In this document: positions 1-64,000 of the stretch, piece after piece
Position numbering within the stretch: position 1 is the stretch's first letter
How the letters are laid out: the number at the start of each line of letters is the position of its first letter
Source: Halodesulfovibrio sp. MK-HDV
GTDB lineage: Bacteria > Desulfobacterota > Desulfovibrionia > Desulfovibrionales > Desulfovibrionaceae
Assembly (NCBI RefSeq): GCF_009914765.1
Contig: NZ_WYDS01000001.1
Location: forward strand, 62,001-126,000
Direction: 5' to 3'
Length of the DNA stretch: 64,000 bases
Program-made: the position numbers and the translations under genes
The notes under the pieces: model-generated
Told to the model about the DNA's origin: nothing
The model's database searches: none
What the model saw: only the letters and a program-made list of their open reading frames with translations

Positions 1-1
1 G

Positions 2-241
2 TTTCATGTTCAAGAAGGCGTGCTTACATGTGCGGCTTGTGCTCAGTCGCAAGGGCCAAGGTTCAGATTAAGTAAGGAATCTCTTGACGCTTTGCGATTT
101 GTACAGGAAAATTCTCCGCTTCGTTGGTCAGAGCTGAATCTTTCTATGAGGGCGCGTAAAGAGCTTTCAAGAGCTATTGACGGCTTTATCCAATATCATA
201 TAGGTCTTTCTTGGGAAAACGGAATGTTTAGACGCGTTTAG
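2..241 (+). CDS. recO: RecO C-terminal part (DNA repair), truncated by window edge
   Basis: The frame is open from the first bases of the window and ends at 241, so only about the last 79 residues of the protein are present. The segment [10 protein letters not shown] followed by a helical tail resembles the C-terminal part of RecO, which loads RecA on SSB-coated DNA in RecFOR recombinational repair. The position directly upstream of glyQ is consistent with the recO-glyQ-glyS order I recall from Desulfovibrio-type genomes. A GTG at 20 lies inside the gene and is not taken as the start. The assignment rests on a short segment plus context. Confidence 0.7.
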
Positions 242-309
242 CGCTACATACAGTTACCACAACAACTCGGCATAGGCCGTGTAGAGAATATAGTATTCAG
301 GGGAAAAAC

Positions 310-1191
310 ATGAACTTCCAAGACGTTATCCTCACCCTGCAGGACTTTTGGTCCAAACAGGGCTGTGTATTGCAGCAGCCGTTCGACATCGAGTGTGGTG
401 CCGGCACGTTTAACCCCGCAACTTTTTTGCGTGTTATCGGTCCGGAACCATGGAAGGCTGCATATGTAGAACCTTCCCGTCGCCCTACAGATGGTCGTTA
501 CGGTGAAAACCCGAACCGTTTGCAGCATTACTTCCAGTTTCAGGCTGTTTTAAAGCCTTCTCCTGATAATATTCAGGAAATGTATCTCGACAGCTTGCGT
601 GCTATTGGTATTGATCCGTCAGCGCACGACATTCGCTTTGTTGAAGATGACTGGGAATCTCCAACCCTTGGCGCTTGGGGACTGGGCTGGGAAGTTTGGT
701 TGAATGGTATGGAAGTAACTCAGTTTACATACTTCCAGCAGGTTGGCGGTATAGACCTGCATCCTACCAGCGTAGAAATTACCTATGGTCTTGAACGTAT
801 TTGCATGTACTTGCAGGAAAAAGAGTCAGTGTACGACCTTATGTACAACGACACTGTGACATACGGTCAGGTGTACCATCAGAACGAAGTGGAAATGTCG
901 AAGTACAACTTCGAGCACAGTGATCCAAAGATGCTTCTTGAGCTGTTCAATATGTTTGAAAAAGAATGCAAGCAGCTTTGTGAAACTGGCCTTCCGCTTC
1001 CAGCCTACGATTACTGTTTGAAGTGTTCTCATACCTTCAACATGCTTGATGCGCGCGGTGCGATTTCCATTACGGAACGTACTGGCTACATTGGCCGTGT
1101 GCGCGTTCTTGCTTCTGCTGTTGCTCGTTTGTATGCACAGCAGCGTGAAGAGCTTGGTTACCCGTTAATGCCTGCAAAAAACAACGATTAG
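310..1191 (+). CDS. glyQ: Glycine--tRNA ligase alpha subunit
   Basis: The 293-residue protein has the standard length and sequence of the alpha chain of the alpha2beta2 bacterial glycyl-tRNA synthetase, a class II enzyme that forms glycyl-adenylate and charges tRNA-Gly. Recognisable segments are the N-terminal [18 protein letters not shown], the catalytic region around [12 protein letters not shown], and the C-terminal [12 protein letters not shown]. The ATG at 310 follows the purine-rich stretch AGGGGAAAAAC. It lies 69 bases after recO and 18 bases before glyS, so alpha and beta chains are probably co-transcribed. Confidence 0.98.
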
Positions 1192-1209
1192 TCCATAGGA
1201 AGAATTGAG

Positions 1210-3300
1210 ATGTCCTTATTTATTTTGGAAATCGGCACCGAAGAGCTTCCCGCCCGTTTTCAAAAGGGGTTGGAAAAAGATTTAATTACCCGCCTTTCTA
1301 ACTTTCTCAAAGAATCCAATGTGGAATTTGATAAGGTAGAATCGCATGTAACCCCTCGTCGTGCTGCTGTAATGATCTATGACATTGCAGGAGTTCAGAA
1401 AGAAAGCGAAGAAGTTATCCCGGGTCCTCCTGTTCGTATTGCATATGATGCAGACGGCAACCCGACTAAAGCCGCCGCTGGTTTTGCAAAAACGCAGGGT
1501 GTTGACCTTGCTGATGCATTCCGTCTTGAGACTGACAAAGGTGAATACCTTGCAGTTCGCAAAAAGATGGGTGGCGCAAAGACTGCAGACCTGCTCGCAA
1601 CATTTTGTCCAACTTTGATCGCACAGCTTCCTTTTGCAAAAAAAATGAAGTGGGGCGAACAGGAGTTCACCTTTGCACGTCCAGTTCGCTGGGTGCTTGC
1701 AATGCTCGACGATGCTGTTGTTCCGTTTGAAGTTGCAGAATTGAATTCCGGCAGAGAAACATACGGTCACCGTGTGCATGCTGCCGGTCCGTTTGCGATT
1801 GCAAACGCTGCTGACTACTACTCAACCATCGAAGAAAAATGTGCCGTTGTTCTTTCTGCAGAAAAACGTCGCGCTAAAATTATTGAAGAAGGTAATGTGC
1901 TTGCTGAGAAAGCAGGCGGACGCATTATCTGGAAAGACAGCCTTCTTGACGAAGTTCAGGGTCTTGTCGAACATCCTATTGCCTGTCTTGGTGATTTTGA
2001 TGCTTCGTTCCTTGAGCTTCCACGTCAGGCATTGCTTACCAGCATGCAGAGTCACCAGAAAAGCTTTGGTGTAGAAGATGCTGAAGGCAATTTGCTTCCT
2101 CACTTCCTTACTGTACTGAACACTACTCCAAACGAAATGGAAGTTGTTAAAGTAGGGTGGGAACGTGTGTTGCGTGCTCGTCTTGAAGATGGTCGCTTCT
2201 TCTGGAATACTGACCTCAAGGCTGATGTTGATACTTGGCTTGCAAAGCTCGATAATGTTATCTTCCTTGCTCCACTTGGTAGCATGGGTAACAAAACTCG
2301 TCGTATCTCCGGCCTGTGTGCTGATCTTGCAACTAAAGTTGCTCCAGAGATTACAGCTGATGCAGAACGCGCAGGCCGCATCTGTAAAGCTGACCTTGTT
2401 GCTGAGATGGTTGGCGAATTCGACAGCCTTCAGGGCATTATGGGTGGTATTTACGCAGCGCGTAAAGGTGAGTCCGATGTGGTTGCGAAAGCGATTGCAG
2501 AACAGTACCTGCCAGCAGGTCCTGACTCTCCGGTACCATCTACTATGGGTGGCGCTCTGGTTTCCATGGCAGACAAAGCAGATACCCTTGCAGGTTGCTT
2601 TGGTCTTGGCATGATTCCAACCGGCGCTGCTGATCCATACGCATTACGTCGTTGCTGTCTTGGTATTGCACGTATTATTATTGAAAAACATCTTCGTATT
2701 TCTGCTGCTGAGCTTTTTGCCAGTGCACAGAACCGTTACGAAGGTGTTACTTGGAAGCTGGATGAGCAGGAAGCTCTTACCAAGCTGAATGAGTTCTTTG
2801 CTCAGCGTCTTAAGAACTACTTTACCAGCAAGGGTTATGAAACCCTGTTGGTTGAAGCTGTACTTGGTGCAGATTCTGACGACGTTTGGGCAGCTGACGC
2901 CCGTTTAAAAGCTCTTTCTGCGTACAGCAAAGGTGAAGGTTTCAACCAGGCTGTACTTACCTTTAAACGTGCTGCAAACATTATTCGTAAGCAGGGTAGC
3001 GAAGCTGGCGTAGAGCTCAGTGGCGCATACGATGCTACGTTATTTGAAAATGATGCAGAGAAAGCTTTTGCTAAAGCACTCGAGGACGTAGCTCCTAAGT
3101 TTGCTCAGCTCTGGGCTGAAGAAGATTTCGATGCTCTTTTCGCGTTGCTCGCAGAACTCCGTCCTGCAGTTGACGCATTCTTTGATAATGTAATGGTTAT
3201 GTGCGACGACCAAAAGGTGCGCGCAAACCGGTTGAACTTGCTGAGTGCTCTTGTACAACAGCTTGGCCGCTTGGCTGATTTCTCAGCATTACAGATGTAG
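1210..3300 (+). CDS. glyS: Glycine--tRNA ligase beta subunit
   Basis: The 696-residue protein begins LFILEIGTEELPARF, the hallmark start of the beta chain of tetrameric glycyl-tRNA synthetase. It contains the TPRRAAV and LPFAKKMKWGE segments, an HD-like middle region and a C-terminal anticodon-binding DALR-like region rich in helices (KVRANRLNLLSAL). It binds tRNA-Gly and completes the enzyme with GlyQ. An AGGAAG ribosome site lies just before the ATG at 1210. An A8 tract at 1638-1645 inside the gene is in frame, a useful contrast with the broken tracts elsewhere in this window. Confidence 0.98.
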   Translation: MSLFILEIGTEELPARFQKGLEKDLITRLSNFLKESNVEFDKVESHVTPRRAAVMIYDIAGVQKESEEVIPGPPVRIAYDADGNPTKAAAGFAKTQGVDLADAFRLETDKGEYLAVRKKMGGAKTADLLATFCPTLIAQLPFAKKMKWGEQEFTFARPVRWVLAMLDDAVVPFEVAELNSGRETYGHRVHAAGPFAIANAADYYSTIEEKCAVVLSAEKRRAKIIEEGNVLAEKAGGRIIWKDSLLDEVQGLVEHPIACLGDFDASFLELPRQALLTSMQSHQKSFGVEDAEGNLLPHFLTVLNTTPNEMEVVKVGWERVLRARLEDGRFFWNTDLKADVDTWLAKLDNVIFLAPLGSMGNKTRRISGLCADLATKVAPEITADAERAGRICKADLVAEMVGEFDSLQGIMGGIYAARKGESDVVAKAIAEQYLPAGPDSPVPSTMGGALVSMADKADTLAGCFGLGMIPTGAADPYALRRCCLGIARIIIEKHLRISAAELFASAQNRYEGVTWKLDEQEALTKLNEFFAQRLKNYFTSKGYETLLVEAVLGADSDDVWAADARLKALSAYSKGEGFNQAVLTFKRAANIIRKQGSEAGVELSGAYDATLFENDAEKAFAKALEDVAPKFAQLWAEEDFDALFALLAELRPAVDAFFDNVMVMCDDQKVRANRLNLLSALVQQLGRLADFSALQM

Positions 3301-3443
3301 AGTTGTTTTTTTACTGGGATACGTTGATAAAAAAGGGTAATTAGTTGACACCGCGTAGCGATGCGCGTAATGAGCTATTTCCCGTGTTCCAGTAAGGTCT
3401 TTATTTTGAATCTTACTACCATATAGTTTTGGAGGAAATTACC

Positions 3444-3710
3444 TTGGCTAACCATAAATCTGCCATCAAGAGACATCGTCAGTCCCTTAAACGTGCTGCA
3501 CTTAACCGTGCTATGAAAACTCGCGTACGTAACGTTGTTAAAGACGTTCGCGCTGCAGTTGTTGAAGAAGATATGACGAAAGCTCAGGAAGCTCTCCGCG
3601 TAGCTAACGGTATCCTGGATAAAGCTGCCACTAAAGGCGTTATCCACTGGAAAACCGCAGGCCGCAGGATCTCCCGTCTGAGCAAGGCTGTTGCTGGCAT
3701 TAAAGCCTAG
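3444..3710 (+). CDS. rpsT: 30S ribosomal protein S20
   Basis: The 88-residue basic protein beginning [17 protein letters not shown] is ribosomal protein S20, which binds 16S rRNA in the small subunit. The start is taken as the TTG at 3444 because a strong GGAGG site lies at 3431-3435. An in-frame TTG at 3429 would place the ribosome site inside the gene. A separate promoter is likely in the 140-base gap after glyS. A strong intrinsic terminator follows the stop. Confidence 0.97.
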
Positions 3711-3730
3711 CCTGTCCTGCTTGACATTTC

Positions 3731-3763
3731 AAAAAAAGCCCGCTTTTTAGCGGGCTTTTTTTC
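3731..3763 (+). terminator. Intrinsic terminator after rpsT
   Basis: The stem AAAGCCCGC / GCGGGCTTT with a short TTTTTA loop is followed by a run of T. It sits 20 bases after the rpsT stop codon and ends the glyQ-glyS-rpsT region. Confidence 0.93.
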
Positions 3764-4247
3764 TTTCAAATGTTTCTATTACTTTGCTTGGTTGATGTTG
3801 TATCTTGAATCTGGTAACTTTTCGTAATGAACCAGATTTCTTCATGTAAAGAGTGTTGATGTAATTGTGGCACTACTGGCAACGTCATTTTTACAGGTTG
3901 ATGCAACTTCGTTCAGTTTACTGCGCTTGAGAAGGCTAGGGGGAAGCATACATTTATGTATGTAGGATTTGTTTTTTGAGACTAGTCCAGCCGTAGGCAA
4001 GCCTTCAAGTCTTATGGTAAATAGCCTAAGACGCGTTGTTCTGTGTGATTTGTACTTAATCTGAATTTGTTACGTCTGTTTCGATGCAGTTCAGTGGTAG
4101 ATGTGATGTACATCTTTTATTGTGCTGTTGAGAATTCAATTAGCTGTGAGACATATTTTAGTGACAGGTATTTTTACGTGTGGTCACTGAATTGGGGCAT
4201 GTGCCCCTAACTTTTTATGTCTCACGTTTTTGGGAGTTACTCTCTAT
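3764..4247. other. Gap between rpsT terminator and trkA
   Basis: About 480 bases without a convincing gene. No open frame here has a ribosome site or a recognisable product. The only structure noted is a loose inverted repeat AGTGAC / GTCACT around 4159-4190 upstream of trkA, which may belong to its promoter region. No RNA gene was recognised. Confidence 0.4.
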
Positions 4248-5645
4248 ATGCGTTTATTCCATCGGGAACCTAAGGTTGACCAGCTTAAAGTTGTTGTCGT
4301 CGGAGCTGGTGAAGTTGGTTATCATATTTCACACAGACTTGCTCAAGAACATAAACAAGTTGTTGTGATCGATCAGGATGAAAGTGCACTCAGAAGAATC
4401 TCAGAGGTTCTGGATGTGCAAACCATTCTTGGTTCTGGTTCCAGTCCAGAAGTTCTTAAAAATGCTGGTGCTGAAGATGCTGATATTTTTTTAGCAGTAA
4501 CAGACAGCGATGAAGTCAATATTATCGCATGCTTATTTGCGAATATTATTGCTCCTAATGCAAAGAAACTCGCACGTATTCGTAACGAAGAATACGGCGA
4601 ATACAGTAAAGAACTTTCAGAAAATCTCCTCAATATTTCTGCTATCATCAACCCCGAGGTTGAAGTGATTAAGAGTATTGATCGGTTGTTATCTATGCCG
4701 GGTGCCGTGGACTATAACGAGTTCGCTGGTGGTAAGATTAAACTGATCGGTGTTCGAATGGGACATGGTCCTTTGCTGGATCAAGCGCTTGTAAATTTTA
4801 GAAGCGTAGTTCCAGATATCAACGTAATTATCGCTGCGATTGTACGCGATGATGCGCTCATTATTCCGGGTGGTAGTGATACTCTTCAACAAGACGATAT
4901 TGTTTACTTCGTATGTAAAGATACAAGTATTGAATCTGTGCGCAAGGCGTGCGGACGAAGTCTTGATCCGATAAAAAATGCATTCATTATCGGCGGTGGT
5001 AATATTGGTTTCCGACTTGCTTCATTGTTTGAGCAAAAGGGAATCCATACCAAAATTGTGGATTCGAATCCCGCCCGTTGTAGTGTTCTGGCTGAAAAAC
5101 TTGATGCCCCGCTCGTTCTTTGTGGCGACGGTACTGATCAGGAATTTTTGCAGGAAGAGAACATTGCCGAAATGGATGTAGTTATTTCTCTTACATCAGA
5201 CGAAGAAACTAATATTCTCACTTCTCTGCTTGCCAAGAACCTTGGCGTAAAGAAAACCGTTACCCGTGTGAACAAGCTTGCGTACCAGCCACTTATTAAA
5301 GCTGTTGGTATTGATCACTCTGTTTCACCGCGTCTTTCTGCTGTTAACTCTATTTTGCAGTACGTACGACAGGGCAAAGTGCTTTCTTCCGTTTCAATTA
5401 GTGGTGAAGGTGCTGAAGCTCTTGAAGCCATTGCTGAAAATAATTCCGAAATTGTCGGCAAACCGATTAAAGACCTTCCGTTTCCTAAAGGGACGCTGGT
5501 TATCGGTATCTTGCGTGACACAGAAGTCATTATTCCAAGCGGCGACAGCGTCATTCATCCTGATGACCGCATTATTATTCTGACTACTCCGGAAAACGTT
5601 GCACGAGTCGAGCAGGCTCTACTTGTAACGTTACAGTCCGTGTAG
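4248..5645 (+). CDS. trkA: Trk potassium uptake regulatory protein TrkA
   Basis: A 465-residue cytoplasmic protein with two RCK (KTN) units. The first Rossmann motif VVVVGAGEVG is near residue 15 and the second, AFIIGGGNIG, near residue 244. Each is followed by a TrkA-C ligand-binding half, the last ending in DDRIIILTTPENV. TrkA binds NAD(H)/ATP and gates the TrkH potassium channel subunit encoded 7 bases downstream. The ATG at 4248 is preferred over the in-frame TTG at 4230 because GGGAG at 4232-4236 is at the right distance for 4248. Confidence 0.95.
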   Translation: MRLFHREPKVDQLKVVVVGAGEVGYHISHRLAQEHKQVVVIDQDESALRRISEVLDVQTILGSGSSPEVLKNAGAEDADIFLAVTDSDEVNIIACLFANIIAPNAKKLARIRNEEYGEYSKELSENLLNISAIINPEVEVIKSIDRLLSMPGAVDYNEFAGGKIKLIGVRMGHGPLLDQALVNFRSVVPDINVIIAAIVRDDALIIPGGSDTLQQDDIVYFVCKDTSIESVRKACGRSLDPIKNAFIIGGGNIGFRLASLFEQKGIHTKIVDSNPARCSVLAEKLDAPLVLCGDGTDQEFLQEENIAEMDVVISLTSDEETNILTSLLAKNLGVKKTVTRVNKLAYQPLIKAVGIDHSVSPRLSAVNSILQYVRQGKVLSSVSISGEGAEALEAIAENNSEIVGKPIKDLPFPKGTLVIGILRDTEVIIPSGDSVIHPDDRIIILTTPENVARVEQALLVTLQSV

Positions 5646-5652
5646 GTACCGT

Positions 5653-7101
5653 ATGCGAGTTAAGTACTGCCTTTACATTATCGGAGCATTGCTCGGGGCT
5701 GTTGGCCTCACCATGTTCTTTCCTATTGGTTGGGCGTTATATTATCAGGATGAAGGTTTGGTTCCGTTACTGCTTTCCACAGTGGTCACACTTTGGAGTG
5801 GGGCCGCACTATTTCTGATGTTTCGTCCAAAGCAAAAGCTCGTGATGAACCACAGGGAAGGGATGGCGATTGTAGCCATAGGCTGGCTTGCTGCTGGTCT
5901 TGCAGGCGCGTTGCCATTCTACTTCGGGGCAGTCTTCCCAACATGGACAGATTGCGTCTTTGAATCTATTTCCGGCTTCACAACTACTGGCTCCAGTGTA
6001 ATGACGGATATTGAATCTGTCGCGAAAAGCTTGCTCATGTGGCGTAGCTTAACGCACTGGCTCGGTGGTATGGGTATTATTGTACTTTCCCTTGCCATCC
6101 TGCCATTTCTTGGCGTTGGTGGTATGCAGTTGTATAAAGCGGAAGTTCCGGGACCAGTTCCTGATAAGCTTAAACCGCGCATTAAAGATACAGCAGCAGC
6201 ATTGTGGAAAGTATATGTGTATTTTTCCATATTGCTTTGTGTGTTGCTTATGTTCGGTGGTATGAACCTGTTTGATGCCATTTGTCATACCTTCGGTACA
6301 ATGGCTACAGGCGGCTTCTCCACTAAGAATACATCTGCGGGATATTACAATAGTGCGTATATTGACTGGGTAATTACCATCTTTATGCTCATTGCGGGAG
6401 CTAACTTCTCTCTGCACTTTAGAGCGCTGGCAGGCGACTTTAAATGCTTTTGGAAGGACTCTGAGTTCAGATTCTACATCGCAATTATCGTTGTGTTTAC
6501 AGCAATAATCACCATTACAGTTTACGGGTCAAATTACGACTCATTCGCTGCTTCTTTACAGTATGCGGCGTTTCAAGTTGTTTCAATTTGTACGACGACT
6601 GGGTTTGCTACAGCAGACTATGAACTGTGGGCACCACTCGCTCAGGCGTTACTGCTGTTCCTTATGTTTTTAGGCGGCTGTGCCGGTTCTACTGGTGGTG
6701 GCATGAAATGTATGCGTATCCAGCTGCTGCTCAAGCAGGGGTATCATGAGCTGTTCAGACTTGTTCACCCCCGTGCTGTTAAGCATATTAAACTTGGCGG
6801 ACGAACTGTTCAGGCAAGTGTTATGTCCGGTGTGTTGGGCTTTTTTGTTATTTATTTGGCAGTGTTTGTTATTTCCGGATTTTTACTTTCTGCAACCGGA
6901 CTGGATGTTCTTACATCTTTTGCCGCAGTTGTTGCTTGTATCGGCAACATTGGCCCTGGGCTTGGCTCCGTTGGTCCTGCAGAGAACTTTGCTCATCTAC
7001 CAGCGTTTGCAAAATGGGTATTAACTCTTTGTATGCTGCTAGGGCGTTTGGAAATTTACACGGTATTTATTCTGTTTGTTCCTGAGTTCTGGAAGAAATA
7101 A
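5653..7101 (+). CDS. trkH: Trk potassium uptake membrane protein TrkH
   Basis: A 482-residue polytopic inner-membrane protein of the SKT (Trk/Ktr/HKT) family. The four filter-like loops of the family are visible: TTTGSSVMTD, TMATGGFSTKN, CTTTGFATADY and CIGNIGPGLGSVGP. It forms the potassium-conducting subunit and is gated by TrkA, whose gene ends 7 bases upstream, so the two form one operon. A T6 run at the codons GGC TTT TTT GTT is in frame here. Confidence 0.96.
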   Translation: MRVKYCLYIIGALLGAVGLTMFFPIGWALYYQDEGLVPLLLSTVVTLWSGAALFLMFRPKQKLVMNHREGMAIVAIGWLAAGLAGALPFYFGAVFPTWTDCVFESISGFTTTGSSVMTDIESVAKSLLMWRSLTHWLGGMGIIVLSLAILPFLGVGGMQLYKAEVPGPVPDKLKPRIKDTAAALWKVYVYFSILLCVLLMFGGMNLFDAICHTFGTMATGGFSTKNTSAGYYNSAYIDWVITIFMLIAGANFSLHFRALAGDFKCFWKDSEFRFYIAIIVVFTAIITITVYGSNYDSFAASLQYAAFQVVSICTTTGFATADYELWAPLAQALLLFLMFLGGCAGSTGGGMKCMRIQLLLKQGYHELFRLVHPRAVKHIKLGGRTVQASVMSGVLGFFVIYLAVFVISGFLLSATGLDVLTSFAAVVACIGNIGPGLGSVGPAENFAHLPAFAKWVLTLCMLLGRLEIYTVFILFVPEFWKK

Positions 7102-7106
7102 AAATG

Positions 7107-7139
7107 AAGCCTGAGGAATTATTCCTCAGGCTTTTTTTT
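7107..7139 (+). terminator. Terminator after trkH (possibly bidirectional)
   Basis: The stem AAGCCTGAGGA / TCCTCAGGCTT closes over a short AT loop and is followed by eight T. It ends the trkAH operon. The left arm is preceded by A-rich sequence, so it may also stop minus-strand transcripts leaving the mscS-like gene. Confidence 0.9.
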
Positions 7140-7215
7140 GTTTTTTAGTCTCTCTATAAATAAAAATGAGTGTTTGATGTATGTTTTCTGTGTCAAAATT
7201 TGATGCAGAGGTTTG

Positions 7216-9171
7216 CTATCTCCTCATGACTTTAATGCTTTTTTCTTCCTTCTCTTTCTCATCTAATTTTTCTTTTTCTACTGTCTCTTCTTCAATTTTG
7301 TCTTCAAGCGGCAAGCCTGCAAAATCTTCTTCGTTGGTTGGTGGGTATTTCATTCTGTCGACGAGCTCATCGTACCGTTCCTCTGATGTGTCTGGATACG
7401 GATACTCGCTATCAGAATACTTCATCCCCCTGTCTACAGTGTCTGACGGAGCTATGTCTTTTTTATCCCGTGCAAGATAAACCGTCTGTGAAGGGTAGGC
7501 AAAGTCGGTACCGGCATTGTGTATTATGTCGCTTATCCTGAAAAGAAGATCCTGCCGAACATCGAGATAATCTTCCCATTCCAATTCGCCGTTAATGAAT
7601 GTGTATACTCGTATAATTTGTGCGTATTCGTTGTATGAATCAAATTTTACGCGATGTAGATATTCAGAAAGCACTTTCGGATGTGCAATGAGCATTTCTC
7701 GAACTTGAGCTAATATCCAGCGCAGTTGTTTACCGGTGGTTTCTTTTCGTAAGTGGAGATACTCGCTGAAGCGGTAGAGATCTCTAAGTGAAATATTTAC
7801 AAGCTGCATTTGTGAGAATACGGCGTTTGGGATTGATATCACTGTGCGGTCACCGGCACGTATGCGCGTTGAGCGTAAGCCAATATGCAGGACTTTCCCC
7901 CACTGATCTTCAAAGGCGCAGTACTCACCAATACGAACCGGTCGGTCGGCAAAAAGAGTTAGCCCGCCAATGATGTTTTCGATTGTAGGTTTGGCAGCAA
8001 GTGATACCGCAAGACCAATGACGCCCAAGCCCGTTACAATAGGAATAAGTGGCAAGCCAAGGTTTGATCCACCGTAGAATAAAATGCATATGGCGAGAAA
8101 TATACTGCTCAAATAGGCCACAGTCCTAATGAGACTTGCATCAATAGATTGCGGATTAACATTTGGGTTTGCAATAAAGATGTTTGCGGCAAGGCTTGCT
8201 CCGACGATGATTGCCCATGCTGCACTGAGCCATTTTATGACGTCTAACATCCCTGTAGTATAATGTAGAGTTGTACCGGAAAGGTTAACAACTTCTTCAA
8301 GGAAGAACATGAGCAGGTAGGCCAGCCCTGTAAGCATAAGTGGAAGCGTTAATTTATAAAAGTCAGAGCGAATAGGGTGTTCTGGATCAATTCTGCGACT
8401 GCATACCCTGTAAACAATCCCAACGAATGAAACTAAAAATATGAAAGATAAAATCAGCATCATCCATTGAAAAATGGTTTCCCCGCAATAAACTTCTGCA
8501 GACATCCATGCTGGTATGTAATGAAACCATTTTGGTGGAAGCAAACTACCCGGTGTTGATATGTAGAATTGAAAGAAATCTTCAGTGTCGTGTGTTTTGT
8601 ATGGAAGGCGTTTTGCCATTTCATATAAAATAGGAATCTTGGAAACAGTTTCCGCACTGAACAAGTATTCACCATTACGAAATCCGTTGGTGATAAGCAT
8701 CATTTCAATTGGTGTATTAGGGATACGCCAGAATGGGATGTTTTTTGCACCAAAATTATTTTCTGCTGGCACCATGCCGAGATCAGGAAGATTAATTCTG
8801 TCTAGAATCTCTTTCAGTTGAATTACAACTTCTTTTGAGTATTCGTCCCTATAAACGCTGGGAACCTTAGAGAGATCTAAGCATTCGATTGCTTTTTGGA
8901 AATACAGATTAGCTTCTTCCTGTAGCTTAAGAATTTCAGGTGAGTGCGTGAAGATGTTTTCTGATTTCATATCAAGCACGAAAGCTTTCTGAAGGACTGC
9001 AAAAGCCCTTGTCATATTCGTAAGGTAGCTGTGTAGCGTTGCCTGAGGGCTAAACGTATTTGGTGGCGTTAACGGGTTATCCATCATTTTGCTGGCACTA
9101 CATGGAGACGCGATAGCTAGCGAAAGAGTGAAGATGCAAGATAAGAATATTCGACAAAATTTTAAGGTCAT
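7216..9171 (-). CDS. MscS-family mechanosensitive channel with long N-terminal periplasmic domain
   Basis: A 652-residue protein. A signal peptide (MTLKFCRIFLSCIFTLSLA, ending SPCSASK) is followed by about 200 residues of probable periplasmic sequence and several membrane segments from about residue 235. The MscS core has its pore helix near residue 387 (TGLGVIGLAVSLAAK), then the family motif KPTIENIIGGL and the beta-domain ADRPVRIGEY / IPNAVFSQ. Such channels release solutes on osmotic down-shift. The tail is very rich in Glu and Lys. The start at 9171 has AGGGGG just upstream. An in-frame ATG at 9207 is less likely. Confidence 0.9.
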   Translation of the reverse strand: MTLKFCRIFLSCIFTLSLAIASPCSASKMMDNPLTPPNTFSPQATLHSYLTNMTRAFAVLQKAFVLDMKSENIFTHSPEILKLQEEANLYFQKAIECLDLSKVPSVYRDEYSKEVVIQLKEILDRINLPDLGMVPAENNFGAKNIPFWRIPNTPIEMMLITNGFRNGEYLFSAETVSKIPILYEMAKRLPYKTHDTEDFFQFYISTPGSLLPPKWFHYIPAWMSAEVYCGETIFQWMMLILSFIFLVSFVGIVYRVCSRRIDPEHPIRSDFYKLTLPLMLTGLAYLLMFFLEEVVNLSGTTLHYTTGMLDVIKWLSAAWAIIVGASLAANIFIANPNVNPQSIDASLIRTVAYLSSIFLAICILFYGGSNLGLPLIPIVTGLGVIGLAVSLAAKPTIENIIGGLTLFADRPVRIGEYCAFEDQWGKVLHIGLRSTRIRAGDRTVISIPNAVFSQMQLVNISLRDLYRFSEYLHLRKETTGKQLRWILAQVREMLIAHPKVLSEYLHRVKFDSYNEYAQIIRVYTFINGELEWEDYLDVRQDLLFRISDIIHNAGTDFAYPSQTVYLARDKKDIAPSDTVDRGMKYSDSEYPYPDTSEERYDELVDRMKYPPTNEEDFAGLPLEDKIEEETVEKEKLDEKEKEEKSIKVMRR

Positions 9172-9276
9172 TGATCGCCCCCTCATGCTGGTAGTCAAAG
9201 ATAACACTCTTAAGGGTAGCTAAGTGTGGTACGCAAGACACAGTATAAGATAAGTTTGTTCAATGATTCTAATGCA

Positions 9277-9318
9277 TAAAAAAGCCCTCTTACCTATCAA
9301 AGGCAAGAGGGCTTTATA
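9277..9318 (-). terminator. Terminator downstream of adk
   Basis: The stem AAAGCCCTCTT / AAGAGGGCTTT is read on the minus strand, followed by T-rich sequence (plus-strand A run at 9278-9283). It lies 17 bases beyond the adk stop codon. Confidence 0.9.
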
Positions 9319-9334
9319 TACAAAAGTAGTATTA

Positions 9335-10009
9335 CTAGGAGAGCTTTGAGATAAGAGTATCTTTGATAGATTCGATAGAACCTTCACCGTTGAGCTCAAC
9401 GTATTTAGTTTCACCTTTTGCAGCGAGATCTTTGTAGAAGTATGCTGCAGCAAGGGTACCGTCACCGGTGTTGTAGTAGATATCATGACGTTTGTTGATT
9501 GCGTCTTCGTCCTGATCGTCTGCACGAGCAGTAAGAGCGCCACCACAGACACGACAAACTTCACCTTTAGGTTTGATAGGCTCAATAAAGATGTTGTTAG
9601 GGTGGTTGTTGTCATTTTCACAAAGACGACGACCCATGATGCGGTTCTTAGCAACTTCGCGAGGAAGAAGGATTTCAACAACGTGGTCAAGCTTGATGTC
9701 TTCAGCTTTAAGAGCTTCGTACAATTTTTCTGCCTGAACCATGTTGCGTGGGAAACCGTCAAGCAGCCAGCCTTTAGCGCCATCTACTTTCAAAGTTTCG
9801 AGAACCATCGGGATGGTGATTTCGTCAGGAACGAGGTCACCGCGGTCAATGTATTCTTTAGCTTTTTTGCCAAGCTCAGTTCCGCCACCGATGTGTTTGC
9901 GGAAGATAGCACCGGACTCAATGTGAGCCATGCCATCGTACTTTGTCTTAATAAGAGCGCCCTGAGTACCTTTACCACTACCGTTTGGTCCAAAAATGAG
10001 AATGTTCAC
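9335..10009 (-). CDS. adk: Adenylate kinase
   Basis: A 224-residue adenylate kinase that interconverts ATP + AMP and 2 ADP. The P-loop FGPNGSGKGTQ is near residue 6, the AMP-site region reads LLDGFPRN, and the lid carries Cys and His residues (LCEND..HP..VCRVCGG) that may bind zinc. Its beginning, NILIFGPNGSGKGTQ, matches my recollection of Desulfovibrio enzymes. The start is taken as GTG at 10009 because AGGAGG lies about 7 bases upstream. An in-frame ATG at 10027 would put that site inside the gene. Confidence 0.95.
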   Translation of the reverse strand: MNILIFGPNGSGKGTQGALIKTKYDGMAHIESGAIFRKHIGGGTELGKKAKEYIDRGDLVPDEITIPMVLETLKVDGAKGWLLDGFPRNMVQAEKLYEALKAEDIKLDHVVEILLPREVAKNRIMGRRLCENDNNHPNNIFIEPIKPKGEVCRVCGGALTARADDQDEDAINKRHDIYYNTGDGTLAAAYFYKDLAAKGETKYVELNGEGSIESIKDTLISKLS

Positions 10010-10092
10010 CTCATTCCTCCTTGTCATTTATTTCACAAATGAAATACAGCAGGCTGTAACGTCTGTCAATCGCAGAGAGATAAAATAAATAA

Positions 10093-11112
10093 TCATCGGT
10101 AGCTAAAATAGATTACACCCTTTCGAATAGTGGCAATTTTATTACCGGGAAACTGCACGATCTTGCCGCCAACGTTGGCCTGCCACGCTGTATCCAGCGC
10201 AAGCAGATTTTGCTGAAGCGGCTGTCCTTTGCCCATACTAGTCAATACTGCTTTATATACTCGCAGTCTTGTAGCTTGGGACATGGTGCGAAGATCTTCT
10301 TTGAGCAATGTCGGGGTCTCAATGTCAGTGTTTTCGAGGTGTTGCTCAATAATAGCTGCCCAGTGATCGGTATCAATCTGTGCAAGTTCCCAAAGAGAAG
10401 TTATTGCATCAAGAAAAGCAGGATTCTCTTTGCATAACAACGGGATAACTTGTGATCTTACGCGGTTGCGTAGGAAATTTGTGTCTACGTTTGATGCATC
10501 TTCACACCAGTTAAGGGAACATGCATTCGCAAACGAAATAAGTGTGTCTTTCGGTGTTGCAAGCAAGGGACGTAATATCTTGCGATTATTACATCTTCCT
10601 TCCATGCCACCCAAAGCAGGCCAGCCTGTTCCTCGAACAAGACGCATGACAACGTCTTCTGCAAGGTCATTTGCGTGGTGCCCTGTGACAATCCAGTCAG
10701 CATTTATTGTGCGGCGTGTTAACGTTAAAAACTCATATCGTAGCAAGCGAGCAGCTTCTTCAAGACCTAATTTGTGGAGGGAAGCGTGTGCTGCAACATC
10801 TTGAGAAGATACTGTTAATTCAATGTCTAGTGACGCACAAAGTTGACGGACATGTGCCTCTTCAGCACCGGCCTCGGGACGAAGCTGATGGTTGAAATGA
10901 GCTGCATGGATGGTGCAGTCATTTCTTTTTGCAAGGCATGTGAGAATGATGAGTAGGGTGCTGGAATCGACCCCTCCCGAAAGTGCAACAAGCAAAACAG
11001 AGTTTTTAAGAGGAGTATTTAACTTGTTTGTGATAAAATTCTCAATCCCAAGACAGATGTGCGCTGTCTTGGGATTGAGGTCTTGTAAACTTATGGGAAG
11101 TTGTCTGTTCAT
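10093..11112 (-). CDS. tilS: tRNA(Ile)-lysidine synthase
   Basis: About 339 residues with the PP-loop ATP pyrophosphatase signature VALSGGVDSSTLL. Other TilS segments are HAAHFNHQLRPEA, LGLEEAARLLRYEFL and VTGHHANDLAEDVVMRLVRGTG. TilS attaches lysine to C34 of tRNA-Ile (CAU), converting its decoding from AUG to AUA. The C-terminal part resembles the TilS substrate-binding domain. The start is uncertain: ATG 11112 is used, but in-frame TTG codons at 11127 and 11124 are closer to an AAAGG site. It lies just after the unknown gene ending at 11137 and is probably co-transcribed with it. Confidence 0.92.
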   Translation of the reverse strand: MNRQLPISLQDLNPKTAHICLGIENFITNKLNTPLKNSVLLVALSGGVDSSTLLIILTCLAKRNDCTIHAAHFNHQLRPEAGAEEAHVRQLCASLDIELTVSSQDVAAHASLHKLGLEEAARLLRYEFLTLTRRTINADWIVTGHHANDLAEDVVMRLVRGTGWPALGGMEGRCNNRKILRPLLATPKDTLISFANACSLNWCEDASNVDTNFLRNRVRSQVIPLLCKENPAFLDAITSLWELAQIDTDHWAAIIEQHLENTDIETPTLLKEDLRTMSQATRLRVYKAVLTSMGKGQPLQQNLLALDTAWQANVGGKIVQFPGNKIATIRKGVIYFSYR

Positions 11113-11136
11113 GATCTGTTTCAACAACAGCCTTTG

Positions 11137-11472
11137 TTAAACATAAATATCAAGCTCAGTGAGCATGTCATCAATGTATTTGATCATGTGTGCACGCAGG
11201 TCTTCAGAAGCGTAAGAAACGCATTCACAGCGAAGTTTATTCCGAGCACGTACGAGAAGCTCCAAGCGTAACGTTTTGCCGTCAATTTCAAGAGCCATAC
11301 AGTGTGGGCCACATTCGTCTGTGTGTTCCTTCTGGACGTCGGAAAGCAGGTCTTGCGGACATGGAAGCCAGTAGATGCCTTCCATAGCACCAGTGAGTTC
11401 CATTTCGTTAAGTCGTCCGGCAATGGCTGCGATATTATCGCTAGTGAAATCTTCAAGCAGGTAGAGTCGCAT
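11137..11472 (-). CDS. Conserved-looking protein of unknown function (111 aa)
   Basis: I do not recognise this family. The protein begins MRLYLLEDFTSDNIAAIAGRLNEM and contains a CPQDLL segment, the pair HTDECGPHCMALEI, and RNKLRCECVSYASEDLRAHM. The paired Cys and His residues could bind a metal, but this is inference. It sits between hemA and tilS on the same strand with short gaps, and its ATG follows AAGGAATACTC, so it is most likely a real gene in that operon. No signal peptide or membrane helix is seen. Confidence 0.75.
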   Translation of the reverse strand: MRLYLLEDFTSDNIAAIAGRLNEMELTGAMEGIYWLPCPQDLLSDVQKEHTDECGPHCMALEIDGKTLRLELLVRARNKLRCECVSYASEDLRAHMIKYIDDMLTELDIYV

Positions 11473-11520
11473 GTGAGTATTCCTTTCTATTCGGCTGACA
11501 GCGTAAGTGCGGCAATAGGG

Positions 11521-12828
11521 CTAGCGTCTTCTGTGAGGGTGTGCCTTTTCAGTCACGTCATCCCTGTCCAGATTGAACATACGGCGTGTGATATCAATGT
11601 ATCGATCACCAGCTTCTTCTTCCTCATAACGACGTTTGAGGAAAGAAATAGGCTCGTGGTTCACCTTTTTAGAAATGGAATTGATCATTTCACGTAAATG
11701 CATTTCCATTTCAGGCGTTGCGTCAGGAATATGCTTAAGCGTTTTAGCAAGCTCATCTTCCATAATTGCATCTGTTCTGGAAATCAGGTCAACAATGGTC
11801 GGCTGCAATTGAAGTGATTTTAGCCACTTATTAAAAGTGACGGTTTCACAGTCAACAATTGTGCGTGCCTTGTTGGCTTCTTCCTGACGCTGAGCAAGGT
11901 TTTCTTCGACCACTTCTTTGAGATCATCGATGTCATACAGGTACACGTTGTCCAGGCCGTTAACGTCTGGATCAATGTCACGCGGTACAGCAATATCGAT
12001 GAAGAACATGGAACGGTTTTTACGCTTTTTCAATACCTGACGTATATCTTTAGCGCGGATAACTGCTTCATGAGCACCAGTGGAGGATATGATGATATCA
12101 ACTTTTTCCAGCTGGTCGAAAAGTTGGTCAAACGGAATTGCTTCACCGTTAAATTGTTCTGCAAGGGCTTGTCCACGTGCGAATGTGCGGTTAGCAACAT
12201 ATACTTTGCTGATGCCGTTATTGAGCAGATGCGTTGCAGCAAGTTCTGCCATTTCGCCAGCACCGATAAGCATCGCACTGCGTTCACTCATGTCGCCAAA
12301 AATGCGTTTTGCCAGTTCAACGGCAGCATAGGAGATAGAAACAGCACTGGAAGCAACGCCAGTTTCTGTTCGCACTCGTTTAGCAACGGAGAATGCTTTG
12401 TGCAGCAGTCTGTTCAGCACAACACCAGTGGTGTCTTTGTCTACTGAGTCATGGTAGGCATCTTTGAGCTGTCCCAAAATTTGCGGCTCACCAATGACTA
12501 GAGAATCAAGGCTGGCAGCAACGGTAAACAAATGTGTTACCGCATCCAGCCCTTTGTGCTTGTAGATATACGGAGCAAGTTCTTCAACCGGAAGATTGCA
12601 TACTTTTGCCCAGCATTCTAATACGTGTTCAATGGCGTTTTCGCCATCTGCAACAACGAGTAATTCGACTCGGTTACAGGTAGAGAGCGTAAGCGCTTCT
12701 TTAATACATCCATCAACAGGCACAACGCCTTCTTCAAGATGTTTGCAGTCTGTAAGAGCGAATTTTTCGCGGACTTCAACACCGGCGGTCTTATGGTTAA
12801 GACCAATGAGATAAATATCGCGATCCAT
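11521..12828 (-). CDS. hemA: Glutamyl-tRNA reductase
   Basis: A 435-residue enzyme that reduces Glu-tRNA to glutamate-1-semialdehyde, the first committed step of C5-pathway tetrapyrrole synthesis. It has the N-terminal LIGLNHKTAGVEVREKF and the catalytic cysteine in LSTCNRVEL (Cys51). Further features are LVIGEPQILGQLKDAY, an NADPH-binding Rossmann segment AMLIGAGEMAELAATHL, and a helical dimerisation tail. Upstream on the same strand lie the ccsA-like gene and a siroheme gene, so tetrapyrrole synthesis and haem use are grouped together. Confidence 0.97.
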   Translation of the reverse strand: MDRDIYLIGLNHKTAGVEVREKFALTDCKHLEEGVVPVDGCIKEALTLSTCNRVELLVVADGENAIEHVLECWAKVCNLPVEELAPYIYKHKGLDAVTHLFTVAASLDSLVIGEPQILGQLKDAYHDSVDKDTTGVVLNRLLHKAFSVAKRVRTETGVASSAVSISYAAVELAKRIFGDMSERSAMLIGAGEMAELAATHLLNNGISKVYVANRTFARGQALAEQFNGEAIPFDQLFDQLEKVDIIISSTGAHEAVIRAKDIRQVLKKRKNRSMFFIDIAVPRDIDPDVNGLDNVYLYDIDDLKEVVEENLAQRQEEANKARTIVDCETVTFNKWLKSLQLQPTIVDLISRTDAIMEDELAKTLKHIPDATPEMEMHLREMINSISKKVNHEPISFLKRRYEEEEAGDRYIDITRRMFNLDRDDVTEKAHPHRRR

Positions 12829-12833
12829 ATTGA

Positions 12834-13654
12834 TTACTGAAGAAAGCTATGATGTGTTGATGTAAAGATATTAATGCCAATTAATGAGAACATGCAGATA
12901 CCAAATATCCAAATAGCTGCATGTGCGGCTTTACGGCCGCGCCATCCCATCACGAGTCGCTGGTGGAACAGCCACGCGTAGACAAACCAGACACCTAAGG
13001 AAACAACTTCTTTAGGGTCACCGCTGAGTATTCTGCCCCATTCAATGCGAGCCCAGATAAATCCGGTGACGACACCCACGGTGTACAAAGGAAAACCGGC
13101 AACTACAGCAAGTTGGTTTACTTTGTCAAAAGTGGTTAATGCAGGCAGTTCTTTTTCAAAATCACTAAGTGGTTCTTTTGATTTGATTTTTCTTTCAAGG
13201 CGCGTGAACAAAATTCCCGCACCGAAGGCCATTGCCAGTAAGCCAAAGCTTAAAAACAATGTGCCAATGTGCAACCCGAAAAATGCGCCAGCCCATGCTT
13301 TTGGCAATTGTGATGCACCCTTCGCATGGAATGAACCAATAAAAAAGTACTAGTGCAAGCGGAGATGCGGTGAGTGACAAAAACGAAAGCTTGAATCGCC
13401 ACCACAATAAAAAAGTAAATAAGTAGTAAGCTCCATGACAGCATGGAAATATAGTAACCGGAAGGCAATGCCCATCCGTTTATCGCCATGGCATACCCAA
13501 GTAAAACTGTGTGCAGTCCAAAACCGCAGATAGTCAGTGCGTTGGATAAGTGCTTAAGCTTTGGGTTTTTAACAATCGAACCGGTAAAAACGGAAAGAGC
13601 ACCTAAACAATACAACGTAACGACGAGAATGGAGAATAGCTCAAACGAGCTCAT
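12834..13654 (-). pseudogene. CcsA/HemX-type cytochrome c assembly membrane protein, broken by two frameshifts
   Basis: Three consecutive frames each encode part of one polytopic membrane protein. Residues MSSFELFSILVV onward (from 13654) run to about 13415, WWRFKLSFLSLTASPLALVLF covers 13405-13345, and AKGASQLPKAWAGAFFGLH runs to 12834. The last part has the segment SLGVWFVYAWLFHQR and a GWRGRKAA motif typical of CcsA/HemX proteins, which handle haem for cytochrome c or sit beside hemA. Each shift falls in an A6 (plus strand) tract, at 13409-13414 and 13341-13346, and removing one base from each gives a 272-residue protein. The two tracts share an identical 13-base context. It may be a true pseudogene, a sequencing error or a slippage-read gene. 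Confidence 0.8.
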
Positions 13655-14330
13655 GGAGTAACGCTCCTATGTTAGAATGCAATGTCTCCGGAAGGGTTGA
13701 CCGTAAAATCGATTCAGCCGCAATCCGATCTTTTTTCTGAATGGCTTCTGCAATGTCAGATGAAACAAGGCTACGAAACATAGCTGTGTTCTGTGCAGTA
13801 TCATTTGCCAGTTCAAGTATCAATGGACGAATCCGTCCCATAAGCGTGACAACAGGGGCGTATTTGTCGCCAACCTGTTCTTGAAGTTCTTTTTTTATCT
13901 TGCGAGAAAGTGCCGGACTTGCGCCGCCTGTAGATAGCGTAATCAGCAAGTCTCCCTTTTCTATATGTGCAGGCACGGTAAAAGTTCCCGCAGAAGGGTC
14001 ATCAATGACATTGCACAGAATTCCCTGTTTCGCACATACGCTTGAAACTTTTTCATTAACAGCCCGATTACCGGTTGAAGCAAAAACAAGAGTTTTTCCT
14101 GTAACATCGCTTGCTTCAAAATCTCGCTGAGCGTAGGTAACGAGAGGGCTGTTAAGTAGTTGCAGCAATTCAGCATCGTTTACTTCTCCAATTGCAAAGG
14201 TGTCCAGAACAGTCACCTGTGCTGGATTTGCTTTAAGAAGAGTGGCAAGCTTACGCTGGCCGACTTTGCCGAGTCCTACAATAAGGCATTGCGTGCCATG
14301 AAGATCTAATAGAAGAGGATAATAGCGCAT
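13641..14330 (-). CDS. Precorrin-2 dehydrogenase / sirohydrochlorin ferrochelatase (siroheme synthase N-terminal type)
   Basis: A 229-residue protein beginning MRYYPLLLDLHGTQCLIVGLGKVGQRK, with the GxGxxG NAD-binding motif of the CysG N-terminal/Met8 family. The later segments VNEKVSSVCAKQGILCNVIDDP and LLITLSTGGASPALSRKIKKEL are diagnostic. It oxidises precorrin-2 and inserts iron to make sirohaem, needed by dissimilatory and assimilatory sulfite reductases, or feeds the alternative haem pathway. It overlaps the start of the ccsA-like gene by 14 bases, which implies coupled translation. Confidence 0.92.
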   Translation of the reverse strand: MRYYPLLLDLHGTQCLIVGLGKVGQRKLATLLKANPAQVTVLDTFAIGEVNDAELLQLLNSPLVTYAQRDFEASDVTGKTLVFASTGNRAVNEKVSSVCAKQGILCNVIDDPSAGTFTVPAHIEKGDLLITLSTGGASPALSRKIKKELQEQVGDKYAPVVTLMGRIRPLILELANDTAQNTAMFRSLVSSDIAEAIQKKDRIAAESILRSTLPETLHSNIGALLHELV

Positions 14331-14520
14331 ACATGTCTTATATATTGTGTGCAGCGTCTTGTAAAATACTGCCTTCAGTAAGTTTGCGATAAAAACATAG
14401 GATGGTTGCTCCTAAATGCTAGAGCGCTGCGCTCTGGCGGGGCTTCTGTACTTTTTGCACTGTGCGTAAGGCACTATTAACAACAACTGAACGAAATAAT
14501 TTTTACCGTAATAAATCATT
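14331..14520. other. Divergent promoter region between siroheme gene and glycosyltransferase
   Basis: The 190-base gap separates divergently transcribed genes, so it should hold promoters for both. No clear Shine-Dalgarno sequence precedes the ATG at 14521 (upstream bases are GTAATAAATCATT). No RNA gene was recognised. Confidence 0.4.
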
Positions 14521-15741
14521 ATGAAAAAATACTGCGTTATTCAATCAGGTAGCCTTACTGACTTACTTCAGACAAAACGGCTTATTCTTTCCTTGTGTCG
14601 AAAAGAAGCACAGGTGCATCTTTGTGTTGTCCCTGAACTGCAAGATGCAGCTGCCTTTTTGTATCCGGAAGTTGAGCTCCATCCATTTCCATTTAGTAAA
14701 GAATTTACGAATGTGGCAACGTCTGATTCTATTCCGGATCATCTAGATTTGGACTCCTTCGAAGCGGTGTACAATCTACACGGTTCTTCCAAGAATATGA
14801 TGATGTCGACCCTTTTTTCTTCAGACGTCATGTGTGGCTATTGGCGACATAACGGGCGTGAGCATCGCAGTCCGTGGCTGACTTGTTTGTCTCGCGTGCA
14901 CGGTCGGCAACGTTTTTTGAATACTATGGATATTTGGGCGCACCTTGTTCCGTCCCCAATTCCTTCCCATATGGTGAATCCTATAGCCATGCGTAAGGGT
15001 GGTGGAATAGGAGTTGTTTTACGGGATCTAAACGGTAGAGCCTTACCGTTATCCGTCCTTGCAGGATGTATTAATGCCGTTTGTACTGCCAGCAGAGAAA
15101 CAGACGTAGTCCTTTTTGGCGAGAAAGCAGACGAGCAGCTTGTTGCTGAATTGCTTCCGTTGTTAAAAGAAAAAATTGCAGCAAAAACAGTAACTCGGTG
15201 CTTTGAAACTTCTTTTGCAGAAGATTTCGAGATTATTAGTACATTGGATATGCTGGTTACACCGGAATCCACACTAATGCACGCTGCCGCGCATGTTGGA
15301 ACACCTGTTAATGCCTTTTTCCATTCATCAGCTTGGTGTATGGAAAATGGCCCTTATGGATTAGGCCATAGAGTTTGGCAAGCTGATACAGCATGCGCAC
15401 CATGTATCCCAAAAGACGATTGTGCTGAAAATTTTGCATGCATGCATGTTTTCGGTGAAGAAAAGCTGCAACGTTTTCTCGCTGGAAAAATCGACGATGA
15501 TTATCCACAGGGTGTGACCGGGTATGTTTCCATGCTGGATGAAGTTGGTGTGACGTATATGCCGGTTTTTGGAACAGAAGAACATGCGGTGGAGCGCCTT
15601 GCTCTACGTGGTATTGCTTCTGAGTTTGTCGGCATTACTAAAATCAGCAAAACAGTGCCGCAGGGCAGCAATAATTTTTATGCTGAGCAGGATTGGCTCA
15701 TGCAAAGCTGCGTGAATGACGAGGAGATAGATGATGAGTAA
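14521..15741 (+). CDS. Glycosyltransferase family 9-like (heptosyltransferase-type) protein
   Basis: A 406-residue protein without signal peptide that resembles GT9 (ADP-heptose:LPS heptosyltransferase) enzymes. The N-terminal segment VIQSGSLTDLLQTKRLILSL is followed by the donor-site region LDMLVTPESTLMHAAAHVG and TPVNAFFHSSAWCMENGPYG. The usual GxGD motif near the N-terminus is not clear, so activity is uncertain. It overlaps the next sugar-transferase gene by 8 bases and probably acts with it on lipopolysaccharide or another surface glycan. Confidence 0.75.
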   Translation: MKKYCVIQSGSLTDLLQTKRLILSLCRKEAQVHLCVVPELQDAAAFLYPEVELHPFPFSKEFTNVATSDSIPDHLDLDSFEAVYNLHGSSKNMMMSTLFSSDVMCGYWRHNGREHRSPWLTCLSRVHGRQRFLNTMDIWAHLVPSPIPSHMVNPIAMRKGGGIGVVLRDLNGRALPLSVLAGCINAVCTASRETDVVLFGEKADEQLVAELLPLLKEKIAAKTVTRCFETSFAEDFEIISTLDMLVTPESTLMHAAAHVGTPVNAFFHSSAWCMENGPYGLGHRVWQADTACAPCIPKDDCAENFACMHVFGEEKLQRFLAGKIDDDYPQGVTGYVSMLDEVGVTYMPVFGTEEHAVERLALRGIASEFVGITKISKTVPQGSNNFYAEQDWLMQSCVNDEEIDDE

Positions 15742-16759
15742 GATTTTTGAACATATTTTGATCGTGCCTCCTCTCGATAATTCTACTTCTTGTATTGTTA
15801 CAGGCTGCAAGGAAGCTTTGGAAAAGCAGGGGCACCATGTTGATGTTTTTGATACAAAAGCATGGCTGTCTGTATGTTCTGCGCTCCAGCATTTACCTAT
15901 AACGCTTGAGCATCAGGACACACTAGCCGCACAAGGTTTCGATCTTATTGCCCGTGCAGTGAAAGCAGTGGCAGAATCAAAAGGGATAAAGATTGTACTC
16001 GGGTTTCCTCGGTCTCCCCTGACCGCAGATGTTCGAAAAGAGCTACAGACTCAGGCAATAACAACAGCGTGTTGGATGACTGAAGAATGCACTTCCTTCC
16101 CTTTTTGGCGTAAAGTCATTGAAGGGTACGATGTCGTCGCAACAATCCAGCATGAGCCGCTGATTAGTGAAGTTTCTGTGCTTGGTCATACATCCGTATA
16201 TCTGCCGTTCGCGGCTAAAAGTGCATGTTGCACGCCGGTAAGCACGCATACAGCAGCTGAAGATATGATTGTAGTTCTTGGAGACGCTAGCGATAAGATT
16301 GCTAGTGCGTTAAGTTCATTCATAGGCAGAGGAATGGTTCTCTGGGGTGACGGCTGGGAGCGTTACGAACAGTTTATGCCATATTATCAAGGCAAACTGC
16401 AGTCTCTTACGCGGTCAGAACGTAAGGCCTTGTACAGAGATGCTGCCATTATCGTGAACATTCATTCAGCAAATATTGGTAGCGGTGATGCCGTAAATAT
16501 GGAAACTTTTGCTATTGCCGCCTGTGGCGGGTTCCAGATTGTCGATAAACGGACACTTATGGAAGGCATGTTTTCATACGATGAACTGGTAATGTTTGAG
16601 TCACCAGAAGAGCTGTCTGAGCAAATTTCTGAATTTATCGACGATCGTAATGCTCGTTTGGAATATGCACGCAATGCACAGCGGCTTGTGTTGGCTGAAC
16701 ACACATATGAGCAACGGATGCATACACTAATACAAGCTATTGCAGATAGTTCGAAGTAG
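15734..16759 (+). CDS. CgeB-like glycosyltransferase
   Basis: About 341 residues. The C-terminal half (FIGRGMVLWGDGWERY, ALYRDAAIIVNIHS, NMETFAIAACGGFQIVDKR, and a tail with EFIDDRNARLEYARNAQ) follows the pattern of CgeB/GT4-like glycosyltransferases, with nucleotide-sugar binding near Glu in the NMETFAIAACGG segment. The N-terminal half matches the DUF3880-type acceptor domain only loosely. GAGGAG at 15721-15726 supports ATG 15734, with 15731 as an alternative. A strong terminator follows, so this gene and the GT9-like gene form a two-gene unit. Confidence 0.75.
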   Translation: MSKIFEHILIVPPLDNSTSCIVTGCKEALEKQGHHVDVFDTKAWLSVCSALQHLPITLEHQDTLAAQGFDLIARAVKAVAESKGIKIVLGFPRSPLTADVRKELQTQAITTACWMTEECTSFPFWRKVIEGYDVVATIQHEPLISEVSVLGHTSVYLPFAAKSACCTPVSTHTAAEDMIVVLGDASDKIASALSSFIGRGMVLWGDGWERYEQFMPYYQGKLQSLTRSERKALYRDAAIIVNIHSANIGSGDAVNMETFAIAACGGFQIVDKRTLMEGMFSYDELVMFESPEELSEQISEFIDDRNARLEYARNAQRLVLAEHTYEQRMHTLIQAIADSSK

Positions 16760-16772
16760 ATTTTTGATGAAC

Positions 16773-16812
16773 AAAAAAGGGGGTGTCCTAGTAAATAGGA
16801 CACCCCCTTTTT
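16773..16812. terminator. Bidirectional terminator between glycosyltransferases and ispDF
   Basis: A long perfect stem, AAAAAAGGGGGTGTCCTA pairing with its complement over a GTAAA loop. It has an A run on the left and a T run on the right, so it can stop convergent transcription from both sides. Confidence 0.92.
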
Positions 16813-16852
16813 GATTTTATGAAAGGTAATGTTTAGTCACGAAATAAACGTG

Positions 16853-18034
16853 TTAGCTGCGCAACGCCATAACGGCTGCTACGGCTTTTATGCCTTTTTT
16901 CTCACCGGTAAAGCCGAGCTTTTCTTCGGTGGTAGCTTTGACGTTTACTTGGTAATCGTTAAGCTTAAGCATTCGGCAGATATTTTTCTTGATCTGCGGT
17001 TTCCAAGGCACAAGACGCGGAACCTGTGCGATGATTGTGAGATCTACATTTGTGAGCTTGTAGCCTCGCTGGAGAAATTTGTCGTACACTTCGTTGAGGA
17101 GTACGCCGCTTGAAATATTGTCAAACTCTTCTGAAGAATCCGGAAAATGTTCACCAATATCGCCGTCACCCATGCAACCGAGGAGTGCGTCACACAGAGC
17201 GTGAAGCAGAACATCACCATCAGAGTGAGCCACAACCTGGGGGCCGCCTTGAATAGGGATGCCGCCAAGCTTCATAGGACGTCCTTCACCGTAACGGTGG
17301 ACATCGTATCCCCAGCCGGTGACAGGAACGGGCATGGCAACCTGCTTAGATTCGATCATGGTAAGGTCTTCCGGATTTGTGATTTTGTAGTTTTTTGCTT
17401 CGCCTTCCACTATGGCAACGGTGAATCCAGCCTGTTCAGCAATGGAAGCATCGTCTGTTACTTCCCAGCCTTCTTCGTTGCATTTATCGTGCACCGCAAT
17501 AAGCATTTTTTTGTCGAAGCCTTGCGGAGTCTGACAAGCTCGAAGAGTAGAGCGGTCAAGTGTGTGACTGATTGTGTTGTTTTCGGTCACTTTAATGGTG
17601 TCTGTTACTGGAATTGCAGGAATTACAGCTTGAGTACCAGCTTTGAGAGAATCAAGCAGTGTGTTTGTGAGCGCTGTGGAGAAGAACGGGCGAGCTGCGT
17701 CATGCACTAGTACGTGTGTGCATTCTGAAGGCAGTGCCTGTAGTCCGTTGTAAACCGAATCTTGTCTACGTGCGCCACCTGCTACCACTTTCCAAGGCAG
17801 ACCAAGTCTGCGTCCAAAATCAAGCTTTGTCAGTGTTTCTGTTGCTTCTTCAATGTCTTCTTCAGGGAAAACAAAGAGGAGTCCACGCATGCGTGTTGTA
17901 TGAGAGAAAGTGATTGCAGAATGCCAGAAGAGCGGAGCGCCTTTCCATTCCAAGAACTGCTTTTTAACGCCGTTAGTGGCTGCAGAGAGACGTGTGCCGG
18001 AACCGGCAGCAAGAATGATGGACCAACAATGCAT
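16853..18034 (-). CDS. ispDF: Bifunctional IspDF (MEP pathway)
   Basis: A 393-residue fusion. The N-terminal IspD domain (2-C-methyl-D-erythritol 4-phosphate cytidylyltransferase) shows IILAAGSGTRLSA, VHDAARPFF and ACQTPQGF. The C-terminal IspF domain (2-C-methyl-D-erythritol 2,4-cyclodiphosphate synthase) shows GWGYDVHRYGEG, AHSDGDVLLHALCDALLG and VKATTEEKLGFTG. The enzyme catalyses two non-consecutive steps of isoprenoid precursor synthesis. The ATG at 18034 has AAGGAA upstream. An ATG at 18106 would add 24 hydrophobic residues not found in the family. Confidence 0.96.
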   Translation of the reverse strand: MHCWSIILAAGSGTRLSAATNGVKKQFLEWKGAPLFWHSAITFSHTTRMRGLLFVFPEEDIEEATETLTKLDFGRRLGLPWKVVAGGARRQDSVYNGLQALPSECTHVLVHDAARPFFSTALTNTLLDSLKAGTQAVIPAIPVTDTIKVTENNTISHTLDRSTLRACQTPQGFDKKMLIAVHDKCNEEGWEVTDDASIAEQAGFTVAIVEGEAKNYKITNPEDLTMIESKQVAMPVPVTGWGYDVHRYGEGRPMKLGGIPIQGGPQVVAHSDGDVLLHALCDALLGCMGDGDIGEHFPDSSEEFDNISSGVLLNEVYDKFLQRGYKLTNVDLTIIAQVPRLVPWKPQIKKNICRMLKLNDYQVNVKATTEEKLGFTGEKKGIKAVAAVMALRS

Positions 18035-18086
18035 GGGGAATTCCTTACATATTGTGCAGTGGTAGTAATAAAAAAGTATAGCATAT

Positions 18087-18115
18087 AAAAAAAGGGTGCA
18101 AAGCACCCTTTTTTT
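18087..18115. terminator. Terminator between rnpB and ispDF
   Basis: A perfect hairpin of seven A, GGGTGC, an AAA loop, GCACCC and seven T. It lies just beyond the 3' end of the RNase P RNA (minus strand) and upstream of ispDF. Confidence 0.9.
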
Positions 18116-18122
18116 AAAATAT

Positions 18123-18484
18123 GGAGTCAGGACTATAAGCCGGGTTTTGTCTCCCTCTTGCGAGGGCGGTTATCATTCGTCTAGGGTTATGATTACTCAT
18201 AACCTCAAGCAACCTACCCGAAAACAACGACCGGGCCGGTCGTAACTGTTTCCCTATTTGGTCTTGCTCTGAACGGGGTTTACCTAGCCTACCATGTCAC
18301 CATGATACCTGGTGAGCTCTTACCTCACCGTTTCAACCTTACCGGCAGTAAACTGCTTAGGCGGTTTGCTTTCTGTGGCACTCTCCGAGGATCACTCCCC
18401 CTGGGCGTTACCCAGCGCTCTGCCCTTTAGAGCCCGGACTTTCCTCCCCGCACAAAAGTGCGCGACGATAACCTGTCCAACTCC
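18123..18484 (-). ncRNA. rnpB: RNase P RNA (bacterial class A)
   Basis: On the minus strand the region contains the universal RNase P RNA blocks GAGGAAAGTCCGGGCT near the 5' side and the 3' ATAAGCCGGGT segment. The outer P1 helix can form between GGAGT at 18484 and ACTCC at 18123. The RNA is the catalytic subunit that trims 5' leaders from pre-tRNAs. It begins only about 10 bases after the stop of the zinc-ribbon gene and ends at a strong terminator, so its 5' end may be made by processing of a longer transcript. Confidence 0.96.
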
Positions 18485-18494
18485 AAAAATATGT

Positions 18495-19256
18495 TTACGC
18501 TTCTGCTGCGGCAGCTGCTGCTTTATCTGCTTCGCTTGCGAAGTGCTCTGACCAGTAGATCAGACGCTGGCAGTTAGGGCAGCTAAGGATCTGATGCCCC
18601 TTCTGAAGCTCAATGTAGCTCTGTGGTGGAATCGCAATGTGACAACCGTTACAGATCTGTTCTTTAACAGCAACAATAACTGGGTTGTCCAAACGAGAGC
18701 GGATAAATTCGTAACGACTAAGGATAGGAGTCGGAACTTCTTTACCTGCAACGTTACGTTTTTTATCAAGCTTATCGAGAACTTTGCTTGCTTCTTCGAC
18801 ACGCTGTTTGAGACTGGCTTTTTTCTCTTCCAAGTCTACTTTGATGATGCCGTAGCGTTCATCCATGTCTGCAACTGCCATCTGCTGGCGTTCAAGTTCT
18901 TCAGAGAGAGCAAATTTTTCTTCTTCACGAAGACGGTTAAGCTTCTCAAGGTTGTCCATTTCACGCATCATTGCGTGATACTCTTTGGTGTTACCAACGA
19001 GCATGAGTTTGGACTTACTTTTTTTAACTTTGAGAGCGTCGTTTTCGATCTCAGAGTTAATGCGTTTTTCCTGTCCTTTAAGATGATCAATCTTCTCAAG
19101 GAAGTTATTGCGCTGGTTTTCAAGCGCATCAAAGCGTGTCTGAAGAGCTTCAACTTCTTTTGGAGCTTCATCAAGTTCACTTGTGATACCAAGGATTTCA
19201 TCATCAACAAGCTGCAATGCAACGAGCTGTTCGATTTGCTTTAGATACAGGCTCAA
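18495..19256 (-). CDS. CdsZ-like zinc-ribbon coiled-coil protein
   Basis: A 253-residue cytoplasmic protein. About 190 residues of predicted coiled coil (rich in Glu, Lys and Leu) are followed by a C4 zinc ribbon (EQICNGCHI ... LSCPNCQRLIYW) and an Ala-rich tail. This matches the family with a C-terminal C4-type zinc ribbon (PF02591). Its molecular role is not firmly known; a nucleic-acid function is suggested by architecture. It is 54 bases after the Nif3 gene and 10 bases before rnpB on the same strand. Confidence 0.85.
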   Translation of the reverse strand: MSLYLKQIEQLVALQLVDDEILGITSELDEAPKEVEALQTRFDALENQRNNFLEKIDHLKGQEKRINSEIENDALKVKKSKSKLMLVGNTKEYHAMMREMDNLEKLNRLREEEKFALSEELERQQMAVADMDERYGIIKVDLEEKKASLKQRVEEASKVLDKLDKKRNVAGKEVPTPILSRYEFIRSRLDNPVIVAVKEQICNGCHIAIPPQSYIELQKGHQILSCPNCQRLIYWSEHFASEADKAAAAAAEA

Positions 19257-19310
19257 GGTTTTTTCCTCCTGAAAACCATAGGGTTCGGACTTGCCGACAC
19301 TGTGAAATTT

Positions 19311-20315
19311 CTATTCTGCGAATGGACCGATCAAACGCATTGGATCCTGCGCGGGCAGGAAAAATATTTCTATGTCATCCAGTTCTCCTGCAAGCTGCAA
19401 GGCAAACTGGCGCATCATTTCTTCTTCAAGACTGAAATGCCCAACATCAAGAATGCATCCGGTTGTATCCAGAGCAGAATGATATTTGACATCACCAGTA
19501 ATAAACACATCCGCACCCATAGCAAACGCTTTAGGGGCAAAATCACTACCAGATCCCGTACAGTAAGCAACTTTAGATACTGTTTCAGGAATAGGGCCGC
19601 TTTTTACCCAATAATCACGATCCACCACTGAGGCAAGTTGCTCAGCGAATATGCCAAAAGATACAGGTTTTGGCAAAGTGCCAATGGTGCCAAAGCCGAG
19701 GCTTCGAGACTCTGTATCAGGTGTAGAAGGTATAAAAATTGGCAACTCGTCCAAATCTGCTGCAAGCTGAGCAAGGACTGTGCTTCTGTGCTCTCTACTA
19801 TATGTTACATTGATCATTTGATCAATGTGCCGCACGCTATGAATTTTCGGGTTGCTTTCCCATTCATAAAGCATAGAGCTTGCTGCGATGTCACGCGAAG
19901 GTGTAAATGCTATTGCTTCCGGTTCAAGCGTACAGGAAGTGCCAAGCAGTTTACAATTTTGCAGTTCAAGCGCGCGTGCTAACCATCCCGCCGGTCCTTC
20001 GGGGTTTGCATCAAGCGACGTATGTGCACTGTAAAGGCACATATCATTCTTAACGAGCGCTGATACAATTGAAAAATATGTATCAAGTTTGTTTAAGTAC
20101 CGGGGCTTCATCAGCAACGGATGATGCGTGAGAACAAAATCTGCTCCCTGTGCTATAGCTGTCTGAATTGTATATTCAGTAGGATCAAGCGCAAGGGCAA
20201 GTCTTTGTACTTTTTTTCTTCGATTGGGAATCTGCACGCCACAGTTATCCCACGAAGCCGCACCGCAAAGTATAGCTGTATCTTCGATTTTTTTGATAAG
20301 GTCAGTTGTTTTCAT
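19311..20315 (-). CDS. Nif3-like dinuclear metal centre protein (YbgI family)
   Basis: A 334-residue member of the Nif3/YbgI/GTP cyclohydrolase I type 2 family. Metal ligands are visible in FVLTHHPLLMK near residue 60 and in YSAHTSLDANPEG. The C-terminal half holds SGSDFAPKAFAMGADVFITGDVKYH and DVGHFSLEEE, which complete the dinuclear site. An insert between the halves corresponds to the ACT-like domain seen in some homologues. The cellular role is uncertain. The start has AGAGAG upstream and matches the family N-terminus. Confidence 0.92.
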   Translation of the reverse strand: MKTTDLIKKIEDTAILCGAASWDNCGVQIPNRRKKVQRLALALDPTEYTIQTAIAQGADFVLTHHPLLMKPRYLNKLDTYFSIVSALVKNDMCLYSAHTSLDANPEGPAGWLARALELQNCKLLGTSCTLEPEAIAFTPSRDIAASSMLYEWESNPKIHSVRHIDQMINVTYSREHRSTVLAQLAADLDELPIFIPSTPDTESRSLGFGTIGTLPKPVSFGIFAEQLASVVDRDYWVKSGPIPETVSKVAYCTGSGSDFAPKAFAMGADVFITGDVKYHSALDTTGCILDVGHFSLEEEMMRQFALQLAGELDDIEIFFLPAQDPMRLIGPFAE

Positions 20316-20713
20316 GACTCTCTCTCAGCAAGTTAGAAAGGCGGTAAAATGTGTCGCCTGTAAAACAGCGTTAGTATCAACGAAAACTGAGAATAAATCC
20401 AGCAATAGGGAAAAAAAGCGGTGTTCTGCTTGCAGCAGTGTTTACGTCTTTTTTGGCAATGCTCTGACTTATTGTTGACCATATGCAATCGGCACCATTC
20501 TTTGCGTGTCGTAAAGCGGATGTGTGCTATGACATAACATATGAGGATGGTCAAGAAAAGTATGCAAACCGTGCTTTAACACCGGAATGAAAGTTGGAGA
20601 TATTTACCGCGGAGAATGGGGTGTAGGAGTGAAATGCTTATGGATTGTCGGGGAGGGCATTTATAAAAGGAATGATCCTCCCGAAAACTTTTTTTCAAGA
20701 GGATCAAAGAAAA
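20316..20713. other. Gene-free stretch upstream of Nif3 gene
   Basis: About 400 bases with no open frame that has both a ribosome site and plausible protein sequence. It probably contains the promoter of the Nif3-CdsZ-rnpB unit. A long-loop hairpin GATCCTC / GAGGATC (about 20,670-20,706) lies just beyond the small gene at 20,714 and may serve as its terminator, though weakly. Confidence 0.35.
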
Positions 20714-20896
20714 TTACTGTCTTTTTTTACTCGGCTGCCACATGTCCCAATCCATTGGCCTGTTTACAGCGCTTTCGTCTTTTGTCTCATTCGCACAGTT
20801 AATGCGCTCAGCAGCTTTTTTAATCCATCGATCTTTGTTTTGTGGTTCCCAAAGGTCATTCCAATCTTTAGGGGCGTTTGCAGTTTTAGGTTGTAC
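20714..20896 (-). CDS. Small Trp-rich protein of unknown function
   Basis: A 60-residue hydrophilic protein with two similar Trp-containing motifs, DWNDLWEPQNK near the start and DWDMWQPSKK near the end, joined by a basic helix (RWIKKAAERIN). The ATG at 20896 is preferred because GGAGGAAAGG lies just upstream. An in-frame ATG at 20929 is less likely. I do not recognise the family. It stands alone between two gene-poor stretches, so it is probably transcribed separately. Confidence 0.55.
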   Translation of the reverse strand, partial: VQPKTANAPKDWNDLWEPQNKDRWIKKAAERINCANETKDESAVNRPMDWDMWQPSKKRQ

Positions 20897-21274
20897 CATT
20901 TCCCTTTCCTCCTGGTTGAGCGTGCCCATGAACAGATTTTTTACAATCTGATAAATGAACGTTGTACAAAGTGGACAGTCGCCACCGTCTGTTTTTGTAC
21001 AATGAGATTAAACCCTAAATCATACCAGCAAGGTATGATTTGAACACAAAAAAATATCTACACGCACATCATTCAAACTTCTAAATGATGTCAAATGGAA
21101 CAATATGATAAAATGTATAGTTATCGCTGTTCCCAATGTGAATACTAAAAACTTACTGTATGTAAATGACGCTACAACATAGAAAAGTTTGCTTCAACCT
21201 TTTTCCTACTAAAATTGTAGGAATTAAAAAAACGAGAGCAAAACAGTCATTGTGTGACAGTGCTTATGCTCAAT
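20897..21274. other. Gene-free AT-rich stretch
   Basis: About 380 bases with no supported gene. It contains one perfect inverted repeat (reported separately) and otherwise only short A/T runs. It lies upstream of the small Trp-rich gene and downstream of the DUF1641 terminator. Confidence 0.4.
21017..21041. repeat. Perfect 10-bp inverted repeat
   Basis: AAATCATACC and GGTATGATTT flank a 5-base loop. There is no T run on either side, so it is unlikely to be an intrinsic terminator. An operator or RNA hairpin upstream of the small gene at 20896 is possible. Confidence 0.5.
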
Positions 21275-21310
21275 AAAAAAAGCCCTCTACGTAAAGTAGA
21301 GGGCTTTTTT
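21275..21310 (-). terminator. Terminator downstream of DUF1641 gene
   Basis: The stem AGCCCTCTAC / GTAGAGGGCT is flanked by an A run on the left and a T run on the right. Read on the minus strand it ends the SQR-DUF1641 operon 20 bases beyond the stop codon. Confidence 0.92.
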
Positions 21311-21329
21311 AGCATCGGGATATTGTTTG

Positions 21330-21935
21330 TTATGCTTTTTCTTTACCGAGTGTGGAAAGAAGTTCCATAACGAGGCCAAGTGCCTGCTTGGATTCTTTGG
21401 AATGAAGTTTTCCAACCATGCCAAGCGGGCTAACAGGCTGTGCATTTTTGAGGTCAGCATCGCCCATTTTTTCAAGAAGTCCGGCAAGTACTACCAGACC
21501 ATCGCCCATACGGCCGATTTCTTCTGGAGAGTATTGCTCGGTGATTTTGCCCATGGATTCAGTAAGTGCACCAATTGACTTGAATACACCTTTTTCGTCC
21601 AGTTCCTGAAACTTTTCGATTCCAGCAAGGAAAGTAGGCTTAATCATAGGCTCAGTAAGCGCCCAGATGTCTACGAGATCGTCAAGACGCTCAAGTGCCC
21701 ATGTGATATTGCGTACGCTCATTACAAAGCGCTTCAACAGGGCAGTGATGTCATTGAGCTCGCAACGGTGCTGAAGAGAATCAAGTTCTCCGAGCATCAC
21801 GTTGTGAAGCGTGTCCCGCATAATCGGGGTAACTGTAGCCCCCAAATCAGCCATGGTTTCAGCGCGACTATGCATCATGCTGATTTTTTCTTCCATGACC
21901 TCAAGGCGGGCTAAGATGAGTTCTTCGTTGGTCAT
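21330..21935 (-). CDS. DUF1641 domain protein
   Basis: A 201-residue mostly helical protein. The central segment WALTEPMIKPTFLAGIEKFQELDEKG and the ending with LGLVMELLSTLGK resemble DUF1641, a family found beside sulfide:quinone oxidoreductase-like and formate dehydrogenase-linked genes. The function is unknown; a partner or regulatory role for the flavoprotein encoded 11 bases upstream is inferred from the tight operon. No signal peptide or membrane span is seen. Confidence 0.85.
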   Translation of the reverse strand: MTNEELILARLEVMEEKISMMHSRAETMADLGATVTPIMRDTLHNVMLGELDSLQHRCELNDITALLKRFVMSVRNITWALERLDDLVDIWALTEPMIKPTFLAGIEKFQELDEKGVFKSIGALTESMGKITEQYSPEEIGRMGDGLVVLAGLLEKMGDADLKNAQPVSPLGMVGKLHSKESKQALGLVMELLSTLGKEKA

Positions 21936-21946
21936 TATAAGCTCCG

Positions 21947-23185
21947 CTATTTTTTGTTACGAACGTCGATTTTGCCAGCCATGTACATGTTTGGCTCAAA
22001 TGGAAGTTCGTGACCTTTCAGCATGAGGTTGTAGTAAACCCAACGGAACATCTGTTTGCCGTAGTAGTTCATACGGGTGTCGCCGAGAAGATCGAATGGT
22101 CCAATACCTGGAAGCGGGAACTTACCTGGAAGTGGCTCAGTTTCGTAGTTAAAGTCGATAAGGGACGCTTTCTCGAGGCTGGTAACAATAAAGCAGTTTG
22201 AGTGACCATCAAATTTGTGGTGCGGTGCGTTACCGTTGATTTCAGCAGTGAGGTTTTCGCAAATGATGTCGCATTCGAAGTGAGCAACGGAACCAGCTTT
22301 AGAAGTTGGAACGTTGGTTGCGTCACCGATAACATACATGTTCTCGTGCTCTTCAGCTTTGAGAGTGTGGTTGTCGGTAGGTACGAAGCACATTGCATCA
22401 CCAATGCCGGAATCTTCGAGAACCTGCTGACCGAAGTTAGGTGGAATAGATACGAGCAAGTCGTAGTTTCTTTCTTCACCCATTACGTCAACAAGAGCTT
22501 TGTTTTTAGCGTCAACGCTGTCCAAAACAAAGTTAGGTACGATGTTAATGCCTTTTTCTTTACAGAGGCCACCAAGAATTCGGTTAGCTACAGACTTGGT
22601 GAAAGCACCAGTAAGCGGGGTAACGAGTTCGATCTCAATGTTGTCACGAACGCCGCGCTTTTTGAAAAAGTCGTCAGCCATGTAAAGGAATTCAAGTGGA
22701 GCAACTGGACATTTGTACGGTGTCTCAGCAATGTTAAGAATAAGCTTACCCTTGGTGAATTCGTGCATTTTAGGCATAAGAGCCGCTGCACCATCAGGGG
22801 TGTAGAAATCGTGAATGTCGCCACGCCAGTCATCCATCATGCCTTCAACTTCTTCCGGCACAACGCGACAGCCAGTACCAACTACGATCCAATCGTACTC
22901 GTACTTGCTTTCTTTAGTGGTAACAACTTTGTTCTTAGGATCAATATTGGTAATGGTATCCAGTACGAAGTTAACACCTTTAGGGATAAATTCAGCCTTC
23001 GGCTTCACGCAATCACCTGGAGTGTACACACCGAAAGGCACGAACAGCCAGCCTGGCTGGTAGTGGTGCATCGGGTCACGGTCGATGATGGTGATATCCC
23101 ATTCTTTCTCAGCAAGCTGCTTACGCATTTTTGCGGCAATCATTGTGCCGCCACAGCCTGAACCGAGAATAAGTAGTTTCTTCAT
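21947..23185 (-). CDS. Sulfide:quinone oxidoreductase-like FAD flavoprotein
   Basis: A 412-residue two-dinucleotide-binding flavoprotein. The N-terminal FAD motif LILGSGCGGTMIA is followed by YEYDWIVVGTGCR and the second FAD contact NMYVIGDATNVPTSKAG. Cys159 (in TPYKCPVAP) and Cys331 (in GHSNCFIV) are placed like the redox-active cysteines of SQR-type enzymes, with Cys11 and Cys106 as further candidates. Such enzymes oxidise sulfide or related sulfur species and reduce quinone. Together with DUF1641 it forms a two-gene operon, and a single-cysteine Rrf2 regulator lies upstream. Confidence 0.85.
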   Translation of the reverse strand: MKKLLILGSGCGGTMIAAKMRKQLAEKEWDITIIDRDPMHHYQPGWLFVPFGVYTPGDCVKPKAEFIPKGVNFVLDTITNIDPKNKVVTTKESKYEYDWIVVGTGCRVVPEEVEGMMDDWRGDIHDFYTPDGAAALMPKMHEFTKGKLILNIAETPYKCPVAPLEFLYMADDFFKKRGVRDNIEIELVTPLTGAFTKSVANRILGGLCKEKGINIVPNFVLDSVDAKNKALVDVMGEERNYDLLVSIPPNFGQQVLEDSGIGDAMCFVPTDNHTLKAEEHENMYVIGDATNVPTSKAGSVAHFECDIICENLTAEINGNAPHHKFDGHSNCFIVTSLEKASLIDFNYETEPLPGKFPLPGIGPFDLLGDTRMNYYGKQMFRWVYYNLMLKGHELPFEPNMYMAGKIDVRNKK

Positions 23186-23425
23186 GCCTGATCTCCTCTT
23201 ACATATCAGTGAAGTAGTCTTACTTGCGGGTTAATTGCCCACCAGTAAGCGGTTACGTCATTTTTTAGACGATTTTTAAAGCAACATTATCTTCACGGAA
23301 AAAACGGGGACATGCGGCAACGCAAACGTTTTTTCCTGAATCTATTTACAATGGTGGGTAACATCGGAAGGGGGATGGAGTGTGTCGCATCTCGTGCTCC
23401 CTGCATGTCACCAAAAACAAAAAAA

Positions 23426-23836
23426 TTATTGGCTGTAGCTTGAGGCGTGACTCTGCATCAGATCAGCAAGAGTAATTTTCTCAAGGGTGTCTTCTAATGC
23501 TTGCGCTACACTATCCCATGAACCAACAACCTGAGTCGGAATAACGGCATCATCAGTTTGCAGAGTAGGGGCAATTACTCCGCCTTCGATTACCCGTAAA
23601 ACCTGTGCAAGGGTTACGTCTTCAGGGCGTCTGCAGAGGATGTGACCTCCGGCAACGCCGCGTACGCTTCTCACCATTCCGGCAGATTTTAATGAACGAA
23701 TAATTTTTTCGATGAATTTAACAGAGATACCTGTTTTATTAGACAAAGTTGCAGCTGGAACTGGTTTGTTGCCATCCTGAAGAGCAAGATGAGCTAGCAG
23801 TAACGATGCATTATGTGCAGTTGTAGATATACGCAT
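23426..23836 (-). CDS. Rrf2-family transcriptional regulator without the Fe-S cysteine cluster
   Basis: A 136-residue winged-helix protein of the Rrf2 family. The N-terminal winged helix contains KTGISVKFIEKIIRSLKSAG and the wing VRSVRGVAGGHIL. Only one cysteine is present (in HILCRR), so the three-cysteine Fe-S site of IscR/NsrR-type members is absent. It is encoded upstream of the SQR operon on the same strand and a double palindrome lies 50-75 bases before its start, so it may control itself and the SQR genes. Confidence 0.9.
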   Translation of the reverse strand: MRISTTAHNASLLLAHLALQDGNKPVPAATLSNKTGISVKFIEKIIRSLKSAGMVRSVRGVAGGHILCRRPEDVTLAQVLRVIEGGVIAPTLQTDDAVIPTQVVGSWDSVAQALEDTLEKITLADLMQSHASSYSQ

Positions 23837-23887
23837 GACTTGCTCCTTGGGGCTGGTGTGTAGTCGCTGTTTAATTCCTACCTTTGT

Positions 23888-23912
23888 AATCCAGATTAAT
23901 TTAATCCGGATT
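23888..23912. promoter_or_regulatory. Candidate Rrf2 operator: two near-identical palindromes
   Basis: AATCCAGATT (23888-23897) and AATCCGGATT (23903-23912) are two copies of one palindrome spaced 15 bases start to start. The second is a perfect dyad. They lie upstream of the single-cysteine Rrf2 gene, a typical position for an autoregulatory operator. Confidence 0.5.
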
Positions 23913-24075
23913 AGATAGGTCGGAAATAGCTGAATCAGAGGGGGGTGTCAACAAGGATTCAAAAAAATAGTGGTGCGTATTATAGGGAGTTATGGAGAAC
24001 GGAATATGACAGAAAAGAAACTATTTGTAAGTATTGAGGAAGGTTACAGCGATGTTTAGAAGAATGAGGGATAAT

Positions 24076-24123
24076 AAAAAACAACAACGCCCTGCTATAA
24101 GAAATAGCAGGGCGTTGTTGTTT
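24076..24123 (-). terminator. Terminator downstream of the four-cysteine Rrf2 gene
   Basis: A 19-bp stem beginning AACAACAACGCCCTGCTAT closes over an AAGAA loop. On the minus strand it is followed by T residues (plus-strand A run at 24076-24081). It lies about 60 bases beyond the Rrf2 stop codon. Confidence 0.88.
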
Positions 24124-24180
24124 ATGCCGTATCAATAGCATCTTGCAATGCAAAAAACACGAAAGAAAAAGTGTTAAAGA

Positions 24181-24606
24181 CTATTCAATAGGATGAACTT
24201 TTCCATCTATGATGTCCTGTAGAGATATTGAGTTCAGCTCGTTCTCTAAAACTTGGGAAGCTTTCATCCAAACGCTGCGAGTTGTACAGAACTCTTTGCG
24301 TGGACAGTCGTCGGCAAGTTTTTTGTCGCAACAAGCGGTAAGTCCTACATGTCCTTCCATTATGCGAATCACGTCACCTACAGAAATAGTATCAGGCGTT
24401 TTAGCAAGCATATGTCCGCCGGCAGCGCCGCGCATGCTTGTAATGAGCCCAGCTTTTTTGAGGGGACGCAGAATTTGTTCAATGAACTGAACGGAAACTC
24501 CGGAAGATTCGGATAGAGAAGTGGTTTTCAATGGAGAATCAGTGCCATGCCTTCCCAATTTTACTAAAATTCGAACGGCATAGCGAGTACGCGCAGAAAG
24601 CTTCAT
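24181..24606 (-). CDS. Rrf2-family transcriptional regulator with cysteine cluster
   Basis: A 141-residue Rrf2/IscR-type regulator. The winged helix includes SSGVSVQFIEQILRPLKKAG and TSMRGAAGGHMLAK. A cysteine group (Cys92, Cys93, Cys101 and Cys107 in TACCDKKLADDCPRKEFC) matches the Fe-S ligand region of the family. It could sense iron-sulfur status, nitric oxide or redox state. It is separated from the next Rrf2 gene by a strong terminator and is probably monocistronic. Confidence 0.92.
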   Translation of the reverse strand: MKLSARTRYAVRILVKLGRHGTDSPLKTTSLSESSGVSVQFIEQILRPLKKAGLITSMRGAAGGHMLAKTPDTISVGDVIRIMEGHVGLTACCDKKLADDCPRKEFCTTRSVWMKASQVLENELNSISLQDIIDGKVHPIE

Positions 24607-24994
24607 TAATTATGCCCCTTAAATTACGAAGTCTATTAATTGCGTGTCGATATTTGATGAGAGTACTACGTTAGTAAGTGCTTCTCGTCAAGGCAGGCTG
24701 CGGGTTTAACCCGATTCAACCTGTAATGAATATTGCTTAACAGTGTATACAGCTTTTACATCTGAGATCAATATTGCACATAAGTTGTAATAGGAATTTT
24801 CAGTATGTAGTGGGTGTGTCGGGTAAATGCAATGTTTGGTGACTTCCGTATGGTATGGCATAAAAACCTTACAGGCAACGTAGATAATGCTGTGATTGGT
24901 TTACCATACAAATAGTCTTTCGAATTTTTTCGAAGGGTTTAATGCAGGACAGTTGAGGGGGAGGTTTTGCTTTGAATTTTGGCCATAGAATACC
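24607..24994. other. Gap between Rrf2 gene and tRNA-Met terminator
   Basis: About 390 bases with no supported gene. It should contain the promoter of the Rrf2 gene ending at 24181. No RNA gene or repeat family was recognised. Confidence 0.4.
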
Positions 24995-25027
24995 AAAAAA
25001 CGCTTGCGGAAATTTCCGCAAGCGTTT
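24995..25027 (-). terminator. Native terminator of the split tRNA-Met gene
   Basis: A perfect palindrome AAACGCTTGCGGAAA / TTTCCGCAAGCGTTT with an A run on its plus-strand left side, so it works on the minus strand. It lies 7 bases after the 3' CCA of the tRNA remnant and was presumably the terminator of the intact tRNA gene. Confidence 0.85.
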
Positions 25028-25033
25028 GAATGC

Positions 25034-25078
25034 TGGTGGGCCTAGCAGGATTTGAACCTGCGACCTGCCGGTTATGAG
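25034..25078 (-). other. Prophage attachment site: displaced 3' part of tRNA-Met (CAT)
   Basis: On the minus strand the sequence runs from an anticodon loop CTCATAA through the anticodon 3' stem CCGGC and a T-arm (GCAGG, TTCAAAT, CCTGC) to an acceptor end TAGGCCCA with encoded CCA. The bases on the 5' side (GCCCA before CTCATAA) cannot pair with CCGGC, so the gene is cut at or just upstream of the anticodon loop. The phage integrase lies 140 bases further in. This is best read as an attachment core, with a restored tRNA expected at the other prophage end outside the window. Confidence 0.8.
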
Positions 25079-25220
25079 TGGGCAGGGACGTGCTTTTATG
25101 CTACGTTAAAACGGCTCTTGCCCTTGTTATATAAGGACGTTCCACGATGTAGCTCTTTGCCGTTTAAGTCCTGTATGTTACCTTTTTTCCGATTTTGGGT
25201 AGCAAGGAGGGTAGCAAAAA

Positions 25221-26324
25221 ATGGCAATGACGAAACGGATTAAAACTCGTTATTCAGGAGTATATCAGCGTACATCTGAAAAGCGACGCCATGAAGGGCG
25301 TCCAGATGTTTGTTATGACATTACCTACAAAATAGGGTCAAGGAAAGTCTGGGAAAAGGTCGGGTGGAAATCGGAAGGTATAACGGCTGGTTTTGCTAGT
25401 CAGGTTAAGAATGATCGTTTGTCTGAAGTACGAAAAGGTAAGGCTCCTACTAAGACAAAGCATATTACACTGAACAAAGCGTTTGAGTTGTATTGCAAAA
25501 CGCATCTCGCTGCTACAAAGTCGGAACGACGGATACGCAGCATGTATTGTTCTGGTGTTAAGCCTGTTCTGGGACATAAGATGATCGCCGAAATTTCTGT
25601 ACGAGATATGCAACAACTTGCGACTTCTTTAGTTGGTCAAAAGGCCCCTGCCACTATACGGCATTACGTAAGCATTGTTCGTTCCGTATATAATAAATTG
25701 ATAGAGTGGGGAGATTACACTGGCGAGAACCCAGCTCGGGCGATTAAGATTCCTCGTGTCGATAATGACCGCACTCGATTTCTTACCCGATCAGAAGCTT
25801 CTATGTTGCTGGATGAGCTTTGTTGCAGGAGTTTGGATACCTTCAGGATTGCATTAATTTCCTTGCACACAGGGATGCGCGCAAGTGAAATTTTTGGATT
25901 AATGGGAGAGAACGTTAATCTGTCTGAGGGATTTATATATATTAATGATACAAAGAATGCTTTAAGTCGTGTTGCGTACATGACAGATGCTGTGCGTAAG
26001 ACTTTTGAAGATATTGAACCGCAGGCCGGAGAGATTGTTTTTCCTGCCCGACATGGTGACTTTCGCGAAGAAGTGCCAGATACCTTTGAAAGGGCCGTAA
26101 AAGAATTAGGGCTAAATGATGGCTTAGCAGATACACGCGATAAAGTCGTGTTTCATACGCTTCGGCATACATTCGCTTCTTGGCTTGTTTCTGAAGGGGT
26201 ACCATTGAAAACAATTCAAGAGTTGCTTGGTCACTCCACCATTAGAATGACAGAGCGGTACGCAAAGCTTGCACCAGACAAAAAGGAAGAAGCTGCACGT
26301 TTATTGAATATGCTGCTGAAATAG
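25221..26324 (+). CDS. Phage tyrosine integrase
   Basis: A 367-residue tyrosine recombinase. It has an N-terminal arm-binding region, a core-binding SAM-like domain (THLAATKSERRIRSMY ... ATIRHYVSIVRSVYNKL) and a catalytic domain. The catalytic residues are Arg220 (TGMRASEI), Lys245, His312 and Arg315 (HTLRHTF), His338 (LLGHST) and Tyr347 (RYAKL). It should mediate integration at the adjacent tRNA-Met. AGGAGG at 25205-25210 supports the ATG at 25221. The gene ends at a bidirectional terminator shared with the convergent early operon. Confidence 0.95.
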   Translation: MAMTKRIKTRYSGVYQRTSEKRRHEGRPDVCYDITYKIGSRKVWEKVGWKSEGITAGFASQVKNDRLSEVRKGKAPTKTKHITLNKAFELYCKTHLAATKSERRIRSMYCSGVKPVLGHKMIAEISVRDMQQLATSLVGQKAPATIRHYVSIVRSVYNKLIEWGDYTGENPARAIKIPRVDNDRTRFLTRSEASMLLDELCCRSLDTFRIALISLHTGMRASEIFGLMGENVNLSEGFIYINDTKNALSRVAYMTDAVRKTFEDIEPQAGEIVFPARHGDFREEVPDTFERAVKELGLNDGLADTRDKVVFHTLRHTFASWLVSEGVPLKTIQELLGHSTIRMTERYAKLAPDKKEEAARLLNMLLK

Positions 26325-26325
26325 C

Positions 26326-26356
26326 AAAAAGCCCGATGCGTAAGTATCGGGCTTTT
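26326..26356. terminator. Bidirectional terminator between integrase and left early operon
   Basis: AAAAAGCCCGAT and ATCGGGCTTTTT form a perfect stem over an 8-base loop, with A and T runs on opposite sides. It separates convergent transcripts. Confidence 0.93.
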
Positions 26357-26373
26357 TAGTGTTGGTTCACTTG

Positions 26374-26646
26374 TTAGTTGATTGTCTTTTGAATGCAGAA
26401 GTTGACGTATTGCTCTATGTCCTCATGCCTATATCGAACACTTCCGCCCACTTTTAGCCATGCGGGGGCGAGGCCGCGCATGCGTCTTTTTGCAAGGGTT
26501 GATTCGCTGACTCCATACAGTTCGGAAGTTTCTTTTACAGTGAGTAGTTTCTTTCGCTTGAGTACTTCAAGTCGTGCAGCTGGTGCGTATGCCTGTACAA
26601 TTGCATTTTCATGAATTTGGGAAAGTTCTTCTTTGGTAAATTCCAT
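26374..26646 (-). CDS. AlpA/excisionase-like small DNA-binding protein
   Basis: A 90-residue protein with a MerR-like helix-turn-helix: LLTVKETSELYGVSESTLAKRRMRG, then LKVGGSVRYRHEDIEQYV. This is the HTH_17/excisionase pattern, and its place next to the integrase suggests a role as recombination directionality factor or regulator. The ATG at 26646 follows GGAGCTAACT and lies 2 bases after the upstream gene. It is the last gene of the leftward early operon. Confidence 0.8.
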   Translation of the reverse strand: MEFTKEELSQIHENAIVQAYAPAARLEVLKRKKLLTVKETSELYGVSESTLAKRRMRGLAPAWLKVGGSVRYRHEDIEQYVNFCIQKTIN

Positions 26647-26648
26647 AG

Positions 26649-26837
26649 TTAGCTCCAAATGTAACAGGCAGTGCTGCCGAGTGTTAGTGATGTTAAAAAC
26701 ATTTTCCAATCTTGGGTGGCTGCTTCGTAGCAAGCACCGAGTAGGGTGATAATGCTGCACGCTGCGCCGATACCAGGGAAGAAGGAAAGGGCCGCGATAA
26801 GAAGCAGCGTTTTGTCCTGTGTGGTGATGGTGTTCAT
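26649..26837 (-). CDS. Small phage membrane protein
   Basis: A 62-residue hydrophobic protein with about two membrane segments (LLLIAALSFFPGIGAACSII and MFLTSLTLGSTACYIW). The start at 26837 is 4 bases after the upstream stop codon. An in-frame ATG at 26852 overlaps the upstream gene. Function unknown. Confidence 0.55.
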   Translation of the reverse strand: MNTITTQDKTLLLIAALSFFPGIGAACSIITLLGACYEAATQDWKMFLTSLTLGSTACYIWS

Positions 26838-26841
26838 AGGT

Positions 26842-27066
26842 TTATTGTCCATTCACAGCATTTAATGCAGCCGTCTTCACTATCTTTGAAACCGGAAACG
26901 GTTTGCCGCTGAAGCCATAACCGTTGGCTTTGATCATGTGCTTCCCGTCTACAATTTCGCTTTCTTCGCAGGTGATGGCTCTGATCTGCTTGCTTGGCTG
27001 CTGGATAATTACCCACGTATCTTTTGGGATAACTTCCGTCGGTAATGGTCGCTGACGTATCTGCAT
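26842..27066 (-). CDS. Small phage protein of unknown function
   Basis: A 74-residue protein (MQIRQRPLPTEVIPKDTWVII ...) ending in GYGFSGKPFPVSKIVKTAALNAVNGQ. Its ATG at 27066 overlaps the upstream TGA by one base, a sign of translational coupling. One cysteine and no membrane span. I do not recognise the family. Confidence 0.6.
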   Translation of the reverse strand: MQIRQRPLPTEVIPKDTWVIIQQPSKQIRAITCEESEIVDGKHMIKANGYGFSGKPFPVSKIVKTAALNAVNGQ

Positions 27067-27512
27067 CAGAACCCCAACACCGGATCTGGTTGCCGGAACA
27101 TGTCGTGAGCAAATTTGTCTGGTGGAATTGCTCCGGTAGCCCACGGGTCTTCAAACAGGGTGTACCCACTGGAAGAAGTGGTTTCACGATGTTTGACGAG
27201 GCAGGCGTTGCTGCAAATATTACTGCTAACGCCATGGGTAAATTTGCTGTCACACACGATGCAGCGTTTTTCATCTGTTCCGTGTCTGTTGTTTGCAGCA
27301 TGGTTTGCCAATGCTGCACACGAACGGGAGCAGTAGATTTGATTTGCACGTTTTACGTAGTGTCTGCCGCACCACGGGCAGCTAACACTACGCTTTATGC
27401 GCAGTGCTTTACCTGCGCACTTGCGAGAGCAGTATTTTCCTCGTCCGGCTTCCTTGCGCGCAGGGCGAACATAGAACTCGGTTCCGCATATCTCGCATGG
27501 AACTACTGGCAT
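27066..27512 (-). CDS. Phage protein with repeated zinc ribbons
   Basis: A 148-residue protein made of three or four Cys-pair units: PCEICGTEF with YCSRKC, SCPWCGRHY with YCSRSC, and RCIVCDSKF with ICSNAC. This pattern indicates treble-clef or ribbon zinc sites used in nucleic-acid or protein binding. The ATG at 27512 follows GGGAGG. Catalytic HNH residues are not evident. Genes of this type occur in early operons of phages and their exact role is not established. Confidence 0.7.
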   Translation of the reverse strand: MPVVPCEICGTEFYVRPARKEAGRGKYCSRKCAGKALRIKRSVSCPWCGRHYVKRANQIYCSRSCAALANHAANNRHGTDEKRCIVCDSKFTHGVSSNICSNACLVKHRETTSSSGYTLFEDPWATGAIPPDKFAHDMFRQPDPVLGF

Positions 27513-27523
27513 AACATCCTCCC

Positions 27524-27757
27524 TTAGTTGTCAGCTGGGGAGCACAGGTTGCACCACACGAAACCCTGCCGTGTAGAATAGTTGTCACCAGAGCAGATAG
27601 GGCGGCCGCATGTATCGCAGCAGGCAACAACCGGAGTGTTGTTAACTTCTGCAACTTCCAAATGGTATGGGGCTTCTGCCAGATTGTTTTTGAAATGACT
27701 TGGCAGATTGTAGACTTTGCACACGCCATTCTGTGTTGTGATGGTCACGCTAATCAT
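27524..27757 (-). CDS. Small zinc-binding phage protein
   Basis: A 77-residue protein with two Cys pairs, CCDTCGRPI and FVWCNLCSP, separated by about 20 residues, which suggests one zinc site. The ATG at 27757 has GGAAGGAGAGG directly upstream, a strong ribosome site. It is followed 11 bases later by the multi-ribbon gene. Function unknown. Confidence 0.7.
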   Translation of the reverse strand: MISVTITTQNGVCKVYNLPSHFKNNLAEAPYHLEVAEVNNTPVVACCDTCGRPICSGDNYSTRQGFVWCNLCSPADN

Positions 27758-27835
27758 ATCCTCTCCTTCCAGTTGGCAGGCACGGAGCCGAAGGAAGAAC
27801 CCCGCACCTGCTTGCCATCCTGAGTTGGTTGAAAA

Positions 27836-27964
27836 CTATATTGCCTCAGTAAGAAGTTCCCCAAGGCTGAGATAGGTCGCAAACACTAGGAGCATTATTC
27901 CCGCCATGCAGATACGGTTGATAAAACCGGTGCTTGGTAGTTGCTTTTCGCTGTACTCATTCAT
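27836..27964 (-). CDS. Very small phage membrane protein
   Basis: A 42-residue protein starting MNEYSEKQLPSTGFINR with one hydrophobic segment (ICMAGIMLLVFATYLSLG). An upstream in-frame ATG at 28075 would include a stem-loop region and is not favoured. AAGG occurs 13 bases before the chosen ATG, so the ribosome site is weak. It would be the first gene of the leftward early operon. Confidence 0.45.
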   Translation of the reverse strand: MNEYSEKQLPSTGFINRICMAGIMLLVFATYLSLGELLTEAI

Positions 27965-28012
27965 GCTGCTTCTACCTTGGTGATTAAGGTGTTGGATTCT
28001 CGCGCCCCGTAG

Positions 28013-28036
28013 GGCGGTTCCGTACATGGAACCGCC
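28013..28036. repeat. Perfect hairpin in leader of left early operon
   Basis: GGCGGTTCC and GGAACCGCC flank a 6-base loop. There is no following T run. It lies in the 250-base untranslated leader between the early promoter and the first gene, a position where antitermination or attenuation elements occur in other phages. Confidence 0.6.
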
Positions 28037-28218
28037 GAGCGCACTCTCCAAACAACAGGAGATTATCGGCTGCACACAACAGCCCTACGGTTCACGAAAC
28101 AAAATCCTTTCCAGTAAGCCGAATCCCGTACTTCCCAGATTGGCACCCAAGACAAGACGGACTAACAACGGTGCTATGCTCGCGTTGCGTTTGGTCTTTT
28201 TCTTGCGGCGTAAAGAAA

Positions 28219-28271
28219 GTATGACTCAAGGCAACTTTTTATGTCAACGAAAAAATGACTCAAGGTAACTC
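28219..28271 (-). promoter_or_regulatory. Leftward early promoter with two operator copies
   Basis: On the minus strand a consensus TTGACA (28247-28242) is followed after 17-18 bases by TCATAC/CATACT. Two copies of a 16-base element, TGACTCAAGGTAACTC (28256-28271) and TGACTCAAGGCAACTT (28222-28237), flank and overlap the promoter. A third related copy is at 30105-30120 between repressor and Cro-like genes, which marks these as repressor operators. The 28,037-28,310 stretch otherwise holds no supported gene. Confidence 0.65.
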
Positions 28272-28311
28272 ATGATTTAAAAAATAGTGAAGAAAGAAAA
28301 ATTTAGGATGA

Positions 28312-29376
28312 TTAGTTCGAACTAGGTAAGGCCAGAGGGATAGTTCTATATTTTGGGAGGGTAGCGGCGGCAATAGCTAATGCTTCATGGACAGATTTTG
28401 AATTTGGACGTTGCTTACCAATTCCTTCGATTTTAGCGTCAAGAATTTTACCGTCAACAATTTCAACAGAAACTTGTAGGAACGCCGTTTGCGCTTTTTT
28501 TTGATCAACAGCTGCGTCTGTAATTCTTTTTAGTTCTTCTCGGTCATCAGGGTGAAGACCAGCTGTTGAAGCCCAAACGATTCTTTTATTAATCTTAATT
28601 TGAATTGTTTGCTTGTCATAGTTCTGGCAGTCAATCTTGTAAGCGCCATCTAGTTTAAAAGGCATGCTCTCAATTGCTTGTTCTTCAATTTTGTTTTGCT
28701 GAATTTTAAAACGAAGTTCCTGCCCAGATACTTTAGGTGCAGCACCAATTTTAAATGTTCCGGTATCTGAAATAATACCTGCTATGGCATTTGGGGTTTT
28801 AGAGTTGTTTTTGGCTGCATTAATAGCCTCTTTTACGATAGGGCTTTTTTGGGCGGCCAGTTCAAGTTGACGAATTGCAAATTTAGTATCTTCCACCTTA
28901 ACGACAGAAAGATAATCTATGTACTTTCCTCCAAGGTTTGTAGCAAGGTGAGTTCCACAGCCTAATGCAAAGATGCCTAGTGCAAGTTTTAGAGCTTTCA
29001 TTTTTTGCTCGGGGGCAAAGTTTTTCATGAAACTATCAAATGCACGAATCGCATTTGTGACCTCTGCGATTAATGATCCTTTCCGGAGTGTTGCTTTAAT
29101 AACTAATTCAGGGTGGTATCGGAGAGAGTCGAGGGTTATCTTTTCGCCGGATATCTGGTTGTAAATTCCTAAAAAATCTTCTTGGATGGCTGTAATTAAT
29201 TGGCTGATTCTATAATCAACAATGGTAGGGTCTTTGAAGTAAGGGTCATCGATTGTTATCGTAAAAGCTAAATTGCTATCAATAACAATATCATCAAAAT
29301 GAACTGTTCCAGCTATGTCTGTTAACGTACTAAGTACTAGGCCAAAAGGTGTTTTGGCTTGGAAAGTTTTTGACAT
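28312..29376 (-). CDS. Unknown protein encoded behind the repressor (rex-like position)
   Basis: A 354-residue protein that I do not recognise. One hydrophobic stretch near residues 130-150 (LKLALGIFALGCGTHLATNL) could span or anchor in the membrane; the rest looks soluble, with a C-terminal region rich in Lys, Ala and Ile. It lies 128 bases downstream of the repressor on the same strand and upstream of the early promoter. It should therefore be transcribed with the repressor in lysogens, as lambda rexAB is. A role in exclusion of other phages is inference from position only. Confidence 0.75.
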   Translation of the reverse strand: MSKTFQAKTPFGLVLSTLTDIAGTVHFDDIVIDSNLAFTITIDDPYFKDPTIVDYRISQLITAIQEDFLGIYNQISGEKITLDSLRYHPELVIKATLRKGSLIAEVTNAIRAFDSFMKNFAPEQKMKALKLALGIFALGCGTHLATNLGGKYIDYLSVVKVEDTKFAIRQLELAAQKSPIVKEAINAAKNNSKTPNAIAGIISDTGTFKIGAAPKVSGQELRFKIQQNKIEEQAIESMPFKLDGAYKIDCQNYDKQTIQIKINKRIVWASTAGLHPDDREELKRITDAAVDQKKAQTAFLQVSVEIVDGKILDAKIEGIGKQRPNSKSVHEALAIAAATLPKYRTIPLALPSSN

Positions 29377-29504
29377 GTAAGACCCTTACGATCAGTCGGT
29401 TTGTTTGTGCTTACTATCTTTAGAGGGTATGAGTTGCAAGTGATGACGTGTTTTTAAACAGCACTGCCCCCGCGGCTTTGGTAAGCCTCCCCCTCGGATG
29501 ACCC

Positions 29505-30098
29505 TTACGCTGATCGTGTGCTATCAGCTTTAGCAGTAGCTGTTTTTCTTTCTTGTTCCAGTTTTTTTGAGGCCCTTTTATGAATTAATGATTCTCCGAC
29601 TTCTATCAGCGTGCAGATTGAAGTCATAATCGTCGGTGTAACTGGCAGCTCACCGTTAAAAACAGCATTAATTTCTAAAGCTTCAATTCCTGTTTTTTCA
29701 GCTATGTCTGAAATGGTCAGATCAGTATCTTTTGCAAATTCTACAAGAACATTTTTTATGACAAGGTCGTATGCTGTAATAGTTTGAATTTTCTTTTGTG
29801 CTTTTGCCGTGTTGCTAAAAAGTGTCTCATAGGGAAGATTTAGTGCGTCGGCATAGCGCAACATTGCTCCGAATGTAGTTCTTTCCCCACCTCGTTCTTC
29901 GCTAATCCAGCGTGAGACGGATTCTTTACTAACACCAAGCAGTTTACCAATTTCTTTTTGTGTGTGCCCTTTGGCTCTGAGGTTCATCACTTCTTTCATG
30001 ATAATCCCCCATGCGTAGGCATTTTCTGGGTCGTACATAACCATACGATCTTTTTTACGTTCTTTTGAGTTGTCTTGTGGCAATTTTTGGCTTTGCAT
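29505..30098 (-). CDS. Phage repressor-like HTH regulator
   Basis: Up to 197 residues with a helix-turn-helix (MNLRAKGHTQKEIGKLLGVS then KESVSRWISEE) in the N-terminal third and a second helical region that could also hold an HTH-like fold (ADTDLTISDIAEKTGIEALE). There is no S24 peptidase-type C-terminus, so induction would not follow the classic RecA-cleavage route. It is divergent from a Cro-like gene, with an operator copy between them. The start is uncertain: ATG 30098 is used, but ATG at 30044 or 30038 is possible and none has a good ribosome site. Confidence 0.8.
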   Translation of the reverse strand: MQSQKLPQDNSKERKKDRMVMYDPENAYAWGIIMKEVMNLRAKGHTQKEIGKLLGVSKESVSRWISEERGGERTTFGAMLRYADALNLPYETLFSNTAKAQKKIQTITAYDLVIKNVLVEFAKDTDLTISDIAEKTGIEALEINAVFNGELPVTPTIMTSICTLIEVGESLIHKRASKKLEQERKTATAKADSTRSA

Positions 30099-30104
30099 GT
30101 GAGG

Positions 30105-30120
30105 TGACTCATGGTATCTT
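30105..30120. promoter_or_regulatory. Operator and extended -10 of the Cro-like gene
   Basis: TGACTCATGGTATCTT matches the two operator copies at 28.2 kb in 13 of 16 positions against the closer one. Within it TGG TATCTT looks like an extended -10 element for the plus-strand gene at 30128, with TTTGCA about 16 bases upstream as a weak -35. Confidence 0.5.
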
Positions 30121-30127
30121 TTTGTTT

Positions 30128-30376
30128 ATGAAAAATATTATCGAACAATATCGGCAGAAAAGGGAACTAACTTTTGCAGCTCTTGGTCGAAGTTGTGGAT
30201 TAACTGCTGCAGCCGTTCTTCGTCACTGCAAGGGAGAAAGAAAAATCGGTGGTGAAGCTGCGCTTCGGTATCATATAAAATTAGGCATTCCGCTTAATGA
30301 GCTGAGACCGGAGTTGTTCGCACAGGGAAGCCCGACAGGGATAACTCACTGTAGCAGCCTGAGTCAAAAAGGGTAG
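30128..30376 (+). CDS. Cro-like HTH protein
   Basis: An 82-residue protein with a compact helix-turn-helix (RELTFAALGRSCGLTAAAVLRHCKG). It is divergent from the repressor gene and shares an operator with it. No Shine-Dalgarno sequence precedes the ATG at 30128, and the proposed -10 lies only about 8 bases upstream, so the message could be leaderless. It is the first gene of the rightward early operon. Confidence 0.7.
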   Translation: MKNIIEQYRQKRELTFAALGRSCGLTAAAVLRHCKGERKIGGEAALRYHIKLGIPLNELRPELFAQGSPTGITHCSSLSQKG

Positions 30377-30422
30377 GCGAAATTTATTATAGAACTGTCT
30401 ACCTTTTAAGGGAGCGTAGAAA

Positions 30423-30878
30423 GTGCCCAAGAACAATATGCAGCCGTGGGAATTGATGATTGATGCAAAGTTAGTTCTCGGAATGGGGCTGCTGAAAAAG
30501 ATTTTTCAGGTTGGAGAAAAGCAGCTGTACAGGCAAATGCGCAATCCTGATCTTGATGGAGATAACGCTCGGCCTGTGATCGATAGGGTTCGTGTGCTGC
30601 TGCAAAACCTGCACGAAGTGGGCGGTGATGAAACCGCCCACGCAATCTTGCAGTTTTTAGCTTTGCCAGCTGGCTACACCTGTCTGCCCATAGAGCAGGG
30701 TTGCCCTACGTGTGATGATGTGAGGGCAGAGTGTTTGGAAGATTATCCAACTTTGGTGCAGCTGCACGAAGCCGTGCGCGATGGGCAGGATATGCGCGCG
30801 GTTCAAACCCTGCTGGATGAGCATGTGGATGAAGTGCGGCAAACTGTGACTTTATATGAGCAAGAGCAAGGAGAGTAG
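30423..30878 (+). CDS. CII-like phage regulatory protein
   Basis: A 151-residue protein with a helical N-terminal half (LVLGMGLLKKIFQVGEKQLYRQMRNPDL) and a segment GDETAHAILQFLALPAGYTCLP that resembles the phage CII regulatory family. Two Cys residues occur in GCPTCDDV. The start is GTG at 30423 with GGGAGC upstream. It follows the Cro-like gene and precedes early genes on the same strand. The family match is by pattern and moderate. Confidence 0.6.
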   Translation: MPKNNMQPWELMIDAKLVLGMGLLKKIFQVGEKQLYRQMRNPDLDGDNARPVIDRVRVLLQNLHEVGGDETAHAILQFLALPAGYTCLPIEQGCPTCDDVRAECLEDYPTLVQLHEAVRDGQDMRAVQTLLDEHVDEVRQTVTLYEQEQGE

Positions 30879-30881
30879 AAG

Positions 30882-31106
30882 ATGACTATGAAGTTAACTG
30901 ACTTGATAAAGGAAGTAGAAACTGCTGCGGCAGAGGCAACATGTGGTGAAATACATTGTTCCTCGGAAGGTAACATGTATGTTGCCTGTTTTTCCGTAAC
31001 GGCAAATTTAGACGACGATGGCAACGTGTCTTCTGGCCTTGGCGGGAAATATGCCGCAACAGTTCAATTCAATGTGATGAAGGTTTTGGAGCAGGCTAGA
31101 TCGTGA
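30882..31106 (+). CDS. Small early phage protein
   Basis: A 74-residue protein of mixed helix and strand character (MKLTDLIKEVETAAAEATCGE ... VACFSVTANLDDDGN ... YAATVQFNVMKVLEQ). The ATG at 30882 has AAGGAGAG upstream and lies 3 bases after the CII-like gene. Not recognised. Its 3' end overlaps a convergent gene by 11 bases. Confidence 0.65.
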   Translation: MTMKLTDLIKEVETAAAEATCGEIHCSSEGNMYVACFSVTANLDDDGNVSSGLGGKYAATVQFNVMKVLEQARS

Positions 31107-31326
31107 TTCCGTTTTTTTTTGCAATCTCTTGTAGCAATGCGTTGTTTTTTCTTTCGAGATCATATGTTGCAATGATGCGACAGATGTTTCCATTTTCGTT
31201 AAATTTGCACTCTTCTACCGTGCATTCATGATCTCCAGTTCGAGTGTGAGGATTAACATAACCGTTTAGGCCTGATCGGCTGGGGAGGATTGTTTTAGCA
31301 AAAGGACATGTTTTAGACATACTCAT
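31096..31326 (-). CDS. Small cysteine-containing phage protein, convergent orientation
   Basis: A 76-residue protein (MSMSKTCPFAKTILPSRSGLNGY...) with HECTVEECKFNENGNICRI, suggesting a metal-binding cluster. The start at 31326 has AAGGAACC about 7 bases upstream. The gene opposes its neighbours. An A9 (coding strand) tract near its 3' end at 31112-31120 is in frame and the protein ends naturally. Function unknown. Confidence 0.55.
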   Translation of the reverse strand: MSMSKTCPFAKTILPSRSGLNGYVNPHTRTGDHECTVEECKFNENGNICRIIATYDLERKNNALLQEIAKKNGITI

Positions 31327-31667
31327 GGGTGGTTCCTTGTTTGGATTCGGGTTTGATAGTCTGCCTAACTTTTTAATAAAAAAAGAAATTTTATCCAAGG
31401 AGAAAATTTAAAATAACAGTGTGGTGACAATTGCAATGCAGACACATTGCAGGGGTATGTGTTTAGTCTGCCGTTATCTACTCGGTAGCCTGCAAAAAAT
31501 GCTAGTGAGCTTGTAGGAATATATACGTTGTACAGGTTTTGCTAAACATATGAGTGAAGTGCAGAAAAAAGTCCTTTGTACAACAATAGCGTTGCAGAAA
31601 GATAACTTTAGCCTTGGGCAAAAATATGCAATCCCCTTAAAAATCGAATTAATTTAAGGAGAAAGAT
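31327..31667. other. Intergenic region with promoter candidates and an RBS-masking hairpin
   Basis: About 340 bases separating the convergent small gene from the replication genes. CCTTAAA (31636-31642) can pair with TTTAAGG (31654-31660), which covers part of the AAGGAG ribosome site (31657-31662) of the next gene. TTGTAC elements occur at two places but no clear promoter can be fixed. Confidence 0.4.
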
Positions 31668-31973
31668 ATGAACGAAAAAGCATATGCATGGGCTTGGAAT
31701 CAGGAAGTTGAAAGTGCAGAACAAAAAGTTTTGCTGCTGGCTTTGGCTTTTGAAGCGGATGAACACAATGTGTGCACCGTTTCGTATGAAGAGCTTGAAA
31801 CAAAGACTGTGATGGATAGGTCATTACTTTCAGGAACAATTGAGCAACTTAAAATAATGGGCAAGATTTCCATTGCGGAAAGTTTCAGTACTGAGAAGGC
31901 AAACTTTATGTGCCAACTTGTCGGCGTGCAGGATGTTGATCAGTGGACAAGGATGGTAAACAGGGAAAAGTAA
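31668..31973 (+). CDS. HTH protein, paralogue of the replication initiator N-terminus
   Basis: A 101-residue winged-helix-like protein. Its layout (AYAWAWNQEV, EQKVLLLALAFEADEHNVC, SYEELETKTVMDRSLLSGTIEQLKIMGKI) matches the first 75 residues of the next gene (MRWVWSLQIV, TDKFVLLSMADRADERHCC, SMSRLQFDTG). It has no C-terminal replication domain. It may modulate origin use or transcription. AAGGAG directly precedes the start. Confidence 0.65.
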   Translation: MNEKAYAWAWNQEVESAEQKVLLLALAFEADEHNVCTVSYEELETKTVMDRSLLSGTIEQLKIMGKISIAESFSTEKANFMCQLVGVQDVDQWTRMVNREK

Positions 31974-32012
31974 TTCCCTGAATTTTGTAAGGACAGGAAG
32001 GCGGTTTTACTA

Positions 32013-32988
32013 ATGAGTTTTGACGCAATGCGCTGGGTTTGGAGCCTACAAATTGTAAAAGGGACAGACAAGTTTGTTCTTCTATCTATGGCAGATAGGG
32101 CAGACGAACGGCACTGCTGTTATCCTTCGATGAGTAGGCTACAGTTTGACACTGGCTTAAATATTAAAACAATTGAGGCAGCACTGCGCCGATTAAGAGA
32201 TGCCGGAATAATACAGAAAACAGGGCGTAAAATGGGCCAAACAAAAAGTACGCCCGAGTACCGATTAATTGGTGTGCGTGGGCGTGAAGAAGCCTTTAAA
32301 GAAACGAAGCACATTTGTAAAACCGCCACCTTTTCTGAACAGAAAAAAAAAGCACCCCCAAAATAGGAGTACCCCCAAAAACGGTGCACCCCCAATTTTA
32401 CCAACAAGCTACCCCGAAATAGGGGGTGGGAGCTCCCCCAATTTTACCGAGAAGCACCCCCAAAATAGGGGGACAGAACCTATCATAGAACCAATCAGTA
32501 AACCTATCACTGAATCTTCCACTTCTTTCCCTGTGGGTGAAAGTTTTCCGTTGGCATCAACTCAGCAAATAAGTCAGCAGCAAATAATTTGCACTTTGCC
32601 GTTGAATGACGGTTCTGACTTCGAGGTGACTCAGGGCTTTGTCGCAGAGGTAGCTCCGCTGTACCCAAACGTGGATGTGGTTCAAGCATTAAGAGCCATG
32701 AAGGGGTGGCTTATTGGAAACCAGAAGCGCAGGAAGACGCGCAGGGGCATAAAGGCGTTTATTACTGGGTGGCTTTCCCGTGAACAGGATAAGCCGAAAG
32801 CAGTTGGGGCGGCTTATGAGCAAGGGCAAGCACCGCAGCCGAGGTCATACCGTGACTGTGTGGACTTGGAGCAGCGGCAGGAGAATGATTTCTTGAATCA
32901 GCTACAGGAGCAGCTTGATGGAAAACGTGACAGTGGAGCGAATTCGCTTGGAGCTGGGCAAGCTCAATCTGCGATTACACCCAACTAG
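32013..32988 (+). CDS. Phage replication initiator, split by a +1 A9 tract
   Basis: Frame one from ATG 32013 encodes a winged-helix domain (residues 1-110, HTH_36 type) and runs into an A9 tract at 32343-32351, after which it stops at 32366. The next frame continues without stop through a Pro/Asn-rich linker to 32988. Its C-terminal domain includes PNVDVVQALRAMKGW and GIKAFITGWLSREQDK, a segment typical of phage replication proteins that contact the helicase. With eight A the gene encodes one 324-residue protein, close to lambda O in size and architecture. The linker DNA holds an iteron cluster. It could be a sequencing error, a real break or a slippage site. Confidence 0.75.
32354..32469. 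repeat. Iteron cluster inside the initiator gene (candidate phage origin)
   Basis: Six related elements begin at 32354, 32371, 32388, 32411, 32434 and 32456. Two are identical (ACCCCCAAAATAGG at 32354 and 32456). The others are variants such as ACCCCCAAAAACGG, ACCCCGAAATAGG and CCCCCAATTTTACC. Start-to-start spacing is 17, 17, 23, 23 and 22 bases. This resembles the iteron array of lambda ori, which also lies within the initiator gene between its DNA-binding and helicase-contact domains. Confidence 0.6.
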
Positions 32989-33334
32989 CCGGTACCGCGT
33001 GGCAGAAATGACCGCGCTGGTGGAGATGATGCTTGAAGACTTAGCGCCGTACCGGATCAGCGATGTGGAATTCTGCGCAGTGATCTCCCGCTGGCGTGTG
33101 AAAAACAACTTTGTGCCTACTAGCCGTGATGTGCTCGAGCAGCTGGCAATTGTTCGCGAAGATATGAATTCGCATAAGCAGCTGGCCTTGAACGGTGCAC
33201 CGGAATCGAGAGAGGAAGTGTTCTCTGAGGAGTACTGCGAGGCTGCATTGCAGAATATAGCCAGCATCCTTGGCAAGGTTAATGCCGCGAGTCCGGCAAA
33301 GAATACGCCGCGTCAGTATGGCAGCAGGGTGTAA
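32918..33334 (+). CDS. Unknown early protein overlapping the initiator (possible helicase-loader position)
   Basis: A 138-residue mostly helical protein (VERIRLELGKLNLRLHP ... EFCAVISRWRVKNNFVPTSRDVLEQL). The ATG at 32918 has GGAG about 8 bases upstream and lies inside the initiator 3' end, so translation is probably coupled. In lambda the loader P follows O in this position; similarity in sequence was not recognised, so that role is only a positional guess. Confidence 0.65.
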   Translation: MENVTVERIRLELGKLNLRLHPTSRYRVAEMTALVEMMLEDLAPYRISDVEFCAVISRWRVKNNFVPTSRDVLEQLAIVREDMNSHKQLALNGAPESREEVFSEEYCEAALQNIASILGKVNAASPAKNTPRQYGSRV

Positions 33335-33515
33335 GTTTTCGCCACCCACGCCGGAATCCATAGGCTGCATCAGCTGGGAACAGGCGAAAGGGTGGAAAGA
33401 AAAGTATTCGCACTTGAGGCCGTGCAAGCTAGTTGGCTGGAAATGGCGGTATGTGAGGGATTGTGTAGGGTGTGAGAATACTGTTTTGAAAGATGGGGTG
33501 TCAGGGAAGGTGTAA
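33318..33515 (+). CDS. Small basic Cys/Trp-rich protein
   Basis: A 65-residue protein starting MAAGCKFSPPTPESIGCISWEQAKGWKEKY, with Trp-rich LVGWKWRYVRDCVGCEN. It overlaps the upstream gene by 17 bases. The Cys pair CVGC could bind metal. Not recognised. Confidence 0.55.
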   Translation: MAAGCKFSPPTPESIGCISWEQAKGWKEKYSHLRPCKLVGWKWRYVRDCVGCENTVLKDGVSGKV

Positions 33516-33555
33516 ACCTTCCCTGGTTATTAACAAGAATGCATTAGTAAAGGGC

Positions 33556-33816
33556 CTACTGGAGACTTATTTTCAAAAACTCTATGAGCATCTGAATTAT
33601 GACAGGGCTTAGATCATGCAGTAGCTTTGCATGATCCTGTCCCATGTTAGCGCCAAGCGTAGCCGCAAAACAAAGTGCATAGCTGCTAAAAAACACCCCT
33701 TTCCAAGATTTAAACTTGCTAGGTTTAGCCTTGGTAGTGGCTTCGTCGGCTTTTTCAAGACGTCGAAGGAGTTCCTCGAGGAGCAACTCTTGTTGAGCAA
33801 TAGAGGGATCTACCAT
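33556..33816 (-). CDS. Small phage membrane-associated protein
   Basis: An 86-residue protein. The N-terminal amphipathic helix (QQELLLEELLRRLEKADEA) is followed by one probable membrane segment (GVFFSSYALCFAATLGANMG). The ATG at 33816 has an AGGAGG site upstream, which makes it a credible gene although it opposes its neighbours. A lysis-related or exclusion role is possible, but no family is recognised. Confidence 0.6.
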   Translation of the reverse strand: MVDPSIAQQELLLEELLRRLEKADEATTKAKPSKFKSWKGVFFSSYALCFAATLGANMGQDHAKLLHDLSPVIIQMLIEFLKISLQ

Positions 33817-33946
33817 AGTGCTCGCCTCCTATTCTAGATTTCACCTGTTGGAGACAGGGAGTGATAAAAAATGTGCGGAGGTAGTTCTTTTAGAGTTCTA
33901 TCTATTCTTAAAAATTGAGAAAATCAACTTATAAAGGGAGTTTTAA

Positions 33947-34516
33947 ATGAGCCAAAATTTTCTTCCAGCGCATTTTGCGATCGAGGAGCTTATTCCACCG
34001 GTGGCGCTGTTGCCGCAGAACATGCAGCAGGTTTACGCGAGTAATCCGCAGAAGTTGTTTCGCTGCTTTGATCAGCTGGCACTAGTAACGCTTGATCGGC
34101 TGCGTAAGCGTTACGGCTCCTGCTTAGTGAATAACTGGAAGGCGTTTAGCCCAGAGGATGCGCTTGATCTAAGTAAAAAGCATATCTTCCGTTTCTCCGG
34201 CTTTCGTCCATGGGAGTGTGAAGAGGGCGCGACCTTATCTGAGCATCGAATGTTCCGCGCCTTTGATTGCAAGTTCCGCAACGTTTCACCGGCAGAGATC
34301 TGGGCCGACATGCAGGCAAAAACAAATGCGCCGGAGTTTGAACACATCCAGCGCATTGAAGCTTTCGACGGTATGAGTTGGTTTCACTTCGATACCGGCC
34401 AGCACGAGCGTTACGGTGAAGCTGTGCGGGTTATTGGGTATCGGGGGGATCGTGGCGGGTTAGGGGAGTATTTAAAAAGGCCAGCTTTCACGGAAGAGAT
34501 AGAATATATTTCTTGA
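33947..34516 (+). CDS. Endolysin, peptidase M15 family
   Basis: A 189-residue protein with the M15/DD-peptidase zinc site: His100 and Asp107 in SEHRMFRAFDCKF and His147 in WFHFDTG, preceded by FRFSGFRPW. These enzymes cleave peptide bonds in the cell wall, so it is the best candidate for the phage endolysin. No signal peptide is present, so release would need the holin encoded 9 kb downstream. Its 3' end overlaps by about 45 bases the corrected 3' end of the membrane gene on the other strand. Confidence 0.8.
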   Translation: MSQNFLPAHFAIEELIPPVALLPQNMQQVYASNPQKLFRCFDQLALVTLDRLRKRYGSCLVNNWKAFSPEDALDLSKKHIFRFSGFRPWECEEGATLSEHRMFRAFDCKFRNVSPAEIWADMQAKTNAPEFEHIQRIEAFDGMSWFHFDTGQHERYGEAVRVIGYRGDRGGLGEYLKRPAFTEEIEYIS

Positions 34517-35084
34517 TGAGATTATGACAGCATAAGTTGCAAGAATGAGAGGGAGAAAAAGATTTAATTTTTGTCGGTAAAAATAAAGTTTTTGAATGAT
34601 GAGTAAATCTTTCTTGATAATGTTTTTTATCGGTAAAATTTGGTGGTGATATGCGAGGATGATTTCATCATCATGATCTTGTGGCCCATCTATATACGGG
34701 TTGTATTCGTCGTACTCAGGGTGACGCCCATGCCGGAATTCTTCTAATTCAGCATTTCGTGTTTGTTCAAGTTGTTTGATCTTTTTTTTTATATTTTGGA
34801 TGAATTTCTTTTTTTATTTCATCATAGACTTCAACAAAATAGTTAAAGGCTAGATATAAGGTAATCATCCCAAGGACGCCTGAAGTTATCGTTCCGCCTT
34901 TTGCTAGAACGAACGTAATACAGAACTTTGCGACAGACGTAGAAGTGGTATCAAACATGAATTGAGGAGTGTGGCTCCAGAGAGCGCGGTTAACTATCGC
35001 TATGAGTGAAATTATAATTATATTTCTTCGTTGCTTAGCCTTTTCGACGCATGGGTCTATTAAATTGAAAATGGGGTAGGGCAT
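34472..35084 (-). pseudogene. Phage membrane protein broken at an A9 tract
   Basis: From ATG 35084 (AGGAAGG upstream) the frame encodes two membrane segments (NIIIISLIAIVNRALW and TSGVLGMITLYLAFNYFV) and then stops soon after the coding-strand A9 tract at 34790-34782. Removing one A keeps the frame open for another hundred residues, through KQLEQTRNAELEEFRHGRHP and IILAYHHQILPIKNII to a third hydrophobic segment (LFLPLILATYAVIISS), ending at 34472 for a total of 203 residues. The coherent continuation argues that the longer protein is the real one. Function unknown. Confidence 0.65.
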
Positions 35085-35347
35085 TTGTTTCCTTCCTGAA
35101 TTAAAACGTTGGTGATGAAATACTCCCAGTTTAACATTCTTAGCAAACATTAATTTCACATATCCACGGGGGGATAGAGGGCTTTGCAGGTATTCTTGAG
35201 GGTTCTTAAAGCAGGCTGAAATGTTTCACAGAGTTGATTCTATTCGTAGTCGATCTGTAGATTCTGGATTTAAATTTAATTCAGATAGTTAAGTTTGTTT
35301 TGCGTAGTCGGTTACTTTTTCGCTGAAATTTAGGAGTTCGTTGTTTT
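35085..35347. other. Divergent promoter region before the small recombinase
   Basis: About 260 bases between divergently transcribed genes. It is AT-rich, and no RNA gene was recognised. Confidence 0.35.
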
Positions 35348-35971
35348 ATGAAGGGATGTAGACCGCTTTCTGGTGTGGAAGTGAGAAGAGTGCTTGGTAG
35401 CTTTTCCGGCTGGGAAGAGCAGCGCGATAGAACGCTGTTCCTGCTGGGAGTGACGAGTGGTTTTCGTATTTCTGAGCTGTTGTCTTTGCGAGTGCGTGAT
35501 GTTGTGCGGAGTAAGCGCGTGGTGAAAGAGATAGAGGTTAAGCGCGCCAATATGAAAGGCAGACACGAAAGCAGACAAATCTATCTAAACCGACAAGCGC
35601 AGCAGGCTATCTTGTCGCTGATCCACTCCATGCAGCAGCGCGGAGTGTGGAGTCACGACAGCTTTCTATTCAAATCAAGACAAGGGAAGAATAGCCCCAT
35701 TACCCGGGTGCGGGCGTATCAGATTCTTTCAACCGCGTTTAGGCATGCGGGCCTGTCCGGAAAGCTTGGGACGCACTCCATGCGGAAAACCTTCGGCAAC
35801 AATGTCTATGAACATATGCTGAACCTCGTAGCGAAAGGCGTAGGCGTGGATGCTTACCGCGAAACAGCCAAAGCTCTAGGCCACAAAAGCGTGGCGAGTG
35901 CAGAAAATTATCTGTCGTTTCGTAACGAACATCTACGGGCAGCAATTGACCAATTTGAGGTGTGCTTATGA
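35348..35971 (+). CDS. Second, minimal tyrosine recombinase
   Basis: A 207-residue protein that is almost only the catalytic domain of a tyrosine recombinase. The active-site set is complete: Arg40 (TSGFRISELL), Lys70, His143 and Arg146 (THSMRKTF), His179 (ALGHKS) and Tyr188 (ENYLSF). There is no arm- or core-binding N-terminal domain. Since the prophage already has a full integrase, this enzyme may resolve multimers, invert a segment or mobilise cargo. It overlaps the following excisionase-like gene by 4 bases. Confidence 0.85.
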   Translation: MKGCRPLSGVEVRRVLGSFSGWEEQRDRTLFLLGVTSGFRISELLSLRVRDVVRSKRVVKEIEVKRANMKGRHESRQIYLNRQAQQAILSLIHSMQQRGVWSHDSFLFKSRQGKNSPITRVRAYQILSTAFRHAGLSGKLGTHSMRKTFGNNVYEHMLNLVAKGVGVDAYRETAKALGHKSVASAENYLSFRNEHLRAAIDQFEVCL

Positions 35972-36168
35972 GTGCAACGATAACGCTGACAGTCGCACAG
36001 GTCGCAGAGCGGTTAGGAATCAGCCCAAAGTATGTACGCAAGCTGATAAAGCGCGGAGAGCTAAAGGCCAGCAACGTAGGCTCGTCACATAAGCCACTTT
36101 ATAGAATCCGTCAGCAAGCAGTAGAAACTCTTTTAGATGAACGCACAGTAACAGGAATTGAGGAGTAG
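35968..36168 (+). CDS. Excisionase-like HTH protein
   Basis: A 66-residue helix-turn-helix protein (LTVAQVAERLGISPKYVRKLIKRGELKA, HTH_17 type). Its ATG overlaps the recombinase stop in an ATGA, so the two are translated together and probably function together, for instance as a directionality factor. Confidence 0.8.
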   Translation: MSATITLTVAQVAERLGISPKYVRKLIKRGELKASNVGSSHKPLYRIRQQAVETLLDERTVTGIEE

Positions 36169-36172
36169 CGAG

Positions 36173-36364
36173 ATGACAGCAGTAGCACCGGTAATGCTCA
36201 AGAACATGCAGCAGATTTGTGAAGCATTCGGCAAGAGCCGCAAGACCATCATCAAATGGCGTACGGAAGGGGCACCGATCTTTAAGGACGGTGGTGTGTA
36301 CGGGGCAGAGTTAAATGCAGTTGCTAGGTGGTTGGTGGAGCGGGGAAACAAATTTGCCTGTTAG
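36173..36364 (+). CDS. Nu1-like small HTH protein
   Basis: A 63-residue protein (MLKNMQQICEAFGKSRKTIIKW then EGAPIFKDGGVYGAELNAVARWL) resembling the N-terminal winged helix of Nu1-type proteins or phage regulators. The ATG at 36173 follows GGAGTAGCGAG. The 3' end of this gene recurs, with only synonymous changes, at 37482-37547 on the far side of the lipoprotein cargo. Confidence 0.75.
   Translation: MTAVAPVMLKNMQQICEAFGKSRKTIIKWRTEGAPIFKDGGVYGAELNAVARWLVERGNKFAC
36278..36343 (+). repeat. Direct repeat copy 1 (3' part of Nu1-like gene)
   Basis: This 66-base segment encodes IFKDGGVYGAELNAVARWLV plus ERG. A diverged copy lies at 37482-37547. The two differ at about eight positions, all in third codon positions, so the peptides are identical. 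Confidence 0.85.
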
Positions 36365-36390
36365 CAATTGTACAGAGATTAAAAAATGCT

Positions 36391-36422
36391 AAGCCTTTTC
36401 CTTGATTTGAAAAGGCTTTTTT
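36391..36422 (+). terminator. Terminator after Nu1-like gene
   Basis: AAGCCTTTTC and GAAAAGGCTT form a perfect stem over an 8-base loop and are followed by T residues. It ends the recombinase-HTH-HTH unit. Confidence 0.88.
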
Positions 36423-36860
36423 GCTTTTGGTTGAGGTGGTTATTAAAAAAGAAACGTGTGTGTGAATGAAAAAAGAGCGTAAGGGCTTACATGTGAAAGG
36501 GAGCGAGCGATAAAAGTAGAGAGTAGAAAAAAGTTGCCAGTGTTTTTCTTGTTCTACTTAAGTGGCATGGCGGAAGGACAACATTAAAAAAGTATCTGTA
36601 ACTAGTAAGATAAAGACAATATAAAGTATTCTAGCCTTTTAAGCTTTTTGTAAATGTTTGTAGATTTGTTATACATCTTCACCGAATAATTTTTGAGGGG
36701 ATTTGTAATGTTTCTATCACTCCCATCAAGTGCTGAATGTTTTTTAGCAGTTAATCAGAATGTGGCGTTTTAGCCTGAAATAATAATTAATTCTGTTGCA
36801 GTTCAAAAAAGCATGAACCACGCTTCGTACATAAAAATTAATAAGTTGGGAGAATAGGGA
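36423..36860 (+). promoter_or_regulatory. Leader region of the cargo lipoprotein with promoter candidate
   Basis: About 440 AT-rich bases without a supported gene. TTGTAA (36648-36653) and TATACA (36670-36675) with a 16-base spacer form the best promoter candidate on the plus strand, leaving a leader of about 180 bases before the lipoprotein start. Confidence 0.4.
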
Positions 36861-37397
36861 ATGAAAAAGTTAATTGTCCTGTTTATTTTTTCACTGCTAT
36901 TTTTACAAGGCTGTAGCACAAAAGTGTTTACTACCCATCTGGTGCCCGAAGAAGTTGCCTTCTGCCAGAATGAGACTGATAAGGGATTGAAAAAGATTAC
37001 TGTTCAATCTCAAATTCCTTCTCAACTGATTATGATTGATGAAAAGAACTTTGCTTTAACGTTGCAGACTACTTTAGCGTTATCTGGTATTTTTGGTAAT
37101 AAAGTCCCAAAATATCAGATTGATGCAACTCTTGTTGAGTTAGGTTCCTCAGGTGTATCTATAGAGTTTCCAACTGAGTTGAAAGTCCAATACAGAATCT
37201 ATGCACCAACTGGAGAGCTCCTTGGCGTAAAAACAATTACCACAAACGGTAGAGCAAATGGTTTTGAAGCTCTTTTGGGATCAGTAAGAGAAAGGCTTGC
37301 CCGTGAGAGGGCAATTCGATCACAACTTGTTCGGTTTGTGCAGTATGTTATTGAAACGGTTCGTGCGAACGAATTGCGGATGAAGAAAGATAAATAG
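36861..37397 (+). CDS. Prophage-encoded lipoprotein (cargo)
   Basis: A 178-residue protein with a lipoprotein signal peptide (KKLIVLFIFSLLF) and lipobox LQGC (Cys18). The mature part is predominantly beta-like (KYQIDATLVEL, LKVQYRIYAPTGELLG) with a C-terminal basic helix. It has its own upstream promoter candidate and a strong terminator, the usual layout of a moron. Phage lipoproteins often alter the cell surface or block superinfection; here that is inference, and no family was recognised. Confidence 0.8.
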   Translation: MKKLIVLFIFSLLFLQGCSTKVFTTHLVPEEVAFCQNETDKGLKKITVQSQIPSQLIMIDEKNFALTLQTTLALSGIFGNKVPKYQIDATLVELGSSGVSIEFPTELKVQYRIYAPTGELLGVKTITTNGRANGFEALLGSVRERLARERAIRSQLVRFVQYVIETVRANELRMKKDK

Positions 37398-37413
37398 TTT
37401 TCTCGATCGAAAC

Positions 37414-37449
37414 AAAAAAGCCCCTTCGTTTATGCAGAGGGGCTTTTTG
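37414..37449 (+). terminator. Terminator after cargo lipoprotein
   Basis: The stem AAAAAGCCCCT / AGAGGGGCTTTTT lies 17 bases beyond the lipoprotein stop codon. Confidence 0.92.
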
Positions 37450-37481
37450 TTTGTGAAGGGAGATGAATAAAGAACGTCCCC

Positions 37482-37556
37482 ATCTTTAAAGACGGGGGCG
37501 TATATGGCGCTGAGTTAAATGCAGTGGCTAGGTGGTTGGTGGAGCGGTGCACTTAG
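37482..37556 (+). pseudogene. Remnant 3' end of a second Nu1-like allele (direct repeat copy 2)
   Basis: The frame encodes the same 22-residue peptide as 36278-36343 and then ends in Cys-Thr and a stop at 37554. No start or 5' part is present. All differences from copy 1 in the shared part are synonymous, so this is the tail of a homologous gene from a related phage. It marks the right boundary of the inserted lipoprotein unit. Confidence 0.8.
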
Positions 37557-37583
37557 GCTTTGTTTAGATAAGAAAGAGTTAGC

Positions 37584-39960
37584 CTACGCAGCTGGTTTTA
37601 CCCCTATACTTTGGAGCAAGGAGTTATATTGCGGCTCATCTGCGTCTGCAATCTTTTGAAGCACATACTCTGCGGCGGTTTTCATTTCTGGTATACTTAT
37701 GGGATTTCGTGCTCTGTCAAACTGATCTTCGGTATGAGAAAATTCATTTACTAATCTAAAAACAAGAGCTTTTTCGATTTTTTCTTCAGGAAAGAACCTA
37801 TTAAATTTGGATTTCCAGTCGTCATTGCTCGGGAATTTAAAATATAGATAGCACTCAAGAAATTTTCTGAGATTGTTACCGAGGCTATGATAGTAGTTGT
37901 AATCTTGAGTTTCTGTGTCTTCCAGTGAGCATTTATGTATTTCTTCAAAGAGGTAGTTAAACTCTGTCGCGTGTAGTTTTAAATATTTAGGCATAGGCGA
38001 AAGATACGAACGAGTTCCATCATTTTGAAGTAGGAATAGAGATTTTTGATCTTTTTTTTTCACCAAGGGCAGGATTTCCTTTGGGAGGTTTGGTCATTGC
38101 CTTTAGGTACTTAAGAAAGTCTAGGTTGTGCGTTGATATGAAAAGTTGCTTGTATGTAGCCTCTTTCGCGATAACTGACTCTATTAAGCTGTAAATGAAA
38201 AAGACATGGTTACTGTCTAAACTTGAGATTGGATCATCAATCCAGACGATAGCATCATTGATTTTATCTTGTAGTGAACCTAGTTTTGCAATGAAGTAGC
38301 AAAATGCAATGAGAGAACATTCCCCTTCACTAAGGTTCTTTGCTGGAGAATCTCCTCGGTATAAACTAAATTTGGTTCCTTTTTCTTCATCCACACATTT
38401 AAGGGTAAGCGAAGAGTGCCCAAAAAAGTTATTTAAATATTCTGTTACCTTCTTCGCTCCTTCTTTTTCGTCACTTAACTGATCTTCTAGTAATTCAATC
38501 TCGCTATTCAGTTCTTTAAGATTTGTCTTGTAGTGAAGATACGTTTCTTTCAACTTACCTGTATTACTACATTCATTCTGGAGTTTTTTTTTCTTTTGCT
38601 CCAAGTGGACTAGAGGCAATAATCTTAAGTACCTCATTAAATCTTAGTTTTTTTCTTAGCTTTTTTTTTGTTTGTCTTCAAATTGAGCTGACAACTCATT
38701 ATGCTGTTGCATAATTGATAAGAGCTTTTCTTGCTCAGTTGTTAAGTCTGATTGATTAAACGACGACGAAATTGGATCGAGTGGCTTGAAAATGTTATTC
38801 TTGCGTTGAACTAAGCTATCTTCGATTTTTCTTAAAGCGAGAATATAAGCTTGAAATGCATTATTGACATTCTTTTCCTGGGCAGTGAATTGCTCTGCCA
38901 AATTTTCAAAGAGAGCTGCTGCTGGTGGGGAAGGAAATGAGTCGAATTTTTCTTGTTCTTTTTTAATTAAATTTATTTGTGAAGAGAGCTCTTCTTGAAC
39001 AATTTCTACTTCTTTAGAGAAATGATCATCAAATGTTGCCCAAAGTTTTTCGGGAATATCACCGCCGCAAAATACGCATATTTTTCTTTTACCCTTATGG
39101 TGTGTTATTCCGTCTTCAACCCATTTGTTTAGTTCAGTATCTTCAGCGAGTTCTTCAATGACCTTTTGAGCAGAGACCTTTTTACACAGCAGAGTATTAG
39201 CGTTACTTATTAATTTGCTATAGCTTGAGGGCGTTAGGTCAGGAATATGAAGCTCACCTTTATGTTTCGATTTCAAAATACAAGTTAAGTCATGACTACT
39301 TTCTTCTGTAAGGAGGCATTCGAATTTTTCTGTATTGATTTGCTTGAGATCGTTTTCTATCTGTTTTTTTGTGTAAATGCTTTTATCTAGAAGGTGCGGA
39401 TAATCCTTTTTTAATGCTAATGCACATTTTTTTAAAACATCACCTATCTCTTGTTCTATTACTTTAATGCTCTTTGTATTATCTGAATATTCCTTACTGG
39501 CTAGATTAAAATCTTTTGCGATGCCTAATTCATCATTTCCAATTTCTTTGCGCAGCTGATCAATTTTTGATTGGATTTCAACGTTACCTCCCCCCAAAAG
39601 TGCAAAAGGTTCAATCTTGCTATCTTCATCTACCAAGAATTTTAAATTCTTATGAATAAAGTCCTTGTTGTATACATATGTGGATAACTTTTCTAAAGGA
39701 AAAGCAGTATCGGTATAGTGTTCAGCCTGATCGTCCTGTTTGATTTGAATTGAAATAGATGCTGCGTTGTATTTGTTGAGTATATCTTTATTTGAAATAG
39801 AATGTACTATCCTTGATAGTGTAGTTTTTCCTGCATAATTGTGACCATAGATAATATTCATTTTACTGAATTTTACTTCATTTCCATGGTCTGTGACAGT
39901 GCTGTTCCAATCAAAATTATTAAAGCATCCAAGATCAATTTTTGAAAATTTTTCTATCAT
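37584..39960 (-). pseudogene. RloC/PrrC-like AAA_13 ATPase with zinc hook and HEPN-like end, four homopolymer frameshifts
   Basis: The N-terminal part has a Walker A motif GHNYAGKTT (residues 39-47) and a long coiled coil with a CVFC zinc-hook-like pair near residue 298. The next part has the ABC signature region LSEGECSLIAFCYF, Walker B IVWIDDPISSLDS and the switch His in LFISTHNLDF. The C-terminal part has NLRKFLECYLYFKFP and RLVNEFSH, a possible HEPN Rx6H nuclease motif. RloC and PrrC are anticodon nucleases activated during phage infection. Coding-strand A tracts at 38661-38669, 38648-38654, 38584-38592 and 38052-38060 each carry one extra base, and correcting all four gives 790 residues. 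The ATG at 39960 is the likely start. Confidence 0.75.
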
Positions 39961-40097
39961 GATTAGCTCGCGATTTTTTGAGTAGTGGCGATTTTTCCAA
40001 CGTTTGCTAGTTAGTATTCGCTTACGCCTCTTCAATCTTTCTGTAAATATCGCATTGCAAATATGTCATTATGCTGGCTAATTACCTTGCTTTGCGT

Positions 40098-40132
40098 AAA
40101 AAGACGTCCAAGTTGTAAAAACAAGGACGTCT
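40098..40132 (-). terminator. Terminator downstream of the cargo membrane gene
   Basis: On the minus strand AGACGTCC and GGACGTCT form a stem, with further pairing inside the loop, followed by TTTTT. It separates the membrane gene from the ATPase gene, so the two are probably transcribed separately. Confidence 0.8.
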
Positions 40133-40181
40133 GATCTTTGAAAAAATTTGGAATTTTAGAGTTTTTGTCAGATGGTTGAAA

Positions 40182-41583
40182 CTAGTTTTGAGTCGGCGTC
40201 CAGTTTGCCTTGTCCATACCTTTGCCACCTACCGTTCGAGACATATTATTAAAGCCTTTTTCATACAATGATTCGGGTGTTCGTTCTATTTGAATACTAT
40301 TTGTCAACTTTGCGAATAAGTCGCCAATTGAGTCAATATTATTTGTGTTATTTGCAAGGATGATTTCTACAGTAGTCAGTTGGTCTTGTAATCGAATTAA
40401 TTCTTTTGAAGTTTGTTTATATGCAGCAAATAAAAGCTGTATGATAAAGATCAATAACGACAGAAAAGCTATCCGAATAGCGACACTTTCCCAGTCAATT
40501 GGCTGGTATTCTTTTAAGCGCTCATTGAGTGCATTTACCTCCGTTGCAATTTTTTTTAAGGAGTAGGGGGTAATTTATTTTTTCTCCGGAAATAGAAAGA
40601 GTATCGATTTTTTCTAATTCGTTAATGATTTCGGAAGCGGTATTTTGATTAATTGACTGGTTGGACTTGGGTTGCCATACGGTAATGGTTTGTTCTGAAC
40701 TTGTTGTTATTTTTTTTCGTTCTAACGTTTCAATTTTATGAGGATTTAGATTCGCTAACCTAGCTTTCATTATCTTAGTTTTTATTGAAGCAATTTTTGT
40801 ATCCAGTCCATCCTGTTCAATGACTTTTGCGATTCTTTCAGTGTTTACGGATCGTGCCGCTGCGTTAATTTCTGACATTACTGAGTTTCCAGCAAAGTTA
40901 CTGAAAAACCAAACTCCGATTAATAAACTGGAACATATTGCTACGATAATAAAAAGTTGTTTTAAATGTTGAATGCTAACTTGGGACTCTAACCTGAATT
41001 TTAAGTTAGCTAGCGATGAACATTCATCCGATGAATGTACTGGGACATTTGTTTTTGAGTGTTGTTTTGTGTTCAAGAAAGATTGAATTTTATAAATAGA
41101 GGTAGCAAGCGCGATAAGGAATAATGAAAAAAACGATAGCAGAGTGTAGGAAATTGCAATGTGAAGTAGTAGAGCGGTTAAATTGTAAATTCTGCCTAAT
41201 TCAAAATCTGTATTGACGTAGTTTGTCATCCATTGAAATAGGTTAATGTTTATATTCCAAATTATGTTGAGTAGGATGAAAAGAAAGAAAAGTGAGAGTG
41301 CTTTGTTACTGTGAGAAGTTGTCCAACTAACTTCTTTTTTCTTTATAATTTTTACTAGTATTCTTAATGATATGAGTGATATAATGGAATAATAGATGAT
41401 AGAGAAGCTTTCAATAATAATTTTATCGTATTCTGTAACATGTGTTTCAAGATTAAAGGTCGGTATATATTGCCATGTAAGACCGCCAGTGGAAAAAACG
41501 AGAATGATGATTGTGAGCCAAAATAACGAATTGTCAAACGCTGTCCCTGTACCAATTATTGAAGTTTTTTTTCTATGAAACAC
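40182..41583 (-). pseudogene. Polytopic cargo membrane protein broken at an A8 tract
   Basis: From GTG 41583 the frame gives about 353 residues with six or so membrane segments (LFWLTIIILVFSTGG, LSLFFLFILLNIIW, LLSFFSLFLIALATS, LFIIVAICSSLLIGVWFF). It then stops just after the coding-strand A8 tract at 40557-40550. With seven A the frame continues (KEYQPIDWESVAIRIAFLS) through another membrane segment to 40182, 466 residues in all. I do not recognise the family. It lies between a PLD-like gene and an RloC-like ATPase on the same strand. Confidence 0.65.
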
Positions 41584-41652
41584 GACTAAGCCCTATATAT
41601 TTCCTAGTGCAAGAGTAGATTCAATTTGCATGCTTCTAGTTACGTGTGTTTC

Positions 41653-43017
41653 TTAGACACTATGAATTGTAACATTATAGCCTAACGCGTGCAGTGCCTT
41701 ACTTGTTCTACCATTTCGAGGGGGATATTGGTTTGGCATTGCCCAGCCAATGAGCTCTCCAAGAGCACTGATACCAAGGTGTGGTATTTTTTCGTTTTCA
41801 TCATGAGTTGCAACAAAAAGCCTTTCAGGAACAGAGTCGATATCGCCTCCATATAAAATGTAATAGATTAGTTCTAATGGTGAATTCCCACTTGGAGTTC
41901 GTTGGCCGTATAGCCATTTGGTGAGAATTGGTAACCGTTCATCGAAGCTGAGTTGTTCTAGTTCAGAGGTAACACCATAAATTGACAGTTCCATTCTTCG
42001 TGCGTGGTTCATAAAAGCGTGCACTTTTGAAATCATTCTGCAAAATTCTTCTTCAGTCAAAAATAAAATTTTGTCGGGACTACATAGGTCTTTGACGATC
42101 GGAGCGTTTTCAAACAATGTTTCAGCTTCACTAGATGGAGCAGTTTGTTCAGTGCGCCACCAACTAATTACTTTATCTACCGCTGCATCAATGTCAGTGC
42201 AGTTTTCTGCATGAAGTTCTTGGTAAGGGTATCTAGAACCTTCACGAACCAAAATGTAGTAATATGCGTGTAGAAATTGATCCACCAGTGCGCCTGCCGG
42301 AACTTCTTGAGTTAACCAAGGTGGAAGATTGTCTGAGGTTGAAATTCGTTTTGCAAGCTGTCTTAGCTGCTGAAGAGTAGCATTCCATTCATCAAGAAAT
42401 TTGTTTTTCCGTTTTTCCGTAACCGTTTTAGGGGTTACATTAGTTGGAAATTGGGCGTGGAAGGATTGGAAGTTGTTGTCAAAGTCATTATCGAGAGCCA
42501 TATTTGTTTTTCGTCTTCTCTCTTGCTTTTTCTGGTGTCGCTCAATGTAGTTGTATATTTCTTCGGTCAACGGTTTTGAGTGTTCCTGAGTTGCTGTAAA
42601 AATATCGTTTAAATCTTGTTCAAGATTATTTTCTAAAATTTCTTCATGGGGATAAAAGGTTCCAACTTCCATATTTGAGTTCCAAGCCCGATCTGTGAGG
42701 TTGGCGGAACCTATATATGCCCCATATCCTACCCACCAAATTACCTTGGAATGCAAGTAGCCAAAGACAAGATTACAAGAATAATTAGCGCTACTTGATT
42801 TAAGAAAGTTCTTTAAAATTCCAAGTGAGATGGGGATTGATGAATCCATTCTTCCCCAATATGTGAGTTTGGTTCCAGATTTTTTGCATTCCTCAAAAAG
42901 TTCTGGAACATTTCCCGCGTAGGCAACAGCTGCCTTTACTTCTTCAGCTTCCCTGCATCCTGTTTTAATATGGTTGCGTAAGTATTGTCCGTTCATCCAA
43001 TTGGCGATTATTTGCAT
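41653..43017 (-). CDS. Phospholipase D-fold protein (putative nuclease), cargo
   Basis: A 454-residue protein. The N-terminal 150 residues carry one PLD-type motif, YLHSKVIWWVG followed by GAYIGSANLTDRAWNSN. His89, Lys91, Ser104 and Asn106 match HxK...GSxN, but the Asp normally found five residues after Lys is not present. PLD-fold nucleases with a single motif act as dimers, and several are restriction or defence enzymes. The C-terminal 300 residues are mostly helical and not recognised. The ATG at 43017 follows a GGGGGC site. It is 69 bases upstream of the cargo membrane gene. Confidence 0.7.
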   Translation of the reverse strand: MQIIANWMNGQYLRNHIKTGCREAEEVKAAVAYAGNVPELFEECKKSGTKLTYWGRMDSSIPISLGILKNFLKSSSANYSCNLVFGYLHSKVIWWVGYGAYIGSANLTDRAWNSNMEVGTFYPHEEILENNLEQDLNDIFTATQEHSKPLTEEIYNYIERHQKKQERRRKTNMALDNDFDNNFQSFHAQFPTNVTPKTVTEKRKNKFLDEWNATLQQLRQLAKRISTSDNLPPWLTQEVPAGALVDQFLHAYYYILVREGSRYPYQELHAENCTDIDAAVDKVISWWRTEQTAPSSEAETLFENAPIVKDLCSPDKILFLTEEEFCRMISKVHAFMNHARRMELSIYGVTSELEQLSFDERLPILTKWLYGQRTPSGNSPLELIYYILYGGDIDSVPERLFVATHDENEKIPHLGISALGELIGWAMPNQYPPRNGRTSKALHALGYNVTIHSV

Positions 43018-43085
43018 TTAGCCCCCGTATGATTTTTACCAGTGTTTTAATTTGTCCCTACACGTAACGGTTTTATTTTTTATTA

Positions 43086-43340
43086 CTATTCAGTGAAGTT
43101 AACCATCGCCAGCGTGAGTAGCGAATGAAAATCAGTAACATCTCCAACTGAAGAAGGGATGATGTTAAAACACAAATTATTCACTGCCTCATAATCCATT
43201 TCTTCAATGTCATCTAAAAGGTCATCTAAATCGTACGCTACATGCTCGTGATCAAAGACAGGTTCTAAAAGGTCGTTAAGAGTTTCTGCATCTGATTTTT
43301 CCAACGCCTGATCAATTTCAATTTGGATGTTTGTATCCAT
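43086..43340 (-). CDS. Very acidic small cargo protein
   Basis: An 84-residue protein with about 22 Asp/Glu, a single Lys and no Arg, including YDLDDLLDDIEEMDYEAV. GGAG lies upstream of the ATG at 43340; an in-frame TTG at 43352 would include that site. Such composition fits an inhibitor, antitoxin or DNA-mimic protein, but no family is recognised. It is the first gene of the minus-strand cargo block, 68 bases before the PLD-like gene. Confidence 0.65.
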   Translation of the reverse strand: MDTNIQIEIDQALEKSDAETLNDLLEPVFDHEHVAYDLDDLLDDIEEMDYEAVNNLCFNIIPSSVGDVTDFHSLLTLAMVNFTE

Positions 43341-43640
43341 ATTATTCTCCAATTATCTGCTAGTAATTTAAAATTGGGGTAAGGTATTGGCTAGAAAAAA
43401 CATTGCCGAAATTTTCTTCCCCCCTGTCAATTCCCTCCAGCCTACCTTGAGGGTAAGTTCCCGCTTATCTCTCTTTAATCCCCTTGTAAATATCGTGTTA
43501 TAATTATCCCTATCATTCTGGGTGATTGTCCGTGCGCTGTCGTGCGGTTGGTTTTCCTTCTTTCTGTCCGTTTTGGTGAGCAACACCGGACAATACCCAC
43601 GAATAAAATCACTACCGATTTTACTATGCGGGGTAATTGT
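43341..43640 (+). promoter_or_regulatory. Late-operon leader with extended -10 promoter candidate
   Basis: About 300 bases separating the minus-strand cargo block from the plus-strand late genes. TGT TATAAT (-10 at 43499-43504 with an extended TGn) is the best promoter candidate, with only a weak -35 about 18 bases upstream. No gene was supported in this stretch. Confidence 0.45.
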
Positions 43641-44165
43641 ATGGATTGGAAAGATATCGCCAGCACGGTGGCAAAAGCTGCGCCTATTCTGGGTACTGTT
43701 CTTGGTGGCCCTGTAGGTGCTGTTGCCGGTGCAGCTGGTTCTCTTGTCGCGTCTATTCTTGGCTGTGATGATTCACCGGAAGCGGTAGAAAAGGCTATCT
43801 CTCAGAATCCAGAAAACTTGCTGAAATTAAAGGAGCTGGAAGCGCAGGAACAAGCGCGAATGCTCAAATGGAAACAGGCACAGCTTGCAGCTGAGCTTGC
43901 GGATCGCGATTCAGCGCGTCAGCGTGACATAGCTATTACCCGTGTAAAGGGCGGCAATCTTCGTGCTGACTTGTTGGCGCTTACTGCAATGGTGGCGTTA
44001 GTCGGGGTGATGGCTGCGCTCTTTATGTTTCCAGTTCCGGAAGGCTCTGCACGAGATTTACTTCTTGTTGTAACGGGCTGTCTTATCAACATCGTTAAAG
44101 AAGTGTATGGCTTCGAGTTCGGCTCCTCTCGTGGCGAACAAGAAGCAAGGCCGCAGGTGCGCTAA
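43641..44165 (+). CDS. 3TM-type phage holin
   Basis: A 174-residue protein. The Gly/Ala-rich start (APILGTVLGGPVGAVAGAAG) is followed by LGCDDSPEAVEKAISQNPEN, an amphipathic helix rich in Gln and Ala with RDSARQRDIA, and two C-terminal membrane segments (LLALTAMVALVGVMAALFMF and LLLVVTGCLINIVK). This is the pattern of the 3TM holin family (PF11351), which opens the inner membrane for the endolysin. The chosen ATG at 43641 begins MDWKDIAST. Confidence 0.75.
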   Translation: MDWKDIASTVAKAAPILGTVLGGPVGAVAGAAGSLVASILGCDDSPEAVEKAISQNPENLLKLKELEAQEQARMLKWKQAQLAAELADRDSARQRDIAITRVKGGNLRADLLALTAMVALVGVMAALFMFPVPEGSARDLLLVVTGCLINIVKEVYGFEFGSSRGEQEARPQVR

Positions 44166-44465
44166 ATGGGCGAAGCTGCGCGGCTTTCCATATCTTCTGA
44201 GAACTCCAATCTTTCATTTTTCCTTACTATCCTGCGGTATGTTGGTGTGGCTATGGTCGGTGCCTGTATGTTCTATGATCGACTTGTAGACGTAGAGGCA
44301 CTGGCCACCGCCAACGCTAGCGCTATTACCGTTATCAAAGAAGATGTTGCGACAATCGGGCGCATTGAAGAGGCCGTGAAGTACCTGAAGCGGGACTCTG
44401 AATATCAGAATGGTCGCATTGACGACATCTATCGAATTCTCACCACCAATAGCGGTGGCAACTAG
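44166..44465 (+). CDS. Membrane-anchored coiled-coil protein (lysis-accessory position)
   Basis: A 99-residue protein with one N-terminal membrane segment (FFLTILRYVGVAMVGACMF) followed by a periplasmic coiled-coil-like tail (IKEDVATIGRIEEAVKYLKRD). The start directly abuts the holin stop. Topology and location are those of an i-spanin or accessory holin, but the sequence is not diagnostic. Confidence 0.6.
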   Translation: MGEAARLSISSENSNLSFFLTILRYVGVAMVGACMFYDRLVDVEALATANASAITVIKEDVATIGRIEEAVKYLKRDSEYQNGRIDDIYRILTTNSGGN

Positions 44466-44467
44466 CT

Positions 44468-44971
44468 ATGGCTGGCCGCAAGACTTCCTATAAGAAAAGC
44501 TACGTAGCCCAAGCGCGTGAAGCATGCGCTATGGGGGGCTTTTCTAATGCTAAATTAGGAAGGCTGTTCGGCGTAACAAAGAACACCATTTGGAAATGGC
44601 GCAAGAAGTATCCGGACTTTGACGCAGCCTGCAAACAGGGCTTTGAAGACTTTGCGATAGATGAGGCGCGTGGCTCTCTTATGAAGCTTGTGAAGGGCTT
44701 CAGTTTTACTGAGGTTACCAAGGAGGCGGTAACCAACAAGCTTACTGGTCAGACTTTGATGCTTGAGACAAAGCGTGTGCGAAAGCATGTGCAGCCAAGT
44801 GTTAATGCTGTGAAGATTGTTATGGATAGGGTTGATGCAGAGCAGGCCACCCAGCAGACAAGCGGTGAGTTGTCGGATCTGATTGCAGAGATCGATGGTG
44901 TAACCCGTTCGCTGACTCCAACAGAGCGTGGTTTGTTGCCTGAAGATGGAGACGCAGCATGTCCAGCATAA
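44468..44971 (+). CDS. Terminase small subunit
   Basis: A 167-residue protein with an N-terminal helix-turn-helix (AMGGFSNAKLGRLFGVTKNTIWKWRKKYPDF) and a helical C-terminal part. It precedes and overlaps the large terminase gene by 13 bases. TerS recognises phage DNA and activates packaging. Confidence 0.85.
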   Translation: MAGRKTSYKKSYVAQAREACAMGGFSNAKLGRLFGVTKNTIWKWRKKYPDFDAACKQGFEDFAIDEARGSLMKLVKGFSFTEVTKEAVTNKLTGQTLMLETKRVRKHVQPSVNAVKIVMDRVDAEQATQQTSGELSDLIAEIDGVTRSLTPTERGLLPEDGDAACPA

Positions 44972-46482
44972 TTTATGACGACATGAAGCGGAACCTCAGC
45001 AATCGTTTCTGGCGGCTGAATAATCTGTACAAGATTATCGACAAGAAGGGCGATAGCGTCCGTTTTACGCTGAATCCGGAGCAGACAAAGTTTGTGAGCG
45101 AGATGCACACCCGTAACAGCATCTTGAAGGCGCGACAGCTTGGATTCACAACCTTTTCCTGCATGTTCGGGCTTGATCTGTGTTTGTTCAATTCGAACAC
45201 CAGCGTCGGCATTATCGCGCAAACTATGGATGATGTGAAAAAGATTTTTAGAAACAAGGTTCTCTACGCCTACAAGAACCTTCCTCCCTCTTTACGAGCG
45301 GTCACGGGGTTAGAAGCGCAGGCTGAAAACGCGCAAGAACTGTTGCTCGGCAATAACTCCTCCATTGCCGTCGGCCTGTCGTTTCGCTCTGGCACCTTAC
45401 ATTTTCTCCATGTCTCCGAGCTTGGGAAAATTGCTGCTCGCTTTCCGCAACGTGCAGAAGAGGTGCAAACGGGCGCGCTGCCTACCGTACCGACTGACGG
45501 AATTGTTGTGTTCGAATCTACGGCGGAAGGTGATTCCGGCCTGTTTTACGACACCTGTGACGTTGCCCAGCGCAAACAGCGCATGAACGAACCGTTAAGC
45601 TCGCTTGATTTCAAGTTCCACTTTTTTCCCTGGTATAAACGTGCGGACTACGTTCTACCCGCGCATACTGTGCGCCTTACACCGGAGCAGGACTCCTATT
45701 TCTTCAAGATGGAACAGGAGCTTTCCTACAAGTTTTCTCCAGAGCAGAAGGCGTGGTACGCGGTTATGTCCAACTCTCTGGGCGAAAAGATGAAACGCGA
45801 ATACCCGACCACGCCGAAAGAAGCGTTCGAGCAGTCTATCGAGGGCGCTTACTACAGCAAGTACTTGGTGCAGGCCGAAGCACAGGGGCGCGTGTGCAAT
45901 GTGCCGCATGAACCACTGCTGAAAGTCTACACCTCGTGGGACTTGGGCGTTTCTGACACCACCGCGATTTGGTTCTTTCAGTACTCACCATCCGGCGAGC
46001 GTCGATACATCAATTTTTATGAAAACAGCGGCGAAGGCTTGGAGCACTACGCAAAGGTGCTTGAGGAATACGCGGACAAGTACGGCTACCGCTACGCTGA
46101 CCACATTGCCCCGCACGACATTCGCGTTCGTGAAATTGGCAACAAGGCAAAGAGCAGGCTGGAAAGCGCGCTTGAGCTGGGCATCAAGTTTATTGTGTGC
46201 CCAAGCGTTTCAGTGGCGGACGGCATTCAGTCTGTACGTAATATTTTGCCGAGCTGCTGGTTTGATAAAGCAAACTGTGCAGCCGGACTCAAGGCACTAA
46301 GGCATTACCGCAAAAAGTGGAATGACGAACGCGGGTGCTTTGAAAGCCAGCCGCTACACGATTGGGCATCAAACGGAGCGGACTCCTTTAGGTACTCAGC
46401 AATTGGATTCAAGCCACCAGTTCAAATACAGACACAAACACACGCGCAGTCTACACGCGGCAAGAAACGAGGCAGGAGGTAG
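44959..46482 (+). CDS. Terminase large subunit
   Basis: A 507-residue packaging ATPase/nuclease. Motifs seen are a Walker A-like KARQLGFTT (57-65), Walker B ending in Glu154 (LHFLHVSE), and a nuclease domain with SWDLGVSDTTAIW near residue 325, DHIAPHDI, and a final HDWASNGADSFRY. It pumps DNA into the prohead and cuts the genome. The C-terminal tail is basic (RGKKRGRR). Confidence 0.94.
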   Translation: MSSIIYDDMKRNLSNRFWRLNNLYKIIDKKGDSVRFTLNPEQTKFVSEMHTRNSILKARQLGFTTFSCMFGLDLCLFNSNTSVGIIAQTMDDVKKIFRNKVLYAYKNLPPSLRAVTGLEAQAENAQELLLGNNSSIAVGLSFRSGTLHFLHVSELGKIAARFPQRAEEVQTGALPTVPTDGIVVFESTAEGDSGLFYDTCDVAQRKQRMNEPLSSLDFKFHFFPWYKRADYVLPAHTVRLTPEQDSYFFKMEQELSYKFSPEQKAWYAVMSNSLGEKMKREYPTTPKEAFEQSIEGAYYSKYLVQAEAQGRVCNVPHEPLLKVYTSWDLGVSDTTAIWFFQYSPSGERRYINFYENSGEGLEHYAKVLEEYADKYGYRYADHIAPHDIRVREIGNKAKSRLESALELGIKFIVCPSVSVADGIQSVRNILPSCWFDKANCAAGLKALRHYRKKWNDERGCFESQPLHDWASNGADSFRYSAIGFKPPVQIQTQTHAQSTRGKKRGRR

Positions 46483-46484
46483 CT

Positions 46485-46673
46485 ATGGGGTCAATGTTTA
46501 GCGGTAAGCCAAGCACACCAAAGGTTCCAGACTACGAGGAAGAGCGCAAAAAAGAAGAAGCAAAGGCAGCAGATAAAAAGAAGTCCCTGCTTAATAAAGG
46601 GCGTAGTGGCACCATGCTTGGTGGTTCAACGGGTGATGATGCAAATATTAAGAAAGCAAAGTTAGGCGCGTAA
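46485..46673 (+). CDS. Small phage protein between terminase and portal
   Basis: A 62-residue highly charged protein (DYEEERKKEEAKAADKKKSLL ...) ending in a Gly/Ser-rich segment SGTMLGGSTGDDANIKK. It is packed between terL (2 bases) and the portal gene (1 base). Similar short proteins occur at this place in podoviruses; no function is known to me. Confidence 0.7.
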   Translation: MGSMFSGKPSTPKVPDYEEERKKEEAKAADKKKSLLNKGRSGTMLGGSTGDDANIKKAKLGA

Positions 46674-46674
46674 C

Positions 46675-48408
46675 ATGAATCTGCTTGTCAAAGAATTACA
46701 GCAACGCCTTCGTGTTCTTAAACAGAGCCGCAAAAGTGCAGAAGAAGACTGGCAGGAGCTTGCAGAATATTTGCAGCCTCCGAAAGCCCGTTTTTTCAGT
46801 GACGATTCAACGGATGCTGAGAATCGCGAGCTGATCTGGAGTTCCATTCCAGAAGATGCGTTGCAACAGTTTGCAGCTGGCATTCATTCTTTGCTGACGA
46901 ATCCTGCACAGACTTGGTTGCACACTGCTCTCACAGGGAAGGGGGCTGAAGAGCTTTCCTCAGATGTGACTGAATGGGCTTCTGAAATTGCAGGACTCAT
47001 CATGGATGCTTGCAAGCATGAAGAGGCGGGCTTCGATTCCAAAATGAACGAATGTTATCTCGACTATGGAACATTTGGGCAGATGGGGTTGTTCGTTGAA
47101 GATCCAGAAGACGACTCGCCAATTCCGTTCTCTTCCATTTCTCCGCATGAGTGTTTCATTTCTGAGAACAAGCACGGGATCGTTGATACCTTGTTTCGGC
47201 GGTTGGAGCTCACTGTGCGACAAGTGCAGGAACGTTGGGGCAAGCGCAAACGTGGGCTTACCTCAGACATTTTTCAGAAGCGTACGTACTCGGATCAGGT
47301 GCAGCGCAAGATAGACCGCCAAGAATTGGAAGATAAGGTTTTCGTTTGGCAGGCCATCTACCCGCGCAAGCATGGTGAATGGTCTGAAGAAGCAACCATA
47401 CCAAGCAAGTTCATGTATGCCTCTGTGTTCTGGGAAGAAGAAACTAACCAGCTTCTTTCCGAGGGCGGCTACAGAGAGCAGCCTTTCATGTTTGCGCGGT
47501 ACTCGAAATTCTCCGGCGCAGAGCCTTGGGGACGTGGGCCAGCACATATTGCGCTGCCACATATCCGCTTGCTTCATGCACAGGAAGATTCCAAAGATGG
47601 TGCCATTCAATCGCAGTGTGAACCAGCCTATGCCGTTGATTCCGGCATGTACAAGGGTGGTATCAACACAGATTCAGGCGCAACTAACTTTTACGAAGCG
47701 AGCTCCGTAACCGGAGAGCGACACTACGGAATCTATCCAATTTCTTCCGGTGCAGATGTAAATGCAGTCCATATGACCACCAAAGAACGAGCTGGGGAAA
47801 TCCGTTCGATCTTCTTTAACGATCAGCTACAAATGGTGGGTGGCCCGAACATGACGGCCTACGAAGTAGCTCTTCGTGATTCTAAAAAAATGATGTTGCT
47901 TCTTCCTATGTGGGGACGACTTGCAACGGAATTTCTTCCGATCTTCGTTAACCGCATGAACGGCATTCTTGAACGCCGTGGCGATATTCCAGAAGCACCA
48001 GACGTGCTGCATTCACTTATTGAACAGGGTGAAGTGTCCCGTTTGAAGGTTGCATATGTTTCCCCGATTACGATGGCGCAAAAGGCATCTGAGGCGCAAA
48101 CATTCCAACGTGCGCTTGAGTACATCAAGCCTATGGTGGAGATGAACCCGCAAGTTATGGATAACTTCGATTTGGATGAGGCTGTTCGGGATTCGCAAGA
48201 GCTGTTTGGCTATCCTGCAAAGTATCTTGTTGACGCAAAAGAACGGGATGCTGGCCGCAAGCAACGGCAGGATATGGCAGCGCAGGCGCGAGACTTACAG
48301 GCAGGCAAAGAAGTGGCTGACACAGCCAAAACAGTTGGCGAAGCCGCAACAAATGCTGATGCGATTGCAGGAGCAGTTGAGCAGCTTCAAGGGGGAATGA
48401 GTGCGTAA
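46675..48408 (+). CDS. Portal (head-tail connector) protein, podovirus type
   Basis: A 577-residue protein of the T7-like head-tail connector family (PF12236): SAEEDWQELAEYLQPPKARFF near the start, WSSIPEDALQQFAAGIHSLL, then MTTKERAGEIRSIFF and a helical C-terminus ending in AIAGAVEQLQGGM. Twelve copies form the ring through which DNA enters and leaves the head. Confidence 0.92.
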   Translation: MNLLVKELQQRLRVLKQSRKSAEEDWQELAEYLQPPKARFFSDDSTDAENRELIWSSIPEDALQQFAAGIHSLLTNPAQTWLHTALTGKGAEELSSDVTEWASEIAGLIMDACKHEEAGFDSKMNECYLDYGTFGQMGLFVEDPEDDSPIPFSSISPHECFISENKHGIVDTLFRRLELTVRQVQERWGKRKRGLTSDIFQKRTYSDQVQRKIDRQELEDKVFVWQAIYPRKHGEWSEEATIPSKFMYASVFWEEETNQLLSEGGYREQPFMFARYSKFSGAEPWGRGPAHIALPHIRLLHAQEDSKDGAIQSQCEPAYAVDSGMYKGGINTDSGATNFYEASSVTGERHYGIYPISSGADVNAVHMTTKERAGEIRSIFFNDQLQMVGGPNMTAYEVALRDSKKMMLLLPMWGRLATEFLPIFVNRMNGILERRGDIPEAPDVLHSLIEQGEVSRLKVAYVSPITMAQKASEAQTFQRALEYIKPMVEMNPQVMDNFDLDEAVRDSQELFGYPAKYLVDAKERDAGRKQRQDMAAQARDLQAGKEVADTAKTVGEAATNADAIAGAVEQLQGGMSA

Positions 48409-48634
48409 TTTTCGTAAGAAGCAGGGAGCGGAAAAACCACTTTCTGATGAAACAAGGCAGGCTATCCGCAGAGCGTTAAGCACACCAGACGGGAAAGAAC
48501 TGCTGGAGTTTTTGAAGGTACGCGGCGGTGTAGATAGATCAACGTACCAAATTGGCAAAGAGCATGAAGCAATGATTCACCACGGGGCGCGTAAGGCGCT
48601 GGTGAAAGAAGTAATCTCAATTATGGAGGCGTAA
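48401..48634 (+). CDS. Small phage protein overlapping portal and scaffold genes
   Basis: A 77-residue soluble protein (KPLSDETRQAIRRALSTPDGKELLEFLKV) starting at GTG 48401, overlapping the portal gene by 8 bases and the scaffold gene by one base. Tight coupling on both sides argues for a structural or assembly role. Not recognised. Confidence 0.7.
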   Translation: MRNFRKKQGAEKPLSDETRQAIRRALSTPDGKELLEFLKVRGGVDRSTYQIGKEHEAMIHHGARKALVKEVISIMEA

Positions 48635-49374
48635 TGCGTAATTTCTGGAAACTCTTAATGATGATGTGCCTTCCGTGTCTGTCCTTTGCAGAAGATGGCG
48701 GGGGCGGCTCCGGTGATGATGCAGGCGGTGACGGTGGTTCTGGTGGCGCAGCTGATGACAGTGGCTCCGGTGGTGATGGTGGCGATGAAGGTGGTTCGAG
48801 CGGTGACGCTGGCGGTTCCGGTGATAACGGTGGCAGTGAAAATACACCGGACTACTCGACACCTGAAGGTTTTCTCACGTTTGCCCGTGAGAATGGCGCG
48901 TTTGATAGTGCGGATAAATACCAGATTCCCACAACCTTTGAAGGCGTAGAAGTTCCAGAACATCTTGCAGAATCTCTTGATTTTGAAGGTGATTCAAAGC
49001 TTTTCGCAGAGATTGCGGCAAACCGTGGACTCACTCAGCATCAGGCTGCTGGGGTGTACGAAGATTACGTAAAGGCTGTGCTCAAGGTTTCTGCTGAGTC
49101 TGAAGCCGCTTCTATCGAAGCGCAGAAGCCGGAAAACATCATGAAGCAGGTCTACGGCGATAAGGCGCAGGAAGCTATGCCAGCCCTAGAACGTGGTCTT
49201 AAGGCTTTGGGAATTGATGCATCCAAAGGGTTGCGCATTCAGCACGGTATGAAAGCTATTGCAGAACTCGGCAAGCTTGTTGGTGAAGATGGTCACTTCC
49301 GAAGTGAAGGAGCTGGGCAGAATAAAGATGAAGAAATGAGCACGGAAGACTGGCTGAAAGAAGCCATGAACTAG
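48634..49374 (+). CDS. Putative scaffolding protein with signal-peptide-like start
   Basis: A 246-residue protein between portal and capsid genes, the usual place of the scaffold. A hydrophobic N-terminus (MRNFWKLLMMMCLPCLSFA, then ED) looks like a cleavable signal peptide. It is followed by a 50-residue Gly/Asp/Ser linker and a helical acidic region (TPEGFLTFARENGAFDSADKY ... MSTEDWLKEAMN). GGAGG just upstream fixes this start. A scaffold should stay in the cytoplasm, so the N-terminus is odd. Confidence 0.7.
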   Translation: MRNFWKLLMMMCLPCLSFAEDGGGGSGDDAGGDGGSGGAADDSGSGGDGGDEGGSSGDAGGSGDNGGSENTPDYSTPEGFLTFARENGAFDSADKYQIPTTFEGVEVPEHLAESLDFEGDSKLFAEIAANRGLTQHQAAGVYEDYVKAVLKVSAESEAASIEAQKPENIMKQVYGDKAQEAMPALERGLKALGIDASKGLRIQHGMKAIAELGKLVGEDGHFRSEGAGQNKDEEMSTEDWLKEAMN

Positions 49375-49426
49375 CCCGCACAGGGCATACCGTCTTTCAT
49401 AACAGCGCAGATACGGAGGTATCAGC

Positions 49427-50344
49427 ATGGGTAAAGAATTTATGATGGGGACTCTTAAAGAGTTGAGCAACGAGCACTGCAAAAAGCAGCCGAAACAGGT
49501 GGACACGATCACGGAAGAGGCGCCGATTCTTGGGACCATTCCGTTTGCACCTTCTTCGCATGAGCTTTGGCATAACCATGAAGAACTGGCAGGCGTAAAG
49601 GGCGCAGGCTGGGTAGACATGAACGCGCCACTGCCAGCCATGAGCGTTTCTGCTGACATTAAAAAGACCGACTTGGCAATCCTTGGCGGCGAAATTGAAG
49701 TGCCTCAAGACCGTGCCGTGGCCTTTGGCGGTAAAGAAAAATACTTCTCTAGCAAGCTTCCTAAAACACAGCGTGATTCCGGTATGAGCGCGGAAACTGC
49801 CATCATTTACAACAACTTTCTGCCTTACGCTTTGGAGCACAAAAAGGTTGTGGGCGCTGGTGCAACTGGTGATGGCTACACTATGATCGCTGTAACTTTC
49901 ACACAGGACGAGCTTTGCGGCCTGTATTCTCCGGCAGGCTTTAAGATGGGAGCTGTCATGGATGCGGTGCCGATAAACAACGGTGCGCTCTACAAGGACA
50001 GCAAGGGCGTGCTTGTGTACGGGCTTGCGCTTAAAGCCTACATGGGGCTGCTGCTTGCGAACCCTCAAAAGATTGCCGCAATCACAAACATCGACAAAGC
50101 AAACAGACCTACAGCCGACATGATCGATGACATGCTTGCAGATTGTCGTGCGTCCAACTCTTCAAAGACCTTCATTTTCTGCCACCCTAAATGCCAGACG
50201 CTGCTTAACGAGCACAAAGGCAAGAGCATGCAGACAACAACGGATACCAAGGACATTAACCGCACGTTCACACACTGGAACGGCGTGGAAATCCAGACTT
50301 CATTCAACTTCACAGATGCTGGTGATCAGCACATCGACCTGTAG
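49427..50344 (+). CDS. Major capsid protein
   Basis: A 305-residue protein placed after the scaffold and before a decoration-like protein. Segments such as GGEIEVPQDRAVAFGGKEKYF, NNGALYKDSKGVLVYGLALKAYMG and KTFIFCHPKCQTLL fit HK97-fold capsid proteins of podoviruses. ACGGAGGT lies upstream of the ATG. The assignment is from position, length and fold pattern rather than a specific signature. Confidence 0.8.
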   Translation: MGKEFMMGTLKELSNEHCKKQPKQVDTITEEAPILGTIPFAPSSHELWHNHEELAGVKGAGWVDMNAPLPAMSVSADIKKTDLAILGGEIEVPQDRAVAFGGKEKYFSSKLPKTQRDSGMSAETAIIYNNFLPYALEHKKVVGAGATGDGYTMIAVTFTQDELCGLYSPAGFKMGAVMDAVPINNGALYKDSKGVLVYGLALKAYMGLLLANPQKIAAITNIDKANRPTADMIDDMLADCRASNSSKTFIFCHPKCQTLLNEHKGKSMQTTTDTKDINRTFTHWNGVEIQTSFNFTDAGDQHIDL

Positions 50345-50356
50345 GAGAAGCTGCAT

Positions 50357-50746
50357 ATGCGTATGTTTGATAACAGACTCCCGCAATTCGGGGAGTATTT
50401 GGGTGAGGATGCCACATTGCCGAACACCGGAACAACCGTGTTGACGGGTGACCCTTCACCTATCTCTGGTTCCGCTGGTGGCACGGGTGTGACTGTGCGT
50501 TGTAAAACCGCTGTGTCCATTCCTGCAGGAAAGGTTCTGCACCTTGTGGTGAAGGACTGCGACACCGTGGACGGTACTTTTGTCGAAGTCTGTCGTGTGA
50601 CCTTTCATGAAGGTTCTTACGTGGCTGGTGGGCATCTCGGTGAGGCCGTACTGCCTTCGCAGACAAAGCGCTTTGTTAAGGGCGAGCTTGTGTCCGACGG
50701 AGCCTGTGTCGGCAAAGTGGACGTCTACCCTTACGCAACACGATAG
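50357..50746 (+). CDS. Putative capsid decoration/cement protein (Bbp16-like)
   Basis: A 129-residue beta-rich protein (TVRCKTAVSIPAGKVLHLVVK, TVDGTFVEVCRVTF, EAVLPSQTKRFVKGELVSDG, KVDVYPYA). Position just after the capsid gene and strand pattern suggest the cement protein family seen in BPP-1-type phages. The match is from memory of the pattern and moderate. Confidence 0.55.
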   Translation: MRMFDNRLPQFGEYLGEDATLPNTGTTVLTGDPSPISGSAGGTGVTVRCKTAVSIPAGKVLHLVVKDCDTVDGTFVEVCRVTFHEGSYVAGGHLGEAVLPSQTKRFVKGELVSDGACVGKVDVYPYATR

Positions 50747-50758
50747 GAGGCATCCAGA

Positions 50759-51202
50759 ATGCCACACTTCGTTGCTAAAAAACGCTGCTTTTATGACGGG
50801 CAGATGTGCGAGAAGGGACAGGTTGTGGAGTTCTTTCAACCTGTTTCCGCGCAGTCTTGGGGTGCGATGGATGAAGAAGGTAAAACGCTGTTGGTCTATC
50901 CGGAAGATGCGAAGAAAAGTCCCGAAGCCGTAGAGGTTTTCAGCGATGAATTCGAAGTACTTAAAGTAACACATGAAGTTTTATTTGCAGATTTTGAGAG
51001 CCAGAAGGAGCGGGTCAGCATCATCGAGCAGGAGCGCGACATAGCGCTTCAGTCTGTGGCGGAACTGCAAAATGAAAACAAGTCGCTAGCCAAAGCTGCG
51101 GAAGATGCAACTGCCCAGCTAGTTTCAATCGCAGAGTTGAAACAGATGGTGAAAGACAAAGAAAATAAAGATGTTCTCGAAGAGGCAATCGTAAAGCTCT
51201 AG
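50759..51202 (+). CDS. Structural protein with coiled-coil C-terminus
   Basis: A 147-residue protein. The N-terminal 70 residues are beta-rich (PHFVAKKRCFYDGQMCEKGQ). The C-terminal half is a heptad-rich coiled coil (ERVSIIEQERDIALQSVAEL, AEDATAQLVSIAELKQM). AGGAGG precedes the start. Probably a minor head or head-completion protein. Confidence 0.6.
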   Translation: MPHFVAKKRCFYDGQMCEKGQVVEFFQPVSAQSWGAMDEEGKTLLVYPEDAKKSPEAVEVFSDEFEVLKVTHEVLFADFESQKERVSIIEQERDIALQSVAELQNENKSLAKAAEDATAQLVSIAELKQMVKDKENKDVLEEAIVKL

Positions 51203-51255
51203 CAGTTCAGTTTGAAAAGTGCAGGGGGAAAGCTCCCTGCACATAAGGAAACGCC

Positions 51256-51834
51256 ATGTCAGACACATTGAATATTATCAACAGGGCGCTCGGTGAAGTG
51301 AATGCACCGGCGATTTCCGCACAAGATGACGGCTCTGCATATGCTGAAGTGGTTAACCGTTCTTGGACTCCTGCACGCAATGCTGTGCTTCGGGCGCACC
51401 ACTGGCCTTGTTGCATGAAACGGGAAAAGCTCAACCGCAGCGAAGATTCCCCAGCATGGGAATATGAGTACGCACATTTTCTTCCAGTAGACTATGCGGT
51501 TTTAGTGAGTGTGCACCCTGAAACATCATATTCAATTGAGAGTGGTGTAATTCTCAGCAATGCGGAAAGCCTCTCTATCAAATACGTTTCCACTGAAACG
51601 AAACTGTTTGATGCGGCGTTAGAAGACGCGATTGTATATGAACTTGCTGCCCGTATCGCATTACCGATCAGTTCAAAGAAAACTTTGGCAGACCGGCTGG
51701 AAGTGAAAGCACAGGAAAAGTTGAAACGTGCGATTCATACGACTTCCAGAGAAAAGACACCTCAAGATGTTCGTACCCATCGTTGGAAAGAGATTAAGTT
51801 AGGTCGAGGCCGGAGACGTTATGCCCAAAATTAG
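51256..51834 (+). CDS. Tail tubular protein A-like head-tail adaptor
   Basis: A 192-residue protein (LNIINRALGEVNAPAISAQD, WTPARNAVLRAHHWPCCMKR, FLPVDYAVLVSV, YELAARIALPISSKKTLADRL) with the pattern of T7 gp11-type gatekeeper/adaptor proteins that sit under the portal. It overlaps the following nozzle gene by 14 bases. Confidence 0.75.
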   Translation: MSDTLNIINRALGEVNAPAISAQDDGSAYAEVVNRSWTPARNAVLRAHHWPCCMKREKLNRSEDSPAWEYEYAHFLPVDYAVLVSVHPETSYSIESGVILSNAESLSIKYVSTETKLFDAALEDAIVYELAARIALPISSKKTLADRLEVKAQEKLKRAIHTTSREKTPQDVRTHRWKEIKLGRGRRRYAQN

Positions 51835-53551
51835 ACTGATTCAAACAAATTTCACCTCTGGGGAGTGGTCTCCTCGTCTTGCCGGCCACGTTGATTTACA
51901 GAAACGCGCGAATGCCTGTGAGGAACTGCAAAACGTCATTGTGTGGCCTCATGGCGGAGCAACTCGAAGAATGGGCACGATCTTTCGAGGCCATGCGAAG
52001 GAAGGCAGTAGCAATCCTCGGCTTAAAGATTTTTCCTTCAACGACATTCAAACATATGTACTTGAATTTGGTGATGGCTATGTGCGCTTTTGGCGTGATG
52101 GCGGACAGGTAATGAAAGACGGTGCTCCGCTTGAACTTGCGCTGCCATACACGGCGGTAGAAGTGTATGAACTTGGTTTTGCTCAATCTGCTGACGTGCT
52201 CTTTATGTGCCATGGAAACCACAAACCGCAAAAAATTATTCGTAGCGGTTCAGATGTCTTTGAGCTTGTTGAATGCATTTTCACAAACCAACCAGAGCAA
52301 TGGGAGGTAGGAAACTGGCCTTCTCGAATTAATTTACATCAGCAACGTACCTGGTGGAGTGGATGCCCGAACCATCCTCAAAAGCTCTGGTTCTCAGCAA
52401 CAGGTAATTTTTTAGAGATGGGCGGTGAAGCAAAGGAAGATGATTCTGGCGCAGGATTTAGTCTCGATTCTGATCAGGTGAACCAGATTCGGGGAATGGT
52501 GGCGGCTCGTAACATGGTTGTTCTTACCAGTGGTGGCGAATGGACGCTTAAAGGCTCCGGTAACGCTGCAATTTCTCCTACAGATGTGCAGGCCACACGA
52601 TACAGCAACGTCGGTTGCGCTGCTAACGTACCACCTATGCTGATTGGCTCCGCTGTGTTGTTCATGTCTCGTGATCGCAAAAAGATGCGCGAGTTCATCT
52701 ACAACCTTGAGCAAGACGGTTTTGTTCCCATTGAAGCCTCGTTGCTCTCTGAACATTTGCTACGTCCACAAGTGAAGCAAATGGCATGGCAGCAAGACCC
52801 TGACTCCATCGTTTGGAGTGTACTCGATGATGGAACTCTTGCAGCTATGACATACCTTCGAGATCAGCAGGTGTATGCGTGGCATAGGCACGAAACACAG
52901 GGAAAGGTGGTTTCCATTTGTGCTAACGGTGCAGAGGACTACACGGAGCTTTGGTTTGCTGTGGAACGAAATGGAAAAGTCTGCATCGAGCAAATGGCTT
53001 CCCCGTGGCAGGGCAATCGCTTGGATGATGTGAATTGTTTCTTTGTTGATTGCGGCCTGACGTATGAAGGAGAGCCGCTGCAGGAGCTTTCCGGCCTTGA
53101 TCATTTAGAAGGCATGGAAGTGCAAGTGCTGGCAGATGGCGGTGTTCAAAAGGCGCGAACTGTAACGGGCGGGAAAATTACTCTTGATGCAGCTGCACGG
53201 AAGATTGTTGTGGGGCTTGGGTATTCATATCGGGTAACGCCATTACAGCCAGAAGGTGGACACCCAGAAGGCACAGGACAAGGTGCGATTAAGCGTCTCT
53301 CAAAAGTAATTATCCGAGTCTATAAGTCTGTTGGGATGAGCTACAAGGTTGGTGATGATAAAGAGCGCGATACGTTTCTTCGTAGCGTTAACAAGGCCAT
53401 GAACAAGCCCGTTGAACCGCTAACCGACGATTTAGAAATTTCTTCAATTGGTACCGGCTGGCAGAACAACCCCAGAGTAACTGTTTTTGGTGACGATCCT
53501 CTCCCGTTTTCTCTCTTAGCTCTCATTCGAGAAGTTGAGGTTACAGCATAG
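51821..53551 (+). CDS. Tail nozzle protein (tail tubular protein B-like)
   Basis: A 576-residue protein. The start QTNFTSGEWSPRLAGHVDLQKRANACEEL, the PHGGATRRMGTIFRG segment, and WWSGCPNHPQKLWFSATGNF, LTSGGEWTLKG and YSNVGCAANVPPMLIG are typical of podovirus tail tube/nozzle proteins (T7 gp12 counterpart). Six copies would form the short tail through which DNA is ejected. Confidence 0.82.
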   Translation: MPKIRLIQTNFTSGEWSPRLAGHVDLQKRANACEELQNVIVWPHGGATRRMGTIFRGHAKEGSSNPRLKDFSFNDIQTYVLEFGDGYVRFWRDGGQVMKDGAPLELALPYTAVEVYELGFAQSADVLFMCHGNHKPQKIIRSGSDVFELVECIFTNQPEQWEVGNWPSRINLHQQRTWWSGCPNHPQKLWFSATGNFLEMGGEAKEDDSGAGFSLDSDQVNQIRGMVAARNMVVLTSGGEWTLKGSGNAAISPTDVQATRYSNVGCAANVPPMLIGSAVLFMSRDRKKMREFIYNLEQDGFVPIEASLLSEHLLRPQVKQMAWQQDPDSIVWSVLDDGTLAAMTYLRDQQVYAWHRHETQGKVVSICANGAEDYTELWFAVERNGKVCIEQMASPWQGNRLDDVNCFFVDCGLTYEGEPLQELSGLDHLEGMEVQVLADGGVQKARTVTGGKITLDAAARKIVVGLGYSYRVTPLQPEGGHPEGTGQGAIKRLSKVIIRVYKSVGMSYKVGDDKERDTFLRSVNKAMNKPVEPLTDDLEISSIGTGWQNNPRVTVFGDDPLPFSLLALIREVEVTA

Positions 53552-54007
53552 ATGCCAACAATCAGACCATTCAAAGCAGAAGATGTTTTGCAAATAGAGC
53601 TTCGTGCAAGTGATTGCAAAAATTTAGAAGGTATCGATTTAGTTGCGCATGGGAAAGAACTTGCACTTACACCTTATGCTTCAACACTTTTAACAGATGA
53701 CGGGCATATTATCGCGTGTCTTGGTGGCTTCGTTTTTGGAAAAACCTCCATGGTCTTTTTACTTACGAGTACGCTTCTGGAACTGTACCCGCTTGTAACA
53801 CTCAAGGTGAGCAAAGCGTATTTTGCACGCGCTATGCGGCATGGTGTTGTTCGCTTTGAAACGCTTGTTAATCCGGAAGATGCAAGGGCTGTTCGTTTTA
53901 TTGAATATCTAGGTTTTGAGCGTGAAGGGCTTTGCAGAGCAACTGGTTACAATTTGATGGATAGGTACCTGTATGCGCGTATCTGTTTACCAGAGGAAGA
54001 GAGGTAA
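53552..54007 (+). CDS. GNAT-like protein of the podovirus internal-virion region
   Basis: A 151-residue protein with a degenerate acetyltransferase fold (TIRPFKAEDVLQIELRASD at the start, PEDARAVRFIEYLGFEREGLC near the end). It starts at the base after the nozzle stop. T7 gp13-like proteins of this region show the same pattern and are needed for assembly of the internal core. Acetyl-CoA binding is not evident. Confidence 0.7.
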   Translation: MPTIRPFKAEDVLQIELRASDCKNLEGIDLVAHGKELALTPYASTLLTDDGHIIACLGGFVFGKTSMVFLLTSTLLELYPLVTLKVSKAYFARAMRHGVVRFETLVNPEDARAVRFIEYLGFEREGLCRATGYNLMDRYLYARICLPEEER

Positions 54008-54010
54008 ATT

Positions 54011-54562
54011 ATGGCATCAGTTATGGTTGGGACAGCCGCAGCTGCTGTAGCAAGCACAGCGGGTGGTGCAGCGGCAGCAGGCACAGCCGCAGCGGGAACC
54101 GCGGCAGCCGCAGGTGCTGCAAGTGCGGCAGCAGCAGGTACAGCAGCCGCAGCGAGTTCTTTCGGGATAGCCGAAGGCTTGATGGCGGCAAGTGTTTTAG
54201 CCGGAATCGGTGGAACAGCTGCATCTATGAATAGCCAAAGAAATATGGCGGCCTCGCAAGCTGAGTACACAGAAAAAGTTGGTGCTTACAATTCTGCTTC
54301 CACAAAAGACCAGTATCGAAAGTTAATGTCCACCCAGAAAGCAAGCTATGGTGCAAGCGGTGTGCAGCTTGATGATGGTGGCACCCCTTCTGATGTGCTC
54401 GCAGAAACCATGGTGGACATGGAAATGGATGCTCTTGCCACGTATTACGGAGGCCAAGCAAAGGGTACGGCTTTTAAAAATCAGGCCAGAGCAAACAACA
54501 CTGCTTCCATGTTTAACGGGTTAGCGCAGGCTGGTAGCGACGCGTATTCTCTTCTTCGATAG
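54011..54562 (+). CDS. Internal virion protein (T7 gp14-like)
   Basis: A 183-residue protein with a 60-residue Ala/Gly-rich hydrophobic N-terminus (long runs of Ala with Gly and Thr) and a soluble helical C-terminal part with YGASGVQLDDGGTPSDVLAE. The order gp13-, gp14-, gp15-, gp16-like is conserved in T7-type phages, where these proteins leave the head first and build a channel across the cell envelope. The N-terminus could insert into membranes. Confidence 0.75.
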   Translation: MASVMVGTAAAAVASTAGGAAAAGTAAAGTAAAAGAASAAAAGTAAAASSFGIAEGLMAASVLAGIGGTAASMNSQRNMAASQAEYTEKVGAYNSASTKDQYRKLMSTQKASYGASGVQLDDGGTPSDVLAETMVDMEMDALATYYGGQAKGTAFKNQARANNTASMFNGLAQAGSDAYSLLR

Positions 54563-54574
54563 GCAGGAGTTCAT

Positions 54575-56302
54575 ATGGTTAAAATTCCCACCTCTAGCAA
54601 GCAATCACAACTCTCTGACGCACCTGTAACAAATCTTCAGCAAGGTGCTGCATTCGGGCAAGGCATCAACGCGCTTGGGAGAGTGGTACAGCAAATTGGC
54701 GAGAAAGAACGTACGCGGCAAGATAACGATCAGTTTTTAGCAGCAAGAACCAAGTATGATGCGTGGAATCTTGAGTTTGAAACACAGGCTGCACAAAGAC
54801 AAGGTGAGTCTGCTGCGGGGCTTACACGCGATTTTCAGCAGGCAGAGCAGGAGAAGTGGCAAGAAATTTCTTCCGACTTAAACCCGCGAGTTGCACATGC
54901 TTTGGAGCAGCATCGCGGTGGGCAGCTGGGCAGCAAGAACAAGCTTCATGCCTTTGCAGAACATCAAGGGAAACTCACCGTTGCTAAGAATAACTTTTCC
55001 GGCTCGATGGCAGTGCTCAAGCAGGAGATGCTTGATACTCCGTATGACATAGATACCCACGTAGCTAAGGCAACGCAGAACTTTGATCTGGGTGTTTCCT
55101 CTGGCGCGGTTCTTCCCTCGCAGCGTGAGATGTTCATGGTTGAAGTTGCTGGTATGAAGAAAACAGCATGGCAAGCTTTGTACGATCAGGCTCCGGAAGA
55201 AGCTTTGAAGCAGACAGGAAAGTACGGCATCAGCGGTTCCATGAAATCTGTCTACGCTGAGAAGCATAAGGACAAGGTCACATCAACCCAGAGCCTTGCG
55301 ATTACAAACGAGCTTGCTGGTAACGGTAAGAGTCTGAAGGAAAACCTTGATTACGCGCATGAAAAGTACGCGGATAATCCAGCATTGCATGACAAGGTTG
55401 TGCAGCGTTTGAAATTACGTGGTTCGGAAGAAACAACCGCAATTGCAGCAGCAGAGAAGGCCACGAAGAAAGATCTCGTTGCGCAGCTTTATTCAGTAGA
55501 AGTTGACCCAAGCAACAGGGGCGCGGCATCCGAACAGCTTATGAAAATTGTCGAGTCCGCACCTGTGCAGATGCGTGAAGAAATCTACAAAAAGGCAAAC
55601 AGCATTTTGAATCCTTCCGAGTTAACAGACATGGTTAAGCTCGCAAAAGTAGAACAGTCTATCTTAGATAAAGATATTACGAAGGTAGAAGATTTGCGTC
55701 TGCAATACGATGGCATTTCGTTGAAGCATCAACAGCAGCTAGAAGAAACGCTTCGCAAGGTGAATAAGGATGAAGTTCCAGCGCTGACCATTGGAAAAGC
55801 AAACCGCATTCTTGCTCAGTTTGGATTCAAGCAGGATTTGAGCAACAAAGAAAAGATGCGAAAGTTTAATGATGCCCATGCGGTTTTGCAGTCGTTCTAC
55901 AAAGAACGGAACCCTCGCAACTTGGTAGAAGAACAGGAAACGAACGTGTCCTTTCGTGAATACATGGAGCAGGAAGGTATCATTCCTGATGGTGGGACGC
56001 TCTGGGGGGATAAAAACCTTACCCGGGCTGAAGCAATTGCTTCTCAGAAAATTGCCGAGTTTTTGCCGGATGTAAGCGAAGAAAACCAGAGCAAAATTAT
56101 GGTCACAACTAAGGCTCTGGGTGTTGATGTGAAAGATGAAAAGCAACTTCTTTCGCACAACAAAGCATGGCTTCCTGTGTATCAGCGTTTACCGGAAGAG
56201 CATCTTCAGCAGGTTGTGTCACTGCTTCAAGCAAAGAAACGAGTTGTTACTCCTCAGTCTGTTATGCAGGTGTACGCACGGTTAACACAAAAGAAGGGGT
56301 AA
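54575..56302 (+). CDS. Internal virion protein (T7 gp15-like)
   Basis: A 575-residue, almost entirely helical protein without cysteines or membrane spans (QGINALGRVVQQIGEKERTR at the N-terminus; IMVTTKALGVDVKDEKQLL near the C-terminus). Size, composition and position between gp14- and gp16-like genes support an internal core protein that forms part of the ejection channel. The start has CAGGAG upstream. Confidence 0.75.
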   Translation: MVKIPTSSKQSQLSDAPVTNLQQGAAFGQGINALGRVVQQIGEKERTRQDNDQFLAARTKYDAWNLEFETQAAQRQGESAAGLTRDFQQAEQEKWQEISSDLNPRVAHALEQHRGGQLGSKNKLHAFAEHQGKLTVAKNNFSGSMAVLKQEMLDTPYDIDTHVAKATQNFDLGVSSGAVLPSQREMFMVEVAGMKKTAWQALYDQAPEEALKQTGKYGISGSMKSVYAEKHKDKVTSTQSLAITNELAGNGKSLKENLDYAHEKYADNPALHDKVVQRLKLRGSEETTAIAAAEKATKKDLVAQLYSVEVDPSNRGAASEQLMKIVESAPVQMREEIYKKANSILNPSELTDMVKLAKVEQSILDKDITKVEDLRLQYDGISLKHQQQLEETLRKVNKDEVPALTIGKANRILAQFGFKQDLSNKEKMRKFNDAHAVLQSFYKERNPRNLVEEQETNVSFREYMEQEGIIPDGGTLWGDKNLTRAEAIASQKIAEFLPDVSEENQSKIMVTTKALGVDVKDEKQLLSHNKAWLPVYQRLPEEHLQQVVSLLQAKKRVVTPQSVMQVYARLTQKKG

Positions 56303-56305
56303 CGG

Positions 56306-59300
56306 ATGAATTCTCTAATGCCACTTGATATCACCAATGTTGATGATTCTATTTTTGAGGGAATTCCTGACACGGCCCCTACGGTACAGCTGCAACAGAC
56401 TGAAAAGCTGAGAGTTGATGATTCAATCTTTGAAGGCATTCCGGCAAGTTCTGCACTTGCCATGCAGCAGGCTGCTACACGTAATCCGGATGTAGTTGCT
56501 GATGCTCAGAAAATTGCACAGCACAAAGGCATGTCTCCTAATCTGGTTGAAAAGAACTATGCGTATATGTCTGGGCAGGACAAAGCAGAGCGTATGCAGC
56601 GTCACCTTGAATGGGTTGGTGCAACAGACACAATGGCTTTTATGGCTGACCCCGCAAAAGCGAGTGTCGCGCATGATGATGTGGAAGCACTTGCAGGGAT
56701 TGAGCAGAAGGCAAATGTATTTCGTGCTGTAGGTAAAACAGCAGGCCGCGCTGTTCCTAAACTCTTTCAGTCTGGGAACCAAGCGTTAGCATATTTCTCA
56801 GATGCCTTTGATAGCGCAGCGAAGGGCGTTGAGCAGCTTACTGGCTTTAAGCGTGGTGGATTGTTTGAGGAAGGGCAGGATTTCTTTCTTGCTCAGTCCA
56901 AGTACATAAATGATGAAGTCTTAAATTCTGAGCTGCTGGCAATTCCTGAGCATTTGCAGAAATCGTTGTGGGATAACCCACAGCTTTTAATGAACCCCGA
57001 ATACCTTGTTACACAAGTTGGTGAAGCTGCTTCCAGCATGTTACCTATGGTTGCTGCATACGTTGCAACAGGTGGCAGTCTTGCTGTGCCTTCTGTCGTT
57101 GGTGGCTTGCAGGAAGCTGCATCGTTGTACGAAGATCTTGTACGTGATGATGTGGATCAGGCTAGCGCAGGGACAGCGGCAACCAGTTTTGGTGTAGTGG
57201 TCGGCTTGCTGAACAAAATTGGTCTTGAAGAGCTTACAAAGAAGATTCCTACCAAAACTATTGTGCAAAACCTTGCCCGACGTGCTGCTGCCGGTGGTGC
57301 TGAAGGGGTAACAGAATATCTTGAAGAGCCATTTCAAGCGGCCTTTTCTGCGATTGCAAAAGGCAAGGATATGGACGGCATTATTCAAGACGTTGTTGCC
57401 AGCCTGAAAAATGTGGATGTGATACCAGGAGCGTTTTTGCTTGGTGCATCCGGTGCTGTTTCAAAGACAGCAGAGCAAGTTGGTAAGAAGGCAGAAGCAG
57501 CCCATAAAGGAACTCAAAATGCTGCACGGCTAAGTGCTCTTTCTGAAGCTGTAACAGAGAGCAAGCTTGCAGAGCGTTCACCGGAAACATTGGGTGAATT
57601 TGTAGACTCTGTACTGCCTGAATCTGCCAAAGAGCAATTTGTTGATGCTGAACAGCTTGTGACGCTCTTTCAGGAAGGCTTGCAGCACGACACAGGCAAA
57701 GCCGTAGAGGAAGGCGAAGAACCAGCTTCCTTGATGGATATTGTTACTCGTTTGGAAGTTTCTCCGGAAGCGTTCAAAGAAGCCTTTGATCAGGGTAAAA
57801 CCATCGCCTTGCCAGTGCGCTCCATTATGCAAAATTTAACAAAGAACGAACGCGACCTGCTTATTCCACATTTGAAAGCAGACCCTCTTGCCATGTCAGA
57901 AGCCGAAAGTGTGCAGCTGGATTGGCAGGGCGAAACAGAGCGCGTTTTTAATCAGTACGTAACTAGTACAGAACGGGACGATGCTCTTGCCTCGGAACAA
58001 TCACGAGTTGTTGCGGGGTTGGTGGAACAGGGAGTGCATGAAGATGATGCCGCGCAGATGGCACATGTGCCACTTGCTTTTGCCCGTGCATGGGAAAGCT
58101 ACGGCCTCGACGGTGTAGACTTTATGCAGCGCCTGCAGGTGGGTGAAAACGTCACTTCTGATGCACAGGCCGGACTCTGGCAGGACGAACGCGGTTCTTT
58201 GTCATTTCTTCCAGATAGCAAATACCTCATCAAGCTTGCTTCTACTTCAGACAATTCTACTTTTTTGCATGAGTGTGCTCATGTGTTCCTTGCTGAGATG
58301 TCGAGGGTTACTGGACAAGCGCAGGTTTTTGAACAGGAAGCCACATCACCAGCTTTAGAAGGGATGATTGAAAAAGAGGAACAGCTGGGCGTTCAAATGG
58401 ACGAGGCTGCAAGCGACAGCGAAAACGCTCGTGATCCGGAAGGCGTGTTGTATGCAGACAAGGTTAAAGGCTGGGACACTATGGAGATCGGATTGCGCGT
58501 TATGGCAATTCAGTCTGATTTCTCTGCCAGCTTGAAAGCGTTGGAGCACGAGTACAACAAAGAGAAAGAGCGCCTTGGAACTGTTGTTAAGGCCGATCCC
58601 GTTCCCAATATTCCTCCTCAGCTGCAAAAGGACATGGCTATCCTGCGGAGCTGGTTAAAGCTCCCTGATGGGAGCGCACTCTCTACGGTTCAGCACGAAA
58701 CCTTTGCCCGTGGTTTTGAAGCATATCTACGGGAAGGCGAAGCGCCTTCTATAGAACTGGCGCAGGTTTTCCATAAATTTCGTAAATGGCTTGTGAGCAT
58801 CTATAAAGACATTAAGGGGCTAAACGTTCAAATTAACGATGACGTTCGCAATGTGTTCGACCGTATGCTTGCCACTGATGAGCAGCTAGCAGAAGCGCGA
58901 TACGTGAACGAGATGGTTGCCGTAGAGCGCCAACGCCTTGTCGATATAGAGGCCGACGGGCAGGACATAGCCTATTTAGAAAAGTTTATGGCACAAACAG
59001 AGCGTGAAACTTCAAGCGCTATGGATAGGGCAACCCTGCGTGATCGTAACAAGCGTATGCGTAAAGCAAAGGAAGACGCACGGGCTGTTGTGGAAAATGA
59101 ACCTGTGTATCAAGCAATCTTATGGATGAGTAAGCGTAGGGGCTTAGATGAAGCTTATATGCTTGAGTACTACGGGAAAGATACCGTTAAAGACCTTCGT
59201 CAGAAACACCGCGGGCTGATTAAAAAAGATGGCCTGCATGGTGATGATGCCGCAACTGAGCACGGTTATGATGACTCAGATGCGATGGTATATGCCATGG

Positions 59301-62236
59301 TTGATGCTCCTTCTTTCAAAGAGCGTGTAGATCAACTTGCTGACGAGTTTTTTGCGTATGAAGAAGCACAGACAAATCCGGATGAAATTGTTCTCGCTGG
59401 TGAGTCCTACGGGCTGTACTTGGAAAAATACAACGCCATGCTTGCCAAGCAGATTAGAAGCAAGACCTACAGCCCACGTGAGTACCTGCGTAGCTTTGTG
59501 AAGAACACCAGCGCAGCTACAAAAGTACGTGAGGCCATGCGGTATGATGTCCATCAGCATACCATGCGTAAGCATAGCAAGTTGCGTGAAGAAGCAGCTG
59601 TAGAGCGCAATGCAAATGCAGAGGCTTTTCATTTAGAAAAAGTGCGTATGGCTCATGAATTTATTGGCGAGTCTGTACGTGTGCGTGAGGAAGTAAAGAA
59701 GATTACAGACCGCGCTAAACGGTTCGCTAAAAGTAAAACAATGGATAACCATTACCGCGACCATATCCGCGTATTGGTTCAACGGTTTAATCTTGGTGGC
59801 AAATCTCTTGTGCCGGTTAGTCCGGATCATATGAGTAGCTTGAAAACACTCATAGAAAGCCAGAACGACATTATGGAAACCGCCCCGTCTTTCCCAGAGT
59901 GGCTTGTGGAAGGGAGTACGGCGGTGAACTGGGTTGATCTTACTGTGGATGAATTTCGCACTCTTGATGATCTCCTGAAGTATTTGCAACACCAAGGCCG
60001 CGAACAATCCAAAGAGAACGAGCGTGTATCTAAGGAGCGTATAGACAACGCAGCAGAGGCATGTACGAAGGATGCAGAAGGACGTAAGCGCAAAAAGCAT
60101 GAATACGGAACAGTAATGCGCAAGGTGATGGATGCAAAAGACAAATTTGTGGCCTCCCTCGATACTCTTCAGTATCTCTTTTCATCTTTCGATACCGAGA
60201 ATGACACCGGAAAAGACGGGGTGCGTGGCAACAATATTTCCATGATTTTTGATCCGCTGGTTGAAGCTCAAAATAACAAGTCTCGTATGTGGAGTGATAT
60301 GCAGGTGAAAATAAAACCTGCACTTCGCCACCTTCGTAGGACAGCGCGGAAGTGGGAAAAGCAGCACGGCAAAAGCTTTACCCGTATTATGCTTACAGAT
60401 GAGCTTCGCAAGCAGATTGGAGAAGGCTCAGATGTTCACCTCGAAGGACAGAAGTATATTGAACTTCCCGTGCCTGCCATTTTGCAGGAAGACAATCGTA
60501 AGTGGACTGCTGATTCTATTTTAGGGCTCATGCTGCAAACAGGTACGACTTCTAACCTTGAGCGAGTGTATGGCGGTTATCCTGACTTTAAAGAAAACCA
60601 AGTGCTTTCGTACCTGAAGAGTATGCTCACCCATGAGGATTGGGATGCCATTCAGCAAATCTGGGATGCCGTGGATACGTTGTATCCAGAAATAGACAAG
60701 GTGCATAAGCAGCTCAACGGTTTCAACATGTCCAAAACTGAAGCTTTGCCGTTTGGCATCGAGCGCGGCGGTAAGATTAAAAAGTATCAAGGCGGCTATT
60801 TCCCTGCGGTCTATGACAGCACATTGCCGCAAACTCAGTTTGTAAAGCAGTACACTGAGCTTGATGAGCTTATTTCCCGTGCTGAAGCAATTAACCAGAC
60901 TCCTGCCGCACGTTCCGGCTTTACGAAGGGACGTAAAGCAAAGGCACCAGGCTTTCCGTTAAAGCTTTCTGTAAATGTTGCAGTAGAGCATTTGTACGAC
61001 ACTATTCACTACGTGACCCATGCAGAAGCGTTACGTTTTGCGGATAGGCTTACTCGTCATCAGAAGTGGGAGCGCGGGTATACAGATGTGATGGGTAGTG
61101 CTGCATATGATGCAGTACGTGGACATTTGAAGTCGATTGCAAAGCCGGAAAAACCAGTGCGTGATGTTTGGCAGCGTCTTGGTGAGGATCTGCGAACTGC
61201 TGCGACTCCGTTTATTCTTGGCTGGAACTTTGGCGTTGCTGCAAAGCAGGTGTTTTCCCTTCCTGGTGGTGTGCATGACATTGGTATGAAAGAGTTCTGC
61301 AAGGGACTGAAAACTGTCATGTCCACGAGTCCACGCAACCATATGAAATGGATTCATGAAGTGTCACCGTTTATGCGTGATCGCGCTAATTCTATGGACA
61401 GGGAACTTTCTGACATGGCGAATAAGTTCCGTACCGATGTGCGGACGATTGAAGTGTTCGGCAAAGAGTTGAGCCATCAAGACGCGGTTGATCTGGGCTT
61501 CTGGCCTATCCGTGTGGCAGACATGGCAACCACCTACACGCTGTGGGTGACTGCATACGAAAAGGCCATGCGTAACGGCAAGGACATGGAGCAGGCTGTC
61601 TTCTACGCGGACGATATTATTCGCAAGTCTCAGCCTTCCTCTCAGGCCATAGATCAAACCATGTGGCAGCGGCATCAAGGCGCAATGCGTATGCTCTCCA
61701 TGTTTCAGACTTACACCGTCCGAACGTTTGGCGCACGACAGCGGCACCACTTTAGAGCCATGAAGGCCGGAAAAATGACGAAAGTAGAGTACGCCAAGTA
61801 TGTTCTGTACGACCAGATTTTCCCACCTATCGCTATGCAACTGGCCTTTGCGCTTATGTGGGGCAATGCTCCTGATCCGGATGACGATGAGACGGTTCTC
61901 GATTTCCTTTTGGAGATGGGCGCAGGTGTAGCGATGTACCAGTTCGCAGGGCTTCCGCTTGTTTCTTCTGTGTTCTCTTCCTTTGATGCAGACAAGACAC
62001 CGGCTATGACAGGAATAAAACTAGTGCAACGCTCTTTAAAAACAGGTTGGGCGTTTCTAGAAAATCCAGACGACAAACAAACCGAGCGAATGCTGTGGTC
62101 GCTGTTCCATCTTGGTTCCTACGCAACCCGTGTCCCTGCCTCCCAGCTTGCACGACGCTACAAGAAAGGCATGGAGCAACTAGAGAGCGGCGAGGGTACG
62201 ATCATCAACCCACTAATTCCTGAACCTAACAAATAA
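56306..62236 (+). CDS. Giant internal virion/polyvalent protein with HEXXH motif (gp16-like)
   Basis: A 1,976-residue protein, the last internal-virion gene. The N-terminus repeats VDDSIFEGIP at residues 12-21 and 37-46. A Gly/Ala-rich segment near 230-290 could insert into membranes (SMLPMVAAYVATGGSLAVPS). Residues 655-659 form a metalloprotease-like HECAH in STFLHECAHVFLAEM, as seen in phage polyvalent proteins. The middle is helical and charged, and the C-terminal 500 residues have further hydrophobic helices (PPIAMQLAFALMWG). It is probably ejected into the host to extend the channel and carries possible enzymatic domains. No transglycosylase motif was found. Confidence 0.8.
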   Translation: MNSLMPLDITNVDDSIFEGIPDTAPTVQLQQTEKLRVDDSIFEGIPASSALAMQQAATRNPDVVADAQKIAQHKGMSPNLVEKNYAYMSGQDKAERMQRHLEWVGATDTMAFMADPAKASVAHDDVEALAGIEQKANVFRAVGKTAGRAVPKLFQSGNQALAYFSDAFDSAAKGVEQLTGFKRGGLFEEGQDFFLAQSKYINDEVLNSELLAIPEHLQKSLWDNPQLLMNPEYLVTQVGEAASSMLPMVAAYVATGGSLAVPSVVGGLQEAASLYEDLVRDDVDQASAGTAATSFGVVVGLLNKIGLEELTKKIPTKTIVQNLARRAAAGGAEGVTEYLEEPFQAAFSAIAKGKDMDGIIQDVVASLKNVDVIPGAFLLGASGAVSKTAEQVGKKAEAAHKGTQNAARLSALSEAVTESKLAERSPETLGEFVDSVLPESAKEQFVDAEQLVTLFQEGLQHDTGKAVEEGEEPASLMDIVTRLEVSPEAFKEAFDQGKTIALPVRSIMQNLTKNERDLLIPHLKADPLAMSEAESVQLDWQGETERVFNQYVTSTERDDALASEQSRVVAGLVEQGVHEDDAAQMAHVPLAFARAWESYGLDGVDFMQRLQVGENVTSDAQAGLWQDERGSLSFLPDSKYLIKLASTSDNSTFLHECAHVFLAEMSRVTGQAQVFEQEATSPALEGMIEKEEQLGVQMDEAASDSENARDPEGVLYADKVKGWDTMEIGLRVMAIQSDFSASLKALEHEYNKEKERLGTVVKADPVPNIPPQLQKDMAILRSWLKLPDGSALSTVQHETFARGFEAYLREGEAPSIELAQVFHKFRKWLVSIYKDIKGLNVQINDDVRNVFDRMLATDEQLAEARYVNEMVAVERQRLVDIEADGQDIAYLEKFMAQTERETSSAMDRATLRDRNKRMRKAKEDARAVVENEPVYQAILWMSKRRGLDEAYMLEYYGKDTVKDLRQKHRGLIKKDGLHGDDAATEHGYDDSDAMVYAMVDAPSFKERVDQLADEFFAYEEAQTNPDEIVLAGESYGLYLEKYNAMLAKQIRSKTYSPREYLRSFVKNTSAATKVREAMRYDVHQHTMRKHSKLREEAAVERNANAEAFHLEKVRMAHEFIGESVRVREEVKKITDRAKRFAKSKTMDNHYRDHIRVLVQRFNLGGKSLVPVSPDHMSSLKTLIESQNDIMETAPSFPEWLVEGSTAVNWVDLTVDEFRTLDDLLKYLQHQGREQSKENERVSKERIDNAAEACTKDAEGRKRKKHEYGTVMRKVMDAKDKFVASLDTLQYLFSSFDTENDTGKDGVRGNNISMIFDPLVEAQNNKSRMWSDMQVKIKPALRHLRRTARKWEKQHGKSFTRIMLTDELRKQIGEGSDVHLEGQKYIELPVPAILQEDNRKWTADSILGLMLQTGTTSNLERVYGGYPDFKENQVLSYLKSMLTHEDWDAIQQIWDAVDTLYPEIDKVHKQLNGFNMSKTEALPFGIERGGKIKKYQGGYFPAVYDSTLPQTQFVKQYTELDELISRAEAINQTPAARSGFTKGRKAKAPGFPLKLSVNVAVEHLYDTIHYVTHAEALRFADRLTRHQKWERGYTDVMGSAAYDAVRGHLKSIAKPEKPVRDVWQRLGEDLRTAATPFILGWNFGVAAKQVFSLPGGVHDIGMKEFCKGLKTVMSTSPRNHMKWIHEVSPFMRDRANSMDRELSDMANKFRTDVRTIEVFGKELSHQDAVDLGFWPIRVADMATTYTLWVTAYEKAMRNGKDMEQAVFYADDIIRKSQPSSQAIDQTMWQRHQGAMRMLSMFQTYTVRTFGARQRHHFRAMKAGKMTKVEYAKYVLYDQIFPPIAMQLAFALMWGNAPDPDDDETVLDFLLEMGAGVAMYQFAGLPLVSSVFSSFDADKTPAMTGIKLVQRSLKTGWAFLENPDDKQTERMLWSLFHLGSYATRVPASQLARRYKKGMEQLESGEGTIINPLIPEPNK

Positions 62237-62247
62237 ATTATGCGTGG

Positions 62248-62604
62248 CTATTTGATGATGCTTTTTTTGCTTTCAAGATCTGATTTCGCGGATTCTAGAG
62301 CGCTTGAAACATCATCAACTGCACGTTGTGCCCCTTTTTGCACAGCGTTGGCTAGATCTTGAGCGTCAGAGTTAGCTTCGCGATTTACGCAATTGATATA
62401 GCTCTCTATTTCCGAAACGTAGGCGTTAAAATCCTTAACAGCAGAGTTATACGAGTCAACATCTGAAACAGTAAAAGAAGGTTTTTGGGGTTTTGAACAC
62501 TTATGTTTCCAGTCGACAGATGAGTCTACATCTTGAGTTCCAAATGTGCCTGCATAGGTAGGCACAGCATAACTAAGTAAGAAAATAAGTAATAAATATC
62601 TCAT
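62248..62604 (-). CDS. Small secreted cargo protein inside the late region
   Basis: A 118-residue protein with a clear signal peptide (RYLLLIFLLSYAVPTYA, cleaved before Gly19), two cysteines (KHKCSKP and YINCVNRE) and a helical coiled-coil tail (AVDDVSSALESAKSDLESKK). It is on the minus strand between two plus-strand late genes, so it must have its own promoter: a moron-like layout. AAGGAGTACCGC precedes the ATG. Not recognised. Confidence 0.75.
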   Translation of the reverse strand: MRYLLLIFLLSYAVPTYAGTFGTQDVDSSVDWKHKCSKPQKPSFTVSDVDSYNSAVKDFNAYVSEIESYINCVNREANSDAQDLANAVQKGAQRAVDDVSSALESAKSDLESKKSIIK

Positions 62605-62670
62605 GCGGTACTCCTTAAAAAAATATTTTAAAATTTTATCACAAACTACGGAAAGGACAAGGTGGATATC

Positions 62671-64000
62671 ATGTTAGAGAACAACAAAAACGCTGTGACG
62701 GTTATCTACTCCGGCGGTGATATTCAGGTTCCGTTTCTTTTTTACGATCAAGATGATCTTGTGGTTTTGTATGAGATCACGCCGAAAACGTTAGGAACGG
62801 ACTACACTGTTACCGGGGCCGGTAACGAGGCAGGGGGCAAAGTTGCGCTCGTCACCCAGCCTGCTAGTGGGACTCGGGTAACTGTGATCCGCAAGGTGGA
62901 TTTTACCCAGCTGCTCCAGATTCCTGCAAACGGGATTATTCCTGAAGGTGCATTGAACCGTGCGCTTGATCGTATCGTGATGATGATTCAGCAACTGGAA
63001 GAACGGGCGAATCGTTCCGTTACGTACCCAGAAGGGACTGAAAAAACTAAAGTGGCAAACGCCGGTGAGATGCTGGACGCTATAGAACAAGCGCAGCTTG
63101 ACATTAATAATGCTGTCAATGTTGCTACAGCAACACTTGAATCTTCAAATACTGCTCTTGTCGCATCGAATAAGGCTCTTGATGATGCAGAAGCAAAGCG
63201 AGTGCAGGTTAATAACGACGGCGATGCGCAAGTTGAGCGAATTCTTGCAGAAGGGAATAAGCAAGACAGTCGTGTTGAAACGGAAGGTGATAAGCAACAT
63301 AGCCGTGTTGAAACAGAAGGTAACGAGCAAGCTTCGCGTATAACAACAGAAGGGAATAGCCAGTACAACCGTGTAGTGAGTCTTCGTGATTCTGCGGTTG
63401 CTCTTGTGGATACGCATAAGGTCGAGGGTGTATCTTCCGTTGACGCGGCAAAGCAACAAGCGTTGGATACTATTAGAGCTATGCCTGAGTATTTGCCGAA
63501 TCATGAAGCGATACTACAAGCCCAAATTGAAAATATTTTTGGCGGTAAGGTTGTAGGCAAAAGCGGAAAGTGGAAATTTGTATCGTCAGATACGATTACC
63601 GCCACTGGTGTTGGTTACGTGCAAGGGTGGACAGTAGGGGCATTGACAGGGATTTCTTTTGCAGAAGGGGAGACACCTAACTGGAATGATTGTGTAAAAG
63701 AAACAATAAACGGATGGCGTAAGGTAGCGATAACATTTGGGGACTCTGGTGAACCATACGTAGTTAATCACATTTGGCGACAGCTTAGACTTCATCCCAC
63801 GTATGGAGATGTGTGTTGGGACTTTACGACAGGCAAGGGTTATAAGGTTCTTGTTTGTTTAGAATCTATAGACCCTGCTGATCAGCAAGTAGGGACGCGT
63901 GATGTGACAGAGTATTTGCTTGGAGGTTGTTCTGCGGTTTACCCTAAATATGCAGGTAAAAAGGTAATAGAATTTAGCGCAGGGAAAATTTTTCTTAAAG
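62671..64000 (+). CDS. Tail fibre/tailspike protein, N-terminal part (truncated by window edge)
   Basis: The frame is open from ATG 62671 to the end of the window (443 residues so far). The first 120 residues resemble the T7 tail-fibre N-terminal attachment domain (VTVIYSGGDIQVPFLFYDQD, DYTVTGAGNEAGGKVAL, IPEGALNRALDRIVMMIQQL). A coiled-coil stretch with four 11-residue repeats follows at residues 194-237, then a beta-rich region begins. AAGGTGG at 62659-62665 supports the start; an in-frame GTG at 62662 is possible. It should form the receptor-binding fibre. Confidence 0.82.
   Translation, partial: MLENNKNAVTVIYSGGDIQVPFLFYDQDDLVVLYEITPKTLGTDYTVTGAGNEAGGKVALVTQPASGTRVTVIRKVDFTQLLQIPANGIIPEGALNRALDRIVMMIQQLEERANRSVTYPEGTEKTKVANAGEMLDAIEQAQLDINNAVNVATATLESSNTALVASNKALDDAEAKRVQVNNDGDAQVERILAEGNKQDSRVETEGDKQHSRVETEGNEQASRITTEGNSQYNRVVSLRDSAVALVDTHKVEGVSSVDAAKQQALDTIRAMPEYLPNHEAILQAQIENIFGGKVVGKSGKWKFVSSDTITATGVGYVQGWTVGALTGISFAEGETPNWNDCVKETINGWRKVAITFGDSGEPYVVNHIWRQLRLHPTYGDVCWDFTTGKGYKVLVCLESIDPADQQVGTRDVTEYLLGGCSAVYPKYAGKKVIEFSAGKIFLK
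63250..63381 (+). repeat. Four 33-base tandem repeats in the tail-fibre gene
   Basis: Units at 63250, 63283, 63316 and 63349 encode EGNKQDSRVET, EGDKQHSRVET, EGNEQASRITT and EGNSQYNRVVS. The consensus EG(N/D)xQxxR(V/I)xT has an 11-residue period, consistent with a right-handed coiled-coil stalk. Confidence 0.85.

Follow-up and report, generated by a model that had tools for sequence, protein, structure and literature searches.

The block analysed here lies in a 64,000-nucleotide stretch of Halodesulfovibrio sp. MK-HDV DNA (the window) and holds four genes, all on the minus strand, in the place where an earlier note on this DNA had put them. In the direction of transcription, these encode a small acidic protein of 84 aa (pI 4.05; 43089..43340), a 454-aa PLD-fold nuclease protein with an intact ORF (41656..43017; phrog_28026, E=1.3e-139), a polytopic membrane protein and an ABC ATPase. 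The membrane protein is represented by a 353-aa part with five predicted TM segments (40525..41583) and by a probable continuation in another frame after an A8 tract (40185..40553, minus strand), in which one TM helix is followed by coiled-coil-like sequence. The ATPase gene is spread over three ORFs (38659..40035, 38023..38637 and 37587..38066, all minus strand).

The same note had regarded the block as prophage-borne, and exact 46-bp att repeats at tRNA-Met do enclose it. They bound a prophage of ~41 kb that spans approximately 25033-66117, counted in window coordinates. The attL core (46 bp, 25033..25078, plus strand) is identical to the attR core at the tRNA-Met gene, located at window-equivalent 66072-66117, beyond the window end, and the prophage integrase is encoded at 25221..26324 on the plus strand (PF00589, 7.2e-30). 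The block is also AT-richer than the late genes, as had been claimed, with GC of 33-40% and GC3 of 0.29-0.36, compared with GC of 48-52% and GC3 of 0.46-0.63 in the comparison phage genes (terminase, portal and a 1976-aa late gene). It probably represents accessory cargo from an AT-richer source, with the early region on one side, the late region on the other and its genes on the opposite strand.

In the gap that parts the membrane gene from the ATPase, a terminator-like hairpin was located at about 40098-40133 on the minus strand (GACGTCC...GGACGTC followed by TTTTT). This hairpin is visible in the sequence and was recovered by RNA folding (z -1.7); it was not among the matches of a consensus terminator scan. 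Because a hairpin with a U-tail separates them, the ATPase gene and the three genes upstream of it are probably transcribed as separate units.

The three ATPase ORFs match the same models in succession. The N-terminal part carries Walker A (GHNYAGKTT), a coiled-coil region and a zinc hook (PF13166, 9.5e-60; PADLOC PDC-S06, PDLC04887, 1.3e-95), the middle part carries the signature LSEGE, Walker B with D-loop (WIDDPISSLD) and the H-loop (STHN; PF13166, 6.8e-53; PDLC04887, 1e-76), and the C-terminal part is a HEPN domain (PF13166, 2e-19; PDLC04887, 2.9e-55), so that the set of ABC motifs is complete. The hook, CVFC at 39067-39078, lies in an inserted helical segment that separates Walker A from the signature, and aligns with the CAFC, CLFC or CRFC of six homologues. 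In the alignment, the Walker motifs, ABC signature, hook and Rx6H end (RLVNEFSH) picked out by the earlier note were all conserved in intact homologues, and are therefore not chance occurrences. The RloC/PrrC likeness it had proposed was strengthened by a triad present in addition to Rx6H, R67xxxE71 ... H111 in ORF 37587-38066, with an E-to-H spacing of 40 as against 41 in Geobacillus kaustophilus RloC, whose catalytic residues are R692, E696 and H737 (PMC2610378). Together the three parts amount to about 770 aa, within the 658-897 aa of the RloC family (PMC2610378). No solved structure related by sequence to the ATPase was found.

By its sequence, the ATPase is thus an RloC-type ABC-HEPN anticodon-nuclease homologue, its motifs being matched to published prototype residues only. 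Like RloC, it is an ABC ATPase interrupted by a coiled coil with a CXXC hook and ends in a HEPN domain with the triad at nearly equal spacing. It differs in being divided among three ORFs in this assembly, in having PDC-S06 rather than a named RloC model as its top PADLOC match, and in being prophage-borne, the last being known already for a subset of RloC, since RloC-family proteins carried by prophages are on record (PMC3710099). Assignment to PrrC was also considered. PrrC shares the ABC motifs and the RxxxE...H triad, and the middle part of the ATPase matches the PADLOC PrrC model at 1.1e-13. PrrC, however, has no zinc-hook insert and its gene accompanies a type I R-M locus, whereas this ATPase has the CVFC hook and no type I or other R-M genes were found in the block; the assignment was rejected.

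The breaks between the ATPase ORFs fall at A9 tracts (38661-38669, 38584-38592 and 38052-38060), and in the membrane gene the frame is lost at an A8 tract (40550-40557). The three breaks in the ATPase and the one in the membrane gene, together with a phage replication-initiator gene of the same prophage that is likewise split at an A9 tract and a further RloC homologue of the class with internal stops (L043), would fit cargo in decay, in which poly-A indels have turned the ATPase gene and the membrane gene into true pseudogenes and only the PLD gene is still functional. Against this, every break is at an A8-A9 tract and the motifs and remaining sequence are undamaged. Host-chromosome genes are also broken mid-gene at A/T tracts of 8-10 (an acyltransferase, L018:532; a VgrG-like gene, L076:11657; a TPR protein, L088:1771), a pattern that agrees with homopolymer calling errors or slippage no less than with decay. 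Runs of 9-10 A/T within clear ORFs in 1.2 Mb of the same genome were read through in five cases and broken in two, and homopolymer runs in the prophage gave four clear breaks and no read-through, both counts resting on few cases. IMG/VR holds an identical copy, which probably derives from the same assembly. With similar breaks in unrelated genes of the assembly, decay, slippage and sequencing error are inseparable, and we consider decay a minority explanation, with perhaps one chance in four.

For the PLD protein, residues 1-165 form the PLD domain and residues from about 200 to 454 a helical C-terminal domain. The earlier description as a single-motif PLD nuclease fold was upheld by the predicted model (pLDDT 79.5) and its fold matches, the highest being SauUSI (Z 15.9, rmsd 3.2 over 156 residues), followed by NucT (Z 15.2), Nuc (14.2), BfiI (12.8) and NgoAVII (11.3). 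H89xK91, GSAN103-106 and E117 are invariant, with H89, K91, S104, N106 and E117 unchanged across 20 sequences. The canonical Asp of HxK(x4)D is missing, the position being occupied by V, R or K in one alignment (A1) and by a consensus R in another (A2). No solved structure related by sequence to the protein was found. SauUSI (type IV, a PLD nuclease plus helicase) resembles it in its N-terminal PLD domain; the protein differs in showing no helicase match in its 454 aa, in having another, all-helical C-terminal domain and in an identity of 19%. The restriction endonucleases BfiI and NgoAVII, and Nuc and NucT, share the single-motif PLD nuclease fold, and differ in that the C-terminal domain here has no structural match and the HKD aspartate is not conserved.

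A lipid-acting phospholipase, working together with the membrane protein, could be imagined, given that the PLD superfamily includes lipid enzymes and the membrane gene adjoins. This is very improbable: the top fold matches (SauUSI, NucT, Nuc, BfiI) are nucleic-acid enzymes, the architecture is single-motif, no TM segment was detected in the protein and its homologues are without membrane partners. When the four proteins were compared with defence-system models, the ATPase matched PADLOC PDC-S06; the PLD protein gave only sub-threshold similarity to DISARM DrmC, with which it shares a PLD-like motif (PADLOC, 2.2e-07). DrmC itself was rejected, with NF038319 scoring 27.2 bits against a cut-off of 133 and no drm genes among the neighbours of the block. 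None of the defence models searched represents the PLD family, and a search of the literature for the family (phrog_28026-type) found nothing.

Folded alone, the C-terminal domain of the PLD protein was predicted to be all-helical at pLDDT 90.6, and it is conserved, with the motifs PPRNGRTSK, WA and DQFLHA. Foldseek gave no match to it in the PDB or the viral library. The only chains reaching Z>=2 were MjOgg (Z 2.7, rmsd 5.0, 138 aligned) and Mag2 (Z 2.2), both below noise level. This weak lead to an HhH-GPD DNA glycosylase was not supported by profile comparison, with an hhalign probability of <1% against Nth and MutY, the two subfamilies tried (positive control, Nth against MutY, 100%). A speculative and rather doubtful extension is that the stand-alone protein is an undescribed single-protein restriction factor, widely carried by prophages, whose C-terminal domain would be a new nucleic-acid reader, perhaps one that flips bases and resembles a glycosylase but lacks the catalytic Asp. 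This reader would guide the nuclease to phage DNA that is modified or marked in some other way.

Relatives of the PLD protein were found in 24 viral contigs, that of the window included, and in several plasmids and genomes. Full-length homologues in viral contigs have 37-43% identity and adjoin tail tape measure, head protease or integrase genes; a prophage within the same family carries a homologue opposite its tail genes. Defence-type neighbours, tallied without a background rate, comprise type I R-M at L011 (by reading) and L002, AbiE (L004), an HmaC-like gene (L050) and a PD-T7-4-like gene (L012). No conserved partner gene was found beside PLD homologues at about 30 loci in phages, plasmids and genomes. 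The best reading of these data is a stand-alone, undescribed PLD nuclease family with a putative defence role.

Both the membrane protein and the acidic protein are orphans. The membrane protein gave no match above noise in Pfam, NCBIfam, PHROG and PADLOC searches and no homologue in 348 genomes of the class, plasmids, IMG/VR or the phage set; the acidic protein had no family match and no homologue in 199 genomes of the class, plasmids or IMG/VR. A phylum genome sample yielded two marginal matches only for the two proteins. A match between the acidic protein and the PLD C-terminal domain (E 0.07 to 0.5) is weak and was taken as chance.

The earlier note had suggested that the PLD, membrane and acidic genes form a unit of their own. 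Such a multi-gene system, for example a nuclease effector, a small regulator and a membrane protein serving as sensor or effector, would agree with the common strand, the gaps of about 70 bp, the like composition and the terminator-like hairpin 3' of the membrane gene. Yet in the neighbourhood survey none of the about 30 PLD loci had a recognisable relative of the membrane or acidic protein adjacent, and no membrane or acidic homologue accompanied a PLD gene anywhere searched. As both proteins are orphans in everything searched, the three genes are not a conserved unit, and a joint system is improbable. An antitoxin-toxin pair, in which the acidic protein silences the nuclease, is slightly less probable still: the protein is small, has a pI of 4.05 and is encoded directly upstream of the nuclease gene, but it is an orphan and no conserved small gene lies upstream of PLD homologues. 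The membrane and acidic proteins are more probably unrelated or locally acquired cargo.

We favour, with some confidence, prophage cargo with two independent putative defence modules, one an RloC of a familiar kind, the other a stand-alone PLD nuclease family not described before, and the role of this nuclease cargo is probably to keep rival viruses out. In the RloC-type module, going by the mechanism of the family, of which the motifs alone are seen here, the ABC ATPase with its coiled coil and zinc hook would sense DNA ends or damage, and sensing would free the C-terminal HEPN anticodon nuclease and stop translation. In the PLD module, the N-terminal single-motif domains of two molecules would pair to form a single phosphodiesterase site, independent of metal, that may cut nucleic acid, most likely invading DNA, and the conserved helical C-terminal domain would determine what is targeted. 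Of the two modules, it is the PLD family that attracts interest: one intact gene encoding 454 aa, found repeatedly in prophages unrelated to each other, in plasmids and in the vicinity of defence genes, pairs a restriction-nuclease catalytic fold with a C-terminal domain that is predicted with confidence and has no clear relative among solved structures. If the protein protects lysogens, it would be a compact superinfection-restriction enzyme encoded by one gene.

The four AT-rich genes were located on the minus strand at 37584-43340, where the earlier note had placed them, in the 5' to 3' order acidic protein, PLD-like protein, membrane protein and ABC-type ATPase (GC 33-40% and GC3 ~0.3, compared with GC 48-52% in the phage late genes). 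The block is most likely prophage cargo of the ordinary sort, defence genes being commonly carried by prophages (PMC9519451), and comprises an RloC-type system and a stand-alone PLD nuclease of a family that has been little described; such cargo would protect the lysogen. Its proposed carriage by a prophage was borne out by 46-bp exact end repeats, one copy at 25033-25078 and the other within a tRNA-Met gene outside the window (L017:2072-2117; window-equivalent 66072-66117), and by an integrase gene (25221-26324) adjoining the first copy. The two copies locate both ends and thus give a prophage of ~41 kb in a genome of 4.17 Mb. Within it, the cargo lies on the opposite strand, with the replication region (O-like initiator and endolysin-like gene) on one side and, on the other, packaging genes for the terminase small subunit (at 44468) and the portal/head-tail connector (at 46675).

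All searches were run with the ATPase and membrane ORFs kept separate and their frames unmended. Pfam AAA_13 (PF13166) matched all three minus-strand ATPase ORFs, and the PADLOC PDC-S06 defence model (PDLC04887) matched them most strongly, at consecutive, non-overlapping model positions: 38659-40035 (PF13166 9.5e-60; PDLC04887 1.3e-95), 38023-38637 (6.8e-53; 1e-76) and 37587-38066 (2e-19; 2.9e-55). Ten further genomes of the class carry homologues, mostly as an unbroken frame of ~760-850 aa. Alignment with six of these showed conservation of Walker A (GHNYAGKTT), the signature (LSEGE), Walker B (WIDDPISSLD), the H-loop (STHN), the hook (CVFC here; CAFC, CLFC or CRFC in the homologues) and a C-terminal RxxxE ... 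Rx6H, and the earlier description of a zinc-hook/HEPN ATPase like RloC/PrrC was therefore right. Likened by published motifs and residues, RloC (658-897 aa; catalytic R692, E696 and H737) has the same motif order and RxxxE spacing, with an E-to-H distance of 41 versus 40 in the third ORF (R67, E71, H111) (PMC2610378). Both RloC and PrrC have HEPN domains described as Rx4-6H RNases, and a small fraction of the RloC family has already been noted in prophages (PMC3710099). In contrast to PrrC, the window ATPase has a hook and no linked R-M genes, and on these grounds it is most likely RloC-type, a known kind of system, judging from its sequence; if made, it would cleave tRNA. One homologue (L043, G259:C9:23896-24909) is interrupted by four in-frame stops and is an example of a degraded RloC-type gene elsewhere in the class.

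The ATPase reading frame switches at A9 tracts 38661-38669, 38584-38592 and 38052-38060. Sequencing error is a possible cause, as are slippage or phase variation, and decay. In clear ORFs across 1.2 Mb of this genome, A/T runs of 8 were read through in 25 cases and broken in 3 (at least one of them a gene boundary), and runs of 9-10 were read through in 5 and broken in 2. Chromosomal mid-gene breaks, with gene names read from translation, included those in a PlsC-like acyltransferase (L018:532-539), a VgrG-like gene (L076:11657-11666) and a TPR gene (L088:1771-1779), a hint that homopolymer errors or widespread slippage affect the assembly. All four clear 9-runs in the prophage were broken, including that of the O-like replication-initiation gene (32013-32988), split over two frames at A9 tract 32343-32351 with PHROG initiator-family matches spanning both parts; this excess over the chromosome is suggestive, from few cases. 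A 100% identical IMG/VR contig is probably the same assembly and as such uninformative on the breaks.

The PLD-like protein (41656-43017, minus strand, 454 aa) was matched along its entire length by the phage family phrog_28026 (1.3e-139) and scored 26.7 against Pfam PLDc_2, just below the cut-off of 27. Among 20 family sequences, H89, K91, G103-S104-A105-N106 and E117 were invariant and the canonical HKD aspartate was unconserved. Residues 1-165 were predicted to adopt a PLD nuclease fold (pLDDT 79.5), matching SauUSI (Z 15.9, 3.2 A over 156 residues), NucT (Z 15.2), Nuc (Z 14.2), BfiI (Z 12.8) and NgoAVII (Z 11.3). Such a protein may act as a dimer in metal-independent cleavage of invading nucleic acid. 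The C-terminal part (~200-454) folded confidently alone (pLDDT 90.6, pTM 0.88), with no convincing structural match in PDB or viral models. Arginine, asparagine and lysine are abundant in its best-conserved stretch, GWA-P---PPRNGRTSK-L--LGY, a composition compatible with nucleic acid contact. Assignment of this part as a DNA glycosylase was not supported: the only two chains that exceeded Z 2 were DNA glycosylases, but their scores (2.7 and 2.2) are below noise, and comparison with Nth and MutY profiles gave no support.

PLD homologues at 37-43% identity occurred in several settings: on 24 viral contigs (the window's own included), where they typically stand alone close to a tape-measure, head-protease or integrase gene; on Rhizobium, Ensifer, Bosea and Roseomonas plasmids; and in defence-like loci of chromosomes. 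Among their neighbours were type I R-M genes (L002, and L011 by reading of the sequence), AbiEi (L004) and an HmaC-like ATPase (L050), a pattern and not a statistic, being counts without a background rate. In a prophage of a same-family genome (L012), the homologue lies on the opposite strand between baseplate and late tail genes; there, at L012:9159-11368, it is inserted among the tail genes together with a PD-T7-4-like gene. No partner gene was conserved across the homologue loci examined. The acidic protein (43089-43340, minus strand, 84 aa, pI 4.05) and the membrane protein (40525-41583, minus strand, 353 aa, five predicted TM segments) had no convincing relative in class genomes, plasmids, IMG/VR or a phylum sample, and no relative of either stood beside a PLD homologue at the ~30 loci examined (phages, plasmids and genomes). 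The suggested PLD-membrane-acidic unit is thus not supported, and the PLD-membrane pairing recurred at none of these loci. The membrane gene switches frame at A8 tract 40550-40557, the other frame running on to 40185 and supplying one further TM helix followed by a coiled-coil-like tail. Since a hairpin followed by a T-run (~40098-40133, from sequence and RNA fold) lies between this gene and the ATPase, the latter is probably transcribed separately.

Just upstream of the cargo lies a short second tyrosine recombinase (35348-35971), whose 207 aa comprise the catalytic domain alone; two small HTH genes come after it. A 69-bp near-duplicate (87%; 36275-36344 and 37479-37548) copies the 3' end of HTH gene 36158-36364, abuts the cargo and looks like a recombination scar left by cargo acquisition. 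Its copies flank a plus-strand lipoprotein-like gene (36861-37397, 178 aa, LQGC lipobox-like start), which separates the HTH gene from the cargo, had no family match in Pfam or PHROGs and is possibly a separate moron.
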